A stretch of 64,000 bases of DNA from Gammaproteobacteria bacterium (GTDB lineage: Bacteria > Pseudomonadota > Gammaproteobacteria > Pseudomonadales > Porticoccaceae): positions 62,001-126,000 of the forward strand of contig JACPPB010000026.1 in assembly GCA_016191205.1 (NCBI GenBank), given 5' to 3'. The position numbers were made by a program, and so were the translations under genes. Below are positions 1 through 64,000 of this stretch, piece after piece; within the stretch, counting starts at the first letter, position 1, and the number at the start of each line of letters is the position of its first letter. The notes under the pieces are model-generated. The model saw only the letters and a list, made by a program, of their open reading frames with translations. It searched no databases and was not told the origin of the DNA.

Positions 1-210
1 CACTGGTACCACCGACCCGCACTCCGGAAGCCCGGCACCATATCCCTTCAGGCAGGCGGGGGCGGGGGCTGCCCTCATGTTGGCTCCGTTGTTGCGTGCA
101 TGGTCAGCGCCTCGCCGAGTGGTATTGCTCCTGGGACCATTGCCCTTTCGGTCCGGGAGTATAACGTCATATGTGCGAGCACTGACGCGTCCGCCGTCGC
201 TGGCCAGACG

Positions 211-678
211 TCATTTCCAAGGTCCTTGGCGGGCGGCGGAAAAAAACAAGGCACGGAGCATCACACCCACCACCAACAGATTGACCAGCAGCACGCCCAC
301 CGACAGCCAGGTGACACGTTCGTATAACTCGTACAGTTCCAAAGGCAGGTAGATGCCGGCACTGACGGCAGCGAACCATTCCGCCCACCGTTGCGCTCTC
401 CACAAACCGTAGGCCTCTACGAATCGCACCGCAGCATACACCGTGGCCAGCGCAGCCAATGCCCATAAACGCGCCTGTGTCAGGCCCGCGGCGGCCTCGA
501 AGAAAATGCGCAGGTAGCGCTGGGCAGGATTCAAATGAAAATGCTCGACCACCTGTTCGACCAGATGCTGGATATCCTCGTGGAGCAGGGTCAGCGACCC
601 GAAGCCGGCCGCCAGAACCAGTACCCCCTTGGCCGCCTCAAACAGCGCAACCGCACGAATGGTATCGGTATCTCGCAT
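211..678 (-). CDS. DUF2127-type membrane protein
   Basis: ORF 211..999(-) trimmed to internal ATG at 678 (MRDTDTIRAVALFEAAKGVLVLAAGFG...); hydrophobic helices and FEAAKG start typical of DUF2127. Confidence 0.7.
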   Translation of the reverse strand: MRDTDTIRAVALFEAAKGVLVLAAGFGSLTLLHEDIQHLVEQVVEHFHLNPAQRYLRIFFEAAAGLTQARLWALAALATVYAAVRFVEAYGLWRAQRWAEWFAAVSAGIYLPLELYELYERVTWLSVGVLLVNLLVVGVMLRALFFSAARQGPWK

Positions 679-781
679 CACAGATGACCGCGATAGCCGG
701 CGCAACGCGCTCCGGCACGACGATGAAGCTGCGTGCTCGCCTCGGCAAGGCACCAGGCCGAAATCCCTCGATCGCACCGGA

Positions 782-1927
782 TCACCGCAGGCGCGCCAGG
801 GTGTCCCGAATCGTCGCCGCCGCATGATCGATTTCCGCGGCCGTCGTGAACCGGCCCATACTGAAGCGCAGCGTGCTGTGGGCGAGCTCATCCTGGACGC
901 GCAGCGCGCGCAGGACATGGGAAGGTTCGAGGCTGGCCGAGGTACAGGCTGAACCCGTGGACACCGCGAGATCCTTGAGTGCCAGCAGCAGGGATTCACC
1001 GTCCACGGCGCCGAAGCTCAGATTGAGAATACCCGGCACGCACTGCGTCGGACAGCCATTCAGATACACGTCCCCGAGATCGCGGAGCGCGTTCCAGAAG
1101 CGCTCGCGCAAGGCGCCGATATGCGCACCATCGGCCACCATCTCCGCACCCGCAATCCGGAACGCTTCCCCCATGCCGGCGACCTGGTGCGTCGCCAGGG
1201 TTCCGGACCGCATACCCCGCTCGTGCCCGCCGCCGTGCATCTGCGCCCGCAACCGCACGGGGGGTTTGCGGCGGACGTAAAGGGCGCCGGCGCCCTTGGG
1301 ACCATGGATCTTGTGCGCGGAAAACGACATCAGATCCACCGCGAGGCGGGATAGATCGATGGGGATCTTGCCGGCGCTCTGGGCCGCGTCCACATGGTAG
1401 AGAACGCCACGCGCACGGCAGACCTCGCCGATGGCGGCGATGTCGTTGAGGGTGCCGATCTCGTTGTTGACGTGCATCACCGACACCAGAATGGTGTCGT
1501 CGCGCAGTGCCGCCGCCACCGCCTGGGGCTGAATCAGGCCCTGCGCATCGGGGTCCAGATAAGTGACGTCGAAACCCTCGGTCTCCAGATGCTGGCAGGT
1601 GTCGAGGACAGCCTTGTGCTCGATTTTTGAGGTGACCAGGTGCCGACCCCGGTCGCGATGCGCCTGGGCGCAGCCTTTGAGCGCCAGGTTGTCCGCTTCG
1701 GTGGCACCCGACGTCCAGACGATTTCGCGGGGGTCGGCGCCCACCAGCTCCGCCACCTGGGCACGCGCCTCCTCCACCGCAGCCTCGGCCTGCCAGCCGT
1801 ACCTGTGGGAGCGCGAGGCCGGGTTGCCGAATACCCCGTCAGCAGTGAGGAATCCCGCCATGTGGGCCGCGACGCGTGGGTCCACCGGCGTGGTGGCGGC
1901 GTAATCGAGGTAGATGGGTAGCTTCAT
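782..1927 (-). CDS. iscS: cysteine desulfurase, IscS type
   Basis: [17 protein letters not shown]-terminus, [15 protein letters not shown]-lysine motif, [19 protein letters not shown] cysteine loop. Confidence 0.88.
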
Positions 1928-2059
1928 CGGCACCATTTCATGAAAAACAATCGACCAACCGATGTTGAATCGGACGGCTCCGGGCGGCACGCCAGGTCGC
2001 CATCAATGCAAAAGCATGGAACCGGGTAGCCGGCGCATTCCGTCTCGGGCATGAGAGTG

Positions 2060-2890
2060 TCACCCGATGTGCCGATAGCCAACCGGTTGCGTTGACTCCT
2101 CGGAGTCTCCGGCACCCTCGGGAGCGCCGCCGGAGCGGGCAACGCTTGCGGTTCGCGACCGCCAGGCGAGATTCTGCACCCCGGTGAGTACGCCGCGCAG
2201 GATCGACAGCTCCATGCGGTCGGGCCGGATGCGCGCCAGCAGCCGGCGCAGCCGCACCATGGTCTGACGCGGATTGGCGGGATCGTGAAAGCCGATCTCC
2301 ACCAGAACACGCTCCAGATGCTGGAAATACAGGTCGAGGTCCGCCGCCGGTGCCGGCGGTACGTCCCAATCCGGGGACTGCGCCTCACCGGACGCCGCCA
2401 ACGCGGCCATCCGCAGCTCATAGGTCAGCACTTGCACAGCGGCGGCCAGATTCAGCGAGCTGTAGTCGGGATTGGCCGGGATGTGCACGTGATAGCCGCA
2501 CTGGGCCAGCTCGTCGTTGGTGAGCCCGCGGTCTTCGCGGCCGAACACCAGCGCCACCTCGTGATGGGCCGCCTCCTGCCACACCCGCCGTCCGCATTCG
2601 CGCGGATCGAGCAGCGGCCAGGGAATGCGCCGCTCGCGGGCGCTGGTGCCGACCACCAGGCCGCAATCGGCCACCGCCTCGGCCAGACTCTCGACCACTG
2701 TGGCGCGCCCCAGCACATCGACGGCCCCGGCGGCACGCCAGAGCGCGCGCGGCGCCGGAAATTCCCGCGGCGCCACCAGATAAAGACGCTCCAGCCCCAT
2801 GTTTTTCATGGCCAGCGCGGCGGCACCGATATTGCCGGGATGGCTGGTATTGACCAGCACCACGCGTACGTTCGCGAACGAACCCGTCAT
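2060..2890 (-). CDS. trmJ: tRNA (cytidine/uridine-2'-O-)-methyltransferase TrmJ (SPOUT family)
   Basis: VVLVNTSHPGNIGAAALAMKNMGLERLYLV and ALVFGREDRGLTNDEL motifs; divergent from suhB. Confidence 0.88.
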   Translation of the reverse strand: MTGSFANVRVVLVNTSHPGNIGAAALAMKNMGLERLYLVAPREFPAPRALWRAAGAVDVLGRATVVESLAEAVADCGLVVGTSARERRIPWPLLDPRECGRRVWQEAAHHEVALVFGREDRGLTNDELAQCGYHVHIPANPDYSSLNLAAAVQVLTYELRMAALAASGEAQSPDWDVPPAPAADLDLYFQHLERVLVEIGFHDPANPRQTMVRLRRLLARIRPDRMELSILRGVLTGVQNLAWRSRTASVARSGGAPEGAGDSEESTQPVGYRHIG

Positions 2891-3002
2891 TATTGGCACC
2901 CAGATGGCAGAGTGGCAGTTTAGCAGAGCGTGGGGGCCAGCCGATCCGGCAGGATGCGGCTCTGCTAAACTGCGCGCCCGCTTCCACCCGTCCGGACCAG
3001 CA

Positions 3003-3806
3003 ATGCAACCGATGCTGACCATTGCCCTGCGCGCGGCCCGCGCGGCCGGTGACCTGATCCAGCGCGCCAGCAGCCGCATCGACCGGGTGCACATCGATAC
3101 CAAGGGACAGCACGATTTCGTCACCGAAATAGACCACGCCTCGGAAAAACTCATCATCGAGCAACTCCGCCGCGCCTATCCGGACCACAGTTTCATCGGC
3201 GAGGAATCCGGCACCCTGGTGGGGCGCGACCCCGACAGCGAGTGGATCATCGATCCCCTCGACGGCACCACCAACTTCATCCACGGTATTCCCCACTACG
3301 CCGTATCGATTGCGTTTCGCCACTGCGGCCGCCTGCAGCACGGCGTCGTCTACGATCCGGCCAAAGGCGAGGAATTCACCGCCAGCCGCGGACATGGCGC
3401 GTTCCTCAACGGCAAGCGCATCCGGGTATCGGGGCGGATCAACGCCGCCGGCGCGCTGTTCGCCACCGGCATTCCCTTCAGCGGCGCGCCCTTCGCCGAG
3501 ATGGACGCCTATCTGGACTGCCTGCGCGAGCTCGCCGCCGATTCCTCGGGCATCCGCCGGATGGGCGTCGCCTCGCTGGATCTGGCCTACGTCGCCGCCG
3601 GACGCTGCGACGCCTACTGGGAGATGTTCCTCAAGCCCTGGGACATCGCCGCCGGCGTGCTGCTGGTGCGGGAAGCCGGCGGGATGGTGAGCGACTTCCA
3701 GGGCGGCGACGGCTATCTCGACTCCGGTCATGTGGTCGGCACCACACCGCGCATCTTCAAATCCACACTGCAGATTGTGAGCCGCCATTTGGGGCATCTC
3801 GGCTGA
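3003..3806 (+). CDS. suhB: inositol-1-monophosphatase family protein
   Basis: GEESG, WIIDPLDGTTNF and PWDIAAGVLLVREAGG motifs of IMPase/SuhB. Confidence 0.9.
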   Translation: MQPMLTIALRAARAAGDLIQRASSRIDRVHIDTKGQHDFVTEIDHASEKLIIEQLRRAYPDHSFIGEESGTLVGRDPDSEWIIDPLDGTTNFIHGIPHYAVSIAFRHCGRLQHGVVYDPAKGEEFTASRGHGAFLNGKRIRVSGRINAAGALFATGIPFSGAPFAEMDAYLDCLRELAADSSGIRRMGVASLDLAYVAAGRCDAYWEMFLKPWDIAAGVLLVREAGGMVSDFQGGDGYLDSGHVVGTTPRIFKSTLQIVSRHLGHLG

Positions 3807-3909
3807 TGCCGACGACGGATGCAACCGTTCGCCCCTGTCACCATCCCGTCAAAGAGCTGTTATATGGTCTCCGCGTTATCCTGCTCCCAGGGATCGACCG
3901 GAGACCCCC

Positions 3910-5601
3910 ATGCTCGATGTGGAAAGCTTTGTTCAGGAGCGTTACCCGCGCTTTTTTGTCGACCGTCCGCTATTGGCCAAACCCCTGGTCACGGCGCTGC
4001 GGCTGCTGTTTCACGAAAAGGAGATCCGGCAGTTCGAGGCCAGCTATCCGCATCTGAAAGGTTTTGACTTCGTCGAGCAGGTGCTCGACTACTTCGATTT
4101 TTCCTGCCGGCTGCGCGATCGCGAACGCCAGTACATTCCACCGCGCGGCCGCGTGGTGATCGCCGCCAATCATCCCATCGGCTCGCTCGACGGGCTGGCG
4201 CTGCTCAAACTGGTGCACGAAATCCGCCCCGACGTGAAGGTGGTCGCCAACGATGTGCTGACCACCATCAAGCCCCTGGGCAACCTGCTGCTGCCGGTGG
4301 ACAACATGGGCGGCGACACACCGCGCCAGAACCTGCGCGCGATCCGCGAATTCATCGAGCGGGAAGGCGCCCTGATCATCTTCCCGGCCGGTGAGGTGTC
4401 CCGCTTCGGCGCCAAGGGCGTGCGCGACGGCAAATGGCGCACCGGTTTCCTGCGCATCGCCAGTGCTACCAGGGCACCGATCCTGCCGGTGTATGTGGAT
4501 GGCCGCAATTCGGCGTTTTTCTACGCCCTGTCCTTCCTCGCGCGGCCGCTGTCGACGCTGTGGCTGGTGCGGGAGATGTTCAAACAGGCCAAGCGCTGCG
4601 TCGATGTGCGCATCGGCCAGCCGATCGACTTTCGCAGCTATCAGCGCATCGACATCCCGCCCCGGCAAAAGGCCAAGCTGTTCCGGCGCCACCTGTACCG
4701 TATCGGCAGCGACCGTCCCGGCCTGTTCTCCAGTGAGGTTGCCGTCGCGCAACCCGAGAACCGTCACCCGCTGCGCGCCGAAGTGCAGGCCTGCGCGCGC
4801 CTCGGCGCGACCGCCGACGACAAACAGATCTACCTGTACCGCCACCAGGGCGATTCCACCGTGATGCGCGAAATCGGCCGCCTGCGGGAACTGGCCTTTC
4901 GCGCGGTGAAAGAAGGTTCCGGACTGCGGCGCGACATCGACAGCTTCGACCCGCACTATCAGCATCTGGTGCTGTGGGACGAGCGGGAGTGGGAGATCGC
5001 CGGCGCCTACCGGTTTTGTCCGGCGAACGAGGGACTGCCGCTCTACACCCGCACGCTGTTCGAGTTCACGGTCGGAATGAATCCCTACCTGGCGCAGGGC
5101 CTCGAACTCGGGCGCAGCTTTGTGCAGCCGGGGTACTGGGGCAAACGCAGCCTGGATTATCTCTGGTATGGCATCGGGGCCTTTCTGCGCCAGCAGCCGC
5201 AACACCGCTACCTGTTCGGGCCGGTCAGCCTGAGCGGCGCCTACCCGCGTCCCGCGCTGGAGTTGCTGGTGCATTTTTACCAAAGCCATTTCCCGGCACT
5301 GCAAACCCTGGCGGTGGCCAGGAACCCCTTTATTATTTCGCCGGAGCGGCGCGCCGAACTGAACACGCAATACCCGGGCACCTGCTATCGCGAAGAATTC
5401 CAGCAGCTCAAGCGCGAACTGGGGCAGATGAATCTCGGCATTCCCACCCTCTACAAACAGTACGCGGAACTGTGCGAGCCCGGTGGCGTGCAATTTGCGG
5501 GATTCAATGTCGATTCCGGTTTCGGCAACTGCGTCGATGGCCTGGTGATCGTCGATCTCGCGCGCCTCAAGGCTTCGCGCCGGGAGCGCTACCTCGGCTG
5601 A
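3910..5601 (+). CDS. bifunctional acyltransferase: N-terminal PlsC-like lysophospholipid acyltransferase plus C-terminal GNAT-like N-acyltransferase (OlsF-like candidate)
   Basis: [14 protein letters not shown] acyltransferase motif, FPAGEVSR motif, then hemolysin/OlsB-like GNAT region ([21 protein letters not shown]...[16 protein letters not shown]). Confidence 0.75.
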
Positions 5602-5677
5602 GCGCCGCGGCACCCTGTTGGCGGACGCCCTCGGTGCAGGGCCGTGTACAATAGTGGCCGCACGCTGGCGGCCCACG

Positions 5678-6436
5678 ATGAACGATCAGGACACCACCCA
5701 CTTCGGCTTTGAACGCGTCGCCCGCCCCGAGAAGGCGGCGCGCGTGGCGCATGTGTTCGACTCGGTGGCGTCCCGTTACGATCTGATGAACGACCTGATG
5801 TCGGGCGGTCTGCACCGACTCTGGAAGCGCGCGGCGCTGACCATGGCCGCGCTCCGGCCGGGCCAGAGCGTGCTCGACCTCGCGGGCGGCACCGGCGATC
5901 TCGCCGCCGCGCTCGCCGCCCAGGTCGGGCCCACGGGACGGGTGGTCCTGGCCGACATCAACGCCGCCATGCTCGGCGTCGGCAGGGACCGGCTGCTGGA
6001 CAAGGGCATCGCGAGCAATGTCGCCTACGTTCAGGCCGATGCGGAACGATTGCCGTTTCCCGCCGACAGCTTCGACTGCATCACCATCGCCTTCGGGCTG
6101 CGCAACGTTACCGACAAGGAGCGCGCGATGCGCGCCATGCTCGCCGTGCTGAAACCGGGGGGACGCCTGCTGGTGCTCGAGTTCTCCCAGCCCGGCAATC
6201 CGCTGCTCGCCAAACTCTACGACCAGTATTCTTTTCGGGTCCTGCCGCGCCTGGGCAGTCTGGTCGCCGGCGACGCCGACAGCTACCGCTACCTCGCCGA
6301 GTCCATCCGCATGCACCCCGACCAGGAAGGCCTGCGGGCGATGATGGCCGAGGCAGGTTTTGCGGACACCCGCTACCACAACATGACCGGCGGTATCGTG
6401 GCGCTGCATACCGGGCTCAAACCCTGCCCGCGATGA
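5678..6436 (+). CDS. ubiE: bifunctional demethylmenaquinone/2-methoxy-6-polyprenyl-1,4-benzoquinol methyltransferase
   Basis: [44 protein letters not shown] motifs. Confidence 0.94.
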
Positions 6437-7041
6437 TCGCGGCACTCGCCCAACAACAGGCCGCCCGACTGGTCAATCTCGCGCTCGATCAACATCCGGC
6501 GGCGCGAGAGCGGCTGGCCGGCCTGGGTGATCTCCGCGTCCATATCCGGATCACCCAGTCCCGCGCGACGCTGGCGCTGCGGATTCACGCGGGCGAAGTC
6601 GCCCTCGACCCGCCCGGGGACAGCTCCGCCGATCTCGAACTGGCCGGCAGCGCGCCCGCGTTGCTCCACCTCGCCGTCAATCCGGACACGCCCATCCCGG
6701 GCGCGATAACCGTCACCGGCGACCCGGCTCTGCTCGCCAGCCTGCGCATCATCCAGGCTGAACTCGAACTCGACTGGGAAGGCAAACTCGCCACCCATGT
6801 CGGCGACACGTCCGCCCACCTGCTGGGCAGCGGCGTGCGCGGCGCGCTGCGCGGAAGCAGCGAGGCGCTGGCCCGGGGCCGGGAGCTGCTCGTCAACTAC
6901 CTCGCCAACGAATCCCCCGTGACGCCACCCGGCCCGCTGCACGGCTTGGCGCGCGCCGGCGCCGAAGCCGCGCTTGCCTTCGGCGACTGGCTCGGCGTGG
7001 GCGCGACCGCTGCCACGCCACGCGCCGACGATTCGCACTGA
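6433..7041 (+). CDS. ubiJ: ubiquinone biosynthesis accessory factor UbiJ (SCP2 domain)
   Basis: SCP2-like ORF overlapping ubiE by 4 bp and preceding ubiB; synteny. Confidence 0.82.
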
Positions 7042-7042
7042 G

Positions 7043-8677
7043 ATGAACCCTGTCCCGCGCGCCCTGACCATTGCCCGGGTGGTGCTCCGCCACCGTCTGG
7101 ACACGCTCGCCGCCGGTCTCAGCCTGCCCCTCGCCCTGCGCTGGCCATTGCGCCTGCTGGCGCTGCTGCCGGCGCCGCGACGGACGCGGGGCGAACGCCT
7201 GCGGCTGGCACTGGAGGCCCTGGGGCCGGTGTTCGTGAAGTTCGGCCAGGTGCTCTCGACCCGTCCGGATCTGATCCCGGCCGATATCTGCGCGGAACTG
7301 GAAAAACTTCAGGACACGGTCCCGCCGTTCCCCGGGGAAGAGTTCACCGCGCTGGTCGAAGCCGCGCTGGGCGCGCCCGTGGACCGGTTGTTCGCCCGGT
7401 TCGAGCGCACGCCGCTGGCGTCCGCCTCGGTGGCGCAAGTTCATGCGGCGGTCCTGCCCGATGGCCGGGAAGTGGTGGTAAAGGCTATTCGCCCCGGGGT
7501 GCAGGCCGTGATCGAACTGGACTGTGCATTGCTGCTGGCACTGGCGCGCGGACTCGAACGCTTCAGCGCCGAGGCGCGCCGGCTGCGCCCGGTCGAGGTC
7601 GCCCGCGACTACCGTGCCACCATCCTCGACGAGCTCGACCTGCAACGGGAAGCCGCCAACGCCGCCATCCTGCGCCGCAATTTCGCCGACTCGCCGCTGT
7701 TGTATGTACCGGCGATCCATTGGCCGCTGTCGAATCAGAAAGTCATGGTGATGGAGCGCATCCGCGCCATCGCGGTCACCGATGTCGCGGCGCTGCGCGC
7801 GGCAGGCGCCGACTTCCGGGTGCTGGCCGAGCGCGGCGTGGAGATTTTTTTCACCCAGGTGTTCACTCACAATTTTTTCCACGCCGACATGCATCCCGGC
7901 AATATCTTCGTGGACGTCCGGGAGCCGCGCCGACCCAGCTATGTCGCGGTGGACTGCGCCGTCATCGGCATCCTGTCCGACAGCGATCAGTACTATCTGG
8001 CGCGCAACATGCTGGCGATTTTTCGCCGCGACTACCGCCAGGTGGCCGAGCTGCACTTGCAGTCGGGGTGGGTACCGGAAGGTACGCCGGTGGTCGAACT
8101 CGAAAGCGCGGTGCGGACCGTGTGCGAACCCCGTTTCCAGCGGCCGCTGAAAGACATCTCCCTCGCCTATCTGCTGATCGACCTGTTTCGCGTCGCGCGG
8201 CGCTTCGACGCCGAAATCCAGCCCTCCCTGGTGCTGCTGCAAAAGACGCTGCTCAACATCGAAGGCCTTGGCCGCCAGCTCTATCCGGACCTCGATCTGT
8301 GGCAGACCGCGCATCCGTTTCTGGAGCGCTGGCTGCGTGAACGTTTCAAACCCACGCGGCTGCTGGAACGACTGCGGCGCCACGGTCCGGAATGGCTGGA
8401 ACAATTCCCTCAGGTGCCGCAACTGATGTTCGATGCCCTCAAACGCATTGACGGGATCGAGCGGGCGCTGCGCGAGCGCCTGCCCGCGGAGACTCCCGCG
8501 GGCAGGCGCAACGCCACCCTGGGCGCACTCTGCGTCGGAAGTGCCGCAGGCATGCTGTTTGCCGCCAGCCCGTTGGCCGACGACGCCTTGCAGGCCGCCA
8601 GCCTGGTGCTGGCCGGCCTCGGCGTGCTCCTGTTGCTGACCCGGCGAAGCTGGGATAATCAGCGCCCGCCCCGGTGA
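7043..8677 (+). CDS. ubiB: ubiquinone biosynthesis ABC1/ADCK-family protein UbiB
   Basis: [46 protein letters not shown] motifs. Confidence 0.93.
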
Positions 8678-8681
8678 TGCC

Positions 8682-9080
8682 ATGACCCGCGACTCCTCCC
8701 CGACCCGGTTCCTCGACGATGTCACCTGGAATGCCGACGGCCTGGTGCCCGCCATCGCGCAGGACGCCACCACGGGCGCGGTGCTGATGCTCGCCTGGAT
8801 GAACCGGGAATCGCTCGCGCTCACCCTGCGGGAACAACGCGCCGTGTACTGGTCGCGCTCCCGCGGCCGGCTGTGGCGCAAGGGCGAAGAATCCGGCCAC
8901 GTGCAACGGCTGATCGATATCCGCCTCGACTGCGACGGCGATACCTTGCTGTTGAAGGTGGAGCAAGCGGGCGGCATCGCCTGCCACACAGGCCGACCCT
9001 CCTGCTTTTACAATGAATTCAGTGACGGGCAATGGCGACCGGACCGCCCGGACCCCACCGGTGGAGGCACCACGTCATGA
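8682..9080 (+). CDS. hisI: phosphoribosyl-AMP cyclohydrolase
   Basis: [45 protein letters not shown]. Confidence 0.94.
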
Positions 9081-9406
9081 GCGATGTCCTGACCCGACTG
9101 ACGTCCGTACTAGCGGCGCGCCGCCAGGCCGACCCCGAGACGTCCTATGTGGCGCGCCTGCATCGCGACGGGCTCAATAAAATTCTCGAGAAACTCGGTG
9201 AGGAATGCACGGAAACCCTGCTCGCCGCCAAGGATGCCGAACGCAGCGGCGACACCCGCGCCCTGGTCGCGGAAACCGCCGACCTGTGGTTTCACTCACT
9301 GGTAATGCTGGCCCACCTCGGCGAGAATGCCGAGTCTGTACTGGCGGAGCTGGCGCGCCGTTTCGGCGTTTCCGGGCTGGACGAAAAAGCCAGCCGCAAC
9401 CAATAA
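9077..9406 (+). CDS. hisE: phosphoribosyl-ATP pyrophosphatase
   Basis: [31 protein letters not shown] motif; 4-bp overlap with hisI. Confidence 0.93.
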
Positions 9407-9418
9407 CCGGAGTCAAAC

Positions 9419-9661
9419 ATGGGACTGGGTGGTATCCACATCTGGCACTTGCTCATCCTGCTGGTGATCGTGATGATGGTGTTCGGCACCAAGCGGCTGG
9501 GCAGCCTGGGCAGCGATCTCGGCAACGCGATAAAGGGATTTCGCGGCGCCATGAACGACGACAAGGACAAGAACAAAGAGCCGGAAAAAGTGGCCAATGA
9601 CCTGAAGGGCGACGCCCACGCGCGGGAAACCGCCGAAACCGACACCCACAAGAATTCCTGA
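9419..9661 (+). CDS. tatA: Sec-independent protein translocase TatA
   Basis: [33 protein letters not shown]. Confidence 0.92.
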
Positions 9662-9699
9662 CCCGGGCACGAGTCGGTACCCTCAGCCGGAGAAAGGCG

Positions 9700-10104
9700 T
9701 TGCCCGACATTGGGTTTTCCGAAATCCTGCTGGTGATCGTGATCGCCCTGGTGGTGATCGGCCCCAAGCGCCTGCCCGAGGCGGCGCGTTTTCTCGGCTA
9801 TTGGACCGGCAAGCTGCGGCGCACACTGCAGAATGCCCGCGCCGACATGGAGCGGGAGCTGGGCATCGACGACATCAAGCGCGAAGTTCACAACCAGTTG
9901 CGGCTGGAAGAACTGGAAGCCGAACGCAAGCAGGTCGAGGAAACCTTCCGGCGCAGCCAGACCCTGCCACCCAAACCGCTGGCACCCGCGACACCAGCCG
10001 ATCCGAGCACCATGGACTTTATCGACGATGAACCGCCCGAGCCCCAGGCGGACGCCAGGACTCTGACCGCACCTGCGGCAGCGACAACCCCCCGTCATGA
10101 GTGA
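9700..10104 (+). CDS. tatB: Sec-independent protein translocase TatB (TTG start)
   Basis: IGFSEILLVIVIALVVIGPKRLPEAARFLG. Confidence 0.92.
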   Translation: MPDIGFSEILLVIVIALVVIGPKRLPEAARFLGYWTGKLRRTLQNARADMERELGIDDIKREVHNQLRLEELEAERKQVEETFRRSQTLPPKPLAPATPADPSTMDFIDDEPPEPQADARTLTAPAAATTPRHE

Positions 10105-10873
10105 AGTCCCGGATACCGACCGGGAAACCACCCTGGTCGAACACCTGATCGAGTTGCGCAACCGGCTGCTGCGCTGCGTATTGGGAATCGGCCTGATGTT
10201 CGCCGGCACCTTCCCCTTTGCCAACCGGATCTACGATTACGTTTCCGCGCCGCTGCGCGTCTATCTTCCGGAAGGCTCGTCGATGATCGCCACGGATGTC
10301 GCCGGGCCGTTCTTCGCACCCGTCAAACTGGCGTTTGTCGCCGCTGTTCTGGCCGCCATGCCGGTGATCCTCTACCAGGCCTGGGCGTTCATCGCGCCCG
10401 GGCTTTACAGGCGGGAGCGCCACATCGTGCTGCCGCTGTTCGCCTCCAGCGTACTGTTGTTCTACGGCGGCATGGCATTCGCTTACTACCTGGTGTTTCC
10501 GCTGATTTTCGGGTTCTTCACCCACGTCGGGCCTGAACACGTCGCGGTGATGACGGATATCACCCGCTATCTGGATTTCGTGCTGAAGCTGTTTTTCGCG
10601 TTCGGATTCACCTTCGAGATTCCCGTCGCGGTAGTGATCCTGAGCTGGACCGGACTGGTCAACCCGCAAACCCTGGCGGAAAAACGCCCCTACGTCATCG
10701 TGGGCTGTTTTACCGTGGGGATGCTGCTGACGCCGCCGGATGTGTTCTCGCAAACCATGCTCGCCGTGCCCATGTGGTTGCTGTTCGAACTGGGGATAGT
10801 GTGTGGACGCTGGATCTACCGCACGAAAACCCCCGACGCGGAAACCACCGCCCTGGTCGACGAGGGCAACTGA
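10097..10873 (+). CDS. tatC: Sec-independent protein translocase TatC
   Basis: EHLIELRNRLLR, FGFTFEIPV, TPPDVFSQTMLAVPMWLLFELGI. Confidence 0.94.
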   Translation: MSEVPDTDRETTLVEHLIELRNRLLRCVLGIGLMFAGTFPFANRIYDYVSAPLRVYLPEGSSMIATDVAGPFFAPVKLAFVAAVLAAMPVILYQAWAFIAPGLYRRERHIVLPLFASSVLLFYGGMAFAYYLVFPLIFGFFTHVGPEHVAVMTDITRYLDFVLKLFFAFGFTFEIPVAVVILSWTGLVNPQTLAEKRPYVIVGCFTVGMLLTPPDVFSQTMLAVPMWLLFELGIVCGRWIYRTKTPDAETTALVDEGN

Positions 10874-10942
10874 TCGGGCAGCCGGTCGGTGGCTGTTGGC
10901 CGCAGAAGCAGAAAGTCGCCGCTGAAGGACCCGGCGCTCAGC

Positions 10943-12124
10943 TCAGCCGATCGCGCCTGCCGCCCGCAGCACGGCGATATCGGCATCGGAACAGCCCACC
11001 GATTTCAGCACTTCGTCGGTATGCTCCCCCAGCGCCGGCGCCGGTCGACGTACGGTGCAGGGCTCACCCGCGAAAATCGCCGCCGGCCGCGTCTGACGCA
11101 GACGCCCGCCCCGAGGATCGTCGTACTCGATCAATGCGCCCGCATGGCGGACACGGGGATCCTCGATCACCTCGTCCAGGGTGTTGACCTTGCCGCAGGG
11201 AACCCCTTCACGATCCATGCGCGCCACCACCTCGGCGGTGGTCAGGATGCGCGTCTTGCCCTCGAACGCCACCAGCAGTTCGCTGTAGTTGCTGAAGCGC
11301 TCGAAAATCGATGCATAACGGCTTTCGTCGCGCAGGTGCGGCAATTCCAGCGCCCGGCAGGCACCCTTGAACTCCTCGTCACCCACCACGATGGTGGTGA
11401 CAAAGCCATCGGCGGTCGCCAGTACCCGATAAAACTCCGCCAGCAGCGGCTTGGGCTGAAAGCCCTCCGTGCCCACGAAACCGTGGTTCCAGAAGGCATC
11501 CGGCCACAGGAATTGCAGGCTCGCTTCCAGCATCGACACTTCGATATGGTGGCCGCGAACGCGGCCCGAAGCGCGCGCGAACAGCGCCGAGGAAATGGCC
11601 TGGGCCGTGGTCAGCGCCGCGATCTTGTCGCTCGCGATCGTCTTGACGAGCTCCGGCTTGCCGCCAACACCCTGGACGGCCGCGAAGCCCGCCGTCACCT
11701 GGATCACCGGATCGTAGACGCGCTGGTGCGCCGCCGGCCCGTCCGGGCCGAAACCGGAAATCGACACATAGATGAGATCGGGATTGATGTCGTGCAAGTC
11801 CTCGTACCCGTAACCACTGCGGTCGAGGGCACCCGGACGCGAGTTCTGCACGAACACGTCGGCGGTCTTGATCAGCTCGATCAGCACCGGTCGCAATTGG
11901 GGATTCTTGAGATCGACCGCCAGCGAGCGTTTATTGCGATTCATGGCGGCGTTGTAGCCGGTCACGCCGCCGCGCACGCCGCCCACATGGCGCGACGGGT
12001 CGCCGCGGCCAACGGTTTCAAGCCGGATCACATCGGCGCCCTGATCGGCCAGGATTCCGGTGGCGAAGGGCCCGGAAGCATTGGTGGTCACTTCAACGAT
12101 ACGAATGCCTTTGAGTGGCTCCAC
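10943..12124 (-). CDS. CaiB/BaiF family CoA-transferase (GTG start inferred)
   Basis: VEPLKGIRIVEVTTNASGPFATGILADQGADVIRLE; class III CoA-transferase motifs. Confidence 0.86.
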   Translation of the reverse strand: MEPLKGIRIVEVTTNASGPFATGILADQGADVIRLETVGRGDPSRHVGGVRGGVTGYNAAMNRNKRSLAVDLKNPQLRPVLIELIKTADVFVQNSRPGALDRSGYGYEDLHDINPDLIYVSISGFGPDGPAAHQRVYDPVIQVTAGFAAVQGVGGKPELVKTIASDKIAALTTAQAISSALFARASGRVRGHHIEVSMLEASLQFLWPDAFWNHGFVGTEGFQPKPLLAEFYRVLATADGFVTTIVVGDEEFKGACRALELPHLRDESRYASIFERFSNYSELLVAFEGKTRILTTAEVVARMDREGVPCGKVNTLDEVIEDPRVRHAGALIEYDDPRGGRLRQTRPAAIFAGEPCTVRRPAPALGEHTDEVLKSVGCSDADIAVLRAAGAIG

Positions 12125-12224
12125 GGTAATTTCTCCGTCGTTTGTTGTTATCGGGTTGCAATTTTCCGGGCTGAACTTATTCCTTTTTCGGACCAAGTTT
12201 ATGGGACAGGATTCATCGGACACA

Positions 12225-12246
12225 CACCCGGCCTCGCGGCCGGGTG
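12225..12246. terminator. hairpin, possible terminator of the DUF3094 gene (no clear U-tract)
   Basis: CACCCGGCC-TCGC-GGCCGGGTG perfect 9-bp stem. Confidence 0.4.
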
Positions 12247-12254
12247 GATCCCAT

Positions 12255-12440
12255 TCAGAGCGCGCCCTGCATCCAGGCGAACAGCAGCGCAAAACCGCTG
12301 ATCAGGCTGACCACGATCCACAGCACCAGCAGCAATCGCAGCGGACGGAACGGCTGGCGCTCGACCTGATGAATCGGGGAATTGAGATATTCCCGCACCC
12401 GCGCGAGATCCTCTTCCGACAACTTGGGCTTCTCGATCAT
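12255..12440 (-). CDS. DUF3094-like small membrane protein
   Basis: 61 aa: KPKLSEEDLARVREYLNSPIHQVERQPFRPLRLLLVLW; one TM segment. Confidence 0.7.
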   Translation of the reverse strand: MIEKPKLSEEDLARVREYLNSPIHQVERQPFRPLRLLLVLWIVVSLISGFALLFAWMQGAL

Positions 12441-12479
12441 CGTGCAACTCCGCCGCTGGGCTCCTGCGAGCCGGGAACT

Positions 12480-14282
<1,803 letters not shown>

Positions 14283-14373
14283 CGTGTATCTCCAGGTTCG
14301 TTGGCGCCCCCAGTTTAGGCAACCCGGGCGGCAGGGAACAGCGCGCGGCGGCGGTTTCCGGCGACTCTCCGGA

Positions 14374-15564
14374 CTAGGATTTGCCCTGCGCAGCCGGCAC
14401 GGCGCGCCAGGCAGTGGCGAGCGCCTCCACCAGGGCATCCACCTGCGCTTCACTGTGCGCCGCGCTCAGTGCGATACGCAGCCGGGCGGTGCCCCGCGGC
14501 ACCGTCGGCGGGCGGATCGCACCCACCCAGTGCCCGGCGGCGCGCAGGTGCCCGGCGATCGCCTGCACCCGGCCGTCGTCGCCAACCGGGACCGGCTGGA
14601 TGGGCGTCGTCGACGGCAGCAGCGGAATACCCAGGGCCGCGGCGCCGGCGCGAAACCGGGCGATCAATGCGCGCAAATGATCGCGGCGCCAACCCTCGTC
14701 GCGCAGCAGGCGCAGGCTGGCGCGGGTGGCGGCGGCCACCGCGGGTGGCAGCGCAGTGGTGTAGATATAGGTGCGGCCAAACTGGATCAGCGTTTCGATC
14801 AGGGCCTCACTGCCGGCGACGAAGGCGCCAAAGGTACCGAACGCCTTGCCCAGCGTGCCGATCAGGATCGGCACCGCATCGAGCCCGAGACCCAGCGCCT
14901 CGACGATGCCGCCACCCTTGTCGCCGAGCACGCCAAAGCCGTGGGCATCGTCGACCATCAGCCAGGCGCCGCGTGCGTCGGCGCGGGCCGCCAGTTCACC
15001 CAGCGGCGCCAGATCACCGTCCATGCTGAACACCCCATCGGTGGCGATCAGAATGCGGCGCGGCCCGACCGGGGCAAGCAGACCATCAAGCGTTTCCATA
15101 TCGCCGTGGGGATAGCGCTCGAAACGCGCACGGCACAGGAAACCCCCGTCCAGCAGGGAGGCGTGATTCAGGCGGTCCTGCAGCAGCAGATCGCCCGGCC
15201 CCATCAACGCATTGATGACGCCCATATTGGCCATGTAACCCGTGGAAAACAGCAGTGCCCGCGGCCGCCCGGTAAAGGCCGCAAGTTCCTCTTCCAAAGC
15301 CTGGTGCGCGCGGCTGTGGCCGCTGATGAGGTGCGACGCGCCGCTGCCCACCCCGTAGGTTTCGGCGGCGCGGACAAAGGCGGCGATCACCTCGGGATGA
15401 TTGGCGAGTCCCAGGTAATCGTTGCTCGCGAAGTTCACGCAGGCGCGACCGTCGACCCGTACCCGGGCACCCTGCGGCGTCTCCAGGGTCAGGCGGCGCC
15501 GATACAGCTTCTCGACCTGGCGCGCCTCCAGGGCAACGCGCAATTCCCGGTCGGGGGAGGTCAC
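14374..15564 (-). CDS. bioF: 8-amino-7-oxononanoate synthase (GTG start)
   Basis: [54 protein letters not shown]. Confidence 0.93.
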
Positions 15565-16595
15565 CCGGTGCGGGCCGCCGCGTCGTACCAGAGTCCCGCG
15601 GCATCCTGGTTTTGATACAGGGGCACATCCGCCGGCTGCTCCGCCAGGCCGGCTTCGGGCCGGATGCCCAGGCGGGCAAACAGTGTGCGGTCCGCATCGG
15701 CGTCCGGGTTGGGGGTGGTGAGCAGCTTCTCGCCGTAGAAAATCGAATTGGCCCCGGCGAAGAACGCCAGCGCCTGGGTCTGTTCGTTCATGGACTCGCG
15801 ACCGGCGGACAGCCGCACATGGGACGCCGGCATCAGGATGCGCGCCACCGCGATGGTGCGGACAAAGTCGAAGGGATCGAGCGTCTCCGCGTCCGCCAGC
15901 GGTGTCCCGGCGACCGGCACCAGCTGATTGATGGGCACGGATTCGGGATGCACCGGCAGGTTGGCGAGCTGCACCAGCAGCCCGGCGCGATCCGCGAGAC
16001 CTTCGCCCATGCCGAGAATGCCGCCCGCGCACACTTTCATGCCGGCGCGACGCACCCGGTCGAGGGTCTCCAGCCGATCCTGGTAAGTACGGGTGGTGAT
16101 GATCTCGCCGTAGTATTCCGGCGAGGTATCCAGATTGTGGTTGTAGTAGTCGAGGCCCGCGTCGGCCAGCGCCAGGGACTGGGTTTCGGACAGCATGCCC
16201 AGCGTCATGCAGGTCTCCAGGCCCAGCGCCTTCACCGCGCGGACCATGTCCAGAACTTGGGGCAGGTCGCGGTCGTGGGGCGAGCGCCAGGCGGCACCCA
16301 TGCAGAAACGGGTGGCGCCCTGGGCGCGCGCGGCCCGCGCGCGCTCGATCACGGCTTCCAGTTCGAGCAGTTTTTCCCGCTCCAGGCCGGTGTCGTAACG
16401 GGCGCTCTGGGGGCAGTACTTGCAGTCCTCCGGGCAGGCGCCGGTCTTGATCGACAACAGCGTGCTCACCTGGACGGTATTGGGATCGAAGTGCTGCCGG
16501 TGAACGGTTTGGGCCCGAAACAGCAGCTCGTTGAAGGGCAGCGCGAACAGCGCCAGGGCTTCGGCTCGGGTCCAGTCGTGGCGGATCGCGGTCAT
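15561..16595 (-). CDS. bioB: biotin synthase
   Basis: [23 protein letters not shown] radical SAM motif; 4-bp overlap with bioF. Confidence 0.96.
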
Positions 16596-16653
16596 TGGGC
16601 GTCTCGGGTTGCGCGGCGGGAAGGATCGGGGAATCATATCGGCCGAGACCCTG

Positions 16654-16686
16654 CTGTCAACCGCGGGTCAGGATCGGGGTTAACAA
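16654..16686. promoter_or_regulatory. putative BirA (biotin repressor) operator between bioB and comF
   Basis: CTGTCAACC-N15-GGTTAACAA, close to the known BirA box TTGTAAACC-N15-GGTTTACAA. Confidence 0.65.
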
Positions 16687-16702
16687 CGTCCGGGACGCAT
16701 GG

Positions 16703-17392
16703 ATGCGCTCAGCCTCTTTCACACTGTTTCCCGGCCGCTGCCTGCTGTGCGGGAATCCGAGCCACCGCGCGCTCGATCTGTGCGCACCCTGCGCAGCCGA
16801 CCTGCCTTACCTCGACGTCGCCTGTGGGCAATGCGCCCTGCCGCTGCCCGCGCCGGGAACCTGTGCCCAGTGCCAACGACACCCGCCCCCGTTCGCGGTC
16901 AGCGTGGTGCCCTGCCGCCATGCCTTTCCAGTCGATCATCTGATCCAGCGCCTCAAATACGGCGGTGAGCTGGCGCAGGTCGCACCTCTGGCGGGCCTGC
17001 TCGCCACCCTGCTGCGGGAACGGCCGAAACCCCTGCCGCGGGCGCTGGTGCCAGTGCCGCTGCACTGGCGGCGCCAGGCGACGCGGGGATTCAATCAGGC
17101 GCTGGAGATCGCGAACCAATTGAGCAGGACACTGGCCATTCCGGTGCGCACCGACCTGGTTCGCCGCACCCGCGCCACGCCACCCCAGGTCGGCATGGCG
17201 CGGACGGAGCGCCGCCGCAATCTGGCGCGCGCTTTTGTCGTCAGCGCGGCGCCGGTGCCGGAACACATCGCGCTGATCGATGATGTCGTCACCACCGGGA
17301 GCACCATGGAGGCGCTGGCGCGCTGCCTGGGACAGGCCGGTGCGGCGCGGATCGAGGTCTGGGCCATCAGCCGCGCCCTGTTGGCAAATTAG
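16703..17392 (+). CDS. comF: ComF family protein (phosphoribosyltransferase-like)
   Basis: CXXC zinc-finger motifs (CLLCGN, CAPCAADLP), RGFNQALEIA, ALIDDVVTTGSTMEA. Confidence 0.88.
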   Translation: MRSASFTLFPGRCLLCGNPSHRALDLCAPCAADLPYLDVACGQCALPLPAPGTCAQCQRHPPPFAVSVVPCRHAFPVDHLIQRLKYGGELAQVAPLAGLLATLLRERPKPLPRALVPVPLHWRRQATRGFNQALEIANQLSRTLAIPVRTDLVRRTRATPPQVGMARTERRRNLARAFVVSAAPVPEHIALIDDVVTTGSTMEALARCLGQAGAARIEVWAISRALLAN

Positions 17393-17416
17393 CGCGGCGG
17401 GCCGGATAATGCGGCG

Positions 17417-18253
17417 ATGACGCGCACCCATCGGCAATGCAGTTCCGCCAGTCCGCAGGAAAGCCCCTGCAACGAGTCCCTGTGGCAGACGGTGGTCACC
17501 GAAGTCCGTGAGCAGGTCGAGGCGGAACCGCTGCTGGCCAGCTTTCTGCACAGCACCATCCTGAACCACCGCGATCTGTCCGCGGCGCTCAGCTTCCACC
17601 TCGCCAACAAGTTGCACAGCGACATCACCCCGGCACTGATGCTGCGGGAGATCTTCGATGACGCCTTCGCCGGCCAGCCCGACATCATCGACAGCGCCCG
17701 CTGCGACATCATCGCCACCTACGAGCGCGATTCCGCCTGCCGGGATTTCTCCACCCCGCTGCTCTATTTCAAGGGTTTTCATGCGCTGACCGCGCATCGG
17801 GTGTCGCACTGGCTGTGGCAAAACCGGCACCGCAACCTGGCGCTGGTGCTGCAAAACCGCATCTCCGTGACCTTTGGCGTCGACATCCACCCGGCGGCCC
17901 GTATCGGCAAGGGCATCCTGCTGGATCACGCCACCGGCCTCGTGATCGGCGAAACCGCCGTGGTGGAAGACGGCGTCTCCCTCATGCAGTCGGTCACCCT
18001 GGGCGGTACCGGCAAGGAGACCGGCGACCGCCACCCCAAGATCCGCCGCGGCGTGCTGGTGGGCCCGGGCGCGAAGATCCTCGGCAATATCGAAGTCGGT
18101 GAAGGCGCCAAGATCATCGCGGCCAGCGTGGTCCTGCAAGCGGTACCGGCGCACACCATCGCCGCCGGGGTACCGGCCCGGGTCATCGGCACCATTACCG
18201 ATGAACCCGCGCGCAAGATGGACCACGGCCTCGAGGGCTGCAGCGGCCTGTGA
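17417..18253 (+). CDS. cysE: serine O-acetyltransferase
   Basis: VDIHPAARIGKGILLDHATGLVIGETAVVEDGVSLMQSVTLGGTGKETGDRHPKIRRGV hexapeptide repeats. Confidence 0.93.
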   Translation: MTRTHRQCSSASPQESPCNESLWQTVVTEVREQVEAEPLLASFLHSTILNHRDLSAALSFHLANKLHSDITPALMLREIFDDAFAGQPDIIDSARCDIIATYERDSACRDFSTPLLYFKGFHALTAHRVSHWLWQNRHRNLALVLQNRISVTFGVDIHPAARIGKGILLDHATGLVIGETAVVEDGVSLMQSVTLGGTGKETGDRHPKIRRGVLVGPGAKILGNIEVGEGAKIIAASVVLQAVPAHTIAAGVPARVIGTITDEPARKMDHGLEGCSGL

Positions 18254-18262
18254 CAGGCCGCT
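18242..18262. terminator. putative bidirectional hairpin across the convergent cysE and epmA stop codons
   Basis: AGCGGCCTG-TGA-CAGGCCGCT perfect 9-bp stem, 3-nt loop; no U-tract. Confidence 0.45.
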
Positions 18263-19214
18263 AACCTTCCGCGAAAGTCAGCACATCGCGGATATGTCCG
18301 GCCCCCAGCAATTGCATCAACAGGCGATCGACGCCCAGGGCAACCCCGGCGCAGTCCGGCAGACCTGCCGCCAGCGCCGCCAGGAGCCGTTCGTCAGCGG
18401 GCCGAACCGGCTTGCCCAGTGCCGCGCGCAGTTCGCCATCCGCCGCGAACCGGCGGCGTTGCTCATCGGCATCGGTCAGCTCCCAGTAGCCGTTGGCGAG
18501 CTCGACCCGGTTGAGGAACACCTCGAAACGCCGCGCCACGGGCACGCCATCCGGCGTGTCAACCACCCGCGCGAGCGCCGCCTGGCAGGCCGGATAAGCG
18601 GTGACGAACACGACGCCTGTCGGCAACCGTGGCTCCACCTTCAGACTGAACAGCAGGTCCAGGCAAATCGCGCGGGGCTCGTCGCGCCAACGCACCGCCG
18701 GCTGATCCGCCGCGGCCGCCGCTTGTTCACGCAGCTCACTGTCAGCCGCGGCATGGGGATCCAGCCCCAACGCGTCACGAAAGCATGTGCCGTAATCCAG
18801 CCGTGGACAGGGCGCCGCGCCTGCCGCGCCGAGGTTACGCAGCAGGGTTTCCACTTCATCCATCAACTGGCGGTCGTCCCAGCCGGGCCGATACCATTCA
18901 AGCAGGGTGAATTCAGGGTTGTGCAGACGTCCCCGCTCACCGGCCCGAAAGGCCTTGCCGAGGTAATAGACCGGTTGCGGATGGACCGCTAGCAGCCGTT
19001 TCAGAAAATATTCGGGTGAGCTTTGAAGGTACCCGGGTGGCTCGCCGGCCACCACCAGGTTGTCGATATGGACATCGGTGACGCCGGTCTGACCGAGCAC
19101 CGGGACATCGATTTCCAGCACCGCGCGGGCCGCGAAAAACGCGCGGATTCCGGCCAGCAGCCGCGCCCGCCGCACCAGGGCGTCGCGCGGTGCCGAAGGT
19201 CGCCAGTCGGTCAC
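18261..19214 (-). CDS. epmA: elongation factor P--(R)-beta-lysine ligase
   Basis: class II LysRS-like core without anticodon domain: LQSSPEYFLKRLL, GKAFRAGERGRLHNPEFTLLEWYR, GVALGVDRLLM. Confidence 0.92.
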   Translation of the reverse strand: MTDWRPSAPRDALVRRARLLAGIRAFFAARAVLEIDVPVLGQTGVTDVHIDNLVVAGEPPGYLQSSPEYFLKRLLAVHPQPVYYLGKAFRAGERGRLHNPEFTLLEWYRPGWDDRQLMDEVETLLRNLGAAGAAPCPRLDYGTCFRDALGLDPHAAADSELREQAAAAADQPAVRWRDEPRAICLDLLFSLKVEPRLPTGVVFVTAYPACQAALARVVDTPDGVPVARRFEVFLNRVELANGYWELTDADEQRRRFAADGELRAALGKPVRPADERLLAALAAGLPDCAGVALGVDRLLMQLLGAGHIRDVLTFAEG

Positions 19215-19229
19215 CGCGCACCCCGCACG

Positions 19230-19256
19230 AAAAAGGGCGGTTGCAGCCGCCCTTTT
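19230..19256. terminator. rho-independent terminator between efp and epmA
   Basis: AAAAAGGGCGG-TTGCAG-CCGCCCTTTTTT; T-tract on both strands, 3' of efp on the minus strand. Confidence 0.75.
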
Positions 19257-19281
19257 TTCAGATCACCCAAACTTTCCGCCC

Positions 19282-19851
19282 TCACTCCCGGGCTCGGCTC
19301 AGGTACTCGCCGGTGCGCGTGTCGACCCGCACCACGTCTCCGACATTGAGAAACAATGGCACCTTGACGACCGCGCCGGTCACCAGCTTGGCGGGCTTGG
19401 TGCCGCCGGTGGCGGTGTCGCCCCGCATGCCGGGGTCGGTCTCGGCAATTTCGAGTTCGACATGGTTCGGCGGCGTCACCGCCAGGGGCGCCCCGTTGTA
19501 GAGCGTCACCACACAGTTGTCCTGTTCCCGCAGCCAGCGCGCCGCATCGCCGACGATCATTTCATCAGCCTGACACTGCTCGAACGTCTCGGGCGTCATG
19601 AAGTGCCAGTGCTCGCCATCGTTGTAGAGGTATTGCATGGTCACGTCGACGACGTCGGCGCCTTCCAGACTGTCGCCCGACTTGAAGGTGCGCTCCCAGA
19701 CCCGTCCGGTCTTGAGGTTGCGCATGCGCACGCGATTGAACGCCTGCCCTTTGCCGGGCTTCACGAATTCGTTTTCGAGGATGGAGCAGGGATCGCCGTC
19801 CAGCATCACTTTCAGGCCGGAGCGGAATTCGCTGGTAGAATAGACCGCCAT
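19282..19851 (-). CDS. efp: elongation factor P
   Basis: [53 protein letters not shown]; modifiable Lys in PGKGQA loop. Confidence 0.96.
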
Positions 19852-19907
19852 TCAGGGTTCCTTTTGCTTTCCGGATCAATGCGAGCCGGGCCAATTCGAG
19901 GGTCGTC

Positions 19908-20915
19908 ATGATACAGCAGCGCGTCGCGGCGTGGCAGTCGCTCGACTGGCACGCGGAGCTCGCGGCCGCCGTAAGGGACCCGCGCGAACTGGCCGCCCTG
20001 CTCGAGCTGCCCGTAGCCGCCCTCGGCATTGCGGAAGCCGCCCACGCGCAGTTTCCGCTGCGCGTCCCGCGTCCCTACATCGCCCGCATGCGGCGCGGCG
20101 ATCCCCGCGACCCGCTGCTGCTGCAGGTACTGCCGGCGCAGGCCGAGATGATCGCCACACCCGGGTACGGCGAAGATCCGCTGGCAGAGCGCGCCGCCAA
20201 CCCGATCCCGGGGCTGATCCACAAGTATTTTGGCCGCGTGCTGCTGATTTTGAGTCCGGCGTGCGCCATCCACTGCCGTTACTGTTTCCGCCGTCATTTC
20301 GACTACGCCGGCAACACGCCGGGGCGCGCCCGCTGGCGGGAAGCGCTCGATTACATCCGTCGCGACGACTCGATCACGGAGGTCATTTACAGCGGCGGCG
20401 ATCCGCTGGCCGCGGGCGATCCGCTGCTCGCCTGGTTGACCGAACAACTCGCCGCCATCCCGCATCTGACGCGCTTGCGCGTACACACGCGCCTGCCGGT
20501 GGTGATTCCCGCCCGCATCGATGCCGAGTGCCTCGCCTGGCTCGGCGGAACCCGCCTCCAGACCAGCCTGGTACTCCATGTGAACCACGCCAACGAACTG
20601 GATGCGGACGTCGCCGCGGCGGTCGGGTCGTTGCGTGCCGCCGGGATCACCGTGCTCAATCAATCGGTCTTGCTGGCCGGCGTCAACGACTGCGTGGAGC
20701 GCCTGACCCGCCTCAGTGAACAACTGTTTTCAGTGGGAATCCTCCCGTATTATCTTCACCTGCTGGACCGGGTTCAGGGCGCCGCCCACTTTGCCGTCGA
20801 TCAGGCGCAGGCAATTACCCTCCATCGCGCGATGCTGGCGCGGCTGCCGGGGTATCTGGTGCCGCGGCTGGTCGAGGAAGTGCCCGCTCTGCCTTACAAA
20901 AAGCCCCTAAACTGA
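19908..20915 (+). CDS. epmB: EF-P beta-lysylation protein EpmB (lysine 2,3-aminomutase family)
   Basis: ILSPACAIHCRYCFRRHFDYAG radical SAM motif, YSGGDPLAAGD; adjacent to efp/epmA. Confidence 0.92.
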   Translation: MIQQRVAAWQSLDWHAELAAAVRDPRELAALLELPVAALGIAEAAHAQFPLRVPRPYIARMRRGDPRDPLLLQVLPAQAEMIATPGYGEDPLAERAANPIPGLIHKYFGRVLLILSPACAIHCRYCFRRHFDYAGNTPGRARWREALDYIRRDDSITEVIYSGGDPLAAGDPLLAWLTEQLAAIPHLTRLRVHTRLPVVIPARIDAECLAWLGGTRLQTSLVLHVNHANELDADVAAAVGSLRAAGITVLNQSVLLAGVNDCVERLTRLSEQLFSVGILPYYLHLLDRVQGAAHFAVDQAQAITLHRAMLARLPGYLVPRLVEEVPALPYKKPLN

Positions 20916-20972
20916 CACTGACGCGCGAGCGCTCTACCCCGAAATGAGTTACCCAGGAAGTTAGCAAAACAA

Positions 20973-22367
20973 ATGGAACAGTCCGCAGCACAGGATCGTC
21001 AGCTTGCCAATATTCTCCTGCGTCTTTCCCGCGCGGACGATGCCGTGGCAGCGCTGGACGAACAACCCGCTCCCATGGGATTGCCTGGCGGCGTCGAAAA
21101 CCTTGAAAAACTATCCCCAGAAACTCGCGCCCCCGCGCTGTATCGCCACCTCCGCGAAATCCGCGCCACTGGAGTGGGGCCACGCATCCGGCTGGAGCGC
21201 GTGGTCTATCTCGGTCCCCTGATAGCCGAAACCGTCAATGCGCTCATGGTGCAACCCGTGGCGGCCTCGGACCGGCGTCTGGCGATCTCCCTGCCCATTG
21301 CACTGCTGAAATGTAGCTACGACATCAAGCGCCAGGCCGTGGTGCAGAGCATTCGCCAACCCCGAATGGACGCGTCATTGGTGGCCGATGCCGTCCTCAC
21401 AACCTTTGCTGCACTGTTCGACCTCCTGGTGTGCTACTGGATCCAGCACTTGCCGCCCCCGGAACGGTTTTGGGGCGAACTGCACGCGCTCTATCAGCTC
21501 GCCAGTCATGCGGGACTTGGCAGCCGCAGCCGCAGCGGCAGCGGACACCCACGGACAACGGCGACACTGCGCGAAATACGCAACGCTTACCTTAAACCGT
21601 TGCTGTTGGGCAGTCTGAGCCCGACCCGCTTCAACAGCGGCGAAATCAAGCAGCTCGTCAGCTTTGTCGCCAACCATGCCGCGCTGGCCCGACTCGGGAC
21701 GGCCCGAGGATTGTTTGCGGTCGATCCCTGGTGCGACCGACCGCCGACCTACGCGGTACGCGACACCGCCAAGGAGCGCAGCGTCGCGCTCTGTACGCGC
21801 GGCCTGGTCAAGATCCTTGATAACGCCGACACCGACCTGACTCCCCGCCTCAGGGAAGACCTGCGTCGCTACTGGAGTAGCGACCAGGTGCGTTCTGAAC
21901 ACCACCAACGCGCCGATGAGCGCGTGGAAATCGTGTTCGGCCTGGAAGCGGCACACCAGTTGCTGACGGGCTGCGTTGATGACGACGATTTTCTCGGCCA
22001 TCTTGGAGCCCGGGACGCCGGACAGCGGGTGATTGCGCAAACGCCCATCGAGTTGCATTCGGCGACCTGCGTCGATCGCAGCCCTTCCGGCGCCAAACTC
22101 AAGATGGCAGGAGTGCCCGAGGCGCTGCGCCCCGGGGAGCTGATCGCGCTTCTGATGGCCGGTGAGCCCCAGTGTCGGCTCGGCATTGTGCGCTGGACGC
22201 AGCTGACGCCCAAGCTGGACTCGGTTGCTGGAATCCAGTGGCTACCCCACTCAAGCTGCCCCTGTGGTACCGCCGCGGTCGCAGAAACATCTGCTCTGAC
22301 ACCGTACTTCAGGAGCTTTCTGATCCCGGCCGCCCGGCCGCGCCTGCACAGGGCCCATGGGAGCTGA
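20973..22367 (+). CDS. PilZ-domain protein (cyclic-di-GMP binding), C-terminus apparently frameshifted; likely native reading extends to 22501
   Basis: PilZ motifs RADER (RxxxR) and DRSPSG (DxSxxG); after about 22245 the protein-like sequence continues in ORF 22172..22501. Confidence 0.65.
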   Translation: MEQSAAQDRQLANILLRLSRADDAVAALDEQPAPMGLPGGVENLEKLSPETRAPALYRHLREIRATGVGPRIRLERVVYLGPLIAETVNALMVQPVAASDRRLAISLPIALLKCSYDIKRQAVVQSIRQPRMDASLVADAVLTTFAALFDLLVCYWIQHLPPPERFWGELHALYQLASHAGLGSRSRSGSGHPRTTATLREIRNAYLKPLLLGSLSPTRFNSGEIKQLVSFVANHAALARLGTARGLFAVDPWCDRPPTYAVRDTAKERSVALCTRGLVKILDNADTDLTPRLREDLRRYWSSDQVRSEHHQRADERVEIVFGLEAAHQLLTGCVDDDDFLGHLGARDAGQRVIAQTPIELHSATCVDRSPSGAKLKMAGVPEALRPGELIALLMAGEPQCRLGIVRWTQLTPKLDSVAGIQWLPHSSCPCGTAAVAETSALTPYFRSFLIPAARPRLHRAHGS

Positions 22368-22821
22368 TCGCACCCACGCGCATTCTCAAACCGCGCGATC
22401 ACCTCCACCTCATCACCCCTGAGGGCGAGATGAACCTGTCGGTCGCCGCGGTGGTGGACATGACATTTCATGTTTCCCGCTTTCACACCGTCGCCCGATG
22501 ACGTCCGTTCACAGCGATGATCTGATTGCGGCGCCCGGTCGGCGCGGCGGCGGAACCCGCGATGCACCGCCGCCATTGACCCGGCGCAAGCGCATCACGG
22601 CCTGATTTCATTGCCAGATTTGGGTACCACGACAAACAGTTCGCTCCCGTATTTCATGTAACCTGAGTTAACCTTTACAATCCTCGAGGCAGGACACTCA
22701 TCGTGACGCACCCAAAACGACCAAACCGAATCCCCGCACCGAGCGACGGAATGTCCGCGCGGACGGGTGGCGGTCGAGCAACTCCCATAATCAAGCGGCA
22801 CATCGATCCGGTAATAGTGCC

Positions 22822-23784
22822 TTGAAGGTACTCACAACCCTTGCAGACCAAGTCGATAAACTCGCGAGCCTGCTCCAGAGCAGCGCAGAGTCTGTCGATT
22901 TCCAGGTCATCGACAGTGCGGACCTGGATGTATCCGTCCACGACGCCGAATTATTGCTGGCTGGCTACACCAGCGACGCTGATCGTGCGCTGGCGCGCGC
23001 CGTGCTCGGCAGCCTGAAAAAGCTCGCGCTGGATATTCCCGTCATTCTGCTCGTCGCACTCCCCGACCGCGAGCACGTTGTGGAAGGACTCCGGGCCGGC
23101 GCCGCCGATGTCGTCACGCTCGATGACGATCAGCATCTCCTGCAGGTCATCAAGCGTACCCGTCTGGCACGCGCCGAGCGCCAGGAGCGCAACTCATGGC
23201 GACAGCGGTTTGCGGCCTCGGAACGGCGCTGCGAACGCCTGATGGACAGCTCGCGCGACGCCATCGCCCTGATCAGCGACGGCGTGTACACCTATGTCAA
23301 CGTGGCTTACGCGCTCATGCTGGGCCATCAGGACACCGAGGACCTGGTGCCGTCGCCGGTGATCGACAGCTTCCACCCGGATAACCACCGCGAACTGAAG
23401 CCCCTGATGAGGCCTTTGTCGGTCACACAGCCGATCGCGTCGGAACGCAAGACCTTTCGCATGCTCGGCTACAACGGCACGGACTTCCAGATCGAAATGA
23501 ACGTCGCCCAGATCGACTACCAGGGCGAACCGGCGATGCAGTTGATCGCCTACCAGAAAGATCTTGCCAGGCAACCCGGATTTGCGGCCACGGGAACCGC
23601 TGCGGAGAGTACCGAGACCGACCCGGCACTCATCGAATGCCGGCAGGTCAACCTCAAGCGGATGACGGACTACCTTCACAACGCCACACGCGAAACCGTC
23701 GACACCCAGCGGCCCTGGCTGCTGCATGATGTACGCGTCGATGAAGTCGACAGCCTGCAGGGGGATCACCGCCGTCCACGATGA
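22822..23784 (+). CDS. FimX-like protein, N-terminal part: degenerate REC plus PAS (TTG start)
   Basis: REC-like fold (PVILLVALPDREHVVEGLRAGAADVVTL), PAS (ERLMDSSRDAIALISDGVYTYVNVAYALMLG); reading frame breaks at GGGGG 23760-23764. Confidence 0.68.
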   Translation: MKVLTTLADQVDKLASLLQSSAESVDFQVIDSADLDVSVHDAELLLAGYTSDADRALARAVLGSLKKLALDIPVILLVALPDREHVVEGLRAGAADVVTLDDDQHLLQVIKRTRLARAERQERNSWRQRFAASERRCERLMDSSRDAIALISDGVYTYVNVAYALMLGHQDTEDLVPSPVIDSFHPDNHRELKPLMRPLSVTQPIASERKTFRMLGYNGTDFQIEMNVAQIDYQGEPAMQLIAYQKDLARQPGFAATGTAAESTETDPALIECRQVNLKRMTDYLHNATRETVDTQRPWLLHDVRVDEVDSLQGDHRRPR

Positions 23785-24682
23785 CGCCGACGAGCCGACC
23801 AGCTGGATCGACCGCTGCCTCAAAGCCGTGCGCGCACTCGACACTGAAGGCAGCGCTGGTACCAGCACCCGTGTGCGGCTATTCGAGGATCTTTACCCGA
23901 CCAGCGTCGGCAGCCTGAACGAAGAGAACAACGTCAAACAGTTTGTCCGCCAGATGCTGGAACAGAAGATGCTCGGGCTGGTATATCAGCCCATCGTCTC
24001 GCTCCAGCACCAGGATTTCGAAGACTACGAGGTCTTCACCCGGCAGACCATCGCCGAACTCCCGCCCGGCATTCCACAGGACCTGTTCAAGCGCGCGTTT
24101 CGTACCAATGTCGCCGGCGATCTGGATCGCTGGGCCATCCTGGAATCCTTCAAGGCGCTGAAAAACCGGCTCGCCACTCATCCGAAAACCCGGTTGTTCA
24201 TCAAAATCAGCGCCATTTCGCTGCGGGATACCAGCTTCGTTCCCTGGCTGAGAATTTCCTATCAGGCTACCGGCCTCGACCCCAAACACCTGGTGTTCCA
24301 GATCGAGGAAAAAGACGTCAGCCTGGCCATCTCCAGCACGCGGGAGCTGTCGTCGCAGCTCAACCGTCTGGGCCTGCTGATAGGCGTGACTCACTACGGA
24401 CTGTCCAGCTCGCCCGGCCGGATCTTCTCCGACCTGAAATTTGATTTTGCCAAGCCCGACCAGTCCTGCGTACTCAGGGCCAGCACCAGCACCGAGGGCA
24501 TGGAACATCTGAGCGCCTGCATCACCGCCGCCAAAAGCGCCGGGGTCCGCGTCATCGTTCCCTTTGTCGAAGATGCCAGCATCATCCCGCTGTTGTGGAA
24601 GCTCGGGGTAAATCACATCCAGGGCTATTACATCCAGAGTCCGGGCCCCACCATGGAGTATGATTTCAGCAGTCAGGAATGA
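23726..24682 (+). CDS. FimX-like protein, C-terminal part: degenerate EAL domain, frameshifted from 22822..23784
   Basis: LVYQPIVSLQHQDFEDYEVFTRQ (EAL to EVF), LGVNHIQGYYIQSP; continuous with upstream ORF if one G is removed near 23760-23764. Confidence 0.7.
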   Translation: MMYASMKSTACRGITAVHDDADEPTSWIDRCLKAVRALDTEGSAGTSTRVRLFEDLYPTSVGSLNEENNVKQFVRQMLEQKMLGLVYQPIVSLQHQDFEDYEVFTRQTIAELPPGIPQDLFKRAFRTNVAGDLDRWAILESFKALKNRLATHPKTRLFIKISAISLRDTSFVPWLRISYQATGLDPKHLVFQIEEKDVSLAISSTRELSSQLNRLGLLIGVTHYGLSSSPGRIFSDLKFDFAKPDQSCVLRASTSTEGMEHLSACITAAKSAGVRVIVPFVEDASIIPLLWKLGVNHIQGYYIQSPGPTMEYDFSSQE

Positions 24683-25896
24683 GGTCCGCGCGCGTCCTGA
24701 TCGCTGATCCCCATGAGGTACAGAATACTGTCAAGTCCCAACTGGGAGATCGACTGCTTGGCGCTGGCCCGCACGATCGGCTTGGCGCGAAAGGCAATGC
24801 CCAGCCCCGCAACCCCCAGCATCAATAAATCATTGGCGCCATCGCCGACCGCGATCGTCTGCTCCAGGCTGATCCCCTCGCGCTCCGCCAGCTGCCGCAG
24901 CAATTCGGCCTTGCGCGCCGCATCGACGATTTCGCCGCGTACCTCACCGGTCACCACACCGTCGCGCACTTCCAGTTCGTTGGCGAACAGGTAATCGATT
25001 CCGAGACGCGCGCGGATGCGTTCGCCGATGCAACTGAAGCCGCCGGACAGAATGGCGGTCTTGTAGCCCAGCTTTTTCAGGGTGGCAATGAGATGCTCGG
25101 CCCCCTCGGTGAGGGTCAGGCCGGCATAGACTTCGTCCAGCACGGATTCCGGCAAGCCTTTCAACAGTGCGAGCCGCTCGCGAAAACTCGCGCGAAAATC
25201 GAGCTCCCCGCGCATGGCGCGTTCGGTGATCGCCGCCACCTGAAGTCCGGCGCCGGCGCGCAGTGCGAGTTCGTCGATCACCTCGTTTTCGATCAGGGTC
25301 GAATCCATGTCGAACGCCACCAGGCGGCGGTGGCGCCGGAAAATGCTGTCCTCCTGATAGGCAATATCGATATCGAGCTCGGTGGACAGCTCCAGCAGCG
25401 ACGAACGCAACTGCGCCAGGTCCGGAGTGTCGCCGCGCACCGAAAACTCGACGCAGGCCTTGCCGTCACGCGCGGTGGACGCCAGCGGAACCCGTCCGGA
25501 AAGTCGCACGATCTTGTCGATATTGAGTCCGTGCGCCGAGATCACCGCCGTCACCCGCGCGATATGCTCGGCGAGGATGGCGCGCGCCAGCAGCGTGACG
25601 ATATGGCGCGGCTTGCCCTGTTGGCCGACCCAGTGGCGATAGGCGGCGTCCGAGACCGACTCAAAGCGGACTTCGAGCCCCAGCGCGCGCAAGGTGGCGC
25701 GCAACTCCTCCATGGCCGCACCGACCTCGCCCCGCCGCGGCACCCAGGCCAGCAGACCGAGATTCAGGGTGTCGTGAATCACCGCCTGCCCGATGTCCAG
25801 CACCGTGGCGCCGTGCTGGGCCAGCACCAACGACACGGCGCTGGTGACTCCAGGACGATCGGGGCCGGACACATTGACCAGCAGGATCTCCGTCAT
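24673..25896 (-). CDS. serB: phosphoserine phosphatase with ACT domain(s)
   Basis: LVAFDMDSTLIENEVIDELA (DxDxT), AILSGGFSC, AVGDGANDLLML; N-terminal ACT. Confidence 0.94.
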   Translation of the reverse strand: MTEILLVNVSGPDRPGVTSAVSLVLAQHGATVLDIGQAVIHDTLNLGLLAWVPRRGEVGAAMEELRATLRALGLEVRFESVSDAAYRHWVGQQGKPRHIVTLLARAILAEHIARVTAVISAHGLNIDKIVRLSGRVPLASTARDGKACVEFSVRGDTPDLAQLRSSLLELSTELDIDIAYQEDSIFRRHRRLVAFDMDSTLIENEVIDELALRAGAGLQVAAITERAMRGELDFRASFRERLALLKGLPESVLDEVYAGLTLTEGAEHLIATLKKLGYKTAILSGGFSCIGERIRARLGIDYLFANELEVRDGVVTGEVRGEIVDAARKAELLRQLAEREGISLEQTIAVGDGANDLLMLGVAGLGIAFRAKPIVRASAKQSISQLGLDSILYLMGISDQDARGPHS

Positions 25897-25937
25897 CGAC
25901 GCCCAGGACTCCCGGAGTGCTGGACTGCCCTGGTCAT

Positions 25938-26593
25938 TCAGCGCGGCTGCATGCGAATGGCACCATCGATGCGGATGGTCTCGCCATTGATGTAGCCGTT
26001 TTCGACGATATGCACCGCCAGCCGGCCGTATTCGCTCGGCTGACCCAGCCGCGCCGGTCCCGCGCCATCGGCAGGGTCATGCCCACGACGCCGCCCTTGC
26101 TGGCGGAATAGGCGCACTGGCCCACCTGCCCCTCATAGGCAGCGACTGACGCGGTGTGGATGATCACGCCGCGCTCGCCGTTTTCCAGTTCGTTCTTCGC
26201 CATCGCGGCCGCCGCGCAGCGCGCCACATTGAAGCTGCCGGTGAGATTGATGCCGATGATTTTGGTGAAATCCTCCAGCGGCATGGGCGCACTGTCGCGG
26301 TCGAGAATTTTTTTGGCCGGACCGATCCCGGCGCAGTTGATCAGCACATGGATCGCACCGAATTTGGTGACCACCTGCGCGATGGCCGCCTCGACCGCCG
26401 TCGCGGAAGCCACATCGACGGAATGGAACACCGCCCGATCCGCGCCCAGTTGCGCCACCACCTCGGCACCGGCCGCGGCATTGAGATCGAAGATCGCGAT
26501 CCGCGCGCCCCGGCGCGCCAGCTCGTCCACCGTCGCGCGGCCCAAACCGGACGCACCGCCGGTCACCACGGCTACCTTGTTTTGCAAATCCAC
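25938..26593 (-). pseudogene. short-chain dehydrogenase/reductase (HSD17B10/3-hydroxyacyl-CoA dehydrogenase-like) with out-of-frame internal deletion
   Basis: head MDLQNKVAVVTGGASGLGRATVDEL...[18 protein letters not shown]; native-looking tail [39 protein letters not shown] only in another frame from 26057 to 25938. Confidence 0.8.
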
Positions 26594-26801
26594 GGCTGTC
26601 TCCTCGTTGCTTGAGTGACGTTACCTGCGTAACGTTTGGTTGGATGAATCGTCCGGGCCAGTAAGGCACTGCCGCCACCGATCGGCAAAAGGCTCGCCGG
26701 TTGCGCGCTCACCGCGGGCCGCCATTGTCGGGAAAACCCCGCGACCCGGCAACCGGGCTACACTCTCGCGCCACTCACACGCTGATCGGATTGCCGCATC
26801 C

Positions 26802-27368
26802 ATGCACAAGGTGTTCATCAGCCCGGACACGCTGCTCGCCGCCAGCTTCCGTCTGGCAATTCAGGTCCACGCCAGCGGCTATCTCCCGGACCTCATCCTC
26901 GGCGTCTGGCGCGGCGGCAGCCCGATCGCGATTGCGGTACACGAGTACTTCGCCTTTCACGGCCACGATTGCGAGCACTTCCCGGTACGGGTCAGCTCGT
27001 ACACCGGCATCGGCACGCAGGCCGACCAGATTGCGATCCACGGTCTGCCCTGCCTGCTGCCACAACTGACTGATACGCAGCAGGTGCTGGTGGTGGATGA
27101 TGTGCTGGATACCGGACGCAGCCTGGACGCTCTGCTGAACGCGCTGCGCTCGGTGCCGGGAACGCGGGACATCCGCATCGCCTGCCCCTGGTACAAGCCG
27201 AAGCACAACCGCACCCGCATCGTCCCGGATTATTACCTGCACGAGACGGCGGACTGGCTGGTGTTCCCCCACGAACTGGCGGGACTCGGCACGGCGGAAA
27301 TCCGCGCGGGCAAGGGCGCCTTGGGCGCCCTGCTGCTGGATCCCCCGCGGTTCGATCGCGAGCCCTGA
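26802..27368 (+). CDS. phosphoribosyltransferase, hypoxanthine-type
   Basis: LVVDDVLDTGRSLDAL PRPP motif, LILGVWRGGSPIAIAVHEYF. Confidence 0.82.
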   Translation: MHKVFISPDTLLAASFRLAIQVHASGYLPDLILGVWRGGSPIAIAVHEYFAFHGHDCEHFPVRVSSYTGIGTQADQIAIHGLPCLLPQLTDTQQVLVVDDVLDTGRSLDALLNALRSVPGTRDIRIACPWYKPKHNRTRIVPDYYLHETADWLVFPHELAGLGTAEIRAGKGALGALLLDPPRFDREP

Positions 27369-27401
27369 CCGGCGGCACAACCGCGCCGCCGATCGCCGCC
27401 A

Positions 27402-28649
27402 TCAGGCACTCGCGATGGTGGTGACGCCCGCGGGCAGCGGCTCCGAGACCAGTACACCTTCCGCTTCCAGCGCGGCCACCTCGGCGACCGTCGCGCCGGC
27501 GAGCTGCGAGAATATTTCGCGGTTGTGTTCGCCCAGATAGGGCGCCTGCAGATCCAGCGGCTCGGGAAAATCGGAGAAGCGCAGCGGAATTCCCGGAATC
27601 TGCAGGTCACCGTAACCGCGGTCGTGGATGGTGCGCACCACTTCGCGCTCGATCAGGTGGGGATGCTCCATGGCCTCGGGCACACTCAACACCGGCGCCA
27701 CCGGGACGTGCATGTCCTCCAGCAAGCGCAAGGCGTCGTCGCGATCAAAATCCTTCAGCCAGTCTTCGATGATGGCGACGATCTCGAGGCGATGCTGGAC
27801 ACGCTTGGCATTGGTGTCGTAATTGGGGTTGTCGATCAGGTCGTCGCGTCCCATCGCCTTGCACAGCGGCACCCACTGCCGCGCCATCACCACCATGAAC
27901 AGGTAGCCATCGCGACATTTGAACAGGCCCAGCGGGGCCGCCGCGTAATGATGGTGGCCGGAACGCCTGGGTACGATCTTGCCCTTGCTGCCCGAATAGG
28001 CCTGCACATTGATCTCGTGACTGTGGAAATAGGAATCCAGCAGCGAGATATCGATGTACTGTCCGCGTCCGGTTTTGTAGCGGTACAGCAACGCGGCGTT
28101 GATGGCGGCGAGCGCATGCACGCCCGCACTGACATCGCCGATACCCAGCATGGGGAAATAGGGCGGCTGATCGGGATCGCCGATCATGTCCATCACGCCC
28201 GACACCGCCATGGCGATGTAATCAAAACCGGGCAGCTCGGAAAGCGGACCGGTCTGCCCAAATGCCGAAATCGAGCACATGATCAGCTCCGGGTTCAGAT
28301 GGCGCACCACGTCCCATCCGAGCCCCAACCGCGCAATCGCGCCCGGCGAAAAATTTTCGAGCAGCACATCGCAGGATTTCACCAGTTCCTTTATGAGCGC
28401 GAGTCCTTTGGGGTTGCGGATGTCCACGCAGACGCTTTTCTTGCCGCGATTCTGCTGAATGTAGTAACCGCTGCGACCAGCGCGTCGGTGCGGCAGTTGG
28501 TGAGTGGGATCGCCGGCGGGCGCGAGTTCGACCTTGATCACCTCGGCGCCCATCTCCGCCAGCAGGCGGGTGGTGGTGGGGCCGGCCAGAAACTGGGTGA
28601 AATCCAGTATCCGGTAACCCTCCATCATGTGTTTGGGTTGCATCTTCAT
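27402..28649 (-). CDS. CaiB/BaiF family CoA-transferase (array copy 1)
   Basis: GYRILDFTQFLAGPTTTRLLAEMGAEVIKVELAPAGD, CSISAFGQTGPLSELPGFDYIAMA. Confidence 0.9.
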   Translation of the reverse strand: MKMQPKHMMEGYRILDFTQFLAGPTTTRLLAEMGAEVIKVELAPAGDPTHQLPHRRAGRSGYYIQQNRGKKSVCVDIRNPKGLALIKELVKSCDVLLENFSPGAIARLGLGWDVVRHLNPELIMCSISAFGQTGPLSELPGFDYIAMAVSGVMDMIGDPDQPPYFPMLGIGDVSAGVHALAAINAALLYRYKTGRGQYIDISLLDSYFHSHEINVQAYSGSKGKIVPRRSGHHHYAAAPLGLFKCRDGYLFMVVMARQWVPLCKAMGRDDLIDNPNYDTNAKRVQHRLEIVAIIEDWLKDFDRDDALRLLEDMHVPVAPVLSVPEAMEHPHLIEREVVRTIHDRGYGDLQIPGIPLRFSDFPEPLDLQAPYLGEHNREIFSQLAGATVAEVAALEAEGVLVSEPLPAGVTTIASA

Positions 28650-28713
28650 TCACCTCTGGCAGCTTGTGAAACCTGGACTTCCCGACTCGAGGACATTTTC
28701 AAAAATCCATTTT

Positions 28714-28810
28714 TCGTCGTTCCCGCGCAGTGCCTGCTCCCTCGAAAGTGGGAATGGGCACCCTGGCATCGCAAAGTCTTCTGAAATACCCGCCTGCGCG
28801 GGCATGACGA
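28714..28810. repeat. REP/MITE-like inverted repeat in the CaiB array spacer
   Basis: left end TCGTCGTTCCCGCGCAG, right end CTGCGCGGGCATGACGA (reverse complement TCGTCATGCCCGCGCAG); spurious minus ORF encodes MPAQAGI. Confidence 0.7.
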
Positions 28811-28840
28811 TCATTCTCGGAGCGTCGCTGATCTTTGGGC

Positions 28841-30055
28841 TCACACCGGTTTTGAAAACAATACCTGGCGACTTTCGAGATCCCGCACCTGGGCGGGCGA
28901 ATACCTCAGAAAGCGCTGGAGAATTTCCGCATTGTGCTCACCCAGCAGCGGCGCCTGAATATCTTCGTCGACTGCGTATTTGGAAAACCGCAACGGCATG
29001 CCGGGAATCTGGAATTTTCCCAGCAGGCGATCCTCGATCGTGCGCACGGTGCGGCGCTCGATCATGTGGGGATGCGCCATGGCTTCCGGTACCGACAGGA
29101 TGGGCGCGCAGGGGATGCGGGCGCCTTCGAGTATTTCCAGCGCCGCCGCGTCAGACGGCAGTGTCTGCAACCAGGCCTCGATGATCGCGATCATCTCCTC
29201 GCGATGAATCATGCGCGCGTCGTTGTCGACGAATTTCGGGTCCGCGATAAGATCTTCGCGACCCATGGCGCGGCACAACGGCGCCCACTGATGCAGCAGC
29301 GCGAGGATCATCAGGTGCCCGTCTTTCGCTTTGAAAATACCGCTCGGCCCCACCGCGTAGTGGTGCGAGCCGCTGCGGTGGGGTTGCACTTTTCCGCCGC
29401 TGGCGGAATACGCCTGCACGCTCACTTCGTGGTAATGGAAATAGCTGTCGAGCAGCGAAATATCGAGCCACTGCCCGCCGCCGTCGCGCGCGCGTTCAAG
29501 CAGCGCATAACCGATCGCCGTGAGTGCGTGGACGCCGGTGCCGACATCGCCGAACGCCAGCATGGGCAGCGATGGCGCGCGATCGGGCTCGCCGATCAGA
29601 TCGCTCACCGCCGCATAGGCCTGGGCGATGTAGTCGAAACCCGGATACGCGGCGAGCGGCCCTTCCTGGCCGAACGCCGAGATCGAACACATGATGATCT
29701 CGGGATTGAGCTCCCGCACCACGTCCCAGCCAAGACCGAGGCGGCTCACCACGCCAGGGGCGAAATTCTCGATGAACACATCGCAGTGCTTGAGCAGCTG
29801 CTTGATGATGTCCAGCCCCTCGGGAGTTTTCGGATCCAGACACAGACTTTTCTTGCCGCGATTCTGCTGAATGAAATAGCCGCTGCGACCCTCGCGGCAG
29901 AACGGGAAATTCCGCACCGGCTCGCCGTGCGGGCCGATCTCCACCTTGATGACCTCGGCGCCCATCTGAACCATCAGATTGGTGGCGGCGGGGCCCGCCA
30001 GATACTGGGTCAGATCCAGCACCCGGTAGCCGTCCAGTACATGTTTCGGCTGCAT
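28841..30055 (-). CDS. CaiB/BaiF family CoA-transferase (array copy 2)
   Basis: MQPKHVLDGYRVLDLTQYLAGPAATNLMVQMGAEVIKVE; CSISAFGQEGPLAAYPGFDYIAQA. Confidence 0.9.
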   Translation of the reverse strand: MQPKHVLDGYRVLDLTQYLAGPAATNLMVQMGAEVIKVEIGPHGEPVRNFPFCREGRSGYFIQQNRGKKSLCLDPKTPEGLDIIKQLLKHCDVFIENFAPGVVSRLGLGWDVVRELNPEIIMCSISAFGQEGPLAAYPGFDYIAQAYAAVSDLIGEPDRAPSLPMLAFGDVGTGVHALTAIGYALLERARDGGGQWLDISLLDSYFHYHEVSVQAYSASGGKVQPHRSGSHHYAVGPSGIFKAKDGHLMILALLHQWAPLCRAMGREDLIADPKFVDNDARMIHREEMIAIIEAWLQTLPSDAAALEILEGARIPCAPILSVPEAMAHPHMIERRTVRTIEDRLLGKFQIPGMPLRFSKYAVDEDIQAPLLGEHNAEILQRFLRYSPAQVRDLESRQVLFSKPV

Positions 30056-30113
30056 CGTCACATTCCCATACTTTTCGTTTTTCGTTTTTCGCCCGGAAAA
30101 CGCGCGGACGGTT

Positions 30114-31328
30114 TCAGTGCGCGGCGCTGACCAGCACCCCGCCCTGTTCCAGTTCCGCCACCTGCGCGGCCCCGTAGCCGAGCAGACCGGTGAGGATCTC
30201 GGCGTTGTGCTCGCCAAGCAGCGGCGCCTGCAGTGGCGGCAGCTCGGGATGGTTGGAAAAGCGCAGCGGCATGCCGGGAATATCGAACTCGCCCAGCATC
30301 CGGTCGGACACGGTACGCACGGTGCCACGCGCGCGGTGATGGGGATGTGCGACGGCCTGCGCCACGGTGAGGATCGGCGCCACCGGCACCCTCACTGCCT
30401 GCAGCGCCGCGATGGCGGCGGCATCGCTGGGGAAGCTCTGCAGCCAGCCTTCAATGAGCGCAATCAGTGCTTTCTGGTTCGCCACCCGCAGCTCGTTGGT
30501 CTTGAAGCGCGCGTCCTTGATCAGGTCCTCGCGGCCCATGGCCTTGCACAGCACCGGCCACTGGTGCAGCAACGCCAGGATCATGATGTAACCCTCGGGG
30601 CCGCGGAAAATGCCGGTCGGCGCCACCGCGTAATGGTGCGCACCGGCGCGGCGCGGCACCATGGCGCCGCCGCTCGCCGAATAGGCCTGCACATTCATCT
30701 CGTGGTGGTGGAAATAGCAGTCCAGCAGCGAGATATCCAGGTGCTGGCCGACCCCGGTGCGATGCACATCCAGCAGCGCAAAGCCCAGCGCGCAGGCGGC
30801 GTGGACGCCGGTGGTGACATCGCCGATGGCCAGCATCGGCAGACTGGGCGGCCGGTCTGGTTCGCCGATCACCGAGGTCACGCCGGCATAGGCCTGGGCG
30901 ATGTAGTCGAAGCCCGACAGATGACTGAGCGGCCCGGTCTGGCCAAAGGCCGAAATCGAACACATCACCAGTTTGGGATTCAGCTCGCGCACCACCTCCC
31001 AGCCAAAACCGAGCCGCGCGATGACGCCGGGCGCGTAATTCTCGATCAGTACATCGCACTGTCGGATGAGATCGCGGATCACCTGTTTGCTGCGCGCGTC
31101 CTTGAGATCGACACACAGGCTCTTCTTGCCGCGATTCTGCTGCACGTAATAGGCGCTGCGTTTGTTCTTGCGGTACGGAAACGCGCGGCTGGGATCGCCG
31201 AAGGGCGCCATTTCCACCTTGATGATGTCGGCCCCCATCTCGGCCATCAGGCGGGTGGCGCTGGGGCCGGCGAGATACTGGGTGAAATCGATGATGCGGT
31301 ATCCGGCCAGAATCGGTTTGGATGCCAT
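30114..31328 (-). CDS. CaiB/BaiF family CoA-transferase (array copy 3)
   Basis: MASKPILAGYRIIDFTQYLAGPSATRLMAEMGADIIKVEMAPFGDPSR. Confidence 0.9.
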   Translation of the reverse strand: MASKPILAGYRIIDFTQYLAGPSATRLMAEMGADIIKVEMAPFGDPSRAFPYRKNKRSAYYVQQNRGKKSLCVDLKDARSKQVIRDLIRQCDVLIENYAPGVIARLGFGWEVVRELNPKLVMCSISAFGQTGPLSHLSGFDYIAQAYAGVTSVIGEPDRPPSLPMLAIGDVTTGVHAACALGFALLDVHRTGVGQHLDISLLDCYFHHHEMNVQAYSASGGAMVPRRAGAHHYAVAPTGIFRGPEGYIMILALLHQWPVLCKAMGREDLIKDARFKTNELRVANQKALIALIEGWLQSFPSDAAAIAALQAVRVPVAPILTVAQAVAHPHHRARGTVRTVSDRMLGEFDIPGMPLRFSNHPELPPLQAPLLGEHNAEILTGLLGYGAAQVAELEQGGVLVSAAH

Positions 31329-31387
31329 GCCCCTGCCCTCGTTGCGATCAGGTTATTGATGTGCGGCCACGGGTTCCGATGCCGCCC

Positions 31388-32614
31388 TCACGCGGACGCG
31401 GCAGGCACCGGTTCGCTGGCCAGCACACCACCGGCGGCGAGCGCGGCAATATCGCTGTCCGCATAGCCGAGCGCCTTCAGCACCTCGGCATTGTGCTCGC
31501 CCAGAAACGACGCTTGCAGCGGCAGAAATTCCTGGAACTGGGAGAACCGCAGCGGCACGCCCGGAATCTTCAGCTTGCCGAAGGCGCGATCGGTGATGGT
31601 GCGCACGGTCTGCCGCTCGTTGTGATGCGGATGCGCCATGGCTTCCGGCACGCTCAGCACCGGCGCCACCGGCACATGGTTCTCTTCCAGGATGCGCACC
31701 GCCTCATCGTCGCTCGGGGTGGACCGCAGCCAGGCTTCGATGGCGTCGATCAGCACCTGCTTGTGCTTGACGCGCCCGGCGTTGTCGGCGAAGCGCGGAT
31801 CGGTCTTGAAGCTCTCGCAGCCGATCACCTTCAGCAGGTTCTCCCACTGCGCGCCGATGGCGATGATCACCAGCCATTTCTCCTTGCCCTTGAACATGCC
31901 GAGCGGCGCCACCGCGAAGTGGTGGGCACCCGAGCGGTGCGGGACGAGCTGGCCATTGCTGCCGTCATAGCCCTGCACATTGATTTCGTGGCAGTGGAAC
32001 AGGCAGTCGAGCAGCGCGATATCCAGATGCTGGCCGCCACCGCCCTTCTCGCGATGGAACAGCGCCGCCGTGATGGCGCCGTAGGCGTGGGCACCGGTGG
32101 ACACGTCGCCCATGCCGAGACCCGGGAAATAGGGCGAGCCGTTCTCCTCGCCGATCATGTCGATCACCCCGGCGTAGGCCTGGGCGATGTAATCGAAGCC
32201 GGGCCGGTTCGACAGTGGTCCGGTCTGGCCGAAGGCGGAAATCGAGCACATGATGAGCCCGGGATTGATCGCGCTCAGGGTCGCGTAGTCGATGTTGAGG
32301 CGTTTCATGACGCCCGGCGTGAAATTCTCCACCACCACGTCCACGTCCTTCACCAGCTTGTGGATAACCTCCTGGGCACGCGGGTCGCGCAGGTTCAGGC
32401 AGACCGACTTCTTGCCGCGGTTCTGCTGGATGTAATAGCCGCTGCGGCCGTCCTTGAGCGCCGGCATCTGGCGCACCATGTCGCCCATGGGCGCGGCTTC
32501 CACCTTGATGACATCGGCCCCGGTCTCCGCCATCAGCCGGGTACAGGTCGGCCCCGCCAGCACATGGGTGAAATCCAGGACGCGAACCCCTTCGAGAACA
32601 TGCTTTCTGGTCAT
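31388..32614 (-). CDS. CaiB/BaiF family CoA-transferase (array copy 4)
   Basis: MTRKHVLEGVRVLDFTHVLAGPTCTRLMAETGADVIKVEAAPMGD. Confidence 0.9.
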   Translation of the reverse strand: MTRKHVLEGVRVLDFTHVLAGPTCTRLMAETGADVIKVEAAPMGDMVRQMPALKDGRSGYYIQQNRGKKSVCLNLRDPRAQEVIHKLVKDVDVVVENFTPGVMKRLNIDYATLSAINPGLIMCSISAFGQTGPLSNRPGFDYIAQAYAGVIDMIGEENGSPYFPGLGMGDVSTGAHAYGAITAALFHREKGGGGQHLDIALLDCLFHCHEINVQGYDGSNGQLVPHRSGAHHFAVAPLGMFKGKEKWLVIIAIGAQWENLLKVIGCESFKTDPRFADNAGRVKHKQVLIDAIEAWLRSTPSDDEAVRILEENHVPVAPVLSVPEAMAHPHHNERQTVRTITDRAFGKLKIPGVPLRFSQFQEFLPLQASFLGEHNAEVLKALGYADSDIAALAAGGVLASEPVPAASA

Positions 32615-32870
32615 TATTGCCCCCCGTGAATATCGCCAGCGGCGGATGCCGCACCGGATACGGTTTATTGGAATGGTGGAAAATCAGGTCCGGGGCATGC
32701 TACGGCTAACGGGCGCAAACGGCAATTGCCTTGCAAAGCCTGCCTTGAACACCCTGTCTTGAATGCCGCCCGGGGACGGGGTTAGGCTGCAACGGGTCGA
32801 CCGGGCACGGATGTTCCCTGTTCAACCGGAAGGATTCCCCGCGCTCAATCCACCCAGAAGGTTCCCGCCC

Positions 32871-33161
32871 ATGAAAGCACTGCCGGACGATGTCGTCGCC
32901 TACCAGCGTACACCCGAATTCACGGAGCAATCCGTTCCCGCCGGATTGCTCAACAGCCACAGCACGAAAGCCGGCGTGTGGGGAAAGATCGTCGTCGTCG
33001 CGGGCACGCTGACCTACCGCATTCTGGAGCCGGTCGTTGAAGAGGTACTGCTCACACCCGAATTACCGGGCGTGGTGGAACCGACGGTAAAACACGAAGT
33101 AGCACCGCATGACGGCGTGACATTTTATGTCGAGTTCCATCGGGCCGCGCCGCCACGCTGA
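32871..33161 (+). CDS. DUF1971 (YeaR/TehB-like) domain protein
   Basis: 96 aa: LPDDVVAYQRTPEFTEQSVPAGLLNSHSTKAGVWGKIVVVAGTLTYRI. Confidence 0.75.
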   Translation: MKALPDDVVAYQRTPEFTEQSVPAGLLNSHSTKAGVWGKIVVVAGTLTYRILEPVVEEVLLTPELPGVVEPTVKHEVAPHDGVTFYVEFHRAAPPR

Positions 33162-33191
33162 GGTTTCCTGTCGTGAAATCGCGGCGCGGCC
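33143..33191. repeat. inverted repeat (11-bp perfect arms) at the DUF1971/aceF convergent junction
   Basis: GGCCGCGCCGC (33143-33153) and GCGGCGCGGCC (33181-33191), 27-nt loop. Confidence 0.5.
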
Positions 33192-33236
33192 AGCAGTGAT
33201 CCCGTGGTTGCGGGGCAGCGGACCGCGCGCCCCCGG

Positions 33237-34649
33237 TCACATCAGCAACAGCCGGATATCGGACAGCAGTGCGACCAGTTGCGTGAGGAAACGGCCACCG
33301 TCGCCGCCGTTGACGACGCGGTGGTCGTAGGAGAGCGCGAGCGGCAACATTGTGCGGGGCATGAATTCACGGCCGTTCCAGACCGGCTGCACGGCGGCGC
33401 GGGAGACGCCGAGAATCCCGACTTCCGGCGTGTTCACAATGGGCGTAAAACCGCGCCCCCCGAGGGCGCCCAGGCTGGAGATGGTAAAGCAGGCGCCCTG
33501 CATCTCGTTGGTCGTCAACTTGCCGGCGCGCGCCTTGTCGCCGAGCACGGCGACTTCGGCGGCCAGTTCCCAGATGCCCTTGCGATCCACATCGCGCACC
33601 ACGGGCACCAGCAGCCCGCGCGGCGTGTCCACCGCCATGCCGAGGTGAAAATACTCGCGCTGCACGAAGTGTGCGCCGTCGCGCGCGAGGGAGCGATTGA
33701 GCACCGGGTTGTCGCGCAGCGCGATCGCGCAGGCCTTGAGGATGAACGGCACCGGAGTCAGTTTGACGCCGCGCGTTTCGGCTTCGCCCTTGCACGTCTG
33801 GCGGAAGGTTTCGAGTTCGCTGATATCGGCATCGTCGAACTGGGTGACGTGAGGGACATTGAGCCAACTGCGGTGCATGTTGGCGGCGGTGAGACGACCG
33901 ATCTTGCTCAATTCACCTGTCGTCACCGGCCCGAATCTGGCGTAGTCCACCTCAGGCACCGCGGGGATGGCGCCGCCGCCCGCCGCGGCGGTGGGCTGCG
34001 CCAGGCGCTGGCGCACGAACGCCTGCACGTCTTCCTTCAACACCCGCTGGCGCGGTCCCGAACCCGACACCCGGGCCAGCTCCACACCCAGTTCCCGCGC
34101 CAGGCGCCGCACATAGGGACCGGCATAAATCCCGGCCCCGGTTGCCGCAGGTGGCGGGTTTTGCGCTGCCGCTCCGACCTCGGCGGCAGGCGCGGGTGTT
34201 GCCACGGCCGATGCCGCCGGGGCCATGGGTTCAGGTTCAGGTGCGGATTCAGGTTCGGAGTCGGCGGCAGGGACTGCCGCGGGCGCGGACGCCGGCTTGG
34301 GGGCCTCGACCCGCGCCGGCTGGACGGATTTGGCGGCGCCGGATTTGGCCGCTCCCATCGGGGTGGCGGGCGCGCCGGTTTCCGCAGGCGTCCCGGCGGC
34401 GACAGCGCCATCGATGGTGATTTCCAGCAGGGGAATACCGGCTTTTTTGATCTTGTCGCCTTCCGCGACCAGAAACCTTGCAACCACTCCCGCCACCGGG
34501 GACGGCAGTTCCATGGTCGCTTTTTCGGATTCCAGCACCAGCAGGGTCTGATCGACTTCCACCCGGTCGCCCACGGCGACGGAGATCTCGATCACCTCGA
34601 CTTCTTCGGCGCCACCGAGATCGGGCACCCGCACTGTTTCGATTGTCAC
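33237..34649 (-). CDS. aceF: pyruvate dehydrogenase E2, dihydrolipoyl acetyltransferase (single lipoyl domain)
   Basis: lipoyl motif VLESEKATMELPSP, AGPYVRRLARELGVEL E3-binding, SYDHRVVNGGDGGRFL catalytic motif. Confidence 0.93.
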   Translation of the reverse strand: MTIETVRVPDLGGAEEVEVIEISVAVGDRVEVDQTLLVLESEKATMELPSPVAGVVARFLVAEGDKIKKAGIPLLEITIDGAVAAGTPAETGAPATPMGAAKSGAAKSVQPARVEAPKPASAPAAVPAADSEPESAPEPEPMAPAASAVATPAPAAEVGAAAQNPPPAATGAGIYAGPYVRRLARELGVELARVSGSGPRQRVLKEDVQAFVRQRLAQPTAAAGGGAIPAVPEVDYARFGPVTTGELSKIGRLTAANMHRSWLNVPHVTQFDDADISELETFRQTCKGEAETRGVKLTPVPFILKACAIALRDNPVLNRSLARDGAHFVQREYFHLGMAVDTPRGLLVPVVRDVDRKGIWELAAEVAVLGDKARAGKLTTNEMQGACFTISSLGALGGRGFTPIVNTPEVGILGVSRAAVQPVWNGREFMPRTMLPLALSYDHRVVNGGDGGRFLTQLVALLSDIRLLLM

Positions 34650-34701
34650 CTGAATGTGTTTCCTTGAAATCCGTCAGTCAGCGGCCTGCCGGCCGCGCCG
34701 A

Positions 34702-37392
34702 TTACACCGTCAATGGATCGGCCTTGTCGGGCGCGATGCCCAGTTTGGCCATTGCCGCGTTCACCACGCCGGCGTCGATGGCGCCGCTGCGCTGCAAACC
34801 GTGCAGGGCCGCGAGCGCAATGTGGCTGCGGCTCACTTCGAAGAAATCGCGCAACCGTTCGCGGGTATCGCTGCGCCCGAAACCGTCGGTGCCCAGCACC
34901 TGGTAGTCGCCGGGAACAAATCCGCGCAGCTGTTCGCCGAGCGCCTTGATGTAATCGGTCGCCAGCACCACCGGGCCTTTGTGTCCTTTCAGTTGTTGCG
35001 TCAGATAAGGCACGTGCGGCTTCTTGTCGCTGTGGAGACGATTCCAGCGCAGCGCGGCCTGACCGTCGCGGGCCAGCTCGCCGACGCTGGTGACGCTCCA
35101 CACGTCCGCGCCGACGTCGAACTGCTCGCGCAAAATTCGCGCGGCGGCGCGCGCTTCGTTGAGCATCGCGCCCGCGCCCAGCAACTGCACCCGATGCTTG
35201 GCGCGCGGCCCCGCTTCCAGCAGATAAATCCCGCGCACGATACCTTCGGCCGCGCCTTCCGGCATCGCCGGGTGCGGGTAGTTCTCGTTCAGGGTGGTGA
35301 TGTAGTAGAAGCAGTTTTCGCGGTCGACAAACATCCGCTTGAGGCCGTCCTGAACAATCACCGTCAGCTCGTAACCATAGGCCGGATCGTAGGCGCGACA
35401 GTTGGGAATCACCCCGGCGAGCAACTGGCTGTGGCCGTCCTGATGCTGCAAGCCCTCGCCGTTGAGCGTGGTGCGGCCCGAGGTGGCGCCGATCAGAAAA
35501 CCGCGCGCCTGGGCATCGCCGGCGGCCCAGGCCAGATCGCCGATGCGCTGAAACCCGAACATCGAATAGAAAATGTAAAACGGGATCATCGGCAGATCGT
35601 AGCTGCTGTACGCCGTCGCCAGCGCGATCCAGGCCGCCAGCGAACCGGCTTCGGTTATGCCCTCCTCCAGGATCTGACCTTTTTTGTCCTCTTTGTAGTA
35701 GAGAATCTGGCCGGCGTCGTGGGGCACATAGCGCTGCCCGGCCGAAGAATAGATGCCGAGCTGACGGAACATGCCCTCCATGCCGAAGGTGCGTGCCTCG
35801 TCGGGCACGATGGGCACGATGCGGGCGCCGATGGCCTTGTCCCGCACCAGTTGCTGAAGCATGCGCACGAACGCCATGGTGGTGGAGATCTCCCGCTCAC
35901 CGGTGCTTTCCAGCAGCCGGTTGAAAGTCTCCAGCGCGGGAATTTCCAGGGGCTGGAACTCACCGTGACGGGCCGGCAGGTAGCCGCCCAGTTCCGCGCG
36001 GCGCCGGCGCATGTACGCCAGTTCGGGACTGTCTTCCGGTGGCCGGTAGTAGGGCGTGTCTTCGATGTGCTCGTCCGGAATCGGCAGGCCGAAGCGGTCG
36101 CGGAATTTCTTCAGGTCGTCGAGCTGAATTTTCTTGACCGAGTGTGTGTTATTGGACGCCTCGCCGGAGCTGCCCAGACCATAGCCTTTGACGGTCATGG
36201 CCAGAATGACGGTGGGCTTGCCGCGCGTCTCGACCGCCTCGGCGTAGGCGGCGTACACCTTGTAGGGGTCGTGGCCGCCGCGATTGAGATACATGATGTC
36301 GTCGTCGCTGAGGTCCGCGACCAGCGCGGCCAGCTCCGGGTATTTGCCGAAAAAATGCTCGCGCGTATAAGCGCCGCCATTGAACTTGTAGTTCTGCAAT
36401 TCACCGTCGCAGACTTCATCCATGCGTTTTTGCAGCAATCCGGAGCTGTCCCGCTCCAGCAGCGGATCCCAGAGCCGGCCCCACACCACTTTGAGCACAT
36501 GCCAGCCGGCGCCGCGGAACACGCCTTCCAGTTCCTGAATGATCTTGCCGTTGCCGCGCACCAGGCCGTCGAGGCGCTGAAGATTGCAGTTGACCACGAA
36601 CGTCAGGTTTTCGAGCTGCTCGCGCCCGGCGAGGGAAATCGCGCCCAGGGTTTCCGGCTCGTCGCATTCGCCATCGCCGAGAAAAGCCCACACGCGGCGA
36701 TCGCCGCGCGGCGCCAGTTCCCGCGCCGACAGGTAGCGCATGATGTGGGCCTGGTAGATGGCCTGAATGGGGCCGAGACCCATGGACACCGTGGGGAACT
36801 GCCAGTACTCCGGCATCAGCCAGGGGTGCGGGTAGGACGACAGGCCCTTGCCATCGACCTCGCGGCGGAAATGATCGAGCTGTTCTTCACTTATGCGACC
36901 TTCGAGAAACGAGCGCGCATAGATGCCGGGGGAACTGTGGCCCTGGTAATAGATGAGATCTTCGAGTTGCGCGGCGCTGCGCGCGCGAAAAAAATAATTG
37001 AAGCCGACGTCATAGAGCGTGGCCGCCGACGAGAAGGTGGCGATATGGCCACCCAGACCTTCGTATTTCCTGTTGGCGCGCATCACCATCGCCAGTGCAT
37101 TCCAGCGGATCAGGGAGCGGATGCGGCGCTCCATGAACAGATCGCCGGGCATGCGCTTTTCGCGGCTGACCGGGATCGTGTTGCGAAACGGCGTGGTGAC
37201 GCCACCCGAAAGGGGAATGCCGTTGCGCGCGGCGCGATCGATCAGCTGGCGCAACAGGAAGGCCGCCCGCTCCGGCCCCTGAAAACGCAGCACCGCGTCG
37301 AGGGAGTCGAGCCAGTCGCCGGTTTCCGCGGGATCGGCATCGTCCGACACCATCGGCACTGCCAGGACATCGGGTTGTTGCGGTTCATTCAT
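34702..37392 (-). CDS. aceE: pyruvate dehydrogenase E1 component (homodimeric)
   Basis: GGHIATFSSAATLYDVGFNYFFR, FLGDGECDEPETLGAI, FQRIGDLAWAAGD. Confidence 0.95.
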   Translation of the reverse strand: MNEPQQPDVLAVPMVSDDADPAETGDWLDSLDAVLRFQGPERAAFLLRQLIDRAARNGIPLSGGVTTPFRNTIPVSREKRMPGDLFMERRIRSLIRWNALAMVMRANRKYEGLGGHIATFSSAATLYDVGFNYFFRARSAAQLEDLIYYQGHSSPGIYARSFLEGRISEEQLDHFRREVDGKGLSSYPHPWLMPEYWQFPTVSMGLGPIQAIYQAHIMRYLSARELAPRGDRRVWAFLGDGECDEPETLGAISLAGREQLENLTFVVNCNLQRLDGLVRGNGKIIQELEGVFRGAGWHVLKVVWGRLWDPLLERDSSGLLQKRMDEVCDGELQNYKFNGGAYTREHFFGKYPELAALVADLSDDDIMYLNRGGHDPYKVYAAYAEAVETRGKPTVILAMTVKGYGLGSSGEASNNTHSVKKIQLDDLKKFRDRFGLPIPDEHIEDTPYYRPPEDSPELAYMRRRRAELGGYLPARHGEFQPLEIPALETFNRLLESTGEREISTTMAFVRMLQQLVRDKAIGARIVPIVPDEARTFGMEGMFRQLGIYSSAGQRYVPHDAGQILYYKEDKKGQILEEGITEAGSLAAWIALATAYSSYDLPMIPFYIFYSMFGFQRIGDLAWAAGDAQARGFLIGATSGRTTLNGEGLQHQDGHSQLLAGVIPNCRAYDPAYGYELTVIVQDGLKRMFVDRENCFYYITTLNENYPHPAMPEGAAEGIVRGIYLLEAGPRAKHRVQLLGAGAMLNEARAAARILREQFDVGADVWSVTSVGELARDGQAALRWNRLHSDKKPHVPYLTQQLKGHKGPVVLATDYIKALGEQLRGFVPGDYQVLGTDGFGRSDTRERLRDFFEVSRSHIALAALHGLQRSGAIDAGVVNAAMAKLGIAPDKADPLTV

Positions 37393-37495
37393 AGGATTTC
37401 CTACTGCGCCCATGGTATCCGTCCTGACTTTTACACACTAGGTCAAATAGGCTCGCTGTTCAACGGACGCCCACCGCGTTGATTGCGTCGGGCGG

Positions 37496-40375
37496 TCACC
37501 AGGGATAACCATAGCGACCGTCGCTGGCCCGGTTCAGATCCTGCGCGGCATCCGCCGCCGCACGGTCGCCGGTTGCGATCCAGAGCCCCCGGCGCTGCTG
37601 TGGGCCAAACACCCGTCCGCATTCGCCCTTGAGATCCACCAGCGTCTCGGCGCGCACCGCTTCGGCGAGACGCGGGCGGAAGTCGAAGTTGCGGTAATCG
37701 AGTGCCAGACTTTCGTTGTGGCGTGCGGCCTGTTCAAGCATGTTCTTCGGTCGCTCCTCGATACCGGCCAAGGTGGCCTGCTTGAAACGCTCGAGCTCCG
37801 CATCGTCCATGGTATCCAGCACCTGGCAGCGCGCCGCCAGGAACCGTTCCATCTCGGCCATCAGGCGGGGTGCGTCGGCGCGCGGCGACTGCGCATAGAA
37901 CAGCATTCCGGGCACCCGATTGGACGGCATGATCTGGCTGCCGACCACATAGCCCAGTTGCTTCTCGGTACGGATTTCCGTGTAAAAAGGTTCTTCGGTG
38001 ATTTTCTCCAGCAGGGCGAACCGGGCGCGTTCGGCGAGGGTATCGGCAGCACCTTGCAGATAGAGTACCGCAGCGCGATCCGGCTGCTTCACCACTACAC
38101 CCCAGCGCGGCAATCGGGACTGCGGACGCAACCGGCGCACCTCGCGATCGAGCCGCGGTGGACGCTCCGGCGCTATCGCAAGGCGCGCCAGCACCCGGCT
38201 CGCCATGCGCTGCGCGGTGTCCGCATCGACCATGCCGCCGGCATAGGCCTTGACACCGCCGGTGCGGTAGAGCCCGGCGATGAAGGTTCGCAAACTGTCG
38301 GGACCAACCGGCTCCAACTCCTTCGCCAGTTCCAACGCCCGCGGCGCGGCGCGCAACAGCGGCGCGATCTCGTCGACCGCCTGCCGCACCGGCCATTCCT
38401 TGCGGCTGTTGCGCCAGTCCCGGATCAGGGTTTCCTTCACGCGGGTAAAGCGCGCGGTGTCGAATTTTGGCTCCGCCAGAACGCCCAGCAGGCGTTGCAG
38501 CAGGATTTCCTGCTTGTCCGCGTAACCGCTGACGCTGAGTTCGACGCCGCCCTCCCAGCGCTTCAAACCGAAATCCAGACCTGCGAGGGAGGCCGGGTAG
38601 ACCTCCGCACTCAGCTCATCGCTGACCAGCGCGAGATAGAGCTCGGTCAGCGCGGCGCCCCGGTGGCTCACTGCGCGCGGCGTCAGTATCTGGGCGTTGA
38701 ATACCGCGCGCGGTGTACCGAATTCCGCATCGCGGTATTGCCAGAGGCGCAAGGCCGGGGTCTCAACCAGCAGCTTCGGCGGCGGCGAGATCCCGCCCCG
38801 CTCCGACACCGGGAAGTGCTCGGGGATGTAGGGATTGGGGCCCGGCAGCCGCAACACGCTGGTCTCCGGTTCGGCATTCCAGGCGGCGGTACGCTGCGGC
38901 GCCACCGGGGACACCGCATAAGGCGTCTGGTAATAGCGCGAGGTGCGATCCAGCCGATCGAATTCCGGCGCCGTGATGGTGATGAGCGCGTTATCAGGGC
39001 GCAGCAACGCCGCGGTCGCCCGCACCAGATCGGCATCGAAATGCTCGTAGAGAAAGGGACCGCGCAACACTTCCGCCGGTGGGTAGTCGTGGAGCGTGGC
39101 CGCCAGGGCGACCGTTTCCGCGCTGGCACCCGATTTTTCAAGAAACCGGAATTCGGCGCGCTGCATCACGCCGAATTCCGTGTACCGCCACGCCTCGATC
39201 CCGGATGCCCGTACCTTGGCAATCCAGGCCCATGTCTGGTCGAGCACCTGATCGCGGGCGGCAACACCCGCGGGCGTCAGCGCGATGGAGATCGCAAACG
39301 CCGCGCCGCGCCGCGAATCGTAGGCGGGGCCCGCACTCAGGCTCTCCGCGAGACCCTGGCGCTTGAGCTCCGCCAACAGGCTGTGTTCGCTCTCGTCCCC
39401 GAGTAAGTGTCCGAGAAACTGGGCCGGCTTCTCCTGCCAGTATCCACGCTGGGACGGCAGCGGGAACAACAGCCCCAGCTCGCGCTGGTCCTGATCGGGT
39501 CGCATTTCAATCAGCAGCGGCCCGGATGCCGGCAACAGGGGCACCTCGCCCGTGGCAAGGTCCGCCGGACGGCGGGGAATGGCGCCGAAGCGGGTCGCGA
39601 TCATCGCCTGCAATTCGTCGAGGGACTGGCGCCCCACCACGGCCAGGGTCATCAGATCCGCCGAGTAGTGCCGCTGATAAAACGCGACCAGGTCGTCGCG
39701 CACCGGCCGGCCATCCAGATCCGCGAGCGTGTCGCGGTTGCCCACCGAAAATTTCGCGAGCGGGTGATCCGGGTTGATGACTTCACTGATCACGTCACTC
39801 TGGCGGCGGCCATCGTCGCGCAGCTTGAGGCGATACTCGGCCTCCACCGCCTGGCGCTCGCGCTCGACATAGTCGGGATCGAATTTCGGGGCGATGAAAA
39901 ACTGCGCGAAGCGATCCAGCGCGCCGTCCAGGTACGCCGGCTCGATATCGAAGAAGAAATTGGTTTGCTCGACGCTGGTATAAGCGTTGTGACTGCCGCC
40001 GTGGCTGCTGATAAACGCCTGGTATTCCGCTGCCGCCGGATATTTTTCGGTGCCCAGAAACAGCATGTGCTCGAGGAAGTGCGCGAGACCCGGACGATCA
40101 GCCGGATTGTCGAAGCTGCCCACGCCGACACTCAGTGCCGCTGCGCTCTTGTCGCTGGCGGCATCCGAGACCAGCAGTACCTGCAAGCCATTATCGAGTT
40201 TCAGATAGCGGTACCGGCGATCATCGGCCGGGCTGCGGTTTACCGCGATCTCGCCGCCGTCGGCGAGGGGCGCTGGCTGCCACCAATCGGCTGTGGGCGC
40301 GGCGGTGGCGGCCAGCGACCACCCCAGCAACCAGAAGACCAGCCGGAAAGCGCTGGGTCGGAACGCTGTAGACAT
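37496..40375 (-). CDS. insulinase family (M16) peptidase, protease III-like
   Basis: HFLEHMLFLGTEKYP (HxxEH) motif, signal peptide, four-lobe length of 959 aa. Confidence 0.88.
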   Translation of the reverse strand: MSTAFRPSAFRLVFWLLGWSLAATAAPTADWWQPAPLADGGEIAVNRSPADDRRYRYLKLDNGLQVLLVSDAASDKSAAALSVGVGSFDNPADRPGLAHFLEHMLFLGTEKYPAAAEYQAFISSHGGSHNAYTSVEQTNFFFDIEPAYLDGALDRFAQFFIAPKFDPDYVERERQAVEAEYRLKLRDDGRRQSDVISEVINPDHPLAKFSVGNRDTLADLDGRPVRDDLVAFYQRHYSADLMTLAVVGRQSLDELQAMIATRFGAIPRRPADLATGEVPLLPASGPLLIEMRPDQDQRELGLLFPLPSQRGYWQEKPAQFLGHLLGDESEHSLLAELKRQGLAESLSAGPAYDSRRGAAFAISIALTPAGVAARDQVLDQTWAWIAKVRASGIEAWRYTEFGVMQRAEFRFLEKSGASAETVALAATLHDYPPAEVLRGPFLYEHFDADLVRATAALLRPDNALITITAPEFDRLDRTSRYYQTPYAVSPVAPQRTAAWNAEPETSVLRLPGPNPYIPEHFPVSERGGISPPPKLLVETPALRLWQYRDAEFGTPRAVFNAQILTPRAVSHRGAALTELYLALVSDELSAEVYPASLAGLDFGLKRWEGGVELSVSGYADKQEILLQRLLGVLAEPKFDTARFTRVKETLIRDWRNSRKEWPVRQAVDEIAPLLRAAPRALELAKELEPVGPDSLRTFIAGLYRTGGVKAYAGGMVDADTAQRMASRVLARLAIAPERPPRLDREVRRLRPQSRLPRWGVVVKQPDRAAVLYLQGAADTLAERARFALLEKITEEPFYTEIRTEKQLGYVVGSQIMPSNRVPGMLFYAQSPRADAPRLMAEMERFLAARCQVLDTMDDAELERFKQATLAGIEERPKNMLEQAARHNESLALDYRNFDFRPRLAEAVRAETLVDLKGECGRVFGPQQRRGLWIATGDRAAADAAQDLNRASDGRYGYPW

Positions 40376-41502
40376 CAGGGAGTCTCCGCCGGAGTGGTAC
40401 CCGCCGCCGGATTGGCGAGCGGCACTGCGGAGGGATCCGACTCGTCCGGCGCGACTTCGTTCCGCGGCCAGGCGCCGTACAGTGCCTTGATCAGGGTCGC
40501 GAGCGGAATCGCAAAGAACACGCCCCACAAACCCCAGAGTCCGCCGAACAGCAGTACCGCCAGAATGATCGCAACCGGGTGGAGATTCACGGCATCGGAA
40601 AACAGGATCGGCACCAGCACATTGCCGTCGAGAAACTGGATCAGCCCGTAGGCCAGCGTCAGGATGAAAAAATCACTGCCCCAGCCCAGCTGCACATAGC
40701 CCACCAGAAACACCGGCACCGTTGCTACCGTCGCGCCGATATAGGGCACGATCACCGACACACCCACCACCAGCGCCAGCAGGGCCGCGTAATGGAGGCC
40801 GAGCCACACGAAGACGACGTAGCTGACCACCGCGACAATCAGGATCTGAATGACCTTGCCGCGCACATAATTGGCCATCTGGATGTCCATTTCCTGCCAC
40901 ACCTGGCTCATCACGGGTCGGTTGCGGGGCAGCAGACCCGTGAGCGCCACAATAAGCTCCCGACTGTCCTTGAGCATGAAAAATACCATCAACGGCACCA
41001 GCACCAGATACACCAGCAGGCCCACCAGATCCGAAAAACGACTCACGAAAAACGACAGCATGGCCTCGGCAAAACCCGTGGCTTCACCGCTCACATACTG
41101 GATGACCTGCTCCAGCTGGGCTTGGGAGATCAGGTGGGGGTAACGCTCCGGGAGCAGCAATATCGCCGCATGTCCGTGGCGGATCATGGATGGGAGCTCA
41201 TTCACCAGATTGGTGGTCTGCTGTACCAGGATCGGAAACAGCACCACCGCGCTGGCGAACAGCAGCCCCATGAAGCCCAGGAAGGCGAGCCACACGGCCA
41301 GTATGTGGGGGATGCGCAGACGCTCCAGGCGCGTCACGATGCCCTGCAGCAGGAACGCCAGCACCAGAGCGGCCAGCAACGGGCCCATGACATTCGAGAA
41401 TCCGATGATCGCCACCAGAACCAGCACCATCAGCAGCGCCAGCAACACCGCCTCTTCGTCGCCGAGATAACGGTGAACCCAGTTGCCCAATACTTTCCAC
41501 AT
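40375..41502 (-). CDS. AI-2E family transporter (PerM-like permease)
   Basis: polytopic; LRIPHILAVWLAFLG, VPYIGATVATVPV, GNVLVPILFSDAVNLHPVAII. Confidence 0.86.
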   Translation of the reverse strand: MWKVLGNWVHRYLGDEEAVLLALLMVLVLVAIIGFSNVMGPLLAALVLAFLLQGIVTRLERLRIPHILAVWLAFLGFMGLLFASAVVLFPILVQQTTNLVNELPSMIRHGHAAILLLPERYPHLISQAQLEQVIQYVSGEATGFAEAMLSFFVSRFSDLVGLLVYLVLVPLMVFFMLKDSRELIVALTGLLPRNRPVMSQVWQEMDIQMANYVRGKVIQILIVAVVSYVVFVWLGLHYAALLALVVGVSVIVPYIGATVATVPVFLVGYVQLGWGSDFFILTLAYGLIQFLDGNVLVPILFSDAVNLHPVAIILAVLLFGGLWGLWGVFFAIPLATLIKALYGAWPRNEVAPDESDPSAVPLANPAAGTTPAETP

Positions 41503-41676
41503 GGAACTACCTCTACTTTTCGGGCATGACCGCCAACAGGATTTGCGGGGATGACGACCGACTCCCCTTGGGGGAATGCCGCGCATCCTGGACAATGAAC
41601 CGATGCTACCATCGGCAGTCGAAGCCACTCTTGCGCCGCTGCCACTGGCTCGCGCGGTTATCGAGGAATATGCACG

Positions 41677-43149
41677 TTGCGGACATCATCTTACTTTGCC
41701 AGAGGGCTTGCCGTCCCCTCCCTGATCCTCGCGATGCTCTTCTCAACCCTGGTCGCGGGCACGGAGATTCGGCTGCCGGAGCTCGGCGACAGCAGCTCCG
41801 GCCTGGTCAGCCTGAAGCAGGAACAGGATCTGGGACGCGCTTGGCTCATGGAATTTCGCCGCCAGGTGCGCACCTACGACGACCCACTGGTGCAGGACTA
41901 TCTGGAGCGGCTGATATCCAACCTCGCCAGCAGCAGCGAACTGCTCGACCGGAATCTGCAACTGGTGCTGGTGCGCAACACGTCGATCAATGCTTTCGCG
42001 GTACCCGGCGGCATCGTGGGCGTGCATACGGGGCTTTTGCTGCAAGCCCGCACCGAACATCAATGCGCTTCGGTGCTCACGCACGAGCTCGCGCACCTCA
42101 GCCAGCGCCATTTCGCCCGCAGCATCGAGACCCAGCACCAGTCGACCGTCGTTGGACTGACCGGCCTGCTCGCCGGCCTGGTACTGGCTGCCACCGGCGG
42201 CGCGCAAGCGGGGATGGCGGTGATGGCAACGACCCAGGCCGCCATGATCGACCAGTCGCTCATCTACAGCAGACAAAACGAGCAGGAGGCGGACCGGATC
42301 GGCATTGACACGCTCTACCGCGCCGGCATGGACCCGGCCGGAGCGGCGGAAATGTTTGAGCAGATGCTGGCCGCAACCCGTTACTCCGGACAGCGCCCGC
42401 CCGAATTCATGCTGACCCACCCACTGACCGAATCCCGGGTGTCGGATATCCGGGCCCGCGTCGCCAAATATCCGGTACGCCAGTATCCGGACAATCTGGA
42501 GTACCACCTGATGCGCGCCCGCATTCAGGCCACGTCGGCGGAACGCCCCGAGCTGGCTGCCGCGCACTTCCGCGACGAGCTCTCCGGCAACTCGCTGTCC
42601 CGTACCGCAGCCCGCTACGGCCTGGCGCTGGCGCTGAGCGCCATGGGCGATCACGGCGGCGCGCGCGAGCAGATCCACAAGCTGCTGGCCGACGACCCCG
42701 ACCGTCTGACCTACCGGCTGACGGCCATTGCCATTGAACGTGCCGCCGGTGCCACTGGCGTCGCCATCGACCAGGCGCGGCAACTGGCCGCCAAAGTGCC
42801 GGATCACTACCCCGTGCGCATGGAACTCGCGCAAAGTCTGCGCAGCGCCAACCGGGTCGGCGAAGCCGAAACCGTGCTGGCCAAGCTGTCCCACGACCGC
42901 CCGAACGATCCCCAGGTCTGGTTCGAACTGGCTGAAGTAAGCGGTCTGGCGGGGGATATTCCGAGCGTACACATGGCGCGCGCCGAATATTTCATGCTGA
43001 ACGGAGTATTCGACAAGGCACGCGACCACTTGCGCTATGCGCGCAAGCTACAGGAACGGGATTTCCGGCAACTCGCCCTGATCGATCAGCGCCTGCAGGA
43101 TCTGGACTATCTGGAACACCAGCTCGGCGGCCCGGCCCGGCGCAGGTAG
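41677..43149 (+). CDS. M48 family metalloprotease with TPR region, BepA-like (TTG start)
   Basis: LTHELAHLSQRHFARSIE (HExxH), YSRQNEQEADRIGIDTLYRAGMDPAG, C-terminal TPR-like helices. Confidence 0.85.
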   Translation: MRTSSYFARGLAVPSLILAMLFSTLVAGTEIRLPELGDSSSGLVSLKQEQDLGRAWLMEFRRQVRTYDDPLVQDYLERLISNLASSSELLDRNLQLVLVRNTSINAFAVPGGIVGVHTGLLLQARTEHQCASVLTHELAHLSQRHFARSIETQHQSTVVGLTGLLAGLVLAATGGAQAGMAVMATTQAAMIDQSLIYSRQNEQEADRIGIDTLYRAGMDPAGAAEMFEQMLAATRYSGQRPPEFMLTHPLTESRVSDIRARVAKYPVRQYPDNLEYHLMRARIQATSAERPELAAAHFRDELSGNSLSRTAARYGLALALSAMGDHGGAREQIHKLLADDPDRLTYRLTAIAIERAAGATGVAIDQARQLAAKVPDHYPVRMELAQSLRSANRVGEAETVLAKLSHDRPNDPQVWFELAEVSGLAGDIPSVHMARAEYFMLNGVFDKARDHLRYARKLQERDFRQLALIDQRLQDLDYLEHQLGGPARRR

Positions 43150-43170
43150 ACGGCCGGGCGCGATGAGCGG

Positions 43171-43407
43171 TCAGCTCTTGTGGCTGCCGTCGCAGAGCGG
43201 CTGGTTGTGCGTCACCTTGCACCCGCAGAAATACACAGTCTTGGATGCCGGCGCCTCGTACTTGACCGGATTGATACCGGAGCCCGCATGGGCGCCATCG
43301 CAAAACGGCTGCTTCGCGCTGCGTCCGCAGGCGCACCAGTAATAACTCTTGCCTTCCTCGACAGCCACTGGATAGGGTGCATCGGAGACGCGGACTGGAT
43401 CGGTCAT
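43171..43407 (-). CDS. CDGSH iron-sulfur domain protein (two CDGSH motifs)
   Basis: YYWCACGRSAKQPFCDGAHAG and VYFCGCKVTHNQPLCDGSHKS. Confidence 0.88.
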   Translation of the reverse strand: MTDPVRVSDAPYPVAVEEGKSYYWCACGRSAKQPFCDGAHAGSGINPVKYEAPASKTVYFCGCKVTHNQPLCDGSHKS

Positions 43408-43467
43408 GACAGTTCCCTCTCAACTTCAGTCGATGAAAATTTCAGCGGATGAAACCAGGCCGCTCCA

Positions 43468-44340
43468 TCAGTAAGCAGCGGCACGGGCGATGATACGCTT
43501 GGCCTGAGTGTAGTGCGGTTTGTCGAGCATGATGCCGTCGAGACCCACCACGCCGACATCGGGGTTCGCGTCGAAGGCTTCGACCACCCGCCGCGACCAC
43601 GCCAGTTCTTTCTCGCCCACCGAAAACACCCGGTTGATGGTGTCCACCTGATTGGGGTGAATCGCCATCATGCAGGTAAAGCCCGCGCGCCGCGCCCCCA
43701 GGGCAGCCGCCTCCAGGCCGGCATCATCCTTGTAGTCGGTGAACACGGTGTTGCAGGGTTCGATGCCGGCGGAAGCCGCCGCCGCCAGACAAAGCGCACG
43801 CACGGTCCGGAACAGATCGTCCCAGGAACCGTCGGGCAGCAGATGGGTTTCGGCGCCGACATCGGCCGACAGGTCGAACTCGCCCCAGCTCACATAGGCG
43901 AGGCGCGGACTGGCGCCGGTGAGGCCGGCCAGGTTGAGCACGCCCTGCCCGGTCTCGGTGCCGATCACCAGAATCCGGACGTGCCCGCGCGGCACGCCCT
44001 CGCGTACCTCCAGCGCACTCAGGTAATGGTCGAGCCGGATCACATCCTCGCGCGTGCGGTATTTGGGCAGCAGCACATAATCCGGCGCGCCGCCCACCAC
44101 GGCGGCCAGGTCGTCGAGGGTCATGGTGCCGTCGAGCGGGTTGATGCGCACCAGCAATTTCTTGCGACGGCTGCCCAGGGGGCGCGCGTCGAGGTAGGCC
44201 CGCGCCAGCCGGCGCGCCTCCTCCTTGCGCGACGGCGCCACCGAATCCTCCAGATCGAGGATCAGGCCATCGGCGTTGGTGCCTTCGCCCTTGGCGATCT
44301 TCTTCTCGCTGTCGGCGGGCAGAAACAGCATGGAACGCAT
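43468..44340 (-). CDS. HpcH/HpaI (CitE-like) CoA ester lyase
   Basis: MRSMLFLPADSEKKIAKG, DGLILDLEDSVAPSRKEEAR, GFTCMMAIHPNQVDTINRVFSVGEKE. Confidence 0.87.
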   Translation of the reverse strand: MRSMLFLPADSEKKIAKGEGTNADGLILDLEDSVAPSRKEEARRLARAYLDARPLGSRRKKLLVRINPLDGTMTLDDLAAVVGGAPDYVLLPKYRTREDVIRLDHYLSALEVREGVPRGHVRILVIGTETGQGVLNLAGLTGASPRLAYVSWGEFDLSADVGAETHLLPDGSWDDLFRTVRALCLAAAASAGIEPCNTVFTDYKDDAGLEAAALGARRAGFTCMMAIHPNQVDTINRVFSVGEKELAWSRRVVEAFDANPDVGVVGLDGIMLDKPHYTQAKRIIARAAAY

Positions 44341-44356
44341 GGTCTTGTCTCCGGAA

Positions 44357-44809
44357 TCAGGCGGATTTCATTTTCATCAGCGCGGTGCGCTTGCAGGTCG
44401 CGACCAGTTCGTCGTGCTGATTGAAACCCTCGTGGAGAAAATTGACGATACCGGAATCGGTGCGCTTCTGGCTGACGCGCTTGGACAGAATCGTGGTGCG
44501 GGCGTGAATGGTGTCGCCGTGGAACACCGGACGCGGAAACGCCACGTCGGTCATGCCCAGATTGCCGAGCGTGGTGCCCAGGGTCAGCTCGGTGACCTGT
44601 ACCCCCACCACCAGCGCCAGCGTGAACATGCTGTTGACGATGCGTTGACCATGGATGCTGTTCTTGGAGAATTCGGCGTCGAGGTGCAGCGGCTGGGTGT
44701 TCATGGTCAGGCAGCTGAACAGCGTGTTGTCGTACTCGGAAACGGTGCGCCGCACCTCGTGGTCGAACACCTGCCCTTCGACGAAATCTTCAAAATGCAA
44801 ACCGGCCAT
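44357..44809 (-). CDS. MaoC family dehydratase
   Basis: FEDFVEGQVFDHEVRRTVSEYDNTLFSCLTMNTQPLHLDAEFSKNS. Confidence 0.85.
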   Translation of the reverse strand: MAGLHFEDFVEGQVFDHEVRRTVSEYDNTLFSCLTMNTQPLHLDAEFSKNSIHGQRIVNSMFTLALVVGVQVTELTLGTTLGNLGMTDVAFPRPVFHGDTIHARTTILSKRVSQKRTDSGIVNFLHEGFNQHDELVATCKRTALMKMKSA

Positions 44810-44922
44810 CGCGCCTTCCTCCGTAGTGTTGTGTCGGTGAGTCGTGCTTTATCTGTGAAGTTATACAGCGTCCGCAAAATGCGAGCGCCCGGATTGTAGC
44901 ACTTCATTTCCGACCCACACCC

Positions 44923-44959
44923 GGCCGCGCTGTTCCTGGCCGCGCTGTTCCTGGCTGCG
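44923..44959. repeat. 15-bp tandem repeat, about 2.5 copies
   Basis: GGCCGCGCTGTTCCT GGCCGCGCTGTTCCT GGCTGCG. Confidence 0.7.
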
Positions 44960-45011
44960 ATTGTGCCCGACACTGCCCCGGGTACAATCCGGCCATCAAC
45001 GAGGAGTTGCC

Positions 45012-45710
45012 ATGAACCAGCCCATGACCCCGCTGCACCCCCGTATCAGCGATTTCGAACAGGTCGTCCGCGCGCGCCGCTCGGTGCGCGGGTTTCTGCC
45101 GGACCCGGTGCCCGAGAACATCCTGCGCCATGTCTTCGAGCTGGCCCAGCAGGCGCCCTCCAACTGCAATGTGCAGCCCTGGCAGGTGGTGGTCGCGTCC
45201 GGGGAATCCTGCCGCGCCATCAGCCGCAAGCTCGTCGCGGCCGCGACCTCCGGCCGGCCGGTAACCAGCGACTACCAGCGCGTCGAGGAATTTCCGGGCG
45301 TCATGCGCCGGCGCCAGATCGATACCGCGGTGTGTCTCTACGGACACATGGGCATCGCCCGCGACGACCGCGACGGCCGCCGGAAGGCGATGCTGCGCAA
45401 CTACGAATTTTTCGACGCCCCCCATATCGCGTTCATCGGCATGGACCGGATGTTTCACGAGACGGTGGCGCTCGACGTGGGCATGTACGCCCAGACGCTG
45501 ATGCTCGCCATGACGGCCTACGGCATCGGCTCCTGCGCCCAGGCGGCCGTGAGCCGCTTCCCGGAAGTCGCGCGGGAACATTTCGGGCTGCCGGACAATA
45601 TCGGCATTCTGATGGGGCTGTCGTTCGGCTACGAGGACCCCGCGGTGCCGGCCAACCGCACCCGGGTGCCGCGCGCGGCGCTCGCGGAGCAGGTGCGCTT
45701 CGTGGAGTAA
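45012..45710 (+). CDS. nitroreductase family protein
   Basis: VVRARRSVRGFLPDPVPENILRHVFELAQQAPSNCNVQPWQVVVASG. Confidence 0.88.
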   Translation: MNQPMTPLHPRISDFEQVVRARRSVRGFLPDPVPENILRHVFELAQQAPSNCNVQPWQVVVASGESCRAISRKLVAAATSGRPVTSDYQRVEEFPGVMRRRQIDTAVCLYGHMGIARDDRDGRRKAMLRNYEFFDAPHIAFIGMDRMFHETVALDVGMYAQTLMLAMTAYGIGSCAQAAVSRFPEVAREHFGLPDNIGILMGLSFGYEDPAVPANRTRVPRAALAEQVRFVE

Positions 45711-45733
45711 GCGCGGACCCTCGTGCGTCGGGG

Positions 45734-46810
45734 TCAGTCCCCGGCGATCTGGCGCTCGCGAAAATCCAGCATGCGCTGCAAGGGCACCATGGCGCGGCGA
45801 CCCAGTTCCGCGTCGACAAGAATTTCGTTGTCGCCACGTTCCAGCGAATCGGCCAGATTGCGCAGGTGGTTCATCGCCATCCAGGGGCAGTGGCCGCAAC
45901 TGCGGCAGGTGGCGCCCTGCCCCGCCGTGGGCGCGATGATCAATTCCTTGTCGGGCGCGGCCTGCTGCATCTTGTAGAAAATGCCCTGGTCGGTGGCGAC
46001 GATGCAGCGCCGGTTGGGCAGGTTTCTGGCCGCCGCGATCAACTGCGAGGTGGAGCCAACCGCATCGGCGATGGCGATCACCGCCGCGGGCGACTCCGGG
46101 TGCACCAGGATGGCGGCATCCGGATACACCTGTTTCAGATCCAGCAGGCCGCGCAGCTTGAACTCTTCATGCACCACGCAACTGCCGTCCCAGAGCAGCA
46201 TGTCGGCGCCCGTCTGCTGCTGAACGTAGTGGCCCAGATGTTTGTCCGGCGCCCACAAAATCTTGTGCCCTTCGCTGTCTAGGTAATCGACCACGTCGAG
46301 GGCGATGCTGGAAGTCACCACCCAGTCGGCGCGCGCCTTCACCGCCGCCGAGGTATTGGCGTAGACCACCACGGTGCGGTCGGGATGCTGATCGCAAAAG
46401 GCAGAAAATGCTTCCGCCGGGCAGCCGATGTCCAGGGAACAGGTCGCCTCCAGGGTCGGCATCAGCACGGTCTTTTCGGGGGTCAGAATCTTGGCGGTTT
46501 CCCCCATGAAGCGGACGCCTGCCACCACCAGGGTCGAGGCCGGATGCCGTTTGCCGAAGCGCGCCATTTCGAGGGAATCGGAGACGATGCCGCCTGTCTC
46601 CTCGGCGAGCGCCTGGATCGCCGGGTCGGTGTAGTAATGGGCGACGATGACCGCGTCTTTGGCCACCAGCAGCCGTTTGATACGGGCGATATCGGCGGCG
46701 CGCGCGGCCGGCGACTCGTGCTCCGGCACCTGCATCCGGTCGAGATGCTGGATCACGATTTCCCGAAACCGGGCGCCGTCGGCGACCGCCAGACGTGAAG
46801 AGTCAGCCAT
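45734..46810 (-). CDS. nadA: quinolinate synthase
   Basis: [49 protein letters not shown], Fe-S cysteines. Confidence 0.94.
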
Positions 46811-46985
46811 GGGAAAGCCGGACTGGAGGGTGTCGGCGGATTCTAGCACAGGGGCTCGGGCCGCCACCCGGGGACGCGTGACCCGGCGCGCGCGGTGCGC
46901 GGCGACAGACCGAGTGTCAGAGTGCCCGCCCGGGCGGTCGGGAGCGCCGCCGGCGCAGTGTGCGCTGATCATGGGAGGGGAAAGT

Positions 46986-47061
46986 TGGTGGGCCGTGCTG
47001 GATTCGAACCAGCGACCAATTGGTTAAAAGCCAACTGCTCTACCAACTGAGCTAACGGCCC
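46986..47061 (-). tRNA. tRNA-Lys (anticodon TTT), CCA encoded
   Basis: reverse complement GGGCCGTTAGCTCAGTTGGTAGAGCAGTTGGCTTTTAACCAATTGGTCGCTGGTTCGAATCCAGCACGGCCCACCA folds as a complete cloverleaf. Confidence 0.97.
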
Positions 47062-47218
47062 GAAAAAGAGGCGCTATCTTACTGCCAGTACCCCAAAGGT
47101 CAAGCCGCCACACGCAAAATCAGCGCGGATAACCGGCAAAATCGCAAATACCGACGGTGGCTCGGGCAGGAACATCGCATGCTCGTCATTCCGCGCGCGA
47201 ATCAGAGCGCCTGCGGCA

Positions 47219-47905
47219 TCAGCCCTGATACGCGGTTGGATCGGCAATGCCCGCCGCCACGAACCCCGCCGCGCGCAACCGGCAACTGTCGCAGCGCCCG
47301 CAGGCCCGACCGGCGGCGTCCGCAAGGTAACAGGATACCGTCATCGCGTAATCGACGCCGAGTTCGATGCCGCGCGCGATGATTTCGGCTTTGCTCAGGT
47401 TGATGAGCGGCGTGTGCAGGGAAAATCCGCGCCCCTCTACGCCAGCCCGGGTCGCGAGATTGGCGGTAGCTTCAAAGGCGCGGATGAATTCCGGCCGGCA
47501 ATCCGGATAGCCGGAATAATCCACGGCGTTGACGCCGATGAACATGTCGCGCGCGCCCAGCACTTCGGCCCAACCCAGCGCGACGGCGAGGAAGATGGTG
47601 TTGCGGGCCGGCACATAGGTGACCGGAATGCCTGCGCTGTCCCCCGTGGTCGGGACGGGGATGCTGTCGTCGGTGAGCGCGGAGCCGCCGATCGCGCGCA
47701 GATCCAGCACCACCGTCTTGTGTTCCTCTGCTCCGAACACAGCGCTGATCCGGGCCGCGGCGGCAAGCTCGGCACGGTGGCGCTGCCCGTAGTCGAAACT
47801 CAGCGTGTAACAGCGATACCCCGCGGCGCGTGCCATGGCGAGCAAAGTGGTGGAATCGAGTCCGCCGGATACCAGCACCACGGCGGCAGAAGCAGTTTCA
47901 GTCAT
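47219..47905 (-). CDS. queC: 7-cyano-7-deazaguanine synthase
   Basis: [30 protein letters not shown] zinc motif. Confidence 0.95.
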
Positions 47906-48556
47906 TCAGTGACCCGGCACATCGCCCCAGAGGTACTTGTGCAACTGTAATTGCAAACGCACCGCGAGACGATCGGCGAGCACCCAGTCCGCCAGCGCGC
48001 GTGCTTCGAGCTGACCCTGGCTCGGGGAAAACAACAGCTCCGCGCCAATGGCGGCCAGTTTGTATTCATCGATCTTCAGCCGCGCCCATTCATAATCGGT
48101 ACGGTTGCAGATGACGAATTTGACCTCGTCCTTGGCGCTCAGGCACGCGATATTGGACCAGAGATTGCGGGCGACTTCGCCGGAACCGGGCGTTTTCAGA
48201 TCCAGAATAATATGCACGCGCGGATCGACTTCCGCGACGGGCAGCGCCCCGCTGGTCTCCAGGGACACCCGGTAGCCACGGTCGCAAAGAGCTTGCAGCA
48301 GCGGCAGACACTCCGGCTGGGCCAGCGGTTCGCCCCCGGTCACCGTGACGTAGCGCGGATGGAAAGCGCCCACCTCTGCCAACACGTCGGTCAGCACCTT
48401 GCGTTCGCCGCCATGAAAGGCATATTGCGTATCGCAGTAGTGGCAACGCAGCGGACAGCCGGTAAGGCGCACAAACACGGTCGGCAATCCAGCGGTGGTG
48501 GTTTCACCCTGGAGCGAATAGAAAATTTCGGTGATGCGCAACTGGGGTTCAGTCAT
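47906..48556 (-). CDS. queE: 7-carboxy-7-deazaguanine synthase
   Basis: EIFYSLQGETTTAGLPTVFVRLTGCPLRCHYCDTQYAF radical SAM motif. Confidence 0.94.
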   Translation of the reverse strand: MTEPQLRITEIFYSLQGETTTAGLPTVFVRLTGCPLRCHYCDTQYAFHGGERKVLTDVLAEVGAFHPRYVTVTGGEPLAQPECLPLLQALCDRGYRVSLETSGALPVAEVDPRVHIILDLKTPGSGEVARNLWSNIACLSAKDEVKFVICNRTDYEWARLKIDEYKLAAIGAELLFSPSQGQLEARALADWVLADRLAVRLQLQLHKYLWGDVPGH

Positions 48557-48626
48557 GGCTCGGAAACAAGACCGCGATGCGTCGAGGTGCGGGGGAATGA
48601 ATGCAGGAAAATCTGCGCAGAATGCG

Positions 48627-49475
48627 TCAGAAATGGGTATCCAGATAGCGTTGTGCCAGCGCGGCAACGCTGCCGCCCGCGAGAATTGCTTTCTCCAGGT
48701 GAGCGCGCGCTTTCGCCTTGTCGTTTAGCTGCGTGTAAAGCGTACCCAGCTTGTAGTGTGCATCGGCCGCCTTCGGGTGCGCGGGGTAGCTGTCCACTAC
48801 CCGGTTGAACTGGGCAAGCGCCCCTTGCGTGTCATTCTTGACCAGACCGATCTCGCCCATCCAGTAGAGCGCATTGGGGACATAGCTGCTACCCGGATAG
48901 GTGGTGACGAAAGTCTGAAAATCCGCCTGGGCATCGTCCATTTTGCCTTGTTTCAACTGCTCGTAGGCGGCCTCATAGGCCGCCTGCTCACCCTGTCTCG
49001 TTGCCGGCGCCGCCACGGGAGCCGCCGCTGCGCCGGCAGGTGCCGCCACAGGCGCGGGGCTGCCCCCGAGCGGAGCGGCCGGAGCCAGCATCCTGTCCGC
49101 CGGAACCGGCGGCGTCGATGGCGCAGTCGCCCGATCCGTCGCGGCCGCACCGCCCGTTATAACGGCAGACAGGCGACCATCGAGATCAAGGTAGTTGTCT
49201 TTTTGCTGCTGTTGCAGCAACTGGATCTGATGGCTCTGCTCTTCAAGCTGCCCGTGGAGATTGCGAATCTCCTCTTGCAGCGCCTGTACCTGAGCGAACA
49301 AATCCGAGACGCCCGCCGCGCCCGCCGTCGCAGCACCCGAAGGCGCTGCCGCGGCCGCCCGGCCACTGAGCTCCACCACCGGGACTGGCGCCGCGATGGC
49401 CGGCAGCGCAAGCGCAGCCAACAAGGCTGCACCCGCCCACTGGCGTCCTGATCGCGCTGGCCGGAGCATTTTCAT
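48627..49475 (-). CDS. cpoB: cell division coordinator CpoB (YbgF)
   Basis: coiled coil plus TPR (YEAAYEQLKQGKMDDAQADFQTFVTTYPGSSYVPNALYWMGE); adjacent to pal. Confidence 0.9.
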   Translation of the reverse strand: MKMLRPARSGRQWAGAALLAALALPAIAAPVPVVELSGRAAAAAPSGAATAGAAGVSDLFAQVQALQEEIRNLHGQLEEQSHQIQLLQQQQKDNYLDLDGRLSAVITGGAAATDRATAPSTPPVPADRMLAPAAPLGGSPAPVAAPAGAAAAPVAAPATRQGEQAAYEAAYEQLKQGKMDDAQADFQTFVTTYPGSSYVPNALYWMGEIGLVKNDTQGALAQFNRVVDSYPAHPKAADAHYKLGTLYTQLNDKAKARAHLEKAILAGGSVAALAQRYLDTHF

Positions 49476-49481
49476 GAGCGT

Positions 49482-49994
49482 TTACTTCAGCTCGACACGG
49501 CGATTCAGCGCCCATGAAGACTCGTCGCTGCCAGTGGACGCCGGTCTTTCTTCGCCATAGCTGACAACTTCGATCAAGCTGGTATCGACGCCATTGAGCA
49601 CCAGAAAATCCCGCACCGCATTGCCACGTCGCTCGCCCAGCGCCATGTTGTACTCGCGCGTGCCGCGCTCGTCGGTGTGGCCTTCAAGCCGGATGTGCTT
49701 GGGGTTGCTGCGCAGATTGGCGGCATGCCCTTGCAGGGCGGAACGCGATTCCGGTCGCAACGTGGCTTTGTCGAAATCAAAATAAAACACCGTTTCCAGA
49801 CCGCCGGCGTCATAAGCATCGGCGCCACCGATCGAACCGTCGCCGACGGTGCCGGTCGCTACGCCAGTGCCGGAACCACTGCCACCTAGGCCACTGCCAG
49901 CCGCGTCGCTTTCGGGAGTAGTACTGGAGCACGCGGCCAGAAACATCGCCACGAAACCGGCGAAAAACAAATTGGTGAGGGATTTCATAGTCAT
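49482..49994 (-). CDS. pal: peptidoglycan-associated lipoprotein Pal
   Basis: lipobox FLAACSS, OmpA-like [21 protein letters not shown]. Confidence 0.94.
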
Positions 49995-50083
49995 GAGAAA
50001 AAAAGCTCCGTGATATTGAGGGGCATAAAAGCCGAGCATAATTTAGCTCGTTTAACCCTAAAACGCTAACAATTTTCCCGTGG

Positions 50084-51421
50084 TCACTTCAGAAATGGCG
50101 ACCAGGCCGGCTCCCGGACATCGCCCGACTGCGCCGGTAGTACGAAACGTGCCCGCGCATCGACCGACACCACCGCCAACACCGTGCGCCGCCCCTGCCG
50201 GGAGGTGTACATGACCATGGCGCCGTTCGGTGCGACCGTGGGGGATTCATCCAGCGCGGACTGGGTTAACAGCCGAAAATCGTTCGTCACCAGATCCTGG
50301 CTGGCAATGACGAATCCGCCGCCCTCGCCACGATGCACCATCACCAGCGTGCGGCCATCGGCGGCCAGCTGAGGCCGGGCGTTGTAGCTGCCGTTGAACG
50401 TCACGCGCGCAAGCTGGTTGCTCCCCAGGGTCAGCTTGTAAATCTGCGGGGAGCCGCCACGGTCCGAGGTAAACAACAGGGCTTTGCCATCCGGCGTCCA
50501 GGTAGGTTCGGTATCGATCGCGAAATGGTTGGTGAGCCGGGTAAAGACTTTGCTCGCGAACGAATACAAATAGATCTCGGGGTTGCCGTCCTTGGAAAGC
50601 ACCATGGCCAGACTGCTGCCATCGGGTGACCAGGCGGGGGCCCCGTTCAGACCGTGGAAATTGGTCACCTGTTCACGCTGGGCATCCGACAGCCGCTGGC
50701 GAAAGACCGCCGGGCGCCGGGTTTCGAAGGAGACGTAGACCAGCTCGCGTCCGTCCGGGGACCAACGCGGCGACAGGATCGGCTCCTTCGATTTCAGCAT
50801 CAACCGTTCGCGCGCCCCATCGGCATCGGAAACCAGCAGACGATACGCCAGTACACCGCCCTCCGGAGTGGCCGTGACGTAGGCGATGCGCGTGGAAAAA
50901 GCGCCGCGAATCCCCGTAATCGCCTCGAACACCGTGTCGCTGATGTAATGGGCGATATCGCGCAGCTCGCTGTCGCTGCCCTCGACCAGCTTGGTAAACA
51001 TCTGCCGTTGGCCAGCCACCTGCGCCAGACCGAAAGTCACCTTGATACGCCCTGCGGCGGGGCGCTGCACGTCCGCCACCACCACATACTCGATTCCCGC
51101 GACGCTCCAGTCGTGGTACTGGATCTCCGCCATGCTGCGGGGAAACGACAGCATGTTTTCCCGCGCCATGGTGCGGAACAACCCGCTGCGATCCAGATCG
51201 GCGGAAACAATCGCACTGATATCACCCGGCAGTTGTCCACCGGCGAGCGTCATCGGCACCACCGCGATACGGGTGGGGTTATCCGCGCCGTGGGTAATCT
51301 CGATCGACAGCTCGGCGCGCGCGGACAGCGACGCGCACAGCAGCGCGAACACCGCACCAAACGACAAGATCCGGCGATAACGTCGGATATTCAATGCGTA
51401 AATGCTCGGATTTGTTTCCAT
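50084..51421 (-). CDS. tolB: Tol-Pal system beta-propeller protein TolB
   Basis: [36 protein letters not shown]40-like repeats; synteny. Confidence 0.94.
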
Positions 51422-52344
51422 TAGAGCCTCAAGTCCTCGGGTCTGAACACCAGGGTAAATTTGCGGAAATATTGCTCAAACAGCAATGGATCCTTGCGGG
51501 CCAATTCCTGCAAGCGATCGAAACGCCCGGCCCGCTCAACCGCACTGACAGCGGACTGGTCAAACGCCGGATCGCCACTGGATCGGGTCACCACAACGCC
51601 CATCACCTGGCCGGTCGGGACGATCCGTATCTGCAGCTCCACCTGCATGTCGCGACGCGCGCTCGGCGGCCTGCTCCAGTTCCCCGCGATGCGGTCGCGC
51701 ACATAGTCGCCATATGTCGAGACCGACTGCTGGGCCGCGGCCTGCGCCTGTTCGGCGGCCTGCTGCGCGGCCTGCTGTTGCTCTCGCTGGGCGCGCGCTT
51801 CCTGCTCGGCTTTTTCACGCGCGGCTTTTTCTTTCGCGAGTTTTTCTTTCGCCGCTTTCTCCTGTTCCTTTGCCGCTTTCTCTTTAGCGGTTTTTTCTGC
51901 CGCCGCCTTCTCCTGCGCGGCCTTCTGCAGAGCCATCTTCTCTTTGACAGCGGTTTCCTGCGCCAACTTCTGTTGGGCAGCCTTTTCCGGCGCTACCTGT
52001 TCCGCCTGTTTGGCTGCGGTATCGTCCGCTGCGGGTTTCGGCTTCGGTGGCTCGGGCTTCGGTGGCTCGGGCTTGGGAGGCTCGGGTTTGAGAGGCTCGG
52101 GTTTGGGAGGCTCCGGCGCAGGGGGGGTCGGCTTGGGTGGCTCCGATTTTGCCGGAGCGGATTTTGCCGGCTGCGGCGCGGGGCGCTCCACCTGCAACAA
52201 CGTGGCTTCGATATAGCTCGGCTGCGCCAGTTCGCGCCGATGGAACTCGGGATGCCAGCCGCTGATCAGCAGATAGAGCAGCCCTCCGTGCAGCAAGGCG
52301 CTGCACAGTACCGCGGTCCGATACCCGGATCCCCGTCGCGCCAT
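51421..52344 (-). CDS. tolA: TolA cell envelope integrity protein
   Basis: N-terminal TM, Pro-rich and Lys/Ala/Glu-rich helix, TonB-like C-terminus; synteny. Confidence 0.92.
52038..52145. repeat. imperfect 15-bp tandem repeats in tolA encoding EPPKP units
   Basis: translates as [37 protein letters not shown]. Confidence 0.75.
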
Positions 52345-52773
52345 TCACCGTCGCCCCGACGGCGGATCGGTGACCAGTCCCACGCCTTTCACACCGGCCG
52401 CTTGCAGCCTGGCCATAAGGCCTACCACGGTGCCGTAATCTATCGTGCGATCAGCCCGCACGAGCACCGGCGTATCCGGTTTTTCGTTCAATACCTTGCG
52501 GATTTTCTCGACAATGACATCCACCACTTCCGGCTGGCTCTTGCCGTTGCCGAGATTCAGGTGGTACACGCCGTCCTTGTCGATCCCGACCTCGATGGGC
52601 TCCTTGTCCTCCACCGGCTGCGCGGCCGCCTTGGGCAGATCCACCTTCACGCCCGTGGTGAGCAGCGGCGCCGTGACCATGAAGACAATCAGCAGCACCA
52701 GCATCACGTCGATGTACGGAACGACGTTGATTTCCGCCACCAGAGCGCGCTTTTGCTTCTTGTTGAAAGCCAT
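52345..52773 (-). CDS. tolR: TolR
   Basis: AEINVVPYIDVMLVLLIVFMVTAPLLTTGVKVDLPKA. Confidence 0.95.
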   Translation of the reverse strand: MAFNKKQKRALVAEINVVPYIDVMLVLLIVFMVTAPLLTTGVKVDLPKAAAQPVEDKEPIEVGIDKDGVYHLNLGNGKSQPEVVDVIVEKIRKVLNEKPDTPVLVRADRTIDYGTVVGLMARLQAAGVKGVGLVTDPPSGRR

Positions 52774-52785
52774 GATCCTGGCCTG

Positions 52786-53478
52786 CTACTTGCCGGTACT
52801 GTAAATGCGGCGGTGGAGGATGCCGGAGAATTCTTCCGCAAAGGTCTGGTATCCGCCGTAAACCTGCTCCACGCGCGTGGCGAATCGGTTGTAGGCGATA
52901 ACGGCTGGGATCGCCGCGAACAGACCCATCGCAGTCGCCACCAGCGCCTCGGCAATGCCGGGGGCAACTGCCGCCAGTGTCGCCTGCTGCATGCCAGCGA
53001 GACCCCGGAACGCCTGCATGATGCCCCACACAGTGCCGAACAGCCCGATATAGGGACTCACCGACGCCACACTGGCAAGAAAGGGCAGATGGGTGTTGAG
53101 CTTTTCCTCTTCCCGGGACAGCGCCACCCGCATCGCCCGCTCGACACCGGCGACGATGGAGTCCGGGTCAGCACCACGCTGCTGGTTGAGGCGGTTGAAC
53201 TCCCGGAAGCCGGCGCGAAACACCGCCTCCACACCGGGGACGTGCTGATTGTTCTGCAAACGCACATTGCCGTCATTGAACAACTGGTTGAGGTCGCCAC
53301 CCGACCAGAACGTACTTTCGAACCGCTTGAGGTCGGCCCCGGCGCCGCGCAGATAAAGGCCGCGCTGCACGATCATCACCCAGGACAACATCGAAGCCCC
53401 GAACAGAATCAGCAGCACGAATTTGACGGGAAGGGTTGCACCGACGATCAGCACCCAAAAAGAAAGATCATTTGTCAC
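52786..53478 (-). CDS. tolQ: TolQ (GTG start)
   Basis: MotA/TolQ/ExbB motif: ASVSPYIGLFGTVWGIMQAFRGL, GIAEALVATAMGLFAAIPAVIAYN. Confidence 0.94.
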   Translation of the reverse strand: MTNDLSFWVLIVGATLPVKFVLLILFGASMLSWVMIVQRGLYLRGAGADLKRFESTFWSGGDLNQLFNDGNVRLQNNQHVPGVEAVFRAGFREFNRLNQQRGADPDSIVAGVERAMRVALSREEEKLNTHLPFLASVASVSPYIGLFGTVWGIMQAFRGLAGMQQATLAAVAPGIAEALVATAMGLFAAIPAVIAYNRFATRVEQVYGGYQTFAEEFSGILHRRIYSTGK

Positions 53479-53495
53479 CCGTGACTCCTCAGTAA

Positions 53496-53900
53496 TCAGG
53501 CATTGGCAAAAATTCTTGCGAGCATTTCGCTCGGCATTCTCACCGGTTTCATGGTGTGTCGATCCGCGCAGGCTACCTTGACCAGACCCGCGCACAATAA
53601 TTCCTCACCGCGACGCACTGTCTGTTCCACCTCAAACCAGGCGCGACCGTGCGCCACTGCCAACGCCGTAACGATCAGATCGTCATAGAGCCTGGCAGGA
53701 CGGTGGTAGCGCACATTGAGCGAGTGCACCACGAAAATACTGTCATCGCCCCAAAAAGCGGGATTCGCAAACCCGTGGTCGCGCAGCCATTCGGAACGCG
53801 CGCGCTCCATGTATTTCAGGTAATTCACGTAATACACGATGCCCTGGGCATCGGTATCCTCGATATAAACCCGCACCGGTAATTCGAAAATCGTGCTCAA
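53496..53900 (-). CDS. ybgC: tol-pal system-associated acyl-CoA thioesterase
   Basis: [30 protein letters not shown] hotdog motif. Confidence 0.93.
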
Positions 53901-54940
53901 GGCTGCAACAGACCCGGCTGTGACCCAAGGTCGCCTGTGACCGGATGTCGCAAACCAAAATGCTCGTAGGCAAGTCGTGTCGCGATCCGACCACGGGCGG
54001 TGCGCGCCAGATAGCCCTGCTGGATCAAATAGGGTTCGAGCACGTCCTCGATGGTGTCGCGCTCCTCGCTCAAGGCCGCCGCCAGACTGTCCACACCCAC
54101 CGGCCCGCCATCGAATTTCTCGATGATACTGCGCAGCAGACGCCGGTCGAGGTGATCGAACCCGGACTTGTCCACCTTGAGCATATCCAGGGCGACGTCG
54201 GCGATTCCCGCCAGGATGCGACCGTCGCCCCGCACTTCGGCGTAATCGCGCACCCGCCGCAACAGGCGGTTGGCGATGCGGGGCGTGCCGCGCGCCCGGC
54301 GCGCTACTTCCATGGCGCCGTCCACATCGATCTCGACGCCGAGAATCCCGGCGGCGCGGGTGACGATGGCGCCCAGTTCCTCGACACTGTAAAACTCGAG
54401 GCGCTGCACGATGCCGAAACGATCCCGCAGCGGCGACGTCAGCAAACCCGCCCGCGTGGTGGCGCCCACCAGGGTAAACGGCGGCAATTCAAGCTTGATC
54501 GAACGCGCGGCCGGTCCTTCGCCGATCAGGATATCGAGCCGGTAATCCTCCATCGCCGGATAGAGGATCTCCTCCACCACTGGGCTCAGGCGATGAATCT
54601 CGTCGATGAACAGCACGTCGCCCGCTTCCAGATTGGTGAGCAGGGCCGCGAGATCGCCGGCACGCTCCAGCACCGGACCGGAGGTAGTCTTCAGGCGGGC
54701 GCCCATTTCACTGGCGATGATGTGTGCGAGCGTGGTCTTGCCGAGCCCCGGCGGGCCGAATACCAGGGTGTGATCCAGGGGTTCCTTGCGGCTGCACGCG
54801 GCCTCGATGAATACCGCCATCTGCTCCCGCACCGCCGTCTGACCGATGTAGTCTTCGAGCCTCAGGGGGCGCAGCGCGCGGTCGATGCGCTGTTCGGGGG
54901 CGGCGGCCTGGGGCGCCACGAGACGATCCGTTTCAATCAT
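53897..54940 (-). CDS. ruvB: Holliday junction helicase RuvB
   Basis: [48 protein letters not shown]. Confidence 0.96.
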
Positions 54941-54983
54941 CGGGCCAGCCCGGGAAATTGGCGGCTAGCATACCGGTCCCGGA

Positions 54984-55601
54984 CTACTTTTTCACTACGC
55001 CACGCAAGGCTCTGCGGATCAGCTGTGCGCTGTCGGCCGCCTCCGCCGCCGGGCATTCGGCCAGCGCCGCCGCCACCATCTGCGCCGCCTCGGCGGGTCT
55101 ATAGCCGAGCGCCAGCAGCGCGCTTTCGGCCTCGCTGCTGGCATCCTGGCCGCAGGACGCCGCATTCGGCGCACCAGCGCCGGTCGTCGCCGGACCCCAG
55201 GCCGCAATGCGGTCGCGCATTTCCACCAGCAGGCGTTCCGCTGTCTTGCGACCCACGCCGGGCAGCCTGACCAGACGCGCGGTATCGCCGGCGCGGATCG
55301 CATGGATGAATTCCGCGACGGTCATTCCCGACAGCACGGCGAGCGCCAGCCGCGGGCCGACGCCGCTGATACGGATCAACTCCCGGAACAAGCGCCGCTC
55401 GGCGACATCGCTGAATCCGAACAGTTGCTGGGCGTCTTCGCGCACCACGAAGTGGGTGTGCAGGGCGACCGGGCCGCCCACCTCCGGCAGGGCAAAATAG
55501 GTGTTGAGGGATACCAGCACCTCATAACCGACGCCCTGGACATCGACCAGCAACTCCTGAGCCTGCTTTTCCCGCAGTACGCCGCTAAGCGAACCGATCA
55601 T
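54984..55601 (-). CDS. ruvA: Holliday junction DNA helicase subunit RuvA
   Basis: MIGSLSGVLREKQAQELLVDVQGVGYEV, SGVGPRLALAVLSG, LPGVGRKTAERLLVEM. Confidence 0.95.
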   Translation of the reverse strand: MIGSLSGVLREKQAQELLVDVQGVGYEVLVSLNTYFALPEVGGPVALHTHFVVREDAQQLFGFSDVAERRLFRELIRISGVGPRLALAVLSGMTVAEFIHAIRAGDTARLVRLPGVGRKTAERLLVEMRDRIAAWGPATTGAGAPNAASCGQDASSEAESALLALGYRPAEAAQMVAAALAECPAAEAADSAQLIRRALRGVVKK

Positions 55602-55640
55602 GCCTTGTTCTCCATGATTCCGAGTGCTCGCAGTGCATGG

Positions 55641-56159
55641 CTAGTTCTGCCAGCGCCCGCGGGCGTAATGGCCCGCGCCCACCCGGACCGCCGCGGCGAT
55701 ACCGTGGACATGGCAAATCGCCACCGCCAGAGCGTCGGCGGCATCGGCCGGCGGCACTACCGACAACTGCAACAGTTGTTTCACCATCAACTGCACCTGC
55801 TCCTTGGTGGCACCGCCATTACCCACCACCGCCTGCTTCACGGTGCGCGCGCTGTACTCGGTGACCGGCAAACCGGCATGGACGGCGGCGACCATGGCGG
55901 CGCCCCGCGCCTGCCCCAGGCGCAGCGCCGCACGGGGATCGCGGGCAAAGAAAATGTCTTCGATCGCCACGGCATCCGGGTGATAACGGGCAATGAGCTC
56001 GCTGACGCCGCTGAAAATATGGCCGAGGCGTTCGGCAAGCGTGGTCGCCGGCGGTCGCACCACGCCACTCGCGACGTAGGAAGGGCTGGCGCCGGAGCTC
56101 TCGACGACACCAAAACCAGTGCATCGGGAGCCGGGATCTATACCCAATATCACCGCCAT
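55641..56159 (-). CDS. ruvC: crossover junction endodeoxyribonuclease RuvC
   Basis: ILGIDPGSRCTGFGVVE, AIEDIFFARDPRAALRLGQARGAAM. Confidence 0.95.
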   Translation of the reverse strand: MAVILGIDPGSRCTGFGVVESSGASPSYVASGVVRPPATTLAERLGHIFSGVSELIARYHPDAVAIEDIFFARDPRAALRLGQARGAAMVAAVHAGLPVTEYSARTVKQAVVGNGGATKEQVQLMVKQLLQLSVVPPADAADALAVAICHVHGIAAAVRVGAGHYARGRWQN

Positions 56160-56233
56160 GGCGAATTCCGGCGCCAACGAAAGAATGCTTTGTCTGCTCT
56201 CGGCAACGTCCGGCGCGGCGCGACAGAAGTCAC

Positions 56234-56965
56234 CTAGGGCGCTGCCGACAAATCAGCGTTGGTATACACGTTCTGAACATCGTCAAGATCCTCGAGCTGG
56301 TCGATCAAGGTGATGACCGCCACCGCGCTTTCGGCATCCGGCGCCACGGTGGTGAGCGGGATCATGGCGACCTCCGCGTGCTCCGGCGTCAACCCCGCGG
56401 CCGTCATCGCCGCTTTCACCGCCGCGAAATCCTGCCAGCCGCTCAGCACATCGACGGAGCCGTCGTCGTTGCTCACCACATCCTCGGCACCGGCCTCCAA
56501 CGCAATCTCGATGATCCGGTCCTCGTCGCAACCGGGCGGATAAGTCAACTGGCCCCGGCGGTTGAACAAATAGGCGACGGAACCGTCGGTGCCCAGATTG
56601 CCGCCGCGCTTGCTGAACGCGTGCCGGACATCGGCCACGGTGCGGTTGCGGTTGTCGGTGAGGCATTCCACCAGCAGCGCGACCCCGCCGGCGCCATAGC
56701 CTTCATAGGTGACTTCTTCGTAGTTTTCCGCGTCGCCGGCGCCCGCGCCGCGCTGGATCGCCTTGTCGATGGTGTCCCTTTTCATGTTCACCGACAGCGC
56801 CTTGTCGATCGCGGTCCGCAAGCGCGGATTATCGTCCGGCGTGCCGCCGCCGGTGCGCGCCGCCGTCACCAGCTCGCGAATCAGTTTGGTGAACAGCTTG
56901 CCGCGCTGGGCGTCCTGGGCTGCCTTGCGATGCTTGATGTTTGCCCACTTGCTGTGGCCGGCCAT
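56234..56965 (-). CDS. yebC: YebC/PmpR family transcriptional/translation regulator
   Basis: [32 protein letters not shown]. Confidence 0.96.
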
Positions 56966-56982
56966 GAAGAGTCTCCGGAAAA

Positions 56983-58782
56983 CTACTGCGGACGCAGGGC
57001 GATATGCAGATCCCGCAGCGCCTCGCTCCCCACCGCGCCCGGCGCGTCGGTGAGCAGACACTGCGCCGACTGGGTCTTGGGAAAGGCGATGACATCGCGG
57101 ATCGAGGCCGCGCCCAGCATCAGCATCACCAGCCGGTCCAGACCGAACGCGATGCCGGCATGGGGCGGGCAGCCGTACTTCAGGGCATCCAGCAGGAAAC
57201 CGAATTTTTCACGCTGCTGGGCGGCGTCGATACCCAGGATGTCGAAGACCGCGGCCTGCAGCTCGGGCCGGTGAATCCGCGCGGAACCGCCACCCAGCTC
57301 GGTGCCGTTCAACACCATGTCGTAGGCGCGCGACAGCGCCGCGCCGGGATCGGCACGCAATGCGTCGGGAGCGCAGGAAGGCGCGGTAAACGGATGATGA
57401 AGCGGGGTCCAGCCGCCGCTGCCATCCCGTTCGAACATGGGAAAATCCACAACCCAGAGCGGCGCCCAGGCGTGGGTGTACAGATCCAGATCAAGACCCA
57501 GCTTGCAGCGCAGGGCGCCCAGGGATTCCGCCACCACGGTGGCCTTGTCGGCGCCGAAAAAGATCAGGTCGCCGTTTTCCGCGCCGACGCGGTCGAGAAT
57601 CGCGCGGCGCACTGCCGGCGGCAGGAATTTCACGATGGGCGATTGCAGACCTTCTTCCAGATCGGCGCGATTGTTGACCTTGATGTAGGCCAGCCCGCGG
57701 GCGCCGTAGCGTGCGACGAAAGCCGTGTAATCGTCGATCTGCTTGCGGCTGAGCGCGTTGCCACCCGGCAACCGCAGCGCGGTCACCCGCCCCGCCGGAT
57801 CGGCGGCGGCCGCGGCAAACACCTTGAATTCGACGCCCGCCATCAGGTCCTTGATATCGACCAGTTCCAGCGGAATGCGCAGATCGGGCTTGTCGCTGCC
57901 AAAACGCGCCATGGCGTCGGCATGGGTCATGCGGGGAAATTCGCCGAGCTCGACGTCGAGCACTTCGGCAAACAGCCCCCGCACCATGGTCTCGACGAGC
58001 GCCATGAGATCGCCCTCGGCCAGGAAGGAAGTCTCGATGTCGATCTGGGTGAATTCAGGCTGACGGTCGGCGCGCAGATCCTCGTCGCGGAAACAGCGCG
58101 CGACCTGGTAGTAGCGATCAAACCCACTCACCATCAGCATCTGCTTGAACAGCTGTGGCGATTGCGGCAGCGCAAAAAAACGCCCCGGGTGCGTGCGGCT
58201 GGGCACCAGATAATCGCGCGCACCCTCGGGCGTCGCCCGGGTCAGGATCGGCGTCTCGATATCGAGAAAACCCTCGCCGTCGAGGAAGCGCCGCAACGCG
58301 CCCGTGACTCGGGCCCGCAGGCGCAGATTGCGCTGCATCTCGGGCCGGCGCAGATCCAGATAGCGATGGTGCAGGCGCACCTCTTCGCCCACCCGCGTGT
58401 GCTCGTCGAGCTGAAACGGCGGCGTCTCGGCGCTGTTGAGAATGTCGAGCGCGACACCGTAGACCTCGACCCGGCCCGTCGCCATGTCGGGATTCACGGT
58501 CTCGGGCGTCCGCGCCCGCACCCGCCCGGTCACACGCAACACATATTCCCCGCGGACGCGATCAGCGGTAGCGAAATGCACACCACAGTCGGGGTCGAAC
58601 ACGACCTGGACGATGCCGTCCCGATCACGCAGATCGATGAAGATGACGCCACCGTGATCGCGGCGGCGATCCACCCAGCCGCACAGCACCACTTCGGTGC
58701 CGGCCAGGCTTTCACCGACGGCGCCACAGTACACCGAGCGTCCGATCTCCGCGTGGCCGGGCTTCCGCTCCCCGACGCTCAT
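56983..58782 (-). CDS. aspS: aspartyl-tRNA synthetase
   Basis: [68 protein letters not shown]. Confidence 0.96.
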
Positions 58783-59099
58783 GGGGTCGCTGCTGTGGCA
58801 GCTGTCGTCTTGGGGGCCGGAGCGCCGCTGTCGCCCGCGGGTGCGGCGCCGCCTGCGCTGTCGCCTTTTGCCGCCGCCTTGGTGTCGGCATCAGCCGTCA
58901 GATTGCGCTTTTTGTCGCCCGTCTTGAAATCGGTTTCGTACCAGCCGCTGCCGCTCAACCGGAACGCGCTGGCGGTCAGTTTCTTTTTGAGGCTGGCATG
59001 GCTGCACGCGGGACAGTCCACGAGCTGCGGGTCGGCGACCTTCTGGATCGCTTCGAGCTCATGCCCACAATCCTGGCAAACGTATTCATAGATTGGCAT
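58779..59099 (-). CDS. FmdB-family zinc ribbon protein
   Basis: [59 protein letters not shown]. Confidence 0.92.
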
Positions 59100-59271
59100 C
59101 GGTGGATCACCTCCGGAAAATTGTGGTCGTTCCGTACGGCCGCAGCGCCGGGGACAAGGCTTTATATAGGTTCGCGGGCGACTTGCATTCGCCGGATTGC
59201 CGGCTTTACCGGCGCGAACCCCGTCCAGGCATTCAACTTCGACCAACAATTGAATCAACAAGGGATTATTT

Positions 59272-59712
59272 ATGGCTGCCACAAAAACCGCCCCCAAGGC
59301 CCCGGCCAAAAAAGCCGCCACGGCAAAACCCGCCGCCAAGGCAAAGCCGGCCGCCAAGGCTCCGGCAAAACCCGTTGCCGCACCACCCCGCAAGACCACC
59401 GTCATCACCGAAAAACTCACCAAAGCGCAGATTCTTGCGGAAATGGCCGCGAACACCGGCCTCAGCAAGAAGCAGGTCACCGATGTACTGGACGAACTCG
59501 GCTCCCTCATCGAGCGCCACATCAAGAAGCGTGGCGTGGGCGAATTCACCCTGCCCGGCCTGCTCAAGATCAAGACTGTGAAGAAGCCGGCGCGCAAAGC
59601 CCGCAAAGGCATCAATCCTTTTACCGGGAAGGAAACCACCTTCCAGGCCCGTCCTGCCAGTACCGCAGTGAAAGTGCTCGCGCTCAAAGCCCTGAAAGAC
59701 ATGACCAACTGA
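59272..59712 (+). CDS. HU family DNA-binding protein with Lys/Ala/Pro-rich N-terminal tail
   Basis: MAATKTAPKAPAKKAATAKPAAKAKPAAKAPAKP tail, then HU core (LTKAQILAEMAANTGLSKKQVTDVLDELGSLIERHIKKRGVGEFTLPGLLKIK...GINPFTGKETTFQARPA). Confidence 0.88.
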   Translation: MAATKTAPKAPAKKAATAKPAAKAKPAAKAPAKPVAAPPRKTTVITEKLTKAQILAEMAANTGLSKKQVTDVLDELGSLIERHIKKRGVGEFTLPGLLKIKTVKKPARKARKGINPFTGKETTFQARPASTAVKVLALKALKDMTN

Positions 59713-59727
59713 GCCGCATGGCAGCAT

Positions 59728-59757
59728 GACCCAGCCCCGGTTCTCCGGGGCTGGGTC
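59728..59757. terminator. hairpin downstream of the HU gene (putative terminator)
   Basis: GACCCAGCCCCGG-TTCT-CCGGGGCTGGGTC perfect 13-bp stem; no clear U-tract. Confidence 0.6.
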
Positions 59758-59935
59758 CCCGGGTCGGCACGCATCACTGCTCCCGCACTGACACTGTTCC
59801 TCGACTGATACATTTCCTGCACGAATATCCGCCGCACCAATCCGCATCTGCTCTACAACTGCCACCACCTACCGCCGCTGGGTCAGCCTGTTAGAATGAG
59901 CGCCCCTTCGCAACGCCCCCGACCGGATATATTCG

Positions 59936-61645
59936 ATGCGCGCAAGCCGTTTGCTCATGCCCACGCTCAAGGAAACTCCGGCGGAAGCGGAGATCATCAG
60001 CCATCAGCTGATGCTGCGCGCCGGCATGATCCGCAAGCTCGCGGCCGGTCTTTACAGCTGGCTGCCGCTGGGTCTGCGCGTCTTGCGCAAAGTGGAGGCC
60101 ATCGTGCGCGAGGAAATGAACGCGGCGGGCGCCAAGGAAGTCCTGATGCCGGTGGTGCAGCCGGCCGACCTGTGGCAGGAATCGGGGCGCTGGGAGCAGT
60201 ACGGTCCGGAGCTGCTGCGCATCGAGGACCGGCACCAGCGCCCGTTCTGCCTCGGTCCGACCCACGAGGAAATCATCACCGACCTGATGCGCAACGAGAT
60301 TCGCAGCTATCGCGATCTGCCCGCCAATTTTTATCAGATCCAGACCAAGTTCCGCGACGAAATCCGTCCCCGCTTCGGCGTGATGCGGGCGCGTGAATTC
60401 ATCATGAAGGACGCCTATTCGTTCCACGTCGATCAGGCCAGTCTCGCCGAAACCTATCAGCGCATGTACACCGCCTACGCCAACGTGTTCACGCGCCTGG
60501 GTGTCGAATTTCGCGCGGTGCTCGCCGACACCGGCAGCATCGGCGGCAGTCACTCACATGAATTTCACGTTCTCGCCGATGCCGGAGAGGATGCCATCGC
60601 GATTTCGGATACCAGCGATTACGCCGCCAACATCGAGCTCGCGCCAGCGCTGCCTCCGGCGCAACCACGGCCGGCACCGGCTCAACCACTGCGGGAGGTG
60701 GCGACCCCGGGCCAGCACAGCATCGAGGCAGTGAGTGCTTTCCTGGAGTGCTCACCGGCCCAGGCCCTGAAGACCCTGATCGTCAAGGGCAGCGCGCCGG
60801 GACAATTGGTGGCACTGGTGCTGCGCGGCGACCACCAGCTCAACGCCATCAAGGCCGAGAAGCTGCCCCAGGTCGAGAGCCCGCTGTGCCTGGCGACCGA
60901 CGCCGAAATCCGCGCCGCAACCGGTTGCGGTCCCGGCTCCCTGGGACCGATAAAGCTGCCGCTCGCCATCATCTCCGATCACGCCGCCCTGACCTGTGCG
61001 GATTTCGTGTGCGGCGCCAACCGGGATGGCTACCATCTGACGGGCGCGAACTGGGAGCGGGATTGCCCCACGCCCGTGGCGGCCGATATCCGCGATGTGG
61101 TGGCGGGCGACCCCAGTCCAGACGGAGTTGGACGCCTCGTCATCCGGCGCGGCATCGAAGTCGGGCATATTTTCCAGTTGGGCACCAAGTACAGCGAGGC
61201 GATGAATGCCCGCATCACCGACGAGAGCGGTCGCGAGCAGGTCATGGTGATGGGCTGCTACGGTATCGGTATCAGCCGTGCCGTGGCCGCCGCCATCGAA
61301 CAGCATCACGACGCTCGCGGCATCGTCTGGCCGCCGGGCATGGCGCCTTTCGGGGTGGCCATCGTGCCCGTCAACGCGCACCAGTCCGATCGCGTGCGTG
61401 ACACCAGCGAAGCTCTGTACGACGAGCTCGTGGCGGCGGGCCACGAGGTTCTGCTGATGGATCGCCCCAAGGCGCGCCTGGGCGCGATGCTCGCCGATGT
61501 CGAACTTATCGGCATTCCCACCGTCCTGGTGGTCGGCGAACGCGGGCTGGCGGAAGGCAACGTGGAATGCCGCAACCGTCGCGACGGCACCCAGACCGAG
61601 CTCAAAATCGCCAATGTCGCGACTTGGCTCGCCACGCAGCTCTGA
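59936..61645 (+). CDS. proS: prolyl-tRNA synthetase (bacterial type with INS/YbaK domain)
   Basis: [40 protein letters not shown]; YbaK-like insertion ([23 protein letters not shown]); [17 protein letters not shown]. Confidence 0.96.
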
Positions 61646-62074
61646 TGCTTGCCCGCGCGGCAATGCTGCGCGCCAGCCGGTGCCAGACCGCGGCGCACGC
61701 GTTGCGCAGCGGCATCCGGTAGCGCCAACCGCCGATTTTCTTAAGTTTTCTATAATATCCATCGACTATGGTTGGTCCACGCCATGTGACCTGGGCCCTG
61801 GACCACACAACAAATGTCGGACAGCTGGCAGATCGGCTTTGACAAGGGAGAGACCCTCTGGCGTCGCGCATTGCGCGGTGTTCAGCCCGCCAAATGGTTG
61901 AGTAACAAGTGGCTGACGCTGTCCGCCGCCGCACGATCACCCCACACTCACAGCCTGGATTCAGGCCCACGCAACCTGGAGTTGCCCGCCCGTGATCGAA
62001 TGTTTGCCACGCGCGCCGTCACGACGGACGCAGCGGCACTCAGACTTTCGATACGCTGACCCGGAGGATTTCGC

Positions 62075-63760
62075 TTGCGCCTGGAACCGACGCCCACGCT
62101 CCACAGCCTCGCCTTTCGCGCCGCCGATTTCGCCACCCTGGGCGAAGCCCTGGACTACGCCGCCCTGGGCGCGACCGGGGCCAATTTTTATTCCGGCCAA
62201 GGCACGATTCAGACACGGCTTTCCTACCGTTCACTGCGCGTCGATGCCGTGGCGCTGGCCCGCAAGCTCCTCGCCCTCGGCCTGTCCCAGGGCGACCGCG
62301 TGGCGCTGGTGGCCGAAACCGATCCGCATTTCCTGCGTTTTTTCTATGCCTGTCAGTACGCCGGACTGGTTCCCGTCCCGCTGCCCGCCTCGGTCAAGCT
62401 CGGCGCCCATACCTCTTATGTCACCCAGTTGCAGCGTCTGCTCGCCGGCAGCCACGCGAGTATCGCGGTGGCCTCCGAGGGGTATCTGCCGTTCCTGGAG
62501 GAAGCCAGCGCCGGGCTCGACCTGCGCATGGTCGCGGCCCCCGAGAGTTTTTACCGGCTTCCGGCTGCCGACCAGCAAACGCTGCCGGCGCAGGATCCGA
62601 ACAGCATCGCCTACATTCAGTACACCTCCGGCAGTACCCGCTTTCCGCGCGGCGTAGTGATCCGGCAACACACGGCGATGGCCAATCTGGCCGGCATCGT
62701 TCAGCACGGCGTCAAACTGGTGCCGGGCGACCGCTGCTTCTCGTGGCTGCCGTTTTATCACGACATGGGGCTGGTGGGTTTCGTACTGGTTCCCGTCGCC
62801 GCGCAGATCTCCGTCGACTATCTGGATACCCGCGACTTCGCCATGCGCCCACGGCAATGGCTCAATCTGATGACGCAAACCCGGGCGACCGTGTCCTTTG
62901 GGCCACCCTTCGGTTACGACGTCGGCGCCGAGATGCTCCGTCCCGAAACCCTCGATGAATTTGCGAAAACGTTGGCGCCCGCGGGATTCGACGCGCGCGC
63001 ATTTCTGGCCTGCTACGGCATGGCCGAGTGCACGCTCGGGATCAGCTTTTCTCCGCTCGACTCCGGTCACAACACCGCGCTGGTGGACACCGACGAGCTC
63101 TACGAAAACAACCGCGTGGTGCTGCTCGACCCGGACAGCGCGACCGAAGGCCGGGGACGGCGCTTCGTCGGCTGCGGGATTCCGCTGCCCGGATACGAAG
63201 TCGAGATCCGCAACGAGGATGGTGACGTACTGGGCGACCTCGAAAGCGGCGTCATCCATCTGCGCGGGCCCAGCGTGATGTCGGGCTACTTCGAAATGCC
63301 CGAGGAAACCCGCGCCGTCCTGGACGAAAGCGGCTGGTTGAACACCGGCGATATCGGCTATCTGGTCAACGGCGCCCTGACCATTACCGGCCGCCAGAAG
63401 GATCTCATCATTATTCGTGGCCGCAACATCTGGCCGCAGGATATCGAACAACTCGCCGAAACCCAGCCCGAAGTCCGGCTCGATGGTGCGGTGGCGTTTG
63501 CCGCGCCCGGCGCCGATGGCGACGAATGCGTGTTGATGGTGGAGTGTCGGGAAACCAAACCCGAGCGCCGTGCCGACCTCATCGCCCGACTCACGCGCCT
63601 GCTCCGGCAGGAACTGGCGCTCGAATGTCATATCGAACTGGTGCCCAGAAGCTATCTGCCCCGGACTTCGTCCGGCAAGTTGTCGCGCGCGCGGGCACGC
63701 CTGATGTTCATCAACGAGTTGGCGGCCGCGCCGGCTCTGGCCACGGCGGCATCGGCCTGA
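62075..63760 (+). CDS. fatty acyl-AMP ligase / AMP-binding protein (TTG start)
   Basis: YIQYTSGSTRFPRGVVIRQHT, FSWLPFYHDMGLVGF, TGDIGYLVNGALTITGRQKDLIIIRGRNIWPQDIE; FAAL-type. Confidence 0.88.
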   Translation: MRLEPTPTLHSLAFRAADFATLGEALDYAALGATGANFYSGQGTIQTRLSYRSLRVDAVALARKLLALGLSQGDRVALVAETDPHFLRFFYACQYAGLVPVPLPASVKLGAHTSYVTQLQRLLAGSHASIAVASEGYLPFLEEASAGLDLRMVAAPESFYRLPAADQQTLPAQDPNSIAYIQYTSGSTRFPRGVVIRQHTAMANLAGIVQHGVKLVPGDRCFSWLPFYHDMGLVGFVLVPVAAQISVDYLDTRDFAMRPRQWLNLMTQTRATVSFGPPFGYDVGAEMLRPETLDEFAKTLAPAGFDARAFLACYGMAECTLGISFSPLDSGHNTALVDTDELYENNRVVLLDPDSATEGRGRRFVGCGIPLPGYEVEIRNEDGDVLGDLESGVIHLRGPSVMSGYFEMPEETRAVLDESGWLNTGDIGYLVNGALTITGRQKDLIIIRGRNIWPQDIEQLAETQPEVRLDGAVAFAAPGADGDECVLMVECRETKPERRADLIARLTRLLRQELALECHIELVPRSYLPRTSSGKLSRARARLMFINELAAAPALATAASA

Positions 63761-64000
63761 GCGAACACGCGGCGCCGCTCATTGCCATCACCGGCGCGAC
63801 CGGCTTCATCGGCAGCAACCTCTGTTTCCGCCTGCGAGCGTCGGGGTTTCGGGTACGCGCCCTGATACGCTCGCCCGGACGGGCGCAGTCGCTGGCGCGT
63901 GCCGGCATCGACATCCTTCCGGGTGATCTCGCCTCAGCGCCTGCGCTGCGACAATTGCTCGCCGGTAGTGCGGCCGTGATCCACTGCGCCGGCACCGTGC
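63757..64000 (+). CDS. NAD-dependent epimerase/dehydratase, truncated by window end (start codon uncertain)
   Basis: forward frame reads SEHAAPLIAITGATGFIGSNLCFRLRASGFRVRALIRSPGRAQSLARAGIDILPGDLASAPALRQLLAGSAAVIHCAGTV: Rossmann GxxGxxG. Confidence 0.8.
   Translation, partial: MSEHAAPLIAITGATGFIGSNLCFRLRASGFRVRALIRSPGRAQSLARAGIDILPGDLASAPALRQLLAGSAAVIHCAGTV

Follow-up and report, generated by a model that had tools for sequence, protein, structure and literature searches.

Organization of the fimX locus

The window analyzed in this work is a stretch of 64,000 nt (positions 62,001-126,000 of contig JACPPB010000026.1, G000:C42) taken from a 143-kb contig of a Porticoccaceae metagenome-assembled genome (G000; 2.5 Mb in 76 contigs, with about 9% of the genome missing). 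Comparison of Porticoccaceae loci reveals a family-wide gene order, epmA-efp-epmB-PilZ-like-fimX-serB. The gene set proposed in a preliminary description of this DNA, with a PilZ-motif gene lying 5' of a REC-PAS-EAL coding region at 22822-24682 and a convergent serB downstream, is borne out by the present analysis (Table 1), and the adjacency of fimX and serB is presumably shared with Pseudomonas aeruginosa, as that description states. The genes at the other end of the locus, epmA, efp and epmB (EF-P and its modification genes; window positions 18261-20915), are found beside fimX throughout the family and make unusual surroundings for a pilus regulator.

Both fimX and its upstream neighbor are broken in frame in the window. 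The PilZ-like gene is split between one frame (20973-22367) and the next (22172-22501), with the family alignment placing the switch near 22330-22350, and it is intact, in a single frame, in the related genomes G023 and G012. In the case of fimX, the REC-PAS half occupies an open reading frame at 22822-23784 (frame 1) and the EAL half another one at 23726-24682 (frame 2). The REC-PAS-EAL gene does not, therefore, consist of one open frame, unlike what the preliminary description conveys.

Table 1. Features of the fimX locus and its surroundings, in window coordinates.
Feature	Position	Strand	Basis and remarks
PilZ-like gene, frame-broken	20973..22501	+	ORFs, family alignment, intact relatives, Foldseek of orthologue model
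fimX orthologue, frame-broken	22822..24682	+	ORFs, Pfam, PDB matches, DNA alignment, family locus
REC-like region	about 22822-23190	+	Pfam Response_reg E only 0.14
PAS domain	23230..23526	+	Pfam PAS E 1.9e-8
GGDEF 5' remnant (first helix and first strand)	23620..23759	+	DNA alignment against intact G023; secondary structure of orthologue model
Junction, run of five G	23760..23764	+	About 233 nt of GGDEF core absent; frame shifts
GGDEF 3' remnant, ITAVHDD... to RVRLFEDL	23765..23899	+	Alignments; Pfam GGDEF in relatives
Degenerate EAL domain, FimX type	23945..24643	+	Pfam EAL E 2.1e-39; PDB 4afy E 8.9e-43
serB	24673..25896	-	Intact, convergent to fimX; ORF; 81% identical in G023
SDR gene with clean out-of-frame gap (about 115 nt) at about 26053-26058	25934..26678	-	Relative to G023 and G012

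An EAL domain of the FimX type

The catalytic signatures of the EAL domain read YEVFTR, VTHYGL and VPFVED in the window, while LGVNHIQGYY is kept. The changes to EVF, THYG and FVED that had been pointed out previously are thus present, and on the strength of these motifs the domain is predicted to be non-catalytic. The same degenerate signatures are seen in the family orthologues (YE[AV][FL]xx, [LV][TS]H[YF]GL and [VI]PF[VI]Ex) and in P. aeruginosa FimX, indicating that a "dead EAL" is the usual state of FimX. Residues contacting the ligand (as listed in PMC3527489) have been kept in the window while the catalytic signatures have been lost. The best match of this domain in the PDB is P. aeruginosa FimX (4afy, E 8.9e-43), with the best non-FimX EAL at 3.7e-11, and the PDB matches of both the window EAL and the intact G023 orthologue favor the FimX identity suggested in the preliminary description. 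Judging from sequence, the gene at 22822-24682 is an ordinary FimX orthologue.

The GGDEF domain in relatives of the window

The Pfam scan of the window fimX recovers PAS and EAL domains and no GGDEF, and the short linker between the two had been taken as the mark of a module that does without GGDEF. This claim does not survive comparison with intact orthologues of the same genus, which hold the full domain. In both G023 and G012 (73% and about 47% identical to the window in the EAL domain) fimX is a single open frame of 722 codons with a complete REC-PAS-GGDEF-EAL order, and Pfam GGDEF is matched in G023 and G012 (9e-10 and 5e-9, both above the cut-off) and in G001 (3e-13), even if the motif itself is degenerate in the orthologues (RVRDNAF, RFKEDTF and similar). 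The G023 protein aligns with the GGDEF-EAL structure of FimX (4j40, E 3.8e-57), residues 277-430 of its AlphaFold model alternate helix and strand as expected for GGDEF (pLDDT about 80), and the fold matches of the whole chain include PAS-GGDEF-EAL and GGDEF-EAL structures.

DNA alignment against G023 identifies one contiguous block missing inside the window GGDEF, with a net loss of 233 nt that is no multiple of three and hence out of frame. The linker is indeed short in the window, but as the product of this clean, frame-shifting loss, and the RVRLFEDL segment interpreted earlier as a GGDEF terminus does align with VRLFEDL at the end of the domain in the intact same-genus orthologue. The missing segment was not found elsewhere in the window's genome. 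It is carried by another genome of the genus, G031, split over two contigs; the assembly break between them (C35 and C232, loci L078 and L080) falls within the GGDEF segment absent from the window. Among the matches listed, FimX frames in the family span 695-789 aa, barring the window's own and those cut by a contig end (501 aa in G008 and 338 aa in G031), and neither the 51 family matches nor the 51 class matches included a cleanly ended short form. A working FimX that evolved away from GGDEF, and that is somehow read through despite the change of frame, would be in keeping with an EAL frame that stays open and conserved past the junction. Nonetheless, with its halves in different frames, the whole segment present in three same-genus relatives and no clean-ended short form in either set of matches, such a protein seems highly improbable, and the idea is already largely refuted.

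Assembly error versus recent mutation

The fimX gap is not the only one of its kind. A deletion census of 315 G012 genes (306 kb) against about 0.94 Mb of the window's genome revealed three clean out-of-frame internal deletions in the latter: those in fimX (233 nt), in a SDR gene (115 nt) and in yidC (94 nt). The SDR gap, which was confirmed against G023, sits 2.3 kb away from that of fimX, whereas the yidC gap lies on a different contig (about 94 nt, out of frame, at about 35700-35760 of G000:C8, locus L082). The query clearly represents YidC, a family with a single member in the window's genome, whose open frame reaches only 226 aa. As E. coli cannot live without YidC, the gap in this single-copy gene is very probably an artefact and not a real deletion, although an intact second copy could lie in the missing 9% or so of the genome and weaken the argument. 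The reverse census, on G012, returned no clean deletion of that kind, and its two small matches resemble antisense frames. Other apparent frame breaks, several of which came up in the initial censuses, were set aside for their resemblance to antisense open frames. A shift of about 2 nt relative to G012 was also observed in a D-alanyl-D-alanine carboxypeptidase-like gene (G000:C27, about 33110-33145, locus L179).

The sequence flanking the gap bears on the same question. Identity to G012 in the REC-PAS region is 38.9% for the window and 34.9% for the intact G023 copy, and the corresponding figures for the EAL domain are 47.7% and 48.3%. This closeness to the outgroup, similar to that of an intact copy, together with a pN/pS of 0.31 for the window EAL against G023, indicates that fimX was under selection until very recently. 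A deletion that is both real and recent would have left a strain whose fimX is broken and whose PilZ-like neighbor is frameshifted, and in which c-di-GMP control of the pilus is impaired or lost. Such a scenario would explain why both linked genes are broken and the adjoining serB is intact, and P. aeruginosa survives the deletion of fimX (PMC12533971). Yet the same type of gap affects single-copy yidC, relaxed selection is not seen in either the pN/pS or the identity comparisons, and the PilB, PilT, PilM and PilZ genes tested are intact, so that a real deletion, the main rival explanation, appears the less likely one.

Given the comparable clean gaps in the SDR and yidC genes, the fimX gap is most probably a defect of the assembly, and the window gene would be an ordinary fimX whose GGDEF hole is an assembly error and not an evolved loss. 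It counts against this reading that neither fimX nor the SDR gene is probably essential. Folding of the missing segment is unremarkable (z -0.85) and does not point to a hairpin as the cause of the gap, microhomology at the junction amounts to at most about 3 nt, no known mechanism links the gap to the assembler, and a literature search on assembly frameshifts returned nothing. The analysis removes a false example of a GGDEF-free FimX and serves as a warning that assembly GCA_016191205.1 holds clean out-of-frame gaps.

A conserved PilZ-like neighbor

With the FimX assignment itself being ordinary, the remaining interest of the locus is in its conserved PilZ-like neighbor. In the window copy the PilZ signature is reduced to one half, DRSPSG at about 22074-22091, and there is no Pfam PilZ match. 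Across the PilZ-like family the [DN]xSxxG element is conserved and a correctly placed RxxxR is absent in nearly all members, the window copy included. No Pfam match was significant, PF07238 being reached only below the cut-off, in 2 of the 11 family proteins scanned, and a PDB profile search with the family gave no match. In the AlphaFold model computed for the G023 protein (mean pLDDT 77), the N-terminal half is helical and the C-terminal part is rich in beta strands. Foldseek matches of this model include MrkH, VCA0042 and YcgR (probability 0.85-0.99, E 3e-3 to 4e-2), suggesting that the protein likely adopts a PilZ fold. Many genomes of the class encode several members of the family (e.g. 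L181 and L183-L186), often matched over the helical N-terminal half alone, and the PilZ-like family is covered by no Pfam entry.

The majority of family loci, though not every one, have the gene placed between epmB and fimX. In a class-wide sample of 51 genomes with a FimX match, at least 27 carry it immediately 5' of fimX and in the same orientation, a lower bound obtained among the matches listed. The linkage of a PilZ-like gene to fimX put forward in the preliminary description is supported, even though the product of the gene differs from the small PilZ protein with which FimX acts in Xanthomonas. In the open-access literature searched we found no description of this linkage, nor of a gene upstream of P. 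aeruginosa fimX; PA4958 is mentioned once, in an expression list only. We tentatively suggest that the PilZ-like protein may be dedicated to FimX as a partner not described so far, a large adaptor of PilZ fold that lacks the c-di-GMP-binding arginines and is widespread beside gammaproteobacterial fimX. A neighbor so deeply conserved, and undescribed in the literature searched, could bear on the action of FimX in lineages like P. aeruginosa.

Proposed function and comparison with known systems

As described in the literature (PMC5595344, PMC8389850, PMC12533971), the EAL domain of FimX binds c-di-GMP, and FimX promotes pilus extension that depends on PilB; direct binding between FimX and PilZ has gone undetected in P. 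aeruginosa (PMC12533971). The check for pilus genes elsewhere in the genome called for by the preliminary description was positive for the PilB and PilM families, and PilT-family genes are encoded as well; a small PilZ orthologue is found at G000:C60 (best PDB match 3cnr, E 1.2e-30). By analogy with this literature, the actual protein would measure about 700 aa and be a c-di-GMP receptor of REC-PAS-GGDEF-EAL architecture in which the catalytic domains are degenerate. Like the FimX proteins of P. aeruginosa and Xanthomonas, it would bind c-di-GMP through the EAL domain and might promote the extension of type IV pili driven by PilB; the small PilZ is encoded elsewhere in the genome.

Among known systems, P. 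aeruginosa FimX (PA4959) has the same domain order as the intact orthologues. Its Gln461, Glu475, Arg479 and Lys616 (numbering of PMC3527489) have counterparts in the window, and the three signatures altered in the window EAL are degenerate there too (EVL, SQFG and PFVES). In contrast with PA4959, the window copy is without about 78 GGDEF codons and is shifted in frame, and the EAL domain of the intact orthologue is about 35% identical to that of P. aeruginosa. The fold modeled for the PilZ-like orthologue resembles that of the YcgR, VCA0042 and MrkH type of PilZ proteins, from which the protein departs in its long helical N-terminal half and in having no correctly placed RxxxR. Finally, the window's genome shares with the FimX-PilZ-PilB system of Xanthomonas citri (PMC8389850) a FimX, a small PilZ of the XAC1133/PA2960 type and PilB-family ATPases. 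Here, as opposed to X. citri, the small PilZ resides on contig C60, away from fimX, and the PilZ-like protein linked to fimX, of about 500 aa, belongs to a different family.
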